Below, piece by piece: positions 1 to 35,821 of a stretch of DNA of 35,821 nucleotides (the stretch's first letter is position 1; every line of letters starts with the position of its first letter). Source of the stretch: Dehalococcoidia bacterium (GTDB taxonomy: Bacteria > Chloroflexota > Dehalococcoidia > UBA6926); assembly GCA_009841045.1 (NCBI GenBank), contig VXMO01000022.1, positions 1 through 35,821 of the forward strand, given 5' to 3'. The position numbers and the translations under genes were made by a program. The notes under the pieces are model-generated. The model did not search any database, was not told the origin of the DNA, and was given only the letters and a program-made list of their open reading frames with translations.

Positions 1-605
1 GTTTCCTTTTCTGTAGTCTGCCCGGGAGTCGTTTGCGTAGTTTTTGTGGGCGTGGTTTCCGGTTTGGGAGTGGTTGTCGGCTCTGGTGTGGGCGCGGGTG
101 TCGGTTCCGGTGTTGGATCTGAAGGTGGCGTCGGCGCGGCTGTCGGTTCGGGTGTGGTCTCAGGCGTAGGCTCAGGGGGCGGCTCCGTCGTGGCTTCCGG
201 GGCCGGTTGCACATCGACGTTCCCCGCCAGGGGTTCCCCACAGCCGCTGTTGTTGCAGGCCTGCACCCGGATGCGCCATTGGCCGTAATCGGCTACGGTG
301 ATCGTTGCGTCCGACGCGGTGGGCAGCGGCAGCAGTCCATCGTTCAGCTTGTTTCCCGGACCGTTTACCCGCCATCGCACCCAGTAGTTGTTTGCTCCGT
401 CAACGTCGTCCCAGTCCAGAGACACGTCCAGGGAGCCGGGGGTGGCGTCTATCTGTAGGCCGGTAGGCTTGGCTGGAGGCTTCGCCTCATCGCTCGCGCC
501 CGCCGTACTGACTCCGATCCACGTCAGGGACAAAACGACGGCGGCGAGCGCCAGGAGCAGCGCAAGAACCGGGCGGAGGCGGAGGAATCGGGCGTGTCTA
601 CTCAA
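1..605 (-). CDS. Secreted fibronectin type III protein with Pro/Thr-rich tail (partial)
   Basis: Read on the minus strand, this frame is open to the window edge, so the C-terminus is missing. The N-terminus has basic residues, then a hydrophobic stretch (VLALLLALAAVVLSL, about residues 13-27) ending near TAGAS, which looks like a signal peptide. Residues about 45-130 read as one fibronectin type III domain, with hallmarks such as LDWDDVDGANNYWVRW and WRIRVQACNNSGCG. From about residue 135 the chain is a low-complexity Pro/Thr/Glu linker of PEPTPET and PTPEPT units, typical of cell-surface spacers. The frame has no ATG; TTG at 603-605 is the best start, with GAGG five bases upstream and an in-frame stop further upstream. 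Function is unknown; an exported surface or adhesion role is inference. Confidence 0.7.
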   Translation of the reverse strand, partial: MSRHARFLRLRPVLALLLALAAVVLSLTWIGVSTAGASDEAKPPAKPTGLQIDATPGSLDVSLDWDDVDGANNYWVRWRVNGPGNKLNDGLLPLPTASDATITVADYGQWRIRVQACNNSGCGEPLAGNVDVQPAPEATTEPPPEPTPETTPEPTAAPTPPSDPTPEPTPAPTPEPTTTPKPETTPTKTTQTTPGQTTEKE

Positions 606-983
606 TCCTGCCTCATGGCCCTGGGGCTGCGTGTATGCAGGAACGGGGAAAATGGCACATGAGATTCATCGTTCTCATGTGCTTTCATGAGTCCGCATTC
701 AGGTACAGCCGCTACTTACACAACTAATGCTCCACACAATGTATGCATAATACAACAAATGTCGGGCAAAACTAAACAATGCTCAGTAGAAGCGCAGATT
801 GGAGCGTGAGCGGACGAGTAGTCGATCGGCCTCAGTTCAGGAAGATGCCGACCCGGGCCGGCGCGCCGGAGGCCGCTCAATTAAAGGAAAGTGCTGCTGT
901 TTTCCACAGCGAGCGTCAGGAAAAAATCAATGTTGCGGAGGGGCTTGATCCGGTGGCAGACGCCGGAATTCACAAAGACATTG
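606..983. other. Intergenic region, no supported gene
   Basis: Apart from the inverted repeat at 655-682 I see no coding region or recognisable RNA here. The stretch from about 700 to 780 is clearly AT-richer than its surroundings and probably holds the promoter of the leftward fibronectin gene, but no convincing -35/-10 pair stands out. Open frames running rightward across the tRNA show no protein-like composition. Confidence 0.5.
655..682. promoter_or_regulatory. Perfect 10-bp inverted repeat in the leader of the fibronectin gene
   Basis: The arms gcacatgaga (655-664) and tctcatgtgc (673-682) are perfectly complementary around an 8-base spacer. The element lies about 50 bp upstream of the TTG start of the leftward fibronectin gene. 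The symmetry fits a dimeric repressor operator or an RNA hairpin in the 5' leader. It has no T-tract, so a terminator is unlikely. Confidence 0.45.
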
Positions 984-1056
984 TGGAGCTGAGGGGAGTC
1001 GAACCCCTGACCTCTTCAATGCCATTGAAGCGCTCTCCCAACTGAGCTACAGCCCC
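984..1056 (-). tRNA. tRNA-Ala (anticodon GGC)
   Basis: The minus strand folds as a standard cloverleaf of 73 bases. The acceptor stem GGGGCTG pairs with CAGCTCC with one G-U. The D arm is GCTC/GAGC, the anticodon stem CTTCA/TGAAG encloses loop ATGGCAT (anticodon GGC, alanine), and the T arm AGGGG/CCCCT carries TTCGACT. The discriminator base is A and CCA is not encoded. It reads GCC and GCU codons. Confidence 0.95.
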
Positions 1057-1176
1057 ATCGTGACAACCTGAAAATCGGACACTTTCGGCGCCGCGATGCG
1101 GCTTGTGTAGCGTGCCGATGTGCTTGCGTCCTCCAATTGTACAGTAGCGCACTGACTCAACGGCTCCGCTGCGCCC

Positions 1177-1210
1177 CTATGCATAGCGCGAAACACTACA
1201 ATGGATAGAC
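1177..1210 (+). promoter_or_regulatory. Putative metH promoter with CTATGCATAG palindrome
   Basis: A -10-like TACAAT lies at 1197-1202, followed directly by GGATAGAC. The perfect 10-bp palindrome ctatgcatag at 1177-1186 sits about where a -35 region would be. No good TTGACA is visible. The same -10 plus GGATAGAC arrangement recurs at 22744-22757. Placing the start of metH transcription here is inference. Confidence 0.4.
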
Positions 1211-1261
1211 GGTAATCAACTAAACACATGACGCCGCCGTGAGGCGCGAACGGAGACGGAG

Positions 1262-4200
1262 ATTAGCACGACGGATAACAGAGAGGCGCGGCTTGCGCGC
1301 TTACGAGAGTTACTGACCGAACGTGTCCTTGTGGTGGACGGCGCGATGGGCACGAGCATTCAGGCGCTTGGCCTGACCGCCGAGGACTTTGGGGGGCCTG
1401 AGCTTGAGGGTTGTCTCGAGTACCTCAACATCACACGGCCGGATGCCATCGCGGGGATTCACCGCGCTTTTCTGGACGCGGGCGCGGACATCATCGAAAC
1501 AAACACGTTCGGCTCAACGCCACTTGTGCTGGGCGAATATGACTTGGCCGACCGAGCGGAGGAAATCAGCCGCATTGGCGCCGAGATCGCGCGCGCCGCG
1601 GCGGATGATGCCTCCACTGAAGATCATCCCCGCTTCGTCGCGGGTTCAATGGGCCCGACAACCCGCTCTATTTCCGTGACAGCGAACGTCACGTTTGATG
1701 AACTCGTTGAACACTTTCGCGTGCAGGCTCGTGGCCTGATCACCGGCGGTGTCGATGTCTTGCTGGTTGAAACCTCGCAGGATGCGTTGAACATCAAGGC
1801 CGCGCTGGAGGGCATCGACCGCGCGAACGCCGATCTTGAGGCGGACGTTCCAATCGCCGTGCAATGCACCATCGAGACCATGGGGACGCTGCTCGCGGGG
1901 CAGGACATCGAAGCGTTCTACACGTCCTTCGCGCATCGAGACCTGCTGTGGATCGGCATGAACTGCGCGACGGGGCCGGAGTTCATGCGTGACTACGTCC
2001 GCACGCTTTCACAAATCTCCCGCTTCCCTATTGCGGTGATACCGAACGCCGGCCTGCCGGATGAAGACGGGAATTACCACGAGACGCCCGAGGGCATAGC
2101 CGCCGCGCTCGGCTCCTTCATGGATGCTGGTTGGGTCAACATCATCGGCGGATGCTGCGGTACCGTGGCGGAGCACACTGAGCACATGTGTGCCGTGACG
2201 GCCAATCGTCCTGCCCGTGCGCCCGCCGAAACTGCCGTGACCGTCGTTTCAGGGCTAGAGTCGTTGATTATCGATGACGACACCAAACCCGTTTTGATTG
2301 GCGAGCGGACGAACGTGCTTGGCAGCCGCCGATTCAAGCGCCTCATCGGTGAAGGCAGCATCGAGGAGGCGTCCGAGATCGGGCGCGACCAGATTCGCAA
2401 CGGCGCTCACGCGCTGGACGTCTGCCTGCAGGACCCCGATCGCGACGAGATTGCGGACATGAATGTGTTCCTTGAACGTCTTGTGCGCAAGACGCGCGCG
2501 CCTCTGGTCATTGACTCAACCGATGTCAACGTTATAGAAGAGGCGCTCAAGCGCACGCAGGGTAAATCGATTATCAACTCCATCAACCTGGAGGACGGTG
2601 AAGAGCGCTTTGCCGCCGTCGCGCCACTCGCCGCCCGCTATGGGGCAGCGGTGATCGTTGGCTGCATCGATGATGACCGGGAGCAGGCACAGGCCATCAC
2701 GCGGGAGCGCAAGCTGGAGATTGCCCAGCGTTCCTATCAACTGCTGACGGAGAAGTACGGCCTGCGCGGCGAAGACATCATCTTTGACGCGCTGACGTTC
2801 CCCGTCGGAACCGGCGATGAGAACTATATCGGCTCTGCCGTTGAGACCATCGAAGGTATACGGCTAATCAAGCAAGAGCTGCCGCTTGCGAAGACGACGC
2901 TCGGCATCTCCAACGTCTCGTTTGGGCTGCCGCAGGCGGGGCGTGAGGCCCTGAACGCGGTGATGCTCTACCACTGCGTTCAGGCCGGTCTCGATAGCGC
3001 CATCGTGAACACGGGCGGCCTCGTGCGGTATGCGGCGCTCTCGGAAGAGGAACGCGCGCTGTGCGACGATCTTATCTTCTGGCGCGGCGACGACCCCATA
3101 GCCGCGTTTGCCGCCCACTACCGTAATCGACAAGCGACCACCGCCGAGCAGAGCGCTGATCGCATGGAGGGACTGTCCCTGGACGAGCGCATCGCACTGC
3201 GTGTCGTTGAGGGGACGCGCGAGGGCATGACACCTGACCTTGATTCGGCTCTTGAAGAGCGCCCGCCTCTTGAGATTATCAACGGCCCGCTGATGGCCGG
3301 CATGGACGAGGTGGGGCGGTTGTTTGCGGCGAATGAATTGATTGTCGCCGAGGTGCTTGAATCGGCGGAGGTGATGAAAGCCGCCGTCGCGCATCTAGAG
3401 CCGCACATGGAATCGACCGAAACAAGCTCACGCGGCAAAGTGTTGCTGGCCACCGTGAAGGGTGACGTTCATGACATCGGCAAGAACCTCGTTGATATCA
3501 TCCTGTCCAACAACGGCTATCGCGTAATCAACCGTGGAATCAAGGTGCCTCCGGGCGAGTTGATTGAGGCGTTTCATGAGCACAGGCCGGACATGATTGG
3601 CCTGTCCGGTCTCTTGGTGAAATCTGCCCAGATGATGGTCGAGACCGTGCGTGATTTCACGGAGGCGGGCGTCGACGTGCCGATTCTTGTGGGCGGCGCG
3701 GCGTTGAGCAATAGATTTACTCGCCTTCGCATCGCGCCTGAATACGAGGGCCTTGTTGCATACGCTCAGGACGCTATGACGGGTCTTGACCTTGCCAACC
3801 GCCTCCGGTCGGAAGAGGACAAGGAGCGGCTTGTGGATGAGTTGCAGGCCGAAACGGATACCATCCGCAGCCAGGACGCGGCTCGTTCCGTCGCGCCATC
3901 TGCTGACGGCCGCGCGCCCGCAGTCATCACGCCCGTCGATGCGCCCCCGCGCCCGCCGGATCTGATTGAACACACCTTGTTTGATTACGATCTTGACGAG
4001 GTGTTCTCGTACATTAACCCGACCATGCTCTACGTCCGTCACCTTGGATATCGAGGCCGTTTCCTTGAAGATCTGGAAAACGGCAATGAGCGAGCGGTTG
4101 AGCTGCATGAACGCGTCCTCCGCGTGCAGCGTGAGATGGCGTCACGTCCTGACATTCGCGCGTCAGCCGTCTTTCGCTTCTTCCGCGCCGCTCGTGACAG

Positions 4201-4789
4201 GGAGGATGTCCTGATCCTCTCACCGGATGGAGAGCACACGCTGGAACGACTGCAATTCGGCAGGCAGGCTGGGGGAGAGGGACTGAGCCTCGCTGATTAC
4301 GTGCGTTCAGATGGTGCGCCGGACTATCTCGGCGCGTTTGTCACGACGGTCGGGCCGGGCGTGCGCGCCCTGGCCGATGAGTGGAAGAACACGGGCGAAT
4401 ACCTCGATTCCCACATCCTGCAGGTGCTGGCACTGGAAGGCGCAGAGGGATTTGCGGAGCTGTTGCACCAGCGAATGCGCTCGATGTGGGGATTCGCCGA
4501 TCCGGCTGACATCACCAAACCGGACCTCTTCCGCGCCGCATACCACGGCAAGCGGTATTCGTTTGGGTATCCTGCGTGCCCGAGGCTGGAAGATCAGGAA
4601 ATCCTGTGGCGGCTGCTCAATCCGGTGGAGACCATCGGCGTCAATCTGACTGAGGAAATGATGATGGAGCCCGAGGGCTCAGTCAGCGCGCTCGTTTTTC
4701 ACCATCCGCAGGCCAAGTATTTCAACCTCTCCAATGAGGACACGGAGAGACTGGAGCAGCGGATCGGCCAAGCGGCAACGCCTGCCTAG
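1262..4789 (+). CDS. metH: Cobalamin-dependent methionine synthase MetH
   Basis: Transfers the methyl group of 5-methyl-tetrahydrofolate to homocysteine via methylcobalamin, giving methionine in the cytoplasm. All modules are present. Numbered from the GTG at 1331: a homocysteine-binding barrel (1-300) with zinc ligands Cys212 (MNCATG) and Cys275/Cys276 (GGCCGT); a pterin-binding barrel (about 320-590); a cobalamin cap and Rossmann domain (about 610-830) with GDVHDIG and ligand His714; and an AdoMet-binding reactivation domain (about 880-1150) with RYSFGYPACPRLEDQ. A start at GTG 1331 would cut into the first conserved strand (LVVDGAMGTS). The frame stays open upstream to 1232 and encodes a family-like RLARLRELLTERVLV. 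There is no ATG, GTG or TTG upstream in frame, so ATT at 1262, preceded by GGAG at 1252-1255, is my choice (1,175 aa, near the usual 1,200). CTG 1313 is the alternative. Confidence 0.93.
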   Translation: MSTTDNREARLARLRELLTERVLVVDGAMGTSIQALGLTAEDFGGPELEGCLEYLNITRPDAIAGIHRAFLDAGADIIETNTFGSTPLVLGEYDLADRAEEISRIGAEIARAAADDASTEDHPRFVAGSMGPTTRSISVTANVTFDELVEHFRVQARGLITGGVDVLLVETSQDALNIKAALEGIDRANADLEADVPIAVQCTIETMGTLLAGQDIEAFYTSFAHRDLLWIGMNCATGPEFMRDYVRTLSQISRFPIAVIPNAGLPDEDGNYHETPEGIAAALGSFMDAGWVNIIGGCCGTVAEHTEHMCAVTANRPARAPAETAVTVVSGLESLIIDDDTKPVLIGERTNVLGSRRFKRLIGEGSIEEASEIGRDQIRNGAHALDVCLQDPDRDEIADMNVFLERLVRKTRAPLVIDSTDVNVIEEALKRTQGKSIINSINLEDGEERFAAVAPLAARYGAAVIVGCIDDDREQAQAITRERKLEIAQRSYQLLTEKYGLRGEDIIFDALTFPVGTGDENYIGSAVETIEGIRLIKQELPLAKTTLGISNVSFGLPQAGREALNAVMLYHCVQAGLDSAIVNTGGLVRYAALSEEERALCDDLIFWRGDDPIAAFAAHYRNRQATTAEQSADRMEGLSLDERIALRVVEGTREGMTPDLDSALEERPPLEIINGPLMAGMDEVGRLFAANELIVAEVLESAEVMKAAVAHLEPHMESTETSSRGKVLLATVKGDVHDIGKNLVDIILSNNGYRVINRGIKVPPGELIEAFHEHRPDMIGLSGLLVKSAQMMVETVRDFTEAGVDVPILVGGAALSNRFTRLRIAPEYEGLVAYAQDAMTGLDLANRLRSEEDKERLVDELQAETDTIRSQDAARSVAPSADGRAPAVITPVDAPPRPPDLIEHTLFDYDLDEVFSYINPTMLYVRHLGYRGRFLEDLENGNERAVELHERVLRVQREMASRPDIRASAVFRFFRAARDREDVLILSPDGEHTLERLQFGRQAGGEGLSLADYVRSDGAPDYLGAFVTTVGPGVRALADEWKNTGEYLDSHILQVLALEGAEGFAELLHQRMRSMWGFADPADITKPDLFRAAYHGKRYSFGYPACPRLEDQEILWRLLNPVETIGVNLTEEMMMEPEGSVSALVFHHPQAKYFNLSNEDTERLEQRIGQAATPA

Positions 4790-4795
4790 CGCCTC

Positions 4796-4801
4796 TATAA
4801 T
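4796..4801 (+). promoter_or_regulatory. Putative -10 box for the sirtuin operon
   Basis: A perfect TATAAT lies in the short gap after metH, 35 bp before the sirtuin ATG, with GGAGAA as the likely ribosome binding site in between. No clear -35 hexamer is seen. It suggests the sirtuin and DUF1015 genes have their own promoter. Confidence 0.4.
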
Positions 4802-4836
4802 CACTGGACAGGCCACTTGGAGAACGGTGTGATTAC

Positions 4837-5658
4837 ATGACTCTTCCCGACTCGGTGCGAGCCGCACTGGAAGATGCCGCGCAGACCATTGTGGAGGCGA
4901 CGTACGTTACCGCGCTTGCCGGCGCGGGCATGTCCGCCGAGAGCGGAATACCCACGTTTCGCGGCCCCGGCGGTCTCTGGAAAAAGTACGGTGAACCGGA
5001 CAATCTCGGCTATCAACGCTTCCTCAAAGATCCGCAACAGTGGTGGGAGGAGCGGCTGAGCGAAAACCAGATGCCGGAGATGCGAGAGGCACTGGAAAAG
5101 GCGGAGCCGAATCCCGGCCATTACGCGTTGGTTGACCTTGAGCGTATCGGTGCACTGCGCCACCTTGTGACGCAGAACGTTGATAACCTTCATCGCGCCG
5201 CCGGCAGTGAGAGCATCTCCGAGATTCACGGCAATCACACGCTGATTCGATGTATCAAGTGCGTCCGTCGATTCAGACGAGATGAGATTTCACTTGATAA
5301 ACTGCCGCCCGAGTGCCCGACCTGCGATGGTTTACTCAAGACTGATACGGTCATGTTCGGAGAACCCATTCCACCGGACGTTCTTCGGCGCTGCCAGGAG
5401 GAGGCAGCTCTGAGCGACTGCGTTCTAATCCTGGGCACGTCGGCAATCGTCTACCCGGCCGCCGCCCTCCCGGAGGTGGCGCGTCGGCTGAACGGAGCGA
5501 CGCTGATTGAGATCAATCCAAATGAGACGGCTCTCACGGAGGTGTGCGATATCGTCGTCCGCGCCCCAACCGGAGAGGCCCTGCCGGAGCTGGTGACAGC
5601 CGTGCGTCGGGCGCAGGGGCATGGTGAGGTCTCCGGCGGCATTCTGGAGGCGACGTAG
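4837..5658 (+). CDS. SIR2-family NAD-dependent protein deacylase (sirtuin)
   Basis: Removes acyl groups from lysine side chains using NAD, releasing nicotinamide and O-acyl-ADP-ribose; acts in the cytoplasm. The 273-residue chain has the full motif set: the NAD loop GAGMSAESGIPTFRG (29-43), TQNVDNLH (112-119), the catalytic His131 in IHGNH, a structural zinc site of Cys139/Cys142 and Cys160/Cys163, and LGTSAIVYP (199-207) lining the cofactor pocket. The ATG at 4837 follows GGAGAA at a workable distance and gives the usual family length. The next gene starts two bases after the stop, so the two are probably co-transcribed. Acyl-group preference (acetyl against succinyl) cannot be told safely from sequence. 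Bacterial targets often include acyl-CoA synthetases, but none is adjacent. Confidence 0.93.
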   Translation: MTLPDSVRAALEDAAQTIVEATYVTALAGAGMSAESGIPTFRGPGGLWKKYGEPDNLGYQRFLKDPQQWWEERLSENQMPEMREALEKAEPNPGHYALVDLERIGALRHLVTQNVDNLHRAAGSESISEIHGNHTLIRCIKCVRRFRRDEISLDKLPPECPTCDGLLKTDTVMFGEPIPPDVLRRCQEEAALSDCVLILGTSAIVYPAAALPEVARRLNGATLIEINPNETALTEVCDIVVRAPTGEALPELVTAVRRAQGHGEVSGGILEAT

Positions 5659-5659
5659 A

Positions 5660-6982
5660 TTGGCTGAGGCCCTCTTCCGTCCCTTTCGCGGTTGGCGCTA
5701 CGATACGACCCGTGCAGGAGACCTGGGAGCTCTCGCCGCGCCACCATATGACGTCATCGCGCCGTCCGATGTGAATCGACTGCTTGAAGCCAACTCACAC
5801 AATGTGATTCGACTTGAACTGCCCTCTGCCGTCGATGCGGCCGATCCATATGGTTCAGCGAGCAAAACGTGGAATGAGTGGACGCTAAACGGTTTCCTGC
5901 GGCGCGATGAGGCTGCTCATTTCTACCTCGTTCGCCATACGTTCACACTCGGCGGTGTGAGAACCAGCCGCTTCGAGATTCTGGGCGCGATTCGGTTGGC
6001 GCAGTGGGAGCAGGGCGCCGTGCTACCGCACGAGCATACGCATGAGGCCGCCAAGCGCGATCGCCTCATGCTAATGAACGCCCTCCATGCGAACATCAGC
6101 CCAATCATGGCGCTGTATGAGGACGATGACGGCGCGATTCGAATGCTGCTCCGGGCTATATCATCGCGACCGCCGGACTCGTCGTTCACAGATCTTGCCG
6201 GAGACGATTATGACGTCTGGCACGTGTCCGATTCGGGAGAGGCCGGGGCGATCAGGCTGGGAGTAGCCGGCCCATTGTTCGTTGCGGACGGCCATCACCG
6301 CTATGAGACGGCGCTAACGTACCTCGGCCAGCAGCCCGATGAGGCAAACGACGGTGAACACGCGCCCGGATATATCCTGGCGGCACTCACTTCCATCGAA
6401 GATCCGGGCCTGGTCAGCCTTCCGTATCATCGTCTGATTCAAGGATTGCCGGACGATGCTCGCGCGCGGCTGATGCGGCAGGTGGAGACGTATTTCAGGG
6501 CGGAAGAGATTACCATTGGCGGCCTTTCCGACACCGAGGCGGCTGAGAGATTTGCTTCGGCAATGAAAGCGCAAAATGCGCCGATGATGGCTCTGATCGA
6601 GCCACCCGGAGACGTTCTCAAGCTTCTCCGCCCTTTGGAACCCGGCATCTTCGAGGGGCTACTGACGGGAGAGTCAGAGGCATGGAGCCGACTTGCGCCA
6701 TGTGTTTTTCTGGACGTTCTGCTCACGCACGGGGTGGGCGCAGACCAGCACGAGGCAGAGACCCGCGGCTGGCTGTCCTATCCGCGTGATGCCGCAGAGG
6801 CGATAGAGGCCGTTCGCGCAGGCGGCTGTGATGCAGGCTTCCTTCTGCAAGCGGTGAGTATGGCGGATATGACAGAGGCGGCGGAGGCCGGCGAGCGCCT
6901 GCCGCAAAAGTCGACGTACTTCTTTCCGAAGGTTGCGACGGGAATTGTTTTGAACTCTCTGGCAGGACGACTCGAAGACTAG
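5660..6982 (+). CDS. DUF1015 family protein
   Basis: A 440-residue protein of the DUF1015 family, with the typical opening FRPFRGWRYD, APPYDVI near residue 30, and the conserved block VADGHHRYETAL near residue 210. No reaction is established for the family as far as I know; it is a widespread soluble cytoplasmic protein, often beside serine or redox metabolism genes. I start it at TTG 5660, with GGAGG nine bases upstream, because family members begin only a few residues before the FRPFRGW motif. An ATG at 5621 would overlap the sirtuin and add an Arg-rich, non-conserved leader. It lies one base after the sirtuin stop, so an operon is likely. HGHH-like histidines suggest a metal or phosphate site, but this is inference. 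Confidence 0.85.
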   Translation: MAEALFRPFRGWRYDTTRAGDLGALAAPPYDVIAPSDVNRLLEANSHNVIRLELPSAVDAADPYGSASKTWNEWTLNGFLRRDEAAHFYLVRHTFTLGGVRTSRFEILGAIRLAQWEQGAVLPHEHTHEAAKRDRLMLMNALHANISPIMALYEDDDGAIRMLLRAISSRPPDSSFTDLAGDDYDVWHVSDSGEAGAIRLGVAGPLFVADGHHRYETALTYLGQQPDEANDGEHAPGYILAALTSIEDPGLVSLPYHRLIQGLPDDARARLMRQVETYFRAEEITIGGLSDTEAAERFASAMKAQNAPMMALIEPPGDVLKLLRPLEPGIFEGLLTGESEAWSRLAPCVFLDVLLTHGVGADQHEAETRGWLSYPRDAAEAIEAVRAGGCDAGFLLQAVSMADMTEAAEAGERLPQKSTYFFPKVATGIVLNSLAGRLED

Positions 6983-7058
6983 TACACTGTCTGGACTTTG
7001 GGGTATCCTGTTCGGCCAACCTGGCCCCGCATAGCCCACTCTCAGATTGGAGTTTCAT

Positions 7059-7550
7059 ATGACGACGGACAGCGCATCTACAGACAACAGCGTGTACATC
7101 AGCGCCGAGGGACTGGAGCGGATGAAGGAGGAGCTTGAAGAGCTTCGCAACATCCGCAGGCCTGAGGTTGCGGAGATGATCCAACGCGCCAAGGAGCTTG
7201 GTGACATTACGGACAGCGCCCAGTACGACGCCGCGAAGAACGAGCAGGCCTTTCTCGAAGGCCGCATTCGTCAGCTTGAGGACAACGTTCGGCGCGCCGT
7301 CATCATCGAAGATCAGGGTGATCAGGCCGATGGGCAGGTTCGCGTTGGATCAACCGTTGTCGTTGTCGATTCTGACGGCCAGGAGGAACGATGGACCATC
7401 GTTGGCCGCGCAGAGGCGGATGCCGCAAGCGGACGGATCTCTAATGAATCGCCGGTTGGGAGCGCTCTAATCGGCAAGAAGAAGGGCGATACGTTCGAGA
7501 TCGATATTCCTGCCGGCAAGCTCGGTTTCACGGTCTCCGCGGTGGAGTAG
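7059..7550 (+). CDS. greA: Transcription elongation factor GreA
   Basis: Binds the secondary channel of RNA polymerase and stimulates cleavage of backtracked RNA. The 163-residue protein has the two GreA parts: an N-terminal antiparallel coiled coil (about residues 12-85, LERMKEELEELRNIRRPEV...) and a C-terminal FKBP-like domain (about 90-163, with RISNESPVGSALIGKKKGD). At the coiled-coil tip the family motif GDL-x-ENAEY appears as GDITDSAQY, so the first acidic residue is kept and the second is Asp rather than Glu. The ATG at 7059 is chosen because GGAG sits six bases upstream; the TTG at 7047 has no such signal. It is followed 25 bp later by a close paralog. Confidence 0.93.
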   Translation: MTTDSASTDNSVYISAEGLERMKEELEELRNIRRPEVAEMIQRAKELGDITDSAQYDAAKNEQAFLEGRIRQLEDNVRRAVIIEDQGDQADGQVRVGSTVVVVDSDGQEERWTIVGRAEADAASGRISNESPVGSALIGKKKGDTFEIDIPAGKLGFTVSAVE

Positions 7551-7575
7551 CCCTCGCAGTAGTGGCGGATGTCCC

Positions 7576-8037
7576 ATGTACGTCAGTGTCGAAGGATTGG
7601 AGCGTATCAAGAATGAACTTGAGGAGCTCCGAAATGTGCGCCGACCAGAAGTTGCAGAACTGATTCGGCGCGCAAGAGAGATTGGCGATATTACTGACGA
7701 CAGCGGTCAATATGAAGCTGCCAAAGATGCGCAAATGTTTCTTGAGGGTCGCATTCGCCAGCTTGAGGACAGCGTGCGCCGCGCCGTCATTATCGAAGAT
7801 CAGAGTAATCAAGCTGATGGCCGGGTTCGTATCGGATCGACCGTCGTTGTAATCGATTCTGAGGGTCTAGAGGAACGCTGGACGATCGTTGGACAAGCAG
7901 AGGCGGATGCTGCACACGGCCGCATCTCCAATGAATCACCAGTTGGCGGAGCACTAGTTGGTAAGGAGGTCGGAGATAGCGTCCAGATTGAGACACCCCT
8001 AGGCACACAGACCTTTACTGTTTCGGTCGTGGATTAA
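7576..8037 (+). CDS. Second GreA-family factor (tandem paralog)
   Basis: A 153-residue GreA-type protein, very similar to the preceding gene throughout both the coiled coil and the FKBP-like domain (shared RISNESPVG block and ERWTIVG strand). It lacks the polar N-terminal extension of the first copy. At the loop tip it reads GDITDDSGQY where the neighbour has GDITDSAQY, so one residue is inserted just after the second acidic position, which may alter catalytic geometry. Third-codon positions look more AT-rich than in the first copy, hinting at divergence or separate acquisition. ATG 7576 follows GGCGGA six bases upstream. It probably shares a transcript with greA. It may be a functional isoform or a factor that binds polymerase without the same cleavage activity; the second is inference. 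Confidence 0.88.
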   Translation: MYVSVEGLERIKNELEELRNVRRPEVAELIRRAREIGDITDDSGQYEAAKDAQMFLEGRIRQLEDSVRRAVIIEDQSNQADGRVRIGSTVVVIDSEGLEERWTIVGQAEADAAHGRISNESPVGGALVGKEVGDSVQIETPLGTQTFTVSVVD

Positions 8038-8190
8038 CTCTCTTCGCGCACTCATATTCGCCATGGCTTGGCATGCACTGACTGATTCAGAAACAGGGAA
8101 CATCGATCTCAAGTTAGTTGAAGACTGAGGCTATCCAGCAAAATCTGTTTCGGTAACCTCTGCAATACGGTCCGTTCGGGAGATGGGAAA

Positions 8191-9207
8191 ATGGTGGATC
8201 CTAGCAGACTAATCACGTGTTCTATCTGGCCATCGCATCAAGCGGTAGGCGACAAGGATGCCCTCTCTGGAAGCATCTTTGTGGAGTCTTCTTTGCGCGG
8301 GGTTGGATCGTACAAGATTCACGAGGACGTTGCTCATCGCTTGCAAAGGCAGGACGTGGACGGTAGATTGCGGGCACGCTTGACCACTTTCGTTCTGGAT
8401 CAAAACCGTCTAGGAGAGAAGTGGCCTGAGATTAACGAGAGCGTTCTCGAGCATGTCGGCCAGCGCCGAGATCTCCCCGCCCATGAGAGGGCAGATAGGC
8501 TCCTGAGGTTCTTTGCAGATTCGACAACGGCTGTTGGTGATGTGTTGGATATCGGGGACTGGGAAGATAATGGGCTCTCCCGTGGCTGGCAAGTCCATCT
8601 ACGTCCTGGGTCTTGGGCGACCCTCTCGTGGTCAGAGTCACTAACTTGGGACGAGGCCTTGTTTCTCATCGACTATCTTGTAGAACAAAAGTGGGTCAAG
8701 TTAGGCGCGTCAGACGATCTAGCGGCAGAGATCAAGGTTACAGTTGAAGGCTTTCGTCGAGTGGCAGCCTCAGTGACGGTACCTGATGCAAATCAGGGAT
8801 TCGTTGCGATGTGGTTCGACTCCAGCATGAACAGTGTCTTCGATGATGGCATTCTGCCTGCCATCGAGAGTGCTGGATACACAGTAATGCGGATTGACCG
8901 CAAGCCCGACGTAGGCAAGATAGATGACGAAACAATTGCCGAAATTCGGCGCTCTCGATTTGTAGTTGCGGACTTCACCCAAGGCGACGATGGAGCAAGG
9001 GGTAGCGTCTACTTTGAAGCAGGGTTCGCTGAAGGATTAGGAATACCTGTCATATACACTTGCCGCAGCGACATGGTTGACAAGCTTCATTTCGACACGC
9101 GTCAGTACGCTCACATTGTTTGGGACAACCCTGAGGAACTGTCTCAAATGCTGAAAGACAGAATCAATGCTCGCATAGTGCCTATTCTGCCTGCGACATC
9201 ACTGTGA
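8191..9207 (+). CDS. Nucleoside 2-deoxyribosyltransferase-like domain protein, accessory
   Basis: 338 residues in three parts. Residues 1-45 look like a degenerate zinc ribbon: relatives I know have CxxC pairs before a G-x-Y-x-I motif, and here GSYKI (39-43) remains but the cysteines are mostly gone. Residues 95-192 are helical with a winged-helix-like end (FLIDYLVEQKWV...VTVEGFRRV). Residues 203-330 are a Rossmann-like deoxyribosyltransferase-type domain: FVAMWFD (204-210), KIDDETIAEIRRSRFVVADF (243-262), YFEAGFAEGLGIP (274-286) with the likely catalytic Glu276, and HFDTRQY (300-306). The family is widespread and strongly conserved in this last block but, to my knowledge, uncharacterised; related domains occur as nucleotide-acting effectors in bacterial conflict systems. 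Codon use is visibly more AT-rich than in neighbours, suggesting transfer. ATG 8191 follows GGGAG eight bases upstream. Confidence 0.8.
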   Translation: MVDPSRLITCSIWPSHQAVGDKDALSGSIFVESSLRGVGSYKIHEDVAHRLQRQDVDGRLRARLTTFVLDQNRLGEKWPEINESVLEHVGQRRDLPAHERADRLLRFFADSTTAVGDVLDIGDWEDNGLSRGWQVHLRPGSWATLSWSESLTWDEALFLIDYLVEQKWVKLGASDDLAAEIKVTVEGFRRVAASVTVPDANQGFVAMWFDSSMNSVFDDGILPAIESAGYTVMRIDRKPDVGKIDDETIAEIRRSRFVVADFTQGDDGARGSVYFEAGFAEGLGIPVIYTCRSDMVDKLHFDTRQYAHIVWDNPEELSQMLKDRINARIVPILPATSL

Positions 9208-9241
9208 ATGAGTGCATTCGACAATCTGTCAAGGAAGCGTG

Positions 9242-10432
9242 CTAGACCTGCCCGGATAGCTGGAGTTGCTTGCCCTCGGTCTTGATGGCGGGGGCGACAA
9301 TCATCTCCGCCTGCTGCAGATCACGGATGGTTTCCGCGCCGCACATGCCCATCGCCGTGTGGATAGCCCCAACAAGGTTCTCCGTGCCGTCCGTGCGGTC
9401 AGTAGGGCCGAACAGCAGACGCTCAAGCGTCGCGTGGACGCCAACCTTCACCCGAGTGCCGCGCGGCAGTGCGGGATGCGGCGTCGCCATTCCCCAGTGA
9501 TAGCCCTTGCCGGGAGCCTCCTTCGCACTTGCAAAGATTGATCCGAGCATAACGGCGTCCGCGCCTGAGACGAGCGCCTTGCACAGGTCGCCTCCCGAGC
9601 GGATGCCGCCGTCCGTGATGATGGGAACGTATCGGCCGGTGCGCCGGTGGTATTCATTACGCGCGGCAGCCGTCTCAATGGTCGCAGTGACTTGCGGCAC
9701 ACCAATGCCGAGCACCTCACGGCTTGTGCATGCCGCGCCGGGGCCGACACCGACCAGGATGCCAGCCACACCCGTTTGCAGCAGCTCCATCGTCTGGTGA
9801 TAGCCAACGACGTTGCCAACGATGACGGGGATGGGAATGCGACCAACGAGGTCGTCGAAATGCAGCCCGACCGGGCTCGATGAGATGTGTCGCGCAGTCG
9901 TGACGGTCGACTGGCAGACATAGTAGTCCGCGCCCGCCTCGACGACTGTTCCGATGAACCGCTTGGTATTGGCAGGGGTGGCGGCGACGGCGACAGTCGC
10001 GCCGAGAGCCTTCATCTTCTCGATGGTCGCGCCGACATATTCTTCCTTGAGGGGGGCGGAATAGATGCGCTGCAGGGTGGCCGTGACGGAATCTGCGGGA
10101 GCCTCAACCACCTCCTGCAGGACCTCTTCGGGGTTGGGGTAGCGCCCGTGGACGCCCTCAAGGTTGAGCACGGCAAGCCCGCCATAACGTGTGTACGTGG
10201 CGGCAAAACCGGGGTCAACCACACCGTCCATAGCCGCCGCCAGTATCGGCAAGTCGAATATGCGATCCCCCATTGCGAACCTGATGTCGGTTTGCTCCGG
10301 GTTCAACGTGACCCGACCTGGTACGATGGCCACCTCTTCAAAGCCATAGGCGCGTCGCAACGGCTTGAACTCCGGCACTTCGTCTTCGATACCAAAGTCC
10401 ACTCCCCGCTCAGCGATTTCCGTTGCGACCAT
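9242..10432 (-). CDS. guaB3: GuaB3 family IMP dehydrogenase-related protein
   Basis: A 396-residue TIM-barrel enzyme of the IMPDH/GMP reductase superfamily. Hallmarks are AAAMDGVVDP (about 65-74), VGNVVG (205-210), the loop GPGAACTSREVLGIGVPQ with the nucleophilic Cys235, and TDGGIRSGGDLCKALVSGAD (273-292) for phosphate binding. The CBS pair of classical GuaB is absent, and length and motifs match GuaB3, found in Actinobacteria, Cyanobacteria and Chloroflexota. It is expected to act on IMP/XMP in guanine nucleotide synthesis; the exact reaction in this organism is not shown by sequence. ATG 10432 is preceded by a G-rich ribosome binding site (AAGGGGGTAGG). It converges on the accessory gene to its left, and two hairpins separate it from the CoA-transferase genes upstream. 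Confidence 0.9.
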   Translation of the reverse strand: MVATEIAERGVDFGIEDEVPEFKPLRRAYGFEEVAIVPGRVTLNPEQTDIRFAMGDRIFDLPILAAAMDGVVDPGFAATYTRYGGLAVLNLEGVHGRYPNPEEVLQEVVEAPADSVTATLQRIYSAPLKEEYVGATIEKMKALGATVAVAATPANTKRFIGTVVEAGADYYVCQSTVTTARHISSSPVGLHFDDLVGRIPIPVIVGNVVGYHQTMELLQTGVAGILVGVGPGAACTSREVLGIGVPQVTATIETAAARNEYHRRTGRYVPIITDGGIRSGGDLCKALVSGADAVMLGSIFASAKEAPGKGYHWGMATPHPALPRGTRVKVGVHATLERLLFGPTDRTDGTENLVGAIHTAMGMCGAETIRDLQQAEMIVAPAIKTEGKQLQLSGQV

Positions 10433-10455
10433 GTCGACCTACCCCCTTAAACGGC

Positions 10456-10480
10456 AAGGCGCCGCATCGCGGCGCCTTTT
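10456..10480. terminator. GC-rich hairpin upstream of guaB3
   Basis: Arms aaggcgccgc (10456-10465) and gcggcgcctt (10469-10478) pair perfectly around a 3-base loop. A run of four T follows on the plus strand only; on the minus strand, which carries all the local genes, the T-tail is weak. It lies between the CoA-transferase stop and the guaB3 start, so it may terminate the former or act in the guaB3 leader. Confidence 0.45.
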
Positions 10481-10509
10481 AGCCCTGCTTTGTGCGCTAC
10501 ATAAAGCAA

Positions 10510-10533
10510 AGGGGCACGCGAAATCGTGCCCCT
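10510..10533. terminator. Second hairpin in the CoA-transferase/guaB3 gap
   Basis: Arms aggggcacg (10510-10518) and cgtgcccct (10525-10533) pair perfectly around a 6-base loop. Read on the minus strand it comes about 85 bp after the CoA-transferase beta stop, consistent with transcript end or 3' protection. No T-tract follows. Confidence 0.4.
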
Positions 10534-10617
10534 GACATAAACCCCTGTGGATCGCACAGCGTCCATGAACCATTGTTGTCCCGACACCGCCCAGCGTCAA
10601 GCACTTTTGGGGGAACT

Positions 10618-11361
10618 TTATCCGCCAAATCCCCCTGACGCGACGAAGCCCGGATATTCACCGTCAACGCGGTCCTTGATGGAGCCGCGGAGCAGCGCCA
10701 GTTGCTCCGGTGTTGGAGCAGTTGTCACCGGCACCTCGTCGGGGATAAGAATCTCGAACCCGGTGTTTTCCTTCACCTCATCGACAGTCACGCCGGGGTG
10801 AACGGACTCGAGCAGGAATCTCTTTTGATCCTTCTCATACATCATCACGCAGATGTTGGTGATGAGCATGTGAGGGCCGCCCGGGCGCTCCACACGCTCT
10901 CCACTGGATCCGGCGGACGTGATGAAATCAACGTTCTCCACAAAGACGCGCGGCGTGTGCTCCAAACGGAAAAGGATGATGCGATTCGTCATGAAGTAGA
11001 GCATTCCGGAACCGGCCGCGCCGGGAAGGCGCACGTCCGGCCTGTCGTGGTCACCAATTGTCGTGAGGTTGATATTGCCGTGGCCATCAATCTGCGCGCC
11101 GCCGAGAAAGAAGATGTCCAGCCTGCCGCGTTGAGCGAGGTCGAAAACCTCCTTGCCGCTGATGAGGTTGAGTTCAGGGTTAGACGCGCCGATGGGGACA
11201 TAAATCATGTCCGGCGCGTGCGTCTCCTGTGCCAGGAGAACGCCCGCCATGGGCACAGGCGATGCCGCGCCGGAACTGACGTACGTGTCGTCTCGAACCT
11301 CCCGCGAAATGCGGGTGGCCATCAACTCGCCGATGGTGTAGTCGTCCGACTGGAACGGCAT
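10618..11361 (-). CDS. Class I CoA-transferase, beta subunit (GctB/IpdB-like)
   Basis: A 247-residue subunit of a two-component family I CoA-transferase, resembling glutaconate CoA-transferase subunit B and the IpdB side of the IpdAB ring-opening hydrolase. Visible marks are IGELMATRISREV at the start, VSSGAASPVPMAGVLLAQ, FDLAQRGRLDIFFLGGAQID and GNINLTTIGD, all typical of the fold. It should pair with the alpha subunit encoded just upstream (24 bp gap), forming an enzyme that moves CoA between carboxylic acids or hydrolyses a CoA thioester. The substrate is not predictable; steroid or aromatic degradation is possible for this branch. No strong ribosome binding site precedes the ATG at 11361, so translational coupling to the alpha gene is likely. 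The alpha gene carries an in-frame TGA, so the complex may be defective. Confidence 0.85.
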   Translation of the reverse strand: MPFQSDDYTIGELMATRISREVRDDTYVSSGAASPVPMAGVLLAQETHAPDMIYVPIGASNPELNLISGKEVFDLAQRGRLDIFFLGGAQIDGHGNINLTTIGDHDRPDVRLPGAAGSGMLYFMTNRIILFRLEHTPRVFVENVDFITSAGSSGERVERPGGPHMLITNICVMMYEKDQKRFLLESVHPGVTVDEVKENTGFEILIPDEVPVTTAPTPEQLALLRGSIKDRVDGEYPGFVASGGFGG

Positions 11362-11385
11362 CGGGCCGGTTGTCGCTGAACGCGG

Positions 11386-12234
11386 CTAGGCGGGAACGGC
11401 GACGCGCGTCACCATCTCGCGGTATTCGTCCTCCGTATGGCCGCGCACGAACTCATTGAGGTACGCGTTGAAACCGTCCGCGGTCTTTGAGGACTCCATG
11501 TACCGCCCAAAGTGGTCATTGTCCGCCTCGTAGTACGGCTTCATGCCACCGGGGTGCGAGCCTCGCGGAGTGTGAATGACGAGGCTGACGAACGGCCACG
11601 GGATGAGGTGACCGCCACGCGCATCTTCGGAGAGGTCATAGTCGACGATCTCCTCAACCGTCACGAGCACCTTGTCGCTCGCCTGCGCCACCATGCGGTC
11701 CTCGTAGCCGGGCGCGAGGACGTTGCCGTTCTGATCCGCCTTGAAGGCGTGAATCATGGCGATGTCCGGGCGAATGGCCGGTACGAGGAGGATGTCATGG
11801 CCCTCGTTGTAAGGGTCTTCGATGATCTTCCAGTTTGGATGGAGATTGACAAGGTCAGTACCAATCACGCCGCGTGACGGGATGAACGGCACACCGTTGG
11901 CTCCAGCCTGGAGCCCTGTGAGTGTGACGGGTCAGGTGCTGTCCAGCGCGGCGATCCCTCCCTCTTTGGCCACGCGGCGGTAGTTGGGCGCAAATCCGCG
12001 CTCGCCGAACGTGAGGGAGCCGGTGTCAATAGCCTTGACGGCGCCTGCGCCGATAAGCATATCGCCCTGGATGCCGCCCGCGGGCGTAAAGACGAGGGTC
12101 AGGTCCTTGATGCCCCGCCGTACAATCTCCCGTGTCAGCGCCATGGAGGAGCGCTCATTCCCACCGGTGGTGGCGATAAGCATCCCGTCCTTGAATCGAT
12201 TTCCTGCCTCTTCAATGCTGACGATTCTCGTCAT
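11386..12234 (-). pseudogene. Class I CoA-transferase alpha subunit with in-frame TGA
   Basis: The two halves of an alpha subunit lie in one reading frame. The first 100 codons (12234-11935) give the usual start MTRIVSIEEAGNRFKDGM with FTPAGGIQGDMLIGAGAVKA. A TGA follows at 11932-11934, and then the frame continues without a shift through LTGLQAGANGVPFIPSRG to a normal C-terminus at 11386. Read through, the product would be about 282 residues, right for the family. The ATG at 12234 has a perfect GGGAGG site. The second half has no ribosome binding site and its only early start codon is a GTG inside a conserved motif, so it is not an independent gene. Options: nonsense mutation, base-calling error, leaky UGAC stop, or recoding. 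I treat it as interrupted, with the first or second most likely. Confidence 0.75.
11899..11915 (-). other. Hairpin 23 nt after the in-frame TGA
   Basis: On the minus strand GGCTCCA-GGC-TGGAGCC forms a perfect 7-bp stem with a 3-base loop beginning with G. The loop starts 24 bases past the TGA at 11932-11934. This spacing falls within what is described for bacterial SECIS elements, but the sequence also encodes the conserved LQAGA, so the hairpin may be coincidental. Confidence 0.35.
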
Positions 12235-12329
12235 GACACATCCTCCCGCTTGAGGGACGCCTCTGAGGGCATCTCTTCATACAAAGTGACGCTACGCCGA
12301 ACAGGGTGAAAGGTCAAGTAGAGAAGAGG

Positions 12330-13556
12330 CTATGCGGCTTCGATTCTGCCGTTCTTGACTGTGTACATCGCGGCGTGAGAACGAACCTCGGCAGGAATGA
12401 GTTCAACGTCGGCGGTGGTGATGAGGACCTGCCGGCCCGGCGTCAGGCAGTGGCGCAGAACGCGCTCGCGGCGGTCCGCATCGAGTTCGGAAAGCGGATC
12501 GTCCAGCAGGATGACGGGTTCATCACCGAGTTGCTGGCCGATGTACGCCGACTGCGCGATGACCAGCGCAAGCGCCGCCGTCCGCTGCTGACCGCGAGAG
12601 CCGTAGACGCCGAGATCGACATCGCCGGATACGACACGCAAATCATCACGGTGTGGCCCGACGGATGTTGTCGCGGTGGCTGAATCGCGCCCCCACGCGC
12701 CCTCAAGGGCATCGGCGAGACTCTGCTGTAGATCGGGTGATGCTCCGCCATTCCCGGCAATGTCGACCGTTGAACGGTATTCAAGGGCAAGGTGGCCCGT
12801 GCGACCTGTGAATTCGGTGTGGGCGGCCAACATCTCTTTCTGCAAGACGTCGATCATAGTGATTCGATGTCCGAGGAGGAGCGCTCCTGCGCGGATGAGT
12901 TCCTGTTCCCACAGGCGCATGTCCTCAGTCCTTTGCGTGCTGCCGCGCTCGCGGGCGTCCCTTAGAGCCGCATTGCGTTGGGTGACCAGCCGCTCATAGC
13001 GTCGGAGTTCCCGCGCGTACTCCGCATCCGTCTGTAGCGCCGTTGAATCGATTGCGCGGCGTCGATCAGCCGGAGGGCCCGCGAACAGATCGACTTCCTC
13101 CGGCCCTGCGAGGACAACCGCAAGATCGCCGACGCTGCTTGCGGAGCGCTGCCGCACACCGTTGACCTTGTAGCCCTTCTGCAGCGTCCCGCCCCTCAAG
13201 CCCGAGGGCCCGATCGTCCTCTCAGCGACGGCAGTTGGCTCACCTGCCTGTCCTCGCGGCGCGAGTTGCATGACAAGCTCCAGCACCCGTTCTCTGCCAT
13301 CACCCGCGGTCACATCCGCCGCGATGCGGGAGTACGGTATCGGCTCACGTGCCGCGCTCCAGCCGATGACCTCCCGATCAGTGTCCGCGCGATGCGAATG
13401 GCCGGTTGCGAGAATGAACAGGGATTCAAGAAGGTTCGTCTTGCCCTGCCCGTTATCGCCCGCAAGCACCGTCACGCCGTCCGCGGGTTGAAAATCCTGC
13501 GCGGCGTAGTTCCTGAAGTGGGTCAATGAGAGTTTCGTGACGCGAATGGCGCTCAC
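12330..13556 (-). CDS. recF: DNA replication and repair protein RecF
   Basis: An SMC-like ATPase that helps load RecA at gapped DNA. The 408-residue product has the standard parts: opening KLSLTHFRNY, Walker A GDNGQGKTN, the YGSRGQQRT signature motif and Walker B VILLDDPLSELD with a following D-loop, ending in a short TVKNGRIEAA strand. The middle third holds the helical arms. I begin it at GTG 13556 (VSAIRVTKLSLTHFRN) because RecF proteins start just before that strand and because a TACAAT -10-like box at 13600-13605 lies too close to the TTG at 13595 for that to be translated. In many bacteria recF sits with dnaA and dnaN; here it stands alone, divergent from proB. Confidence 0.93.
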   Translation of the reverse strand: MSAIRVTKLSLTHFRNYAAQDFQPADGVTVLAGDNGQGKTNLLESLFILATGHSHRADTDREVIGWSAAREPIPYSRIAADVTAGDGRERVLELVMQLAPRGQAGEPTAVAERTIGPSGLRGGTLQKGYKVNGVRQRSASSVGDLAVVLAGPEEVDLFAGPPADRRRAIDSTALQTDAEYARELRRYERLVTQRNAALRDARERGSTQRTEDMRLWEQELIRAGALLLGHRITMIDVLQKEMLAAHTEFTGRTGHLALEYRSTVDIAGNGGASPDLQQSLADALEGAWGRDSATATTSVGPHRDDLRVVSGDVDLGVYGSRGQQRTAALALVIAQSAYIGQQLGDEPVILLDDPLSELDADRRERVLRHCLTPGRQVLITTADVELIPAEVRSHAAMYTVKNGRIEAA

Positions 13557-13599
13557 CTGCCGGATACTCGAATCGTTGCCGCTATCCAACGGCAAGCCG

Positions 13600-13635
13600 A
13601 TTGTAGCAGTGGCACGAGAACGGCGGGGATATACT
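13600..13635. promoter_or_regulatory. Divergent recF/proB promoter region
   Basis: TACAAT on the minus strand (13605-13600) points toward recF and TATACT on the plus strand (13630-13635) points toward proB. Neither has a good -35 hexamer. The two -10-like boxes are 25 bp apart, so shared control is possible. Confidence 0.35.
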
Positions 13636-13742
13636 CTTAAAGGCCGTTGTCGTTTGACACCGGATTATCGTTGGACCGTATTTCTGGAATGCCGCATTGG
13701 AGCGGCCAGAGAGCGATAGTGACCAACCACACCGAATCAGGG

Positions 13743-14894
13743 ATGACTCAGAACGCGGCCTTGCCGCGCAATCAGTTGATCATCGCCAAGCTCGGCACCG
13801 GCGCGCTGACAGGTGGTGGCGACCAGCTTGACGAGGGTCTCATCGCGTCGATTGCGAAACAGGTCGCAGAGATCGTGGCCGCCCAATCGCAGGTCATTGT
13901 AGTCACGTCCGCGGCAGTTGCCCTTGGACGCAGCATCATCGGGCTGAAAGGTAAAGGACGGGGTGTCGCGACCCTGCAGGCGCTTGCGGCAATAGGGCAG
14001 CATCACCTGATGCAGTCCTGGGAAGGGGCATTCGCCCAGCATGGCCTCACGGTGGCGCAGGCGCTCATCACCCGCTCGGATTTCACCGCCGGCCGTTCCG
14101 CCGTCAACATCCGCCGGACACTACGCGAGCTGCTGGGATTTGGCGTGATTCCCGTCATCAATGAGAACGATGTCGTCGCCTCGGAAGAACTGAGTGAAAC
14201 ACTCGGTGACAACGACACTCTGTCAGCCGCTCTCACGAACCTCATGGCGGCGGACATGCTCATCCTCCTGACGGATCGCGATGGACTCTATGACAGTGAT
14301 CCCCGAACGAATCCCGATGCTGCGCTCATTCACCACGTAGACCGCGTGACTGACGACATTCTCGCCATGGCCGCTGAGATGCCGAGTGAACTTGGGCGCG
14401 GCGGCATGGCATCAAAGATCCGGGCGGCGGCAGAGGCCACGTCATGGGGCACGTCGGTCGTGATCGCCAACGGCAAGACCCCGGACGTGCTGCTGCGGAT
14501 CGCGCGAGGCGAGGACATCGGGACGCGGTTTGAGGCGTGGGGGCGTCGGCGTCCCTCCGCCCGCAGGCGTTCCCTCGGCCCTCTCTTCGTGCGCGGGCAG
14601 GTCGTCGTGGACGAGGGTGCCGCGACGGCGTTGCGACGAGGCACATCGAGCCTCCTTGCCGTCGGTGTTCGCGAGGTGCGCGGTGAGTTCACCACCGGGG
14701 ATATCGTGGAGATTCTCGGGCCGGACGAGACGGGAGTGGCGCGGGGAGCGGTCTCTTATCCCGCGGGCCTCATGCGGCGCCTGGCGGGTCTCCATAACGC
14801 AGAGGTGCGCCAATTCTTCGAGGCCGAGGACAACGCCAGCGCCACGTATCACGGCGAAGAAATGGTCCACCGGGATCACCTGACCTTGCTGTGA
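13743..14894 (+). CDS. proB: Glutamate 5-kinase ProB
   Basis: Phosphorylates glutamate to gamma-glutamyl phosphate with ATP, the first step of proline synthesis. The 383-residue product has an amino-acid kinase domain (LIIAKLGTGALTGG near the start, VVTSAAVALG, PVINENDVVA, GDNDTLSAALTNL, LLTDRDGLYDSDP, GRGGMASKIRAA) and a C-terminal PUA domain (about 285-365, LFVRGQVVVDEGAATALRRG), the common long form. ATG 13743 leaves 11 residues before the first conserved strand. GTG 13719, with AGAGAG upstream, is a credible alternative adding eight residues. Longer starts overlap the promoter region. proA follows after 95 bp and a separate promoter. Feedback inhibition by proline is usual in the family. 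Confidence 0.93.
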   Translation: MTQNAALPRNQLIIAKLGTGALTGGGDQLDEGLIASIAKQVAEIVAAQSQVIVVTSAAVALGRSIIGLKGKGRGVATLQALAAIGQHHLMQSWEGAFAQHGLTVAQALITRSDFTAGRSAVNIRRTLRELLGFGVIPVINENDVVASEELSETLGDNDTLSAALTNLMAADMLILLTDRDGLYDSDPRTNPDAALIHHVDRVTDDILAMAAEMPSELGRGGMASKIRAAAEATSWGTSVVIANGKTPDVLLRIARGEDIGTRFEAWGRRRPSARRRSLGPLFVRGQVVVDEGAATALRRGTSSLLAVGVREVRGEFTTGDIVEILGPDETGVARGAVSYPAGLMRRLAGLHNAEVRQFFEAEDNASATYHGEEMVHRDHLTLL

Positions 14895-14910
14895 TGGTCA
14901 GCTACTCCAT

Positions 14911-14939
14911 TTGAACCCCCCTCCTTCGATTACTACAAT
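14911..14939 (+). promoter_or_regulatory. Sigma-70-like promoter for proA
   Basis: TTGAAC (14911-14916) and TACAAT (14934-14939) are separated by 17 bp, close to the housekeeping consensus. It is the best-formed promoter in the window. It lies between proB and proA, so proA can be expressed independently of proB. Confidence 0.6.
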
Positions 14940-14989
14940 CAGTTGAGAGTACGAGCGGCGACATGGAATGCCGCGAGGAATTGATAACC

Positions 14990-16294
14990 ATGGCAACAAC
15001 AGCTACGGCAACAGCAAATACGACTGGCTTTTCCGATGAGTTGGTCAGCAAGGCGCAAGCTGCGCGCAAGGCGAGCCGGCCGCTTTCGCGCGCGTCCACC
15101 GAAGAGAAGAACCGGGCGCTTGAGCGCATCGCGGCTCTGCTAGAGGAACGCTCGGGCGAAATCGTCGCCGCCAACGAACGGGATTACACGGCGGTGCAGG
15201 CGGACGGAATGTCGGACGTCCTGCTGGATCGTCTGCTCCTCAACGAGGAGCGCGTGCGGGGAATGGCGGCCGATGTGCGCGGCACCATCGCTCTGCCGGA
15301 CCCCATCGGCGAGGAGTTCGACGCATCAACGCTGCCCAATGGCCTCCGCATCTGCCGCCGGCGTGTGCCGCTCGGCGTCATTGCAGCCGTGTACGAGAGC
15401 CGCCCCAACGTGACAATCGACATCGCCGCCCTCTGCATCAAGTCCGGCAACGCCGTCATCCTGCGGGGCGGGAAAGAGGCTATCAACTCCACGACGACGC
15501 TCGCGGGCATCGTACGCGAAGCGTTGGAGGATGCCGGCCTGCCCCGAGACGCCGCGCAGATCATCGAGTCCACAGACCGGGCCATCGTCGGTCAGATGCT
15601 GGTATATGAGGGTGGGATCGATTTGCTGATTCCCCGGGGTAGCGACACACTCATCCGCTTCGTGCGGGACAACGCGCGGATTCCTGTCGTGACCGGCGGC
15701 ATTGGTGTGTGTCACACCTATGTTGACGCCGGCGCGGATGTTGAGCAGGCCGTGGCCATCGCCTACAACGCCAAGGTGCAGCGTCCGACCGTCTGTAACG
15801 CTCTTGATACCCTGCTTGTCCATGCGCAGACCGCTCCAAAGCTGCTTCCCGCCGTGGTGGCGGCGTGGGCGCGGGATAACGTGGAGGTTCACGCGGACGG
15901 ACGTGCGCTCGCCCTGATTGGCCCCGAGCCTCCCACACGGGTCATCACAGCCGTCGAGGACGACTGGGGCCGCGAGTTTCTGTCACTAACGGCCGCCGTG
16001 AAGGTTGTTGATTCCATTGACGAGGCGTTGGAACATATCGCGGAGTACGGCTCCGGCCACACAGAGGCGATCCTCACGACGAGCGACGAGAACGCCACGC
16101 GGTTTCTGGACGAGGTGGACGCGGCGGCGGTTATCGTGAACGCGTCAAGCCGGTTCACGGACGGCGCGCAGTTGGGGCTGGGCGCGGAAGTTGCCATCAG
16201 TACCAACAAGCTGCACGCGCGCGGGCCGATGGGGCTGCGGGAGCTGACCTCCTACAAGTGGACCATCGTTGGAGACGGTCAGACCAGAACCTGA
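14990..16294 (+). CDS. proA: Gamma-glutamyl phosphate reductase ProA
   Basis: Reduces gamma-glutamyl phosphate with NADPH to glutamate semialdehyde, the second step of proline synthesis. The 434-residue aldehyde-dehydrogenase-fold protein has RRVPLGVIAAVYESRPNV, ILRGGKEA (cofactor loop), LIPRGSDTLI, VTGGIGVCHTYVD, and the catalytic cysteine in QRPTVCNALDTLLVH. The end HARGPMGLRELTSYKW is diagnostic. ATG 14990 is chosen because GAGGAA lies nine bases upstream; the ATG at 14963 has no ribosome binding site. The short Ala/Thr-rich leader is not conserved. Next to proB, this completes the route to the spontaneous cyclisation step; proC is not in the window. Confidence 0.95.
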   Translation: MATTATATANTTGFSDELVSKAQAARKASRPLSRASTEEKNRALERIAALLEERSGEIVAANERDYTAVQADGMSDVLLDRLLLNEERVRGMAADVRGTIALPDPIGEEFDASTLPNGLRICRRRVPLGVIAAVYESRPNVTIDIAALCIKSGNAVILRGGKEAINSTTTLAGIVREALEDAGLPRDAAQIIESTDRAIVGQMLVYEGGIDLLIPRGSDTLIRFVRDNARIPVVTGGIGVCHTYVDAGADVEQAVAIAYNAKVQRPTVCNALDTLLVHAQTAPKLLPAVVAAWARDNVEVHADGRALALIGPEPPTRVITAVEDDWGREFLSLTAAVKVVDSIDEALEHIAEYGSGHTEAILTTSDENATRFLDEVDAAAVIVNASSRFTDGAQLGLGAEVAISTNKLHARGPMGLRELTSYKWTIVGDGQTRT

Positions 16295-16316
16295 ACACAT
16301 GCGCTACAATCCTGTC

Positions 16317-17822
16317 ATGCGCGGGATTGATTCAGTGACGGGTGTCAGGGAGCGGCGATTACGCGGCACTCGATACTCCAATGGCGATGCCAGGCTGTCC
16401 GTAGGATCCACTATTCGTGACAGGGCGGTGCATTATGCTGCCCACGTATCCGAGCCGCAGGGTGCCTGGCCAAGCGAGAAAGACCTCTGTGACGCGTGGG
16501 AGTCCGGCGCGGGACACAGACGAGGACAGCGCCTGAGAACCGTTACGGGTTCAACCGTCGACGTTATTCAAGCAGGGATTCGCAACTCCGGCGACGGGCC
16601 GGATTTCCTCGGCGCGGCCATTGTGATTGAGTCCCCCGGTCAAACGCGCCGCGTCATCCGCGGCGATGTTGAGATGCACCTGCGCGCCACGGATTGGTTC
16701 GCACACGGGCATGAAACAAATCCGGCTTTCGCGAGCGTCGTCCTGCACGTCGTGGAGGACGCGCAGGAGATGGTGGAGATTGCAGGCGCGCCCGTGCTTG
16801 AAGTGGGGCACAGCACGCGCCGACTGAACCACAAGACCACGGCAACCATGCCCAAGCTGCTGGATCTCGGCGCGGGAGAGGCACGCGATGCAGCCATGAT
16901 GCTCGATGCGCTGGGCGATGCGCGGCTCGAGGAACGAGCGGCGGCCATGGAGGGAGATATCGCCGTCGTCGGGCCTGAGCAGGCGCTGTATGAGGCTCTT
17001 CTACGAGGTCTCGGGTATACGCGCAACATGACGGCCTTCCAGGAAGTGGCGCGGCTCATGCCGATTGACACCCTGTGGGGCCTGACGGACGGCGCACCCA
17101 ATGACGAAGCACGCCTCGCGCGTCTGACTGGCTTGCTGTTTGGGGCAGCGAGGCTATTGCCATCGCAACGGAACAGAAAGGCGCAAGGAAGGTTTCCCTT
17201 TGGCGAACTGACGTGGAGTGCCTTTGACAGTTTCACCGCATCCTCAGAGACCGAGTGGGCGCGTTATCCGGGTTTGGAATCTCTGCCGCGTGGGTCATGG
17301 CAGACGTTTCGCGTGAGGCCGGACAACCACCCGGTCAGACGGATGGGCGCGGCAGTGGAACTTATGCTGCAGTGGTTTCAGGGGCCGGGACTTCTGAGCG
17401 ATCTGTACGCCGCCGTCAGTGACACTGAGGATCCCCGGGATGCGGCAAGGCTACTAATCGGTTCACTCGTCATCCCTCCGACCGGCTATTGGGCGACACA
17501 TAGTGACTTCGGGAAGCTGCGGCGCAGCAGGCCGTCCGCGCTGATCGGACGTGGACGTGCACTAGACATGATTGCGACGGCAGTCCTGCCGTTCCTGCTT
17601 GCCATGTCCGATTTACAGTCCGATGTGAATCTGGAGCAGAAAACGCGGCAGATCTATGCCGTCTTGCCCAATCCGGGAGAGTCTAAGGCTTCCCGCCGCG
17701 CGCGGCATCTCCTCGGAGGGCACTCACAGCGGCTATCTGCTCGTCGCTACCAGGGTTTTTTGAACTTGACGGCCACTTCGCTTAACGGGTCAAGGGAATC
17801 TCTTTTGTTACCTGCGGAATAG
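16317..17822 (+). CDS. DUF2851 family protein
   Basis: About 501 residues, of the DUF2851 family by the block GDGPDFLGAAIVIE (92-105), GDVEMHLRATDWFAHGH (116-132) and VVLHVV (141-146). The spacing PDF...VEMH recalls PD-(D/E)XK nuclease folds; I infer a nuclease-like core but no activity is known to me. The C-terminal two thirds are helical and carry PTGYWATHSDFGK near the end. The start is uncertain: ATG 16299, ATG 16317 and TTG 16269 are in frame and none has a good ribosome binding site. A TACAAT lies at 16304-16309, which would favour 16317 or a later GTG (16428). A hairpin (17822-17841) directly follows the stop. Confidence 0.75.
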   Translation: MRGIDSVTGVRERRLRGTRYSNGDARLSVGSTIRDRAVHYAAHVSEPQGAWPSEKDLCDAWESGAGHRRGQRLRTVTGSTVDVIQAGIRNSGDGPDFLGAAIVIESPGQTRRVIRGDVEMHLRATDWFAHGHETNPAFASVVLHVVEDAQEMVEIAGAPVLEVGHSTRRLNHKTTATMPKLLDLGAGEARDAAMMLDALGDARLEERAAAMEGDIAVVGPEQALYEALLRGLGYTRNMTAFQEVARLMPIDTLWGLTDGAPNDEARLARLTGLLFGAARLLPSQRNRKAQGRFPFGELTWSAFDSFTASSETEWARYPGLESLPRGSWQTFRVRPDNHPVRRMGAAVELMLQWFQGPGLLSDLYAAVSDTEDPRDAARLLIGSLVIPPTGYWATHSDFGKLRRSRPSALIGRGRALDMIATAVLPFLLAMSDLQSDVNLEQKTRQIYAVLPNPGESKASRRARHLLGGHSQRLSARRYQGFLNLTATSLNGSRESLLLPAE

Positions 17823-17841
17823 CCGCCTGGCCAATGGCGGC
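17822..17841 (+). terminator. Hairpin after the DUF2851 gene
   Basis: Arms gccgcc (17822-17827) and ggcggc (17836-17841) begin at the last base of the stop codon. No T-run follows, so a weak or factor-assisted terminator is the most that can be said. Confidence 0.3.
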
Positions 17842-17929
17842 AGTGTGTCAGCCTCCCTAGTATCATGACGGGGCGGGCGCTTCGATAGCCGCCCGATTTA
17901 TCACGCGACAACAGGAGGCTGATTTCTCT

Positions 17930-19330
17930 ATGCGCATCGAACGTGACTCAATGGGTGAGATGGAGGTGCCGGACGAGGCCCTCTGGGGAGCGCAGACACA
18001 GCGTGCCGTCCGCAATTTCCCGATCAGCGACCTGCGCTTCTCTCGCAGCTTCATCCGAGCCCTCGCGCTGATTAAGCGCTCCGCCGCAGAGGTCAACGAA
18101 GAACTCGGCGGTGTCGCACCTGAGATGGCGACAGCCGTTAAAGCCGCGGCGCAGGAAGCGATGGACGGCGAGCTTGATGACCATTTTGTGCTCGATATCT
18201 TTCAAACAGGCTCAGGCACGTCCACAAATATGAACGCCAACGAGGTCATCGCCAATCGCGCGACGCAGATTCTGGGCGGCGAGGTCGGCTCCCGGATGGT
18301 CCATCCCAACGACCACGTCAATCGTGGCCAGTCCTCTAACGATGTCATCCCGACTGCCATCCAGGTGGCCGCTGCCCACGGCATCGCCATGGAACTCGTG
18401 CCCGCCTTGGAGCGGCTGCAACAGGCGCTTGCGGACAAATCGGCGGCCTTCTGGGATGTCATCAAGACGGGCCGCACACACCTGCAGGACGCGACGCCCA
18501 TCCGTCTCGGCCAGGAGTTTCTTGGCCATGCGGGCCAGATGGAGCGGGCGGTGCGGCGGCTGCGCCACGCTGTTGACGAGCTCTGCGAGGTCCCCCTTGG
18601 CGGAACCGCCGTCGGGACGGGCATCGGCCGTGACTTTGAGTTTTCCGAGAAGGTCTGCGCGCGTCTTGCATCCTCCACTGGCCTCCCCATCCGCGAGACG
18701 GAGAACCATTTCCAGGCGCAGAGCACACTCAACGCTGTCACGGAGGCAAGCGGCGTCCTGAACACCGTCGCAGTCAGCATGTTGAAAATCGCCAATGACG
18801 TGCGTTGGCTCGGCTCGGGCCCGCGCGCCGGATTCGGCGAGATTGCGCTGCCGGAAGTGCAGCCGGGCTCGTCGATCATGCCCGGCAAGATCAACCCCGT
18901 CATCGCGGAGTCCGTGGCGCAGGCAGCGGCACAGGTCATGGGCAACCACGTCACGGTGACCATCGCCGATGCGCAGGGCAGCAACTTTGAGCTGAACGTT
19001 ATGATGCCCGTGGCGGCCTACAACCTGCTGCAATCCATCGATCTGCTAGCCGCGGAGGCAGACAATTTCCGCGAGCAGTGCATCGAGGGGCTTGTTTCCA
19101 CGCAGCGCGGGCCGGAGACCGTTGAGCAGGGACTGGCGATCTGCACAGCGCTTGCGCCGGTCATCGGCTACGATGCCGCTGCCGCAATCGCACATGAGGC
19201 ATCGGAGACGGGCGAGACGGTACGACAGGTGGCCCTTCGCACAACGGAGCTCGGCGAGGCGGCCCTGGAGGAAATCCTTGACGCCGCCAAGATGACGGAG
19301 CCCGGCTTCTCCGGTGGCGGAGGAGGCTAG
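17930..19330 (+). CDS. fumC: Fumarate hydratase class II FumC
   Basis: Interconverts fumarate and malate in the TCA cycle without an Fe-S cluster. The 466-residue protein opens with RIERDSMGEMEVPDEALWGA, has SGTSTNMNANEVIANRA, HPNDHVNRGQSSND, a TGRTHLQDATPI block with the catalytic His, and the superfamily signature GSSIMPGKINPV. Length and motif order match class II fumarases rather than aspartase or argininosuccinate lyase; aspartase is the closest alternative but DALFWG-type and C-terminal features favour fumarase. The ATG at 17930 follows AGGAGG at a slightly long spacing. A TATCAT -10-like box at 17861-17866 suggests its own promoter. The last residues are a Gly run (SGGGGG). Confidence 0.93.
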   Translation: MRIERDSMGEMEVPDEALWGAQTQRAVRNFPISDLRFSRSFIRALALIKRSAAEVNEELGGVAPEMATAVKAAAQEAMDGELDDHFVLDIFQTGSGTSTNMNANEVIANRATQILGGEVGSRMVHPNDHVNRGQSSNDVIPTAIQVAAAHGIAMELVPALERLQQALADKSAAFWDVIKTGRTHLQDATPIRLGQEFLGHAGQMERAVRRLRHAVDELCEVPLGGTAVGTGIGRDFEFSEKVCARLASSTGLPIRETENHFQAQSTLNAVTEASGVLNTVAVSMLKIANDVRWLGSGPRAGFGEIALPEVQPGSSIMPGKINPVIAESVAQAAAQVMGNHVTVTIADAQGSNFELNVMMPVAAYNLLQSIDLLAAEADNFREQCIEGLVSTQRGPETVEQGLAICTALAPVIGYDAAAAIAHEASETGETVRQVALRTTELGEAALEEILDAAKMTEPGFSGGGGG

Positions 19331-19492
19331 GTCTCATAAACGCCTCTTCGCTTGTCACCCTGTGCCACTACTCCGTAAAATGACGGCAAGAGAATGAGCT
19401 ATTCGCACGAGGCGTTGATGACGCGGCTGCAAGCGCGTCGAATTTCCGATACAATCGCCAGTTCCAACCACATACGCAGGGGGCGTTAATCA
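19331..19492. promoter_or_regulatory. suf operon upstream region with -10-like box
   Basis: TACAAT at 19450-19455 lies 38 bp before the sufC GTG. A poor -35 candidate CTGCAA (19427-19432) is 17 bp upstream of it. No clear IscR-type or other operator was recognised. Confidence 0.35.
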
Positions 19493-20278
19493 GTGTCAAG
19501 CAAGAACGGAAATGCCGTCATGGTCGTGGAGGACCTCCGCGTTGAGGTGGACGGCAAGGAGATCCTGAAGGGCGTCAACCTGGAGATTCCGACCGGCAAG
19601 GTGAACACCGTCATGGGGCCGAACGGTTCCGGCAAGAGCACCCTTGCCAACACGCTTATGGGCAACCCCCGCTACGTCGTCACCGGCGGGCGCATCCTCT
19701 ACAAGGGCAAAGACATCACTCTCGATCTGCCTGATCAGCGCTCGCTTGACGGCATTTTCCTGGCGTCACAGTACCCCGTGGAGATTCCCGGGGTGACCTT
19801 GATTAACTTCTTGCGCCAGATGGTGAACGCCCATCGTGACGAGGAGATGCCGCTTGTCGAGTTCCGGCAGATGGTGAATGAGAAGATGGACGCGCTTGGC
19901 ATAGACCGCGCATTCGCGACCCGCTACGTCAATTCCGGGTTCTCGGGTGGAGAGAAGAAGCGCAGTGAGATCCTTCAGCTCGCCGTCCTGGATCCCACGC
20001 TCGCCATCCTTGATGAGACGGATTCGGGCCTGGACATCGACGCGCTGCGTACCGTCTCACACGGCGTCAATCAGTTGCGGAACGAGGCGATGGGCGTCCT
20101 GCTCATCACGCACTACACGCGCATCTTCAACTACATTGAGCCGGACACCGTCCACGTGATGCTGGACGGCGCCATCGTCAGGTCGGGCGGTCCGGAGTTG
20201 GCCCATGACCTTGAGGAACACGGCTATGATCTCATTCGGTCCGGCGCGGGCAGCGCGGTCGCGCCGGCATCCCAGTAG
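19493..20278 (+). CDS. sufC: Fe-S cluster assembly ATPase SufC
   Basis: ABC-type ATPase that drives the SufBCD scaffold in iron-sulfur cluster assembly in the cytoplasm. The 261-residue protein has Walker A GPNGSGKST, the SufC-specific signature NSGFSGGEKKRSEILQLA, Walker B LAILDETDSGLDIDAL, and the switch His in LLITHYTRIFNYI. The start is GTG 19493, with a GGGGG ribosome binding site. It has no membrane partner, as expected. Unusually, sufB and sufD, which it normally serves, are not adjacent: sufS begins 29 bp downstream. They must lie elsewhere in the genome or this SufC acts with another partner. Confidence 0.94.
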   Translation: MSSKNGNAVMVVEDLRVEVDGKEILKGVNLEIPTGKVNTVMGPNGSGKSTLANTLMGNPRYVVTGGRILYKGKDITLDLPDQRSLDGIFLASQYPVEIPGVTLINFLRQMVNAHRDEEMPLVEFRQMVNEKMDALGIDRAFATRYVNSGFSGGEKKRSEILQLAVLDPTLAILDETDSGLDIDALRTVSHGVNQLRNEAMGVLLITHYTRIFNYIEPDTVHVMLDGAIVRSGGPELAHDLEEHGYDLIRSGAGSAVAPASQ

Positions 20279-20307
20279 CGCGGCGATCACGCGCAAGGCC
20301 GGTCACC

Positions 20308-21555
20308 GTGCCTGATCACCCATCGCAGCTAGACGTCGAGAGCATCCGCGGCGACTTTCCCATCCTGTCCCGCGTCATCAACGGCAACCCGATTGTCTAC
20401 CTGGACAGCACGGCGACGTCGCAGAAGCCGAAGCAGGTCATTGACACGCTGGCCGACTTCTACCGCACCTCCAACGCCAACGTCCACCGCGGCATCTACA
20501 CCCTGTCCGAGGAATCGACCGCCGCCTACGAGGGAGCCCGCGAGAAGACGGCCTCGTTCATCAATGCTGCTTCCTCAAGCGAGATTGTGTTCACACGCAA
20601 CACGACGGAATCTCTGAACCTCCTCGCCTACGCATGGGGACGCGCCAATCTCAATGAGGGCGATGAAGTGCTGGTCACGCTCATGGAACACCATTCCAAC
20701 ATCGTGCCGTGGCATATGATCTGCGCCGAGCGTGGCGCGGTGCTCCGTTTCATCCCGGTGACGGATGAGGGCTTCCTCGATCTCACAGACATCGACACGC
20801 TCATCACGGAACGTACAAAGGGCGTCTCCTTCACGCATATCTCCAATGTGTTGGGCACTGTGAATCCCGTGAGAGAACTCGTAGACAAGGCTCATGCCGC
20901 CGGCGCGATCGCCATCGTGGACGGCGCGCAGGGCGCGCCGCACGTCGCCGTCGATATGCGCGACATGGACGCGGACTTCTATGTGTTTTCCTCCCACAAG
21001 ATGCTTGGCCCGACGGGCGTGGGCGTCTTGTACGGCAAGCGGGCGCTGCTGGATGAGATGCCCCCGTTCCTGGGTGGCGGCGAGATGATTATGGAAGTGC
21101 GTGAGGACGGCTTCACGTGGAAGGACCCGCCATGGAAGTTCGAGGCCGGCACGCCGAACTTCGCCGATGTTGTCGCGTTTGGCGCCGCCATCGACTACCT
21201 GACAGAACTCGGCATGGACCGGGTGCGGCAGCATGAGATCGAGATCACGGACTACGCGCTGCGTCAGATGCGGTCGCTTGGCGAGGGCGTCACTCTGCAC
21301 GGCCCGCCAAACCCGGAGGATCGTGGCGGCGTTGTTTCATTCGCAATTGAGTCCATACATCCCCATGACATCGCCCAAACTCTGGACTGGGAGGGTGTGC
21401 AGATCCGCGCCGGGCATCACTGCGCACAGCCATTGATGCGCCGCCTCAACGTGCCCGCCACCGCCCGCGCGAGCTTCTACGTTTACAATACGAATGAGGA
21501 CGTTGACCGACTCATCGACGCCCTGAAAAAGGCTGGTGAACTCTTTGGCAGGTAG
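20308..21555 (+). CDS. sufS: Cysteine desulfurase SufS
   Basis: PLP enzyme that takes sulfur from cysteine as a persulfide and passes it to the Fe-S machinery. The 415-residue type II desulfurase has the PLP lysine Lys231 in SSHKMLGPTGVGVLYG, the persulfide Cys372 in AGHHCAQPLM, NANVHRGIYTLSEEST near the N-terminus and MEHHSNIVPW with the cofactor-stacking histidine. RAGHHCAQP and overall length favour SufS over IscS/NifS. The start is GTG 20308, 29 bp after sufC. It overlaps sufU by 20 bp, so the pair is translationally coupled and the two proteins probably work together. Confidence 0.95.
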   Translation: MPDHPSQLDVESIRGDFPILSRVINGNPIVYLDSTATSQKPKQVIDTLADFYRTSNANVHRGIYTLSEESTAAYEGAREKTASFINAASSSEIVFTRNTTESLNLLAYAWGRANLNEGDEVLVTLMEHHSNIVPWHMICAERGAVLRFIPVTDEGFLDLTDIDTLITERTKGVSFTHISNVLGTVNPVRELVDKAHAAGAIAIVDGAQGAPHVAVDMRDMDADFYVFSSHKMLGPTGVGVLYGKRALLDEMPPFLGGGEMIMEVREDGFTWKDPPWKFEAGTPNFADVVAFGAAIDYLTELGMDRVRQHEIEITDYALRQMRSLGEGVTLHGPPNPEDRGGVVSFAIESIHPHDIAQTLDWEGVQIRAGHHCAQPLMRRLNVPATARASFYVYNTNEDVDRLIDALKKAGELFGR

Positions 21556-22030
21556 TCAACCTGACCCATATTTCGATGATTTGTACCGGGATCTGATCCT
21601 GGACCACTATCGACTGCCTCGAAACAACCGTGTCCTGGACGCCCCCGACGCCGACCTCACACAGTTCAACCCGGTGTGCGGGGATGAGATTCGCCTGACT
21701 GCCCGCATCCGCAACGGCGCAATTGAGGAAATCGCCTTTGTCGGGCAGGGCTGCTCAATCTCGCAGTCGTCCGCATCGATGATGACGGAGGCAATGCGAG
21801 GCCGCTCGATAGAGGACGCCCATGCGCTTGCTCACAACTTCCGCGCCATGATTCTTGGCGAAGACGTTGATGAGATGGCGATGGGCGATCTGATGTCTCT
21901 GCAGGGCACATCCCGCTACCCAACACGCGTCAAGTGCGCCGTTCTCGCGTGGGACACGCTCCAAAAGGCCCTCGGCGGCGCATCCGGCCGCGAGGATGTT
22001 GGCTCTTCCGACCCGGATTCAGCCGGTTAA
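21536..22030 (+). CDS. sufU: SufU-type sulfur-transfer protein
   Basis: Zinc-dependent sulfurtransferase partner of SufS, related to the scaffold IscU. The 164-residue product keeps the ligand set Cys48 and Asp50 (NPVCGDE), Cys73 (GQGCSISQSSASMM) and Cys134 (RVKCAVLAW), and has the longer loop of SufU between the second and third cysteine. LILDHYRLPRNN near residue 21 is the family opening. The start is GTG 21536, inside the sufS 3' end. The last 20 residues are polar and non-conserved. SufU, not IscU, is favoured by the SufS neighbour. Confidence 0.93.
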   Translation: MNSLAGSQPDPYFDDLYRDLILDHYRLPRNNRVLDAPDADLTQFNPVCGDEIRLTARIRNGAIEEIAFVGQGCSISQSSASMMTEAMRGRSIEDAHALAHNFRAMILGEDVDEMAMGDLMSLQGTSRYPTRVKCAVLAWDTLQKALGGASGREDVGSSDPDSAG

Positions 22031-22134
22031 TTTTCTCGGTTCGCGATCCGGCTTTGGCTTGCTGGTGAAGCTAGAACTCCGCATTCCGGCTCGGGGTGTC
22101 CATAAGTTTATGTTTGTTGGTTCGTGCTATTGAA

Positions 22135-22638
22135 TCACATCATGGGACGCCGCGCCGACCTCGCGCCTGCTTCGTAGACCTCATCCGCTTGTAGATTCTC
22201 GCCTCGCGCAGCCTCGACCGCGAGGCGATCGCAGCGTTCGTTCTCGGGGACGCCGGAATGGCCGCGAACCCATTTGAAATCGACCTCGTGGGCATCACAG
22301 AGGTCCAGCAGCCGCCCCCACAAATCCGGGTTGATAGCTGCTTCCCTCTTGTTCCGCTTCCAGCCATTGGCCCGCCACCGCGCCGCCCACCCTTTCTCGA
22401 TGCCGTCGATCACGTAACGGGAATCGCTGTGCAGCGTCACGCGGCACCGTTCCTTGAGCGCCTCAAGCGCCCGAATCACGGCGAGGAGTTCCATGCGATT
22501 GTTGGTGGTGAGACGGTAGCCTTCGCTCAGTTCTCGTCGGGCATCACCGAAGAGGAGAACTACGCCATAACCGCCGGGGCCGGGATTTCCCTCGCAGGCT
22601 CCATCCGTGTAGATAGTTACCTGCTTTTCTGATGCCAT
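22135..22638 (-). CDS. rnhA: Ribonuclease HI
   Basis: Cuts the RNA strand of RNA-DNA hybrids, removing R-loops and primer RNA. The 167-residue protein has the four-acid site: Asp in YTDGACEGNPGPGG, Glu in NNRMELLAVIRALEAL, Asp in LHSDSRYVIDGI and Asp in NERCDRLAVEAA, plus the mobile His in WVRGHSG. The basic helix (KGWAARWRANGWKRNKR) is the substrate-binding handle of type HI. The ATG at 22638 gives a normal N-terminus. It is convergent with sufU and divergent from the tiny ORF at 22785. Confidence 0.95.
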   Translation of the reverse strand: MASEKQVTIYTDGACEGNPGPGGYGVVLLFGDARRELSEGYRLTTNNRMELLAVIRALEALKERCRVTLHSDSRYVIDGIEKGWAARWRANGWKRNKREAAINPDLWGRLLDLCDAHEVDFKWVRGHSGVPENERCDRLAVEAARGENLQADEVYEAGARSARRPMM

Positions 22639-22743
22639 CGTTCGGGGTACTCCTATTTTTGAAAGCCGCTATGGGGTTATGGGTGATTCGTCAGGACTCT
22701 CATCCGAAGTATAGGCGTCCGCCACATACGTCCGCTTAAACGG

Positions 22744-22757
22744 CATAATGGATAGAC
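22744..22757 (+). promoter_or_regulatory. Putative -10 box plus GGATAGAC
   Basis: CATAAT (22744-22749) is followed directly by GGATAGAC, exactly as at the metH promoter (1197-1210). It lies 28 bp before the small ORF at 22785. The recurrence suggests a promoter-associated motif. Confidence 0.35.
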
Positions 22758-22784
22758 AGCGCAGGGGCAGCCGAAGGTGGTGTT

Positions 22785-22919
22785 ATGGCCGGAGACCTTA
22801 GGGATACAGAGAGACGTCGGCGCGGGTTCGGGCTGCTTGAACTAAGCATCCTGATGGAGGCCATCTGTGTGTCCGGGGCGATAATCACCCTCGCTGTCGT
22901 CGGCGCAACGGCGGGATAG
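22785..22919 (+). CDS. Possible 44-residue single-pass membrane peptide
   Basis: Not recognised. The short frame starts at ATG with AAGG eight bases upstream and a -10-like box 36 bp upstream. It encodes a charged N-terminus (MAGDLRDTERRRRG) followed by one hydrophobic segment (about residues 20-43, ILMEAICVSGAIITLAVVGA), which would insert with the Arg-rich end inside. It ends 24 bp before tRNA-Ala. It could be a real small membrane protein or a chance frame in the tRNA leader; gene spacing and the signals around it favour the former only slightly. Confidence 0.4.
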   Translation: MAGDLRDTERRRRGFGLLELSILMEAICVSGAIITLAVVGATAG

Positions 22920-22943
22920 AATAATCATCCGTCACCCAATCGT

Positions 22944-23016
22944 GGGGTCGTAGCTCAGTCGGGAGAGCACCTGCTTTGCAAGCAGGGGGTCAGGGGTTCG
23001 AATCCCCTCGACTCCA
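22944..23016 (+). tRNA. tRNA-Ala (anticodon TGC)
   Basis: A 73-base cloverleaf. The acceptor GGGGTCG pairs with CGACTCC with one G-U. D arm GCTC/GAGC, anticodon stem CCTGC/GCAGG around TTTGCAA (anticodon TGC, alanine), T arm AGGGG/CCCCT with TTCGAAT. The discriminator is A and CCA is not encoded. It is the second alanine tRNA in the window and reads GCA/GCG codons. Confidence 0.96.
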
Positions 23017-23113
23017 TACTCTAGCCACTTCACTGCAAAGTAACGAACACGGCAGCCCGTAGACTGCCCTCCATCCATCCTTCCCATCCCCACGCGGCGC
23101 GGCTCTCGGATGG

Positions 23114-23206
23114 TATACTTTCAGCGGCATGGCGCGGCCCGTACGAGGGGCCGTTCGGCGTCCCCGGGTGGGGCGGACGCGGAAGAGTCCTGAGGGGGGT
23201 ACAGGC
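23114..23206 (+). promoter_or_regulatory. Structured GC-rich leader of PEP synthase
   Basis: A -10-like TATACT (23114-23119) is followed by about 80 bases of leader with successive hairpins: cggccc/gggccg (23135-23140, 23148-23153) and gcgtcc/ggacgc (23158-23163, 23175-23180). A weak 4-bp stem, cctg/cagg (23189-23192, 23202-23205), would loop out the GA-rich ribosome binding site. No known riboswitch class was recognised. A longer protein start at 23129 would read this as an Arg-rich leader and is less likely. Confidence 0.35.
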
Positions 23207-25561
23207 ATGTCAGACGGTGTCGTTGGCGTTCGGCAGATGCCAAAGCGCGAACTCACGGAAATACAGAAGCGGCAGGCATCCCTGCTCTGGTTTTCAGAAG
23301 TCGATTCCGGCGATCTGGCCCTTGCCGGCGGCAAGGGAGCCAATCTCGGCGAAATGACGCGCAGAGGCGCGCCGGTTCCCCCCGGGTTCGTGGTCAGCGT
23401 CGTTTCCTATCAGAAATTCCTCTCAGACAACGGTCTCGACGCAAGGCTGAGCGAGATTCTCGGCCGTGTCGACGTGTATCACTCCTCTAACCTTGTGGAG
23501 GTCGCCTCACAGGCTCAGCAGGCGATCCTCTCCGCGCCCATGCCCGCCGATCTCGCCGCTGAAATCACAGAGGCCTACAAGGAACTCGGTGAGGGGCCCG
23601 TTGCCGTCCGCTCATCCGCAACGGCGGAAGATCTGCCGGACGCCTCGTTTGCGGGCCAACAGCGCACGTATCTGAATGTGGAGGGCATCGAACAGGTTCT
23701 GGAAACCGTCAAGGGCTGCTGGGCGAGCCTGTTTGAGGCGCGCGCCATCTTCTATCGCGCGGAGCAGAATTTCAATCAGCTTGGCGTCGGCATCGCCGTG
23801 CCCGTGCAGCGCATGGTGCAGTCCGAGATTTCGGGCGTCATGTTCACGGCGGAGCCGAATCGCAGCGACCGCTCGAAGATTCTTATTGAGGCCGTTTACG
23901 GCCTCGGCGAGTCTGTTGTATCCGGCGCAGTGACGCCGGATTCTTATTTGATCCAGAAGGACGGCATGGAGATCCTGGAGAAGCGACTGGTGCCGCAGAG
24001 CAGGATGCTCACGCGCAATCCGGACGCCGTGGGCGCGGACGACCTGAACCACGAGGTGGATGTCCCTGCCGAGATGTCACGCACATACAAGCTCACGGAC
24101 AGTCAGATTGCAGAGGTTGCGCAGTTCGGACTGAACCTTGAGGAGGCATACAACCATCCCCAGGACATCGAGTGGGCCATGGAGGGCAACGCCTTCTACA
24201 TTACGCAGACACGCCCTATTACCACTCTGGGAAGCATCGGCGAATCCGAAGGGCTGGAGGTGGATGAGTCCGCGTATCCCCTGCTCTTGCAGGGCACGCC
24301 GGCAAGCCCCGGCAGCGCCACCGGAACTGTCGTCGTCTTACCAAAGATCGATGAGACGTCTCTTGATCAGCTTGAGCGGGTCAAGGAGGGTGATGTTCTG
24401 GTCACGGAGATGACCACGCCGGACTATGTTCCCGCCATGAAACGTGCCACCGCCATCATCACTGATCACGGCGGCCGCACCGCTCACGCAGCCATTATCT
24501 CCCGGGAACTGAGCATCCCGTGTGCCGTTGGAACAGGGGCAGCGACAACCACTCTGTCAAACGGTCAGATCGTGACCGTCGATGGATCCACCGGTCGTGT
24601 CTATGAGGGCGCGGTCCCGGGCGCAGGCCAAGATGTCAACGAAGACGACGCCGCGGAGAATCTCCGAACGAAGACCAACGTCTACGTCAACCTGGCGGAG
24701 CCGGATCTGGCCGATGTCATCGCCGCGCGCAACGTGGACGGCGTTGGCCTGCTCCGAGCCGAGTTCATCGTGGCGCGCATCGGTGAGCACCCCCGCCTGA
24801 TGATCGAAGAGGGACGCGGCGAGGAGTACACGCAAAAGGTGGTTGACGGCCTGATGAAATTCGCCGCCGCCTTTGATCCTCGTCCCGTCATCTACCGCAC
24901 GACCGACTTCAAGACGAATGAGTACCGGAATCTGCGGGGCGGTGACCGCTACGAGCCGGAAGAAGAGAACCCGATGATCGGGTACCGGGGCGCGGGGCGC
25001 TACGTCAAGGAGCCCGACATCTTCGCGCTTGAGATCGAGGCAGTGCGGCGGGTGCGGGCCAAGCACCCCAACCTGCACGTCATGATCCCGTTCGTCCGCA
25101 CGGTGGATGAGCTTGTTCATACCAAGTCGCTGCTGGAGCAGTACGGGCTGCGGCGCGGCGACAACGGCTTCAAACTGTGGATGATGGCCGAGGTTCCTTC
25201 AAACGTAATCCTGCTGGAGGAGTTCATCAAGGTCGGCATTGATGGCGTGTCCATCGGTTCCAACGACCTGACGCAGCTCGTTCTCGGGGTGGATCGTGAC
25301 AGCGCCATCCTTGCCGACGATTTCGATGAGCGGAACGAGGCTGTCATGCGCGCGTTGGAGACCATAGTCACGACTGCTGCGCGGCTTGGCATCACGTGCG
25401 GCATCTGCGGGCAGGCGCCCAGCTTCTTCCCGGATTTGACAGCCAAGCTGGTTGAGTGGGGCATAACCTCCGTGAGCGTCTCGCCGGATGTCATCAATCA
25501 CACGCGCCGCATCGTCCATGAGGTGGAGACAGCGCAAGCTGCAGACGCGGCCAAGAGCTAG
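23207..25561 (+). CDS. ppsA: Phosphoenolpyruvate synthase
   Basis: Makes PEP, AMP and phosphate from pyruvate, ATP and water, feeding gluconeogenesis. The 784-residue protein has the expected three parts: an N-terminal ATP-grasp domain (about 15-350) with LAGGKGANLGEM and VAVRSSATAEDLPDASFAGQ; a central swivelling domain with the phosphorylated His427 in TDHGGRTAHAAIISRE; and a C-terminal PEP/pyruvate barrel (about 480-770) with LLRAEFI, NPMIGYRGAGRY, SIGSNDLTQLVLGVDRD and the proton-donor Cys in GICGQAPS. Length matches PpsA (about 790) rather than pyruvate phosphate dikinase (about 880). ATG 23207 is chosen for its strong GAGGGGGGT site. It is a single gene with its own leader. Confidence 0.94.
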   Translation: MSDGVVGVRQMPKRELTEIQKRQASLLWFSEVDSGDLALAGGKGANLGEMTRRGAPVPPGFVVSVVSYQKFLSDNGLDARLSEILGRVDVYHSSNLVEVASQAQQAILSAPMPADLAAEITEAYKELGEGPVAVRSSATAEDLPDASFAGQQRTYLNVEGIEQVLETVKGCWASLFEARAIFYRAEQNFNQLGVGIAVPVQRMVQSEISGVMFTAEPNRSDRSKILIEAVYGLGESVVSGAVTPDSYLIQKDGMEILEKRLVPQSRMLTRNPDAVGADDLNHEVDVPAEMSRTYKLTDSQIAEVAQFGLNLEEAYNHPQDIEWAMEGNAFYITQTRPITTLGSIGESEGLEVDESAYPLLLQGTPASPGSATGTVVVLPKIDETSLDQLERVKEGDVLVTEMTTPDYVPAMKRATAIITDHGGRTAHAAIISRELSIPCAVGTGAATTTLSNGQIVTVDGSTGRVYEGAVPGAGQDVNEDDAAENLRTKTNVYVNLAEPDLADVIAARNVDGVGLLRAEFIVARIGEHPRLMIEEGRGEEYTQKVVDGLMKFAAAFDPRPVIYRTTDFKTNEYRNLRGGDRYEPEEENPMIGYRGAGRYVKEPDIFALEIEAVRRVRAKHPNLHVMIPFVRTVDELVHTKSLLEQYGLRRGDNGFKLWMMAEVPSNVILLEEFIKVGIDGVSIGSNDLTQLVLGVDRDSAILADDFDERNEAVMRALETIVTTAARLGITCGICGQAPSFFPDLTAKLVEWGITSVSVSPDVINHTRRIVHEVETAQAADAAKS

Positions 25562-25647
25562 CAGCCGCCCGGCCTGCCCTAACCCCAATTCGCCTCCGTG
25601 CGTTACACTAAATACTCATACTTCTCCGACCTACGGGGGCGCGGTGC

Positions 25648-26592
25648 ATGATTGAGGCGCGTGGCCTTACAAAGTTCTACGGCGATTTTCCGGCAATTGA
25701 GGACGTTTCCTTTGCTGCCGAACCGGGCGAGGTTATCGGGTTTCTCGGCCCGAACGGCGCGGGGAAAACGACCACCATGCGCATCATCACGGGATTCACG
25801 CCGCCCACCGCCGGCACAGCAGTTGTAGCCGGGCATGACGTGCAGGAGGAACCGCTGGACGCACGCGCATCCATCGGCTACCTGCCTGAAACCGTTCCGC
25901 TCTATACGGACATGACAGTGCGAGAGTACCTGCACTACATGGGAGAGCTGCGCGGCATGACCAAGTCTCGCGTCCGCGCTCGCGTGGAAGATGTCTTCGG
26001 ACTCTGCCGCCTTGAGGAGTACACGGACTCCCTGGTCAGCAAGCTCTCGAAGGGGTATCGACAGCGTGTAGGAATCGCGCAGGCCATCTTGCATGAGCCA
26101 CCCGTGCTCGTGCTTGACGAGCCGACTATTGGCATCGATCCGCGGCAGGTTGTTGAGACACGCCAGATCATCCGCGGTCTCGGCGGCGACCACACGGTTA
26201 TCCTTTCCACCCACATCCTGCCGGAGGTCAGCATGGTCTGTGACCGCGTGCTGATCATCCACGAAGGACGAATCGTGGTCATGGACACGGCGGAGCGGCT
26301 ATCTGCCCGCTTGGGGGGTGTCTCCCGCGTCGTGATGGACGTGCGCGGCCCGCGTGAGCAGATTCAGAAGACGCTCGCCACGGTGGACGGAGTGTCAGAA
26401 GTAACGCTTTCCGATGCGGGTGGGCGTCAACAATTCGTCGTGGAATGCGCGCCGAGCCGCGATATACGCGTCGAACTTGCCCGCGCCGTGGCGGATCATG
26501 GATGGGGCCTCGTAGAGCTCCGCGCTATGGGGCTTTCACTTGAGGAGATTTTTCTTCGGCTGACCACAGAGGACGAGGAGACGGCCGCGTGA
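25648..26592 (+). CDS. ABC transporter ATP-binding protein (GldA-like)
   Basis: ATPase of an ABC-2 exporter. Of 314 residues, the first 220 are the nucleotide-binding domain: Walker A GPNGAGKT (34-41), signature LSKGYRQR (133-140), Walker B LVLDEP with Glu158, and switch His189. The C-terminal 90 residues form an extra domain ending in AMGLSLEEIFLRLT, typical of the drug/GldA exporter ATPases. It overlaps the permease gene by 4 bp (ATGA-type, GTGA here) and heads a four-gene module with a permease, a GldG-type protein and a DUF4340 protein. In Bacteroidetes the GldAFG set supports gliding; in other phyla the same set is common and its cargo is unknown. Confidence 0.9.
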   Translation: MIEARGLTKFYGDFPAIEDVSFAAEPGEVIGFLGPNGAGKTTTMRIITGFTPPTAGTAVVAGHDVQEEPLDARASIGYLPETVPLYTDMTVREYLHYMGELRGMTKSRVRARVEDVFGLCRLEEYTDSLVSKLSKGYRQRVGIAQAILHEPPVLVLDEPTIGIDPRQVVETRQIIRGLGGDHTVILSTHILPEVSMVCDRVLIIHEGRIVVMDTAERLSARLGGVSRVVMDVRGPREQIQKTLATVDGVSEVTLSDAGGRQQFVVECAPSRDIRVELARAVADHGWGLVELRAMGLSLEEIFLRLTTEDEETAA

Positions 26593-27332
26593 ACGTGCGA
26601 ACAATCCGCACTATCTGGCTGCGTGAACTGCGCTCCTATGCGAACTCTCCCAACGCCTGGGTCATTGCCGCGATCTTCTTAGGCCTCACCGGCCTCTCGT
26701 TTGCCCTGAGCGTCACCGGGCGCTACCCGGAGGCGACAATCCGAGGCTTCCTCTTCGGCCCTATCGGTCCAATTGGTGCATTCTTCCTGACAATACTGAT
26801 CGCGCCGGCGCTCACCATGCGGCTGCTCGCAGAGGAGCAGAAGCTAGGCACGATGGAGCTTCTGTTGACCGCTCCCGTCAGAGACATTGAGATCGTTTTC
26901 GGGAAATACCTCGCAGCGCTGACAATCCTTACGGGAATGTACGCTCTCACTCTCTATTTCCCGCTCCTGCTCTTCTTCTTCGGCAGCCCGGACGTCATTC
27001 CTCTCATCACGGGGTATTTTGTCCTGTTCCTCGTGGGCGCCGTGGCTGTCGCCGTAGGGATGTTGGGCTCTGCGCTCACGGCTAATCAGATCGTCGCCGC
27101 AATCTTCTCGCTTGCCATCCTGCTTGTCCTCTGGTTATTCAACGCGACGGCAGCGTTGGGCGATCCGGATCACGCATGGACGGATGTCGTGACGTTCCTC
27201 GCAATGAACGAGCATGTCCGGGACATGGCGTTCGGCGTGTTCGACACGAGGGATATCATCTATTTCCTCTCTCTGATTGTGTTCTTCCTCTTCCTGACTG
27301 TGCGGGCCGTTGAGACCCGCCGCTGGCGGTAA
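26589..27332 (+). CDS. ABC-2 type permease (GldF-like)
   Basis: Inner-membrane permease of 247 residues with six hydrophobic segments: about 20-40 (AWVIAAIFLGLTGLSFAL), 55-80, 110-130, 137-160, 165-190 and a C-terminal one (IIYFLSLIVFFLFLTVRA). The cytoplasmic stretch LAEEQKLGTMELLLTAPVRD between the second and third is the coupling helix region shared by GldF and NosY-type permeases. The start GTG 26589 overlaps the ATPase stop. It should dimerise and pair with the ATPase encoded upstream. The following GldG-like gene starts seven bases after its stop. Confidence 0.9.
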   Translation: MNVRTIRTIWLRELRSYANSPNAWVIAAIFLGLTGLSFALSVTGRYPEATIRGFLFGPIGPIGAFFLTILIAPALTMRLLAEEQKLGTMELLLTAPVRDIEIVFGKYLAALTILTGMYALTLYFPLLLFFFGSPDVIPLITGYFVLFLVGAVAVAVGMLGSALTANQIVAAIFSLAILLVLWLFNATAALGDPDHAWTDVVTFLAMNEHVRDMAFGVFDTRDIIYFLSLIVFFLFLTVRAVETRRWR

Positions 27333-27339
27333 CCCGTCA

Positions 27340-28935
27340 ATGCGTGAGCGTCTATCGCTGCGAGGGGAGCGAGTATCCGAAGACATCGGCATAGCGCTGC
27401 TCGTCGTCGGCGCGGTTGCCGTCATCAGCGGCGCGCTCCTGTACGCCATCGTTGCGGAACTCAGAGTGTGGGCGCTTGTCCTTGTGGGTGTTGGCGCGAT
27501 TTCGCTGCTCGTCGGAGCATATCTGAGCCGCGAGCAGGTCGTTCGCATCATGTCGACTCGGCAAGGACGTTACGGCGTCAACACATTGGTGATGATTGTT
27601 GCTTTCACGGTGATTCTTGCGCTGGTCAACATCGTCAGCGCCGCTGCGAACGCCCGTGTCGACCTGACGGCCAACCAGGGGTTCACGCTTGCGACGCAGA
27701 CCCAAGAGGTGCTTAGAAATCTTGACCAGCCGGTGGAAGCTTACGGTTTCTTCACGCCCGACGATGAGGCTGCTGCCGCAACTGAACAATTGCTCCGTGA
27801 ATACGACCTGCTGAGCGGCAACTTCACATATGAAATTGTCGATCCGGAAACGGATCCTGCCAAGGCTAGCAGGTTCAATATCGACCAGAACGGTGTGGTC
27901 GTCTTTGCCTCGCGCGACCGTGTGACGCAGACACGCCAGATATCTGAGCAGGAATTCACGTCGAACCTCCTCCTCGCCACGGGCACACAGCTCCGAACCG
28001 TCTGCTTCCTGACGGGACACGGCGAGCACAGCATCCTGAGCACGACCGACATCGGGATGAGCCGTGCCAAGGAGGCGATGGAACGCGAACTATACGTCGT
28101 GCGGGACTTTGGCTTTGCGTCCGCCGGACAGGTGCCGGATGAGTGCTCTGTGGTCATAGTCGCGGGTCCTGATCGCGATCTTGTCGAGGAAGAGGGGCGA
28201 GTCGACCGTGACCTGCTCGGGAACTACCTGGCACGCGGCGGCAACGTTCTATTCCTCTTGTCTGAAGATACGCCGGATTCGTGGCTGGAACTGCTTTTCC
28301 TTGCAGGCATTGCCGCCGGTGGCGGAACGATAGTCGACCCGGCTAGTTACGCGCAGCCTGACATCACTACCCCCACAATCCGTGCTGATGCATACCTGCC
28401 CGATCACCCCATAACCGCCCCAATGATTGACCGCTCCCTTGTAACGTTCTTCCCCTTGGTTACGCGTGTCGCGCCGCTACCGCCGGAGGTCATGCAAGGC
28501 TCTGCTTTGACCGTCTATCCCTTGGCATTCACGACGGACCGCAGTTGGCTTGAGCGTGACGAGAGCAGCCTGTTTGAACCGCGATTCGACGCGGATCAGG
28601 ACACTCGCGGGCCACTCTCGATTGCCTCCGCGGTCGAATTCCCGGCCGACCCGCGCTTCCCGGAGGACACTGCGGGACGCATCGTCGCCATCGGCAACTC
28701 TGCGTTCGCCACAAACCAGTTCATCAACTCTGTGGGCAACCTGGACCTGATGATGAACTCCGTCAACTGGCTCGCGGAACAAGAAGGGCTTATCGGCGTA
28801 CGGGCACGGCTGAACGTGCCGCGCATTCTCACTCTCACGCAGCGGCAGGCGAACTGGATTCTCTACTCATCCGTCGGCGTCTTTCCGGCCTTCATGATCC
28901 TGGTCGCGGGGTGGACGTGGTGGCGGCGACGCTGA
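27340..28935 (+). CDS. GldG-like ABC transporter auxiliary protein
   Basis: 531 residues. Three N-terminal membrane segments (about 15-35, 42-62 and 78-100) precede a large external domain of the GldG/ABC-type auxiliary family, seen in VDLTANQGFTLATQTQEVL, VIVAGPDRDLV and GGNVLFLLSEDTPDSW. A last membrane helix and WTWWRRR end the chain. These proteins accompany ABC-2 exporters and have an IFT52-like fold; their role is probably to bind cargo or couple the transporter to the envelope, which is inference. ATG 27340 is preferred to TTG 27310, which overlaps the permease. No lipoprotein signal is seen. Confidence 0.85.
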   Translation: MRERLSLRGERVSEDIGIALLVVGAVAVISGALLYAIVAELRVWALVLVGVGAISLLVGAYLSREQVVRIMSTRQGRYGVNTLVMIVAFTVILALVNIVSAAANARVDLTANQGFTLATQTQEVLRNLDQPVEAYGFFTPDDEAAAATEQLLREYDLLSGNFTYEIVDPETDPAKASRFNIDQNGVVVFASRDRVTQTRQISEQEFTSNLLLATGTQLRTVCFLTGHGEHSILSTTDIGMSRAKEAMERELYVVRDFGFASAGQVPDECSVVIVAGPDRDLVEEEGRVDRDLLGNYLARGGNVLFLLSEDTPDSWLELLFLAGIAAGGGTIVDPASYAQPDITTPTIRADAYLPDHPITAPMIDRSLVTFFPLVTRVAPLPPEVMQGSALTVYPLAFTTDRSWLERDESSLFEPRFDADQDTRGPLSIASAVEFPADPRFPEDTAGRIVAIGNSAFATNQFINSVGNLDLMMNSVNWLAEQEGLIGVRARLNVPRILTLTQRQANWILYSSVGVFPAFMILVAGWTWWRRR

Positions 28936-28978
28936 GTCACGCCCTCCAAGATAGTGCCGACAGGGAACGGCGCGTTCC

Positions 28979-29560
28979 ATGAACTTCCGAATCACACTCG
29001 TCCTCGTGGTGGTTGCAGTCCTCATGGGCGGCTACCTGTGGTTCGGACCACCGCTTACCGAACCGGAGCAGGATGATAGTCCCACCTCACAGGATTGGTT
29101 CTATCTGGTCGACGACTTGATAATCAACCGCCTGGATGTAACGTATTTCGGCACGGCCGCCACGTTCATCCGGGACAGCGAGCGGGTCTGGCACTACGGA
29201 GATTTGGACGGCCCGCCGGTTAGCGAAGAGTTTGCGGGAACGCCCTTCCTTGCGGGCGGCGCGCGCTCCCCCCGCCTCATCGTTGAGAATCCTGACGAGG
29301 AAGATCTTCAGTTGTACGGCCTCGATGATCCGCAAATCACCCTGCGCTTTTACCTGGAAGATGGTCAGGCTTACACCGTCTACGTCGGTGATCTGACGCC
29401 TGATCGCATCACGAACTATGCGCGCATTGACGGTATCGACCGTGTGTATCTCCTGGATCGCTCATGGGGCGAGCACATGGCCCGCCTCATCACAGAGCAG
29501 GATATCTTCGTCAGCACGCCAACGCCGGCGCCGGACCCGGACGCCACGCCGACTCCATGA
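28979..29560 (+). CDS. DUF4340-type membrane-anchored protein
   Basis: 193 residues: an N-terminal membrane anchor (about 5-23, ITLVLVVVAVLMGGYLWF), then an external beta-rich domain resembling DUF4340 (YGLDDPQITLRFYLEDGQ, YVGDLTPDRITNYARIDG, VYLLDRSW), and a short Pro/Thr tail (TPTPAPDPDATPTP). DUF4340 proteins regularly follow GldG-type genes, which matches the position here. No function is known. Its TGA overlaps the prmA ATG (ATGA), so the export module and prmA are translated together. Confidence 0.75.
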   Translation: MNFRITLVLVVVAVLMGGYLWFGPPLTEPEQDDSPTSQDWFYLVDDLIINRLDVTYFGTAATFIRDSERVWHYGDLDGPPVSEEFAGTPFLAGGARSPRLIVENPDEEDLQLYGLDDPQITLRFYLEDGQAYTVYVGDLTPDRITNYARIDGIDRVYLLDRSWGEHMARLITEQDIFVSTPTPAPDPDATPTP

Positions 29561-30552
29561 AATGGATAGAGTTCAGCGTCATCGTCACCGGTGAGACAGC
29601 CGAGGCCGTTACGGATCTCTTTAGCCAATTCAGCCACGCGGGCGGTGTTGCCATACAGGAAATGGCTGAACCGGGCGAATTGCGTACCGGCCCGCAGTCC
29701 CTTACGCAGAGCCGCCGCGTTCGCGTGGCAGCCTATGCACCGCTTCCGGAAAACGGCGAGGATGGCGCGATTGTGGCAGCCCGGCAAGGGCTGCGGGACG
29801 GGCTGTCCTACCTGGACATGATCACGTCCGTCGGCGAGTTGCATGAACGGACAATAGCCGACGAGGACTGGGAATCCGCATGGCGTGAACACTTTCACCC
29901 GCACCGTGTCGGCCATCGATCCGTCGTCGTTCCGACGTGGCGCGACTACAACCCCGAGCCGGATGACATTGTGATTCGCCTCGATCCCGGCATGGCATTT
30001 GGCACCGGCTTGCATCCCACCACGCAGCTTTGCGCTCGCGAACTCGAAAAGCGAGTACATCCGGGACAAGCAGTGCTTGATGTCGGCTGCGGCTCCGGCA
30101 TCCTCTCAATCATTGCCGCCCGGCTTGGCGCAAGCCACGTGCGGGGCATCGATATTGACCCCGTCGCCGTCAGAGCGGCGCAGGAGAACGTCAATCACAA
30201 CAACCTCTCAGACATTATCGATATCCGTGAAGGAACCCTGCCTCGCGCCGGCCAAGACCCTTTTTCTGTTGAGCAAGAGGATTGGCCAAAGTCTGTCAGA
30301 GGCAAAGGTGGCTGGGACATTGTCGCCGCCAACCTGACGGCCGAGGTATTGGAAGAACTGGCCGCGCCGCTTGCTGTCGCGACACGCCCCGGGGGCATAC
30401 TCATTGGCTCGGGTATCATCGCTGAGAAGTTCGACTTGGCAGCATACGCGCTGATGGAGGCCGGCCTGAGGCTCATCGACGCCGTATCCGACGAAAGCGG
30501 AGACTGGCGTGCAATTGTTCTTATGAGACCCGCCCGCGTGGAGACCGGGTAG
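29557..30552 (+). CDS. prmA: Ribosomal protein L11 methyltransferase PrmA
   Basis: Trimethylates ribosomal protein L11 using S-adenosylmethionine. The 331-residue product has the N-terminal substrate-binding domain (1-120, WIEFSVIVTGETAEAV...), the linker with ADEDWESAWREHFHP and FGTGLHPTTQLC, and the Rossmann methyltransferase domain with motif I DVGCGSGILS near residue 175 and the NLTAEVLEEL loop. Length is a little above the usual 290-300, with an insertion near 235-250. ATG 29557 overlaps the upstream stop; the longer frame from 29464 is an Arg/His-rich non-conserved leader. The HAD gene follows with no gap. Confidence 0.92.
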   Translation: MKWIEFSVIVTGETAEAVTDLFSQFSHAGGVAIQEMAEPGELRTGPQSLTQSRRVRVAAYAPLPENGEDGAIVAARQGLRDGLSYLDMITSVGELHERTIADEDWESAWREHFHPHRVGHRSVVVPTWRDYNPEPDDIVIRLDPGMAFGTGLHPTTQLCARELEKRVHPGQAVLDVGCGSGILSIIAARLGASHVRGIDIDPVAVRAAQENVNHNNLSDIIDIREGTLPRAGQDPFSVEQEDWPKSVRGKGGWDIVAANLTAEVLEELAAPLAVATRPGGILIGSGIIAEKFDLAAYALMEAGLRLIDAVSDESGDWRAIVLMRPARVETG

Positions 30553-31254
30553 ATGGCGCCTATCAGAGCTGTCCTTCTGGACCTGGACGACACTCTCTGT
30601 GATTCAGAGGGCCTGACCCCCATCCGTCTGAAGGCAGTCCATAAGGCAATGGCGGATTCCGTCGACCCGACACTGCTCTCGGAGGTCATGAATGAGGCGT
30701 TGAACTGGGACTCGGTCGGCGTGCCGGGTCGATTCCTGAATCGGATGTCACGCTTGGCGGAACGGCTTGGTCTGGACGACAAGACGACCCAATTCATGCG
30801 CAACGTCTACAACAAGGTCTTGATGGACAATCTGACCCTGTATGACGGCGTGGACGAAACACTGGCATGGCTTGAAGCCCGGTTCAAGCTCGGATTGATC
30901 ACAAACGGGCCGACCGACCTGCAACGAGGCAAGATTGACGTGCTGGGGTTAGAGAATCGTTTTGGCTGCATCGCCATTGGCGGAGAGGTGGGCGCGCACA
31001 AACCGGACCCGAAGATCTTTCAGCACTGTCTGGATGGGCTGGACGTTGAGGCAGCGGAGTGTATCTATATCGGCGACCGCACAGAAGCGGACGTTGTCGG
31101 CGCGCGTAACATGGGCATTGTCGCCATCCGTATCCGAAAGTCGTACCCTTTCCCGATGGACGATGAACCGGCGCCGGACTACTTCCTGGACAGTGTGAAT
31201 GAGTTGCCGGCCCTGATGGTCAGCGAGGGCTGGGCAGCACCGGGCAACGGCTAG
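30553..31254 (+). CDS. HAD-family hydrolase (phosphatase)
   Basis: A 233-residue haloacid-dehalogenase-fold enzyme, probably a phosphatase acting on a small phosphorylated metabolite. Motif I is LLDLDDTLCD with nucleophile Asp10 and acid Asp12, motif II is the Thr in LITNGPTD, motif III is the Lys in HKPDPKIF and motif IV is IGDRTEADV. The helical cap between residues 20 and 90 puts it in subfamily I, close to YjjG/pyrimidine-nucleotidase and phosphoglycolate phosphatase types; the substrate is not predictable. Its ATG is the base after the prmA stop, so it is the last gene of the 25648 operon. Hairpins follow the stop. Confidence 0.9.
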   Translation: MAPIRAVLLDLDDTLCDSEGLTPIRLKAVHKAMADSVDPTLLSEVMNEALNWDSVGVPGRFLNRMSRLAERLGLDDKTTQFMRNVYNKVLMDNLTLYDGVDETLAWLEARFKLGLITNGPTDLQRGKIDVLGLENRFGCIAIGGEVGAHKPDPKIFQHCLDGLDVEAAECIYIGDRTEADVVGARNMGIVAIRIRKSYPFPMDDEPAPDYFLDSVNELPALMVSEGWAAPGNG

Positions 31255-31262
31255 GATTCCCG

Positions 31263-31338
31263 CTTTCTTTGAGAAAGGGGTAAAGTGAGGGCATGGCGGA
31301 AATGCCCTCCCCAAGGAGAGGGCTTGGGTAAGGGGAAG
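31263..31338. repeat. Hairpin-rich intergenic repeat-like block
   Basis: Three short inverted repeats follow one another: ctttct/agaaag (31263-31268, 31272-31277), gagggcat/atgccctc (31287-31294, 31302-31309) and a ccctc/gaggg-type pair in the ccctccccaaggagaggg stretch. The latter part resembles the CCCTCnCCnnGGnGAGGG family of mobile intergenic repeats common in bacterial genomes; identity with any named family is not tested. The G-rich end may supply the ribosome binding site for the gene at 31343. Confidence 0.45.
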
Positions 31339-31342
31339 CACA

Positions 31343-31738
31343 ATGAGCACACCCCGGGACAATCAGGACAGTGAGGCGGAACATCATGGTGATGGCCTCC
31401 GCGACGAGATCGAGGAAATCCTGCGTGAGCAGGGCGAAAAGCCCGTCATGCCGCGTCCGCCAAGAGCGCGAAACGGCGGCCCTCTTAACAGCATGGCCGG
31501 AATGTTCCGCAGCTTTGGCGGCGGTAATGGCGACAGCTTTCGGCCTGCGGCCCGTGAATTTATGAAAGCCGCCGCGCTGCTATTCCTCATGCGCTTGGCC
31601 ATCGGGCTGGCATTCGCCTTCATCGCCGTGCGCATTCTCGGGCCTCGCGCCATCCTGCTTTTCATCGTCATCGCGATGGCCGTTCTCGCCATCATCATCC
31701 TCCGCTACATGATCGCGCGCAGGCGCTACAGTCGATAA
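31343..31738 (+). CDS. Small hypothetical membrane protein
   Basis: 131 residues, not recognised. The first 75 are polar and disordered-looking with an acidic then basic character (DEIEEILREQGEKPV, PRPPRARNGGPLNS) and a Gly-rich patch. Two hydrophobic helices follow (about 72-98, AALLFLMRLAIGLAFAFIAV, and 102-124, ILLFIVIAMAVLAIIILRYM) with a basic end RRRYSR. Topology would put both ends in the cytoplasm. DEIEEILRE is a motif seen in other small Chloroflexota membrane proteins as I recall, but this is weak. ATG 31343 follows a G-rich site. It is co-directional with the CobD/CbiB-like gene, 72 bp upstream. Confidence 0.65.
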   Translation: MSTPRDNQDSEAEHHGDGLRDEIEEILREQGEKPVMPRPPRARNGGPLNSMAGMFRSFGGGNGDSFRPAAREFMKAAALLFLMRLAIGLAFAFIAVRILGPRAILLFIVIAMAVLAIIILRYMIARRRYSR

Positions 31739-31810
31739 CACACCCTTTTGATGGCACAATGGAGGCAACCTGACGCGGCAACGTAACGAGCCGCGAAGTG
31801 GAGGATGCCA

Positions 31811-32812
31811 ATGCCGCGTGGACAAGAACCGGGCACACTTCTCTGGGCAGTCGGTTGGGACGTTCTGCTGGGCGATATTCCTGAGGAAGCCGATCCCGTC
31901 AGCGTCGCCGCGCGCGCTGCGGACGCGTTGGAGGCGCGCGCGCCCCAGAACTCATATGTTGCCCGAACCGTGTACGCCATGGGAGCGGCATTCGCCCTGC
32001 CCTACGCCGCGTGGCTTGGCTCCAAGTGGATTCTCGGCGTAGCCGGCCTCATCCACCGCGCTGTCTATCGTGAGGCTGCCACGACACTGCTCAAGGGCGC
32101 AATCTCTATCCGGGGTGGACTGAATGCCCTACGCGAGCTTGAAGAACAGGACGGTCAGGAAACTGGGCAAGAGGCCGTTTCAGACGATGTCACCAGGTTG
32201 ATGCGCGAGGCGGGCATGGGCGAGTCCGTGACGGGGACCGCGCAGGAAGTCTCGCCGGAGGCCCTGCAAAAGCAACGTTCTCACGCGCTGCGAAGGCTGA
32301 GCAACGATTTCCGCGACGGTGTCGTGGGCCCTCTCCTGTACTTCGCGATCTTCGGCATCCCCGGAGCCGTGGCATATCGGGTGGTCAAGACACTCGCCGC
32401 TCGATGGAGCAGACACGGTGAGGACCCGCTAGCCGTGGCGGCCAGGCGCATCGATAGCGCGGCATCCATCGCGCCGTCTGTGGCGTCGGGGCTATTTCTT
32501 TCCGCCGGCGCGCAGTTGACATCACAGCGCGGCCAGGAGGCGTGGGAGACAAGCCGCTCAGAGGCTAGCGCGCGTGGCAACGTGCTCGAAGGCGGCTGGA
32601 CTGAGTCGGCGATGGCGGGCGCTTTGGGCGTCTATATTGACCCGGAGCCTGACATTACCGGCTGGGAAGCTGCTACGAACCTCGAGGGGCGCGCGATTGA
32701 GAAAGAGGACATCGAGCACGCACGCCAACTCTTCTGGATCGCCACGGCATGGGCCGTCGCCGCAACGCTGGCCGCGGTAATCCTCCGCGGATCATTCTCG
32801 CGCAGGCGGTGA
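31811..32812 (+). CDS. Divergent CobD/CbiB (AmpE superfamily) membrane protein
   Basis: 333 residues, several membrane segments. The opening LLWAVGWDVLLGDIPEEADP recalls the CobD/CbiB start (hydrophobic segment then LLGDP, HPV). The core DGVVGPLLYFAIFGIPGA (169-186) followed by AYRVVKTL matches the family's D-G-V-x-x-P-L block, and AMAGALGV near residue 265 matches its C-terminal motif. CobD/CbiB makes adenosylcobinamide phosphate in cobalamin synthesis. Here the ENxxDG part reads NDFRDG and the usual RDT segment is replaced by a polar insert (about 110-160), so orthology is doubtful; it may be a paralog with another role. GGAGG at 31800-31804 lies six bases before ATG 31811 and touches ATG 31805, so 31811 is the start. 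Confidence 0.65.
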   Translation: MPRGQEPGTLLWAVGWDVLLGDIPEEADPVSVAARAADALEARAPQNSYVARTVYAMGAAFALPYAAWLGSKWILGVAGLIHRAVYREAATTLLKGAISIRGGLNALRELEEQDGQETGQEAVSDDVTRLMREAGMGESVTGTAQEVSPEALQKQRSHALRRLSNDFRDGVVGPLLYFAIFGIPGAVAYRVVKTLAARWSRHGEDPLAVAARRIDSAASIAPSVASGLFLSAGAQLTSQRGQEAWETSRSEASARGNVLEGGWTESAMAGALGVYIDPEPDITGWEAATNLEGRAIEKEDIEHARQLFWIATAWAVAATLAAVILRGSFSRRR

Positions 32813-32825
32813 GCCAACGATCCCC

Positions 32826-32851
32826 GTCACACTGAGCGTAGTCGAAGGGCC
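32826..32851. repeat. Interspersed repeat of the GTCACACTGAGCG type
   Basis: The string gtcacactgagcgtagtcg followed by aagggcc sits in the 43-bp gap between two convergent genes. Close relatives (GTCACCCTGAGC...GAAGGGTGAC) are common dispersed palindromic repeats in many bacteria, from general knowledge. Here the outer arms are partly decayed. It may serve as a convergent transcription stop. Confidence 0.5.
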
Positions 32852-32855
32852 ACCC

Positions 32856-35261
32856 CTACCGCAGTACGCCGCTCTCCTCTAACTCAGCGCGCCGTTCCGC
32901 GGACAGGGCCAGAACCTCGTTGAAGACGTAGTCGTTCTGTTGGCCTTTTGTCGGGCAGGGCTGTCCTGCGTTTCCCGGGGTATCCGGCAGATTGACGTCG
33001 ATGCCCTGATGCTCCATCAAGCCCGCATCTGCGTGAATCGCTGGAACGATGGCCGCCGGGCGACTCCGCAAGTGCGGATCAACATACAGCGTCTCGCCGT
33101 TGGCGACGTATGTCGCGGGAACTCCCGCCTGTTGCAGGATTCGCATCACGACACGCGGCGTGTACTGTTTCGTCCATTCGCTGATATTCGTGTCGAGTTC
33201 TTCTTTATTGGCGATGCGTGCCTGCATCGTGGCGAACCTGGCATCATTGGCCCACCCCGGGCTACCCATCGCCTCAACGAGCGCCTGCCATTGCTCTTCA
33301 GTGTGAACCTCAATCGCGCACCACTCATCGAACCCGATGCACGGATAAACGTCGTGCGGCCCGTAGAATTCGCTGCGATTGCCCGCGGGCGGCGGGTTAT
33401 GGCCGTTAATCATGTAGTCCATATAGGCAACGGTGAGCAGGTGCCCCCCGCCCTCCACCTGTGCAAGCTCGATGTACTGCCCCTCGCCGGTGCGGTCGCG
33501 ATACTCCAGCGCGGCAGCGACGGACAGCGCCCCAAAGATGCCGGCGATATAGTCCGGGAACGGCATCTTGATCCGTGTATCCATGGGAGCGTCGGGGTGA
33601 CCCCACAGGTTCGTGATGCCGGACACGCCCATGATCTGCTGGCCATAGCAGAAGTAGGTACTCAGTGGGCCGGAGTTCCCCATGCCGGGCATCGCCAGCA
33701 TGATGATATCCGGCTTGACCTTGATCAGTTCCTGATAGCCCACGTTCTGGCGATCCATCACGGTGGGCCGGAAATTCTCAATGACTGCGTCACTCTTCGC
33801 GGCCAACTCCCGGATCAACTGCTGGCCTTCCGGAGTTCGCATGTCGATTGTCGCGCTGATCTTGGCCCGGTTCAGGTCCTGGAACGTCGTCTGGCCCGGA
33901 GCGCGGTTGTCATCCAGGTCCTCCGACTCAATCTTGATAACCTCCGCGCCGAAGAAGCCGAGGAACATCGTCGCCAACGGCCCTGCAAACGCCCGTGTGA
34001 AGTCCACCACCCGGATGCCGTCCAGCGGCTTGACACTGCCAGAAGCGACCACGCCGTTGGATGCCGCCCCCGCGGGCACGGGCTCCCTCTCCAATTCGGC
34101 CAGCACCTCATCCGTATGCTCACCCAGTAGAGGCGCTGTTCGGCTCGGCTGCCACGGCGTCTTGCTGAACTTGAGCGGCGGGCCGGCCGTTTTGTACGGG
34201 CCGATGACGGGATGCTCCATCTCGATGAAGAACTCGCGCTCGCGAGCATGGGCGCTGTCGGCAAACTCGCCCGGCGTCAGCACTGGCACAATCGGCATTC
34301 CAATGGCTTGCCCGCGCTTCGCAACATCATCGCGGTCCACGGTCTCCATATACTCCTGCACGAACTGATCAATGACTTCGCGATTCTCCTGACGCACCTC
34401 GCGCTCCCACCACATCTCATCGGAAAGGACAGGATGATTGCCCATGAGTTCGGTGGCCATGCGTCCAAAGTGGTGCCGCATGTAGATGGACAGGTTCACG
34501 TACCCATCGTCGCGGGTGCGGAACGTGTTAACTGCGCCGAACGCCGAATGGTGCCCTTCGCGGCGGGTGATCTGATTAATGTACGAATACCGTGAGATAT
34601 AGCTGTGCTGCGCCCAGAGGCTCGCCTCTTGCTGTGAGACATCTACGTGTTGGCCGTGCCCGATAACACGCCGTGCGCGTATCGCCAGCACCGCGCCGTA
34701 CGCCGCATGAATGCACGCTAACTGGGTGACCATCTCGAATGGGGCCATCACCGGCGGGCGAGTGTCGTCGCCGTTCGCGAACATCATTCCCGCGCTTGCC
34801 TGCGCGATGAGATCGCCGCCCTCAAACGTCGCGTGCGGGCCGGTCTGCCCGAACGGCGTGATGGACACATACACCAGGTTCGGGTTTGCCGCTTTCAGGT
34901 CTTCGTATCCCAGTCTGACAGACGCCATATAGCCCGGCTTAAAATCCTCAACGAGAATATCCGCTCTCGCAGCCAGCTTGGCAATCGACTCGCGATCCGA
35001 CTCATCGTTGATATCCAACGTGACGCCGCGCTTGGAGCGGTTGGCATGGATGAAGCGCAGGCTGCGCTCCGGATGCTCGATGTTTCCCGCGAATGGGGGC
35101 AGCATCCGGGCGGGGTCGCCATCCGGCGCCTCGACCTTGATGACATCCGCGCCCATATCCCCCAGAGCCCGAGCGCAATGCTGCGCCGTATAGGACGTCA
35201 AATCCAAAACCCGCAGCCCCGCAAGGGGCCCAGGGTGTCCGCTACTTGTTGAATCAGTCAT
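32856..35261 (-). CDS. Double-domain CaiB/BaiF (class III) CoA-transferase
   Basis: 801 residues made of two CaiB/BaiF family III CoA-transferase units joined head to tail (about 12-390 and 412-790). Each has the family opening (PLAGLRVLDLTSYTA; PLDGIRVVDFTRAFAG) and ADVIKVE/AEVIKIE strand. The first unit has the catalytic Asp in EGGDLIAQASAGM (Asp150). The aligned place in the second is Gly in FCYGQQIMGVSGI, so that half may be non-catalytic or use another residue; YG variants occur in other members. These enzymes move CoA between acids such as formate, oxalate, carnitine or aromatic acids; the substrate is unknown. ATG 35261 overlaps the upstream stop by 4 bp (ATGA); GTG 35273 is an alternative. 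Single-chain fusions may act as a pseudo-dimer, since this family forms interlocked dimers. Confidence 0.88.
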   Translation of the reverse strand: MTDSTSSGHPGPLAGLRVLDLTSYTAQHCARALGDMGADVIKVEAPDGDPARMLPPFAGNIEHPERSLRFIHANRSKRGVTLDINDESDRESIAKLAARADILVEDFKPGYMASVRLGYEDLKAANPNLVYVSITPFGQTGPHATFEGGDLIAQASAGMMFANGDDTRPPVMAPFEMVTQLACIHAAYGAVLAIRARRVIGHGQHVDVSQQEASLWAQHSYISRYSYINQITRREGHHSAFGAVNTFRTRDDGYVNLSIYMRHHFGRMATELMGNHPVLSDEMWWEREVRQENREVIDQFVQEYMETVDRDDVAKRGQAIGMPIVPVLTPGEFADSAHAREREFFIEMEHPVIGPYKTAGPPLKFSKTPWQPSRTAPLLGEHTDEVLAELEREPVPAGAASNGVVASGSVKPLDGIRVVDFTRAFAGPLATMFLGFFGAEVIKIESEDLDDNRAPGQTTFQDLNRAKISATIDMRTPEGQQLIRELAAKSDAVIENFRPTVMDRQNVGYQELIKVKPDIIMLAMPGMGNSGPLSTYFCYGQQIMGVSGITNLWGHPDAPMDTRIKMPFPDYIAGIFGALSVAAALEYRDRTGEGQYIELAQVEGGGHLLTVAYMDYMINGHNPPPAGNRSEFYGPHDVYPCIGFDEWCAIEVHTEEQWQALVEAMGSPGWANDARFATMQARIANKEELDTNISEWTKQYTPRVVMRILQQAGVPATYVANGETLYVDPHLRSRPAAIVPAIHADAGLMEHQGIDVNLPDTPGNAGQPCPTKGQQNDYVFNEVLALSAERRAELEESGVLR

Positions 35262-35719
35262 TGCCGTGGCCACACCTGGTTCACTTCCTCACCGTCATAC
35301 TCTAGAACTTCGACGCCATCGGGTATCAGATGTCCGTGATTGCGGACATAATACTCTGCCAAGGTCTCACCTCGCTTGTCATTGAAGTGACGCAGTACGA
35401 ACAGAACCTTGGAGTATTTCTCAGGGGCCAAAGAAAAAAAGAACATGGCTTCGTTCCAGACGGTTATTTTCGCGCTGGGCACGTTACCACTTTTTGTCCA
35501 AGTGTGGGACTTACATTCGACCAGAATCGGCGGTTCGCTAGACCCTAAATCAAACTCTCTGTCTTTCCTGTCTGTAGCGGAAAGACCTACTGGCACGCGG
35601 TATGGTCTTCGCAGTTCAACACTTCTTTTATGCTTGAAGTAATTCTGCGCCTCTAGCTCAAATTCACGCCCTACATGAGCATTCGAAACCGATCCTTCCC
35701 TCTGGAAATTGTTGACCAT
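35258..35719 (-). CDS. Putative PD-(D/E)XK nuclease-like protein
   Basis: 153 residues, not matched to a named family. It shows a restriction-endonuclease-like pattern: a Glu-containing first helix (GREFELEAQNYFKHK, 17-31), Asp57 in REFDLGS, then after ten residues ILVECKSH with Glu68 and Lys70, and a helix with VWNEAMFFF. That D-(x)10-E-C-K order is the PD-(D/E)XK catalytic core. Base composition is clearly more AT-rich than the neighbouring genes, suggesting transfer. Its stop overlaps the CoA-transferase start by 4 bp, an unexpected pairing. No methyltransferase partner is visible within the window; one could lie beyond its right edge. ATG 35719 is chosen as the longest good start; a G10 tract lies 28 bp upstream. 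Confidence 0.65.
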   Translation of the reverse strand: MVNNFQREGSVSNAHVGREFELEAQNYFKHKRSVELRRPYRVPVGLSATDRKDREFDLGSSEPPILVECKSHTWTKSGNVPSAKITVWNEAMFFFSLAPEKYSKVLFVLRHFNDKRGETLAEYYVRNHGHLIPDGVEVLEYDGEEVNQVWPRQ

Positions 35720-35747
35720 TGCGTAGTGTCCGCCATAACTAGAACGT

Positions 35748-35821
35748 GGGGGGGGGGCGCTAAAGTGGGACCCCCAAAGCGGTGAGATTAAGAAAAGGAG
35801 CGAGAGGCCCGCAGTAACGGG
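35748..35821. mobile_element. Poly-G tract and possible insertion-sequence end
   Basis: Ten G residues (35748-35757) are followed by cgctaaagtgggacccccaa. On the other strand this reads like the GGGGGTCCCACTTTAGCGCC boundary that I associate with some IS21-type elements. The last 60 bases are open on the minus strand and could be the end of a transposase gene, but too little is present to say. Contig-end artefact is also possible. Confidence 0.3.

What the first reader, a model, noticed from the sequence alone, without database searches (positions are those of the whole stretch)
11899..11934. SECIS-like hairpin after the UGA
A perfect 7-bp stem with loop GGC begins 17 bases after the UGA, and the loop starts 24 bases after it, inside the range described for bacterial SECIS elements, with G in the first loop positions. 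If real, this would be an unreported selenoprotein. Coincidence with the LQAGA codons is the stronger default explanation.
Basis: inference. Interest (0 to 1): 0.5.

Follow-up and report, generated by a model that had tools for sequence, protein, structure and literature searches.

The report
Selenocysteine in a CoA-transferase-like enzyme
A gene that looks cut short by a stop codon in an uncultured Chloroflexota bacterium is almost certainly read through with the rare amino acid selenocysteine, at the place where a known relative carries a glutamate of its active site, which gives a selenoprotein family that I found in none of the lists I read.

Summary
Alone it is weak: a hairpin this good follows 14 of 1,296 TGA triplets of the window. 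Comparison decides. The UGA is codon 101 of a 282-codon gene for a glutaconate-CoA-transferase-like alpha subunit. That codon is UGA in 26 loci from 26 genomes; three genes of the same clade, and homologues in Paracoccus and Nocardioides, have Cys. The hairpin stands at a fixed distance in 22 of 26 UGA loci, more than synonymous codon choice gives in 21 of 26; the three in-clade Cys genes do not have it. The genome has selA, selB, selD and tRNA-Sec, and its selD has its own in-frame UGA. So this is very probably a selenoprotein. The 2026 table of 119 prokaryotic families holds no CoA-transferase. Sec101 aligns with Glu105 of IpdA, the residue mutated in structure 6coj. I infer that Sec is catalytic. 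The beta subunit here lacks the classical glutamate, but 2 of 12 relatives have one. Read-through is nearly certain; the reaction is a guess. No protein was seen.

The parts
11386..12234 (-). Whole gene of the alpha subunit, ATG at 12234, Sec codon 101, stop TAG; 282 residues; CoA_trans (PF01144), glutaconate-CoA-transferase alpha / IpdA-like. The ORF finder splits it into 11932-12234 and 11386-11892.
   Evidence: dN/dS is low on both sides of the UGA
11932..11934 (-). In-frame UGA read as selenocysteine (residue 101)
   Evidence: UGA at the same codon in 26 loci; Cys in 3 genes of the same clade
11899..11915 (-). Bacterial SECIS hairpin: 7-bp stem, loop GGC starting 24 bases after the UGA
11887..11929 (-). 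Outer stem (6 + 2 pairs) that the folding program adds around the hairpin; predicted in the window and its two congeners, not in most other UGA loci
10618..11361 (-). Beta subunit (CoA_trans), next to the alpha gene; Gly at the column where GctB has its catalytic glutamate, by an alignment that is unsure by one or two residues there
9242..10432 (-). GuaB3-family IMP-dehydrogenase-related gene downstream; same cluster in 6 of the 21 regions compared, link to the enzyme unproven

Best explanation
The UGA at 11932-11934 encodes selenocysteine. The mRNA hairpin at 11899-11915 is the SECIS element that SelB, carrying Sec-tRNA, binds beside the ribosome. The product is the alpha subunit of a two-subunit enzyme with the class I CoA-transferase fold, of the GctAB/IpdAB/AibAB branch. 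Supported by comparison: UGA/Cys exchange at one codon, a conserved hairpin, Sec machinery in the same genome. Supported by alignment: Sec101 stands on the column of IpdA Glu105. Inferred: Sec101 is the catalytic residue, most likely a nucleophile (an acyl-selenoenzyme intermediate, thiolase-like, for acyl transfer or C-C cleavage of an acyl-CoA) or else a general acid/base in place of the glutamate.
For: Machinery in the same genome: selA, selB, tRNA-Sec, selD with its own UGA. Conservation: in 393 genomes of the class the 27 best places (326 bits or more; the next lie under 260) are 25 with an in-frame TGA and 2 without, both TGC; among 400 genomes of the phylum, two more genes lie outside the class, one UGA (G514) and one TGC (G736). 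In all 26 UGA loci it is the same column. Tree: 26 UGA and 3 Cys rows form one clade (100/99); UGA needs four changes, which can be one gain and three losses. Hairpin: 6-7 contiguous pairs at the fixed distance in 22 of 26 UGA loci; the three in-clade Cys genes pair at 3, 3 and 2 of 7 positions; 93.5% of cells pair, against at most 41.7% when slid, and 0 of 500 shuffles reach the covariation score. selA in 23 of 25 UGA genomes of the class against 231 of the other 368, Fisher P = 0.002. dN/dS after the UGA 0.065 and 0.056 against two congeners (ratios). Active site: Sec101 aligns with the residue that is E in 6co6/6co9 and A in 6coj, and 6coj is titled the E105A variant.
Against: No peptide or selenium was measured. 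The UGA genomes are held without names, mostly in many contigs, probably metagenome assemblies. tRNA-Sec was not found in 3 of 25 UGA genomes of the class (G011, G309, G358; all have selA and selB); selA not in 2 (G001, G003), nor a selB over cut-off in those two, though both have tRNA-Sec and selD. The stem has 5 pairs in L055, needs a loop of 5 and 4 in L061 and L074, and is poor in L079. A more distant Cys gene (L038) pairs at 6 of 7 positions, its closing pair broken. Of the five measures, two do not exceed the shuffles: pairs with a change on both sides (2, shuffled mean 2.0) and further pair types (6, mean 5.7); a slide of +3 keeps a score of 0.134; column pair 22-34 is also an amino-acid change shared by clades. 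For the mechanism: 2 of 12 beta subunits (L090, beside a Cys gene; L093, beside a UGA gene) have a Glu in the column that aligns with the GctB glutamate, and L087 has Asp, so Sec and a classical beta glutamate may occur together.
Confidence: 0.92

Rival explanations
1. The UGA is a real stop and the gene is split into two proteins, or the hairpin slows or regulates termination, with the downstream part started anew at GTG 11892.
For: The ORF finder sees two ORFs; TGA also ends ordinary genes of the window (3 of 14 checked).
Against: A split would tolerate TAA or TAG; all 26 internal stops are TGA, at one codon. Three genes of the same clade are unbroken with Cys there. Residues right after the UGA are conserved, although they would be untranslated in a split gene.
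Confidence: 0.03
2. Sequencing or assembly error, or a decaying pseudogene.
For: A draft genome; some relatives are low in completeness.
Against: Same UGA in 26 genomes from several families, and purifying selection on both sides of it.
Confidence: 0.005
3. UGA is reassigned to another amino acid (Trp, Gly) throughout the genome.
For: Such codes exist (established knowledge).
Against: TGA ends 3 of 14 clear genes of the window; the exchange partner at the column within the clade is Cys; selD carries UGA in its own SHCAG-U-AAKL motif.
Confidence: 0.005
4. The UGA is Sec but the hairpin is only a by-product of the LQAGA codons and the SECIS lies elsewhere or has another shape.
For: The arms lie in conserved codons; the folding energy is unremarkable (z -1.46); two of five covariation measures are at chance level.
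Against: Codon choice in the arms exceeds the synonymous null at P < 0.05 in 21 of 26 UGA genes, and the third-position base of column 36 pairs with column 20 in 20 of 24 rows as UA, GC, UG or CG.
Confidence: 0.04
5. Sec101 has a redox or protective role rather than acyl chemistry.
For: Most known selenoproteins are thought to be redox proteins (PMC13188914); one distant Cys homologue (Nocardioides) has a Cys-Cys pair; some beta subunits keep a Glu at the classical place.
Against: No second conserved Cys: residue 101 is the only C among the invariant or nearly invariant columns of A1. The fold and the position point to acyl-CoA chemistry.
Confidence: 0.25

Closest known systems
IpdAB, COCHEA-CoA hydrolase of steroid degraders (PDB 6co6, 6co9, 6coj, 6con)
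   Same: Best structural match of the predicted model (Z 33, 272-273 residues, 26-27% identity); two CoA_trans subunits; the classical beta glutamate is Gly57 in IpdB (PMC5380842 passage), and the window's beta also has Gly at that column.
   Different: IpdA has Glu where this protein has Sec or Cys.
AibA/AibB, 3-methylglutaconyl-CoA decarboxylase (5mzw and others)
   Same: Same fold (Z 31.8); beta glutamate replaced (Cys56B; PMC7756340); shows that this fold has been turned to other chemistry.
   Different: Its cysteine sits in the beta subunit; at the Sec column AibA has Gly.
Glutaconate CoA-transferase of Acidaminococcus (1poi)
   Same: Best PDB match by sequence for both window subunits.
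   Different: Has the catalytic Glu54 in beta (PMC5380842); the window's beta has none there, 2 of 12 relatives do. At the Sec column GctA has Gln.
Known bacterial selenoproteins (119 families/subfamilies, PMC13188914 Table 1, whole table seen)
   Same: UGA plus hairpin just downstream, Cys homologues, Sec machinery in the genome.
   Different: No CoA-transferase or PF01144 entry in that table, nor in Table 3 of PMC12013277.

Membership tests
Bacterial selenoprotein | In-frame UGA conserved at one site, with Cys homologues | tested here: met
   26 UGA loci at one column, 3 in-clade Cys genes; Cys in Paracoccus WP_011750822.1 and Nocardioides WP_011751522.1
Bacterial selenoprotein | selA, selB, selC, selD in the genome | tested here: met
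Bacterial selenoprotein | SECIS hairpin just downstream with G early in a small loop | tested here: met
   loop GGC 24 bases after the UGA; conserved in relatives
Bacterial selenoprotein | Selenium in the protein | not testable with these tools
   needs mass spectrometry or 75Se labelling
Class I CoA-transferase (PF01144 fold) | CoA_trans domain in both subunits, adjacent genes | tested here: met
   54.9 and 79.5 bits, cut-off 23; fold match of the alpha subunit
Class I CoA-transferase (catalytic sense) | Catalytic glutamate in beta (GctB Glu54) | tested here: inconclusive
   One search aligns a Glu of the L090 beta with the Glu of GctB; in that column of A3 the 12 beta subunits have Gly 9 times (the window too), Glu twice (L090, L093), Asp once (L087). 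Alignments to AibB place the site one or two residues earlier, where the window has Pro or a gap.
IpdAB | Glu105 in alpha | tested here: not met
   Sec or Cys at that column

The most novel reading that the evidence does not exclude
A selenoenzyme in which Sec has replaced the active-site glutamate of an IpdAB-like, CoA-transferase-fold enzyme and acts by covalent, non-redox acyl chemistry (acyl-selenoester intermediate). In the tree seen, Sec could be ancestral in this enzyme and have changed to Cys three times, the reverse of the usual account in which Sec arises from Cys.
Probability: 0.3. Interest if true: 0.9.

Novelty: new variant of a known kind. Interest (0 to 1): 0.78.

Why it matters
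It adds a selenoprotein family in a fold with no selenoprotein in the inventory read, in Chloroflexota known mainly from assemblies. It puts Sec on a position that carries a carboxylate in a studied relative, so it can test whether selenium is used here for acyl transfer and not for redox work. A plain ORF call cuts the gene in two, and no NCBIfam model of June 2026 reaches its cut-off on the full protein.

Tried and rejected
Rejected: true stop, pseudogene, global UGA reassignment, chance hairpin (see rivals). An early idea that the Cys gene of G028 marks a genome without Sec was wrong: in G028 only selA was not found, and it has selB, selD with UGA, and tRNA-Sec. Rfam gave no match under E = 1 in 11300-12300. 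Phage records hold one distant match (27.8%). Gene neighbours gave no pathway: a cluster with class III CoA-transferases lies near in 5 of 21 regions (3 of the 5 confirmed by Pfam), the GuaB3-like cluster in 6 of 21 (3 of the 6 confirmed; grouping); my ORF caller prefers long frames, so unconfirmed neighbours are unsure. The IpdAB structure paper is not held, so what Glu105 does in IpdAB is not taken from any text; that it was mutated is from the PDB title.

Limits of counts: one search saw 393 and saw 400 genomes drawn from larger groups, scored at most six candidates a genome, and cut its list at the weak end; one search scored at most 108 candidates a genome. L018-L020 are the same genes as L022-L024 and were not counted twice. 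Tree: 48 rows; seven loci were left out by hand (L028, L029, L031, L033, L034, L058 as second copies; L035, a Gly row, without a replacement), as were matches under about 200 query residues and identical proteins; L030, L038 and L079 sit on long branches. dN/dS against L054 gives about 0.20 before and 0.18 after the UGA, against L055 dS is saturated. Names of window genes used for the stop-codon check (proB, proA and so on) are my reading of the translations, not from a search.

Full report
What was checked. The finding names a hairpin 17 bases after an in-frame UGA. On the minus strand the UGA is 11934-11932 and the hairpin 11915-11899, with seven Watson-Crick pairs and loop GGC. The fold energy is not remarkable (z -1.46, 14 of 200 shuffles as good), and a hairpin of this quality in the right range follows 14 of 1,296 TGA triplets of the window, this one included.

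The gene. Read through, 12234 to 11386 (minus) encodes 282 residues, a CoA_trans protein. Its nearest solved relatives are glutaconate CoA-transferase, IpdA and AibA; an AlphaFold2 model (pLDDT 88.5) matches IpdA with Z 33 over 272-273 residues, then AibA and GctA at Z 31-32. The beta subunit follows at 11361-10618.

Machinery. The window's own genome (1.95 Mb, 63 contigs, about 91% complete) has selA, selB, tRNA-Sec with anticodon tca and selD. Its selD carries a UGA in the motif SHCAG-U-AAKL; SelD is a listed selenoprotein (PMC13188914). TGA is still a normal stop: it ends 3 of 14 window genes checked.

Conservation of the UGA. The three named relatives found (95, 94 and 66% identical; Chloroflexi or Dehalococcoidia MAGs) have UGA at codon 101. 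In 393 genomes of the class the 27 best places are 25 with an in-frame TGA (one, G010, shows a further TAG, its end stop) and 2 without; the two have TGC. Among 400 genomes of the phylum at E up to 1e-80 two further genes lie outside the class: one UGA (G514), one TGC (G736). All 26 UGA loci have it in the same column, in the context D-x-T-U-P or D-x-T-U-G except L061 and L079. Cys also stands there in Paracoccus denitrificans and Nocardioides sp. JS614, Ser (by a gapped alignment) in Natronomonas. More distant class members have Gly, Glu or Asn, one Cys (L038), two a gap.

Tree. With 48 rows, 26 UGA and 3 Cys genes form one clade (100/99). The UGA label needs four changes, which can be one gain and three losses to Cys; well-supported branches force three. 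Gly and Glu rows form their own clades outside. L038, the fourth Cys row, is outside on a long branch.

The SECIS. At the same distance, 22 of 26 UGA loci have 6 or 7 contiguous pairs, L055 has 5, L061 and L074 form a similar stem with a loop of 5 or 4, L079 is poor. With amino acids held and codons redrawn from the gene's own usage, the observed stem has P < 0.05 in 21 of 26. On the alignment A2 (24 distinct rows) 93.5% of cells pair, against at most 41.7% when the partner is slid; 21 cells have changes on both sides, and 0 of 500 shuffles reach these values or the covariation score. Two further measures (pairs with a double change, further pair types) do not exceed the shuffles, and a slide of +3 keeps a score of 0.134. 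The rows share ancestry, and column pair 22-34 changes amino acids (Leu with Ala, Ile or Val with Ser), so I lean most on the codon null and on the third-position base of column 36, which pairs with column 20 in 20 of 24 rows. In-clade Cys genes pair at 3, 3 and 2 of 7 positions; L038 at 6 of 7 with the closing pair broken.

Selection and co-occurrence. Against two congeners dN/dS is 0.016 and 0.076 before the UGA, 0.065 and 0.056 after it (ratios). selA occurs in 23 of 25 UGA genomes of the class and in 231 of the other 368 (P = 0.002). tRNA-Sec was found in 22 of the 25; the three without it have selA and selB. The two without selA (G001, G003) also show no selB over its cut-off, but have tRNA-Sec and selD with UGA. 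G514, the UGA genome outside the class, has selB and selD; selA was not sought there.

Place in the enzyme. In both phmmer and profile alignments Sec101 falls on the residue that is Glu in IpdA 6co6/6co9 and Ala in 6coj; 6coj is titled the E105A COCHEA-CoA complex. Classical class I CoA-transferases use a beta glutamate; IpdB has Gly57 there and AibB Cys56 (PMC5380842 passages; PMC7756340, first of two parts of the text). One alignment sets a Glu of the L090 beta on the Glu of GctB; in that column the 12 beta subunits of A3 have Gly nine times, the window included, Asp once (L087) and Glu twice (L090 beside a Cys gene, L093 beside a UGA gene). Alignments to AibB place the site one or two residues earlier. 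So in the window's enzyme the classical group is probably missing, but in at least one UGA relative it may be present. That Sec is catalytic is likely; that it attacks a carbonyl is my guess from the general chemistry of selenolates and thiolases.

Prior art. Searches (open-access PubMed Central only; listings seen) showed no paper on a Sec-containing CoA-transferase. Table 1 of PMC13188914 was seen whole, Table 3 of PMC12013277 too; PMC9312934, PMC2398784 and PMC1088965 were searched for passages only, as was PMC5736913. None of what I saw names this family. The groundwater study that the 2026 review cites was not found in the library, so it could hold this family. Pfam and NCBIfam give no selenoprotein model for it.

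Verdict. Selenoprotein: about 0.95. Hairpin is its SECIS: about 0.93. Sec is catalytic: about 0.7. Covalent acyl chemistry: about 0.3.

Noticed in passing
G000:C19:130046-130969 (L102): selD of the same genome has its own in-frame UGA (SHCAG-U-AAKL); the fold of the bases after it holds an 8-bp stem with a 3-base loop GUG, starting 34 bases after the UGA.
   Followed up: partly
window 9242-10432, -: A GuaB3-family IMP-dehydrogenase-related gene sits beside the alpha/beta pair here and within a few kb of it in two genomes of another family (L095, L097).
   Followed up: partly
L097:1616-2380: An AhpC/TSA protein next to the UGA gene gives a weak match (30 bits, cut-off 300) to a WAxxUGC-motif family; it may be worth a look as a selenoprotein.
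   Followed up: no
window 7047-7550 and 7576-8037, +: Two tandem, similar genes that look like GreA transcription factors (my reading of the translations; no search made).
   Followed up: no
L085:6987-7964 and 8052-9032: Two genes of one cluster, the first scanned as fumarylacetoacetate-hydrolase-like, next to the UGA pair in G006: a hint of C-C cleaving chemistry nearby.
   Followed up: partly
L110 (Paracoccus denitrificans plasmid 1): The Cys homologue lies in a run of genes annotated as a further CoA transferase, a 2-hydroxyacid dehydrogenase, an aldolase, a carbohydrate kinase, with an ABC importer on the other strand.
   Followed up: partly
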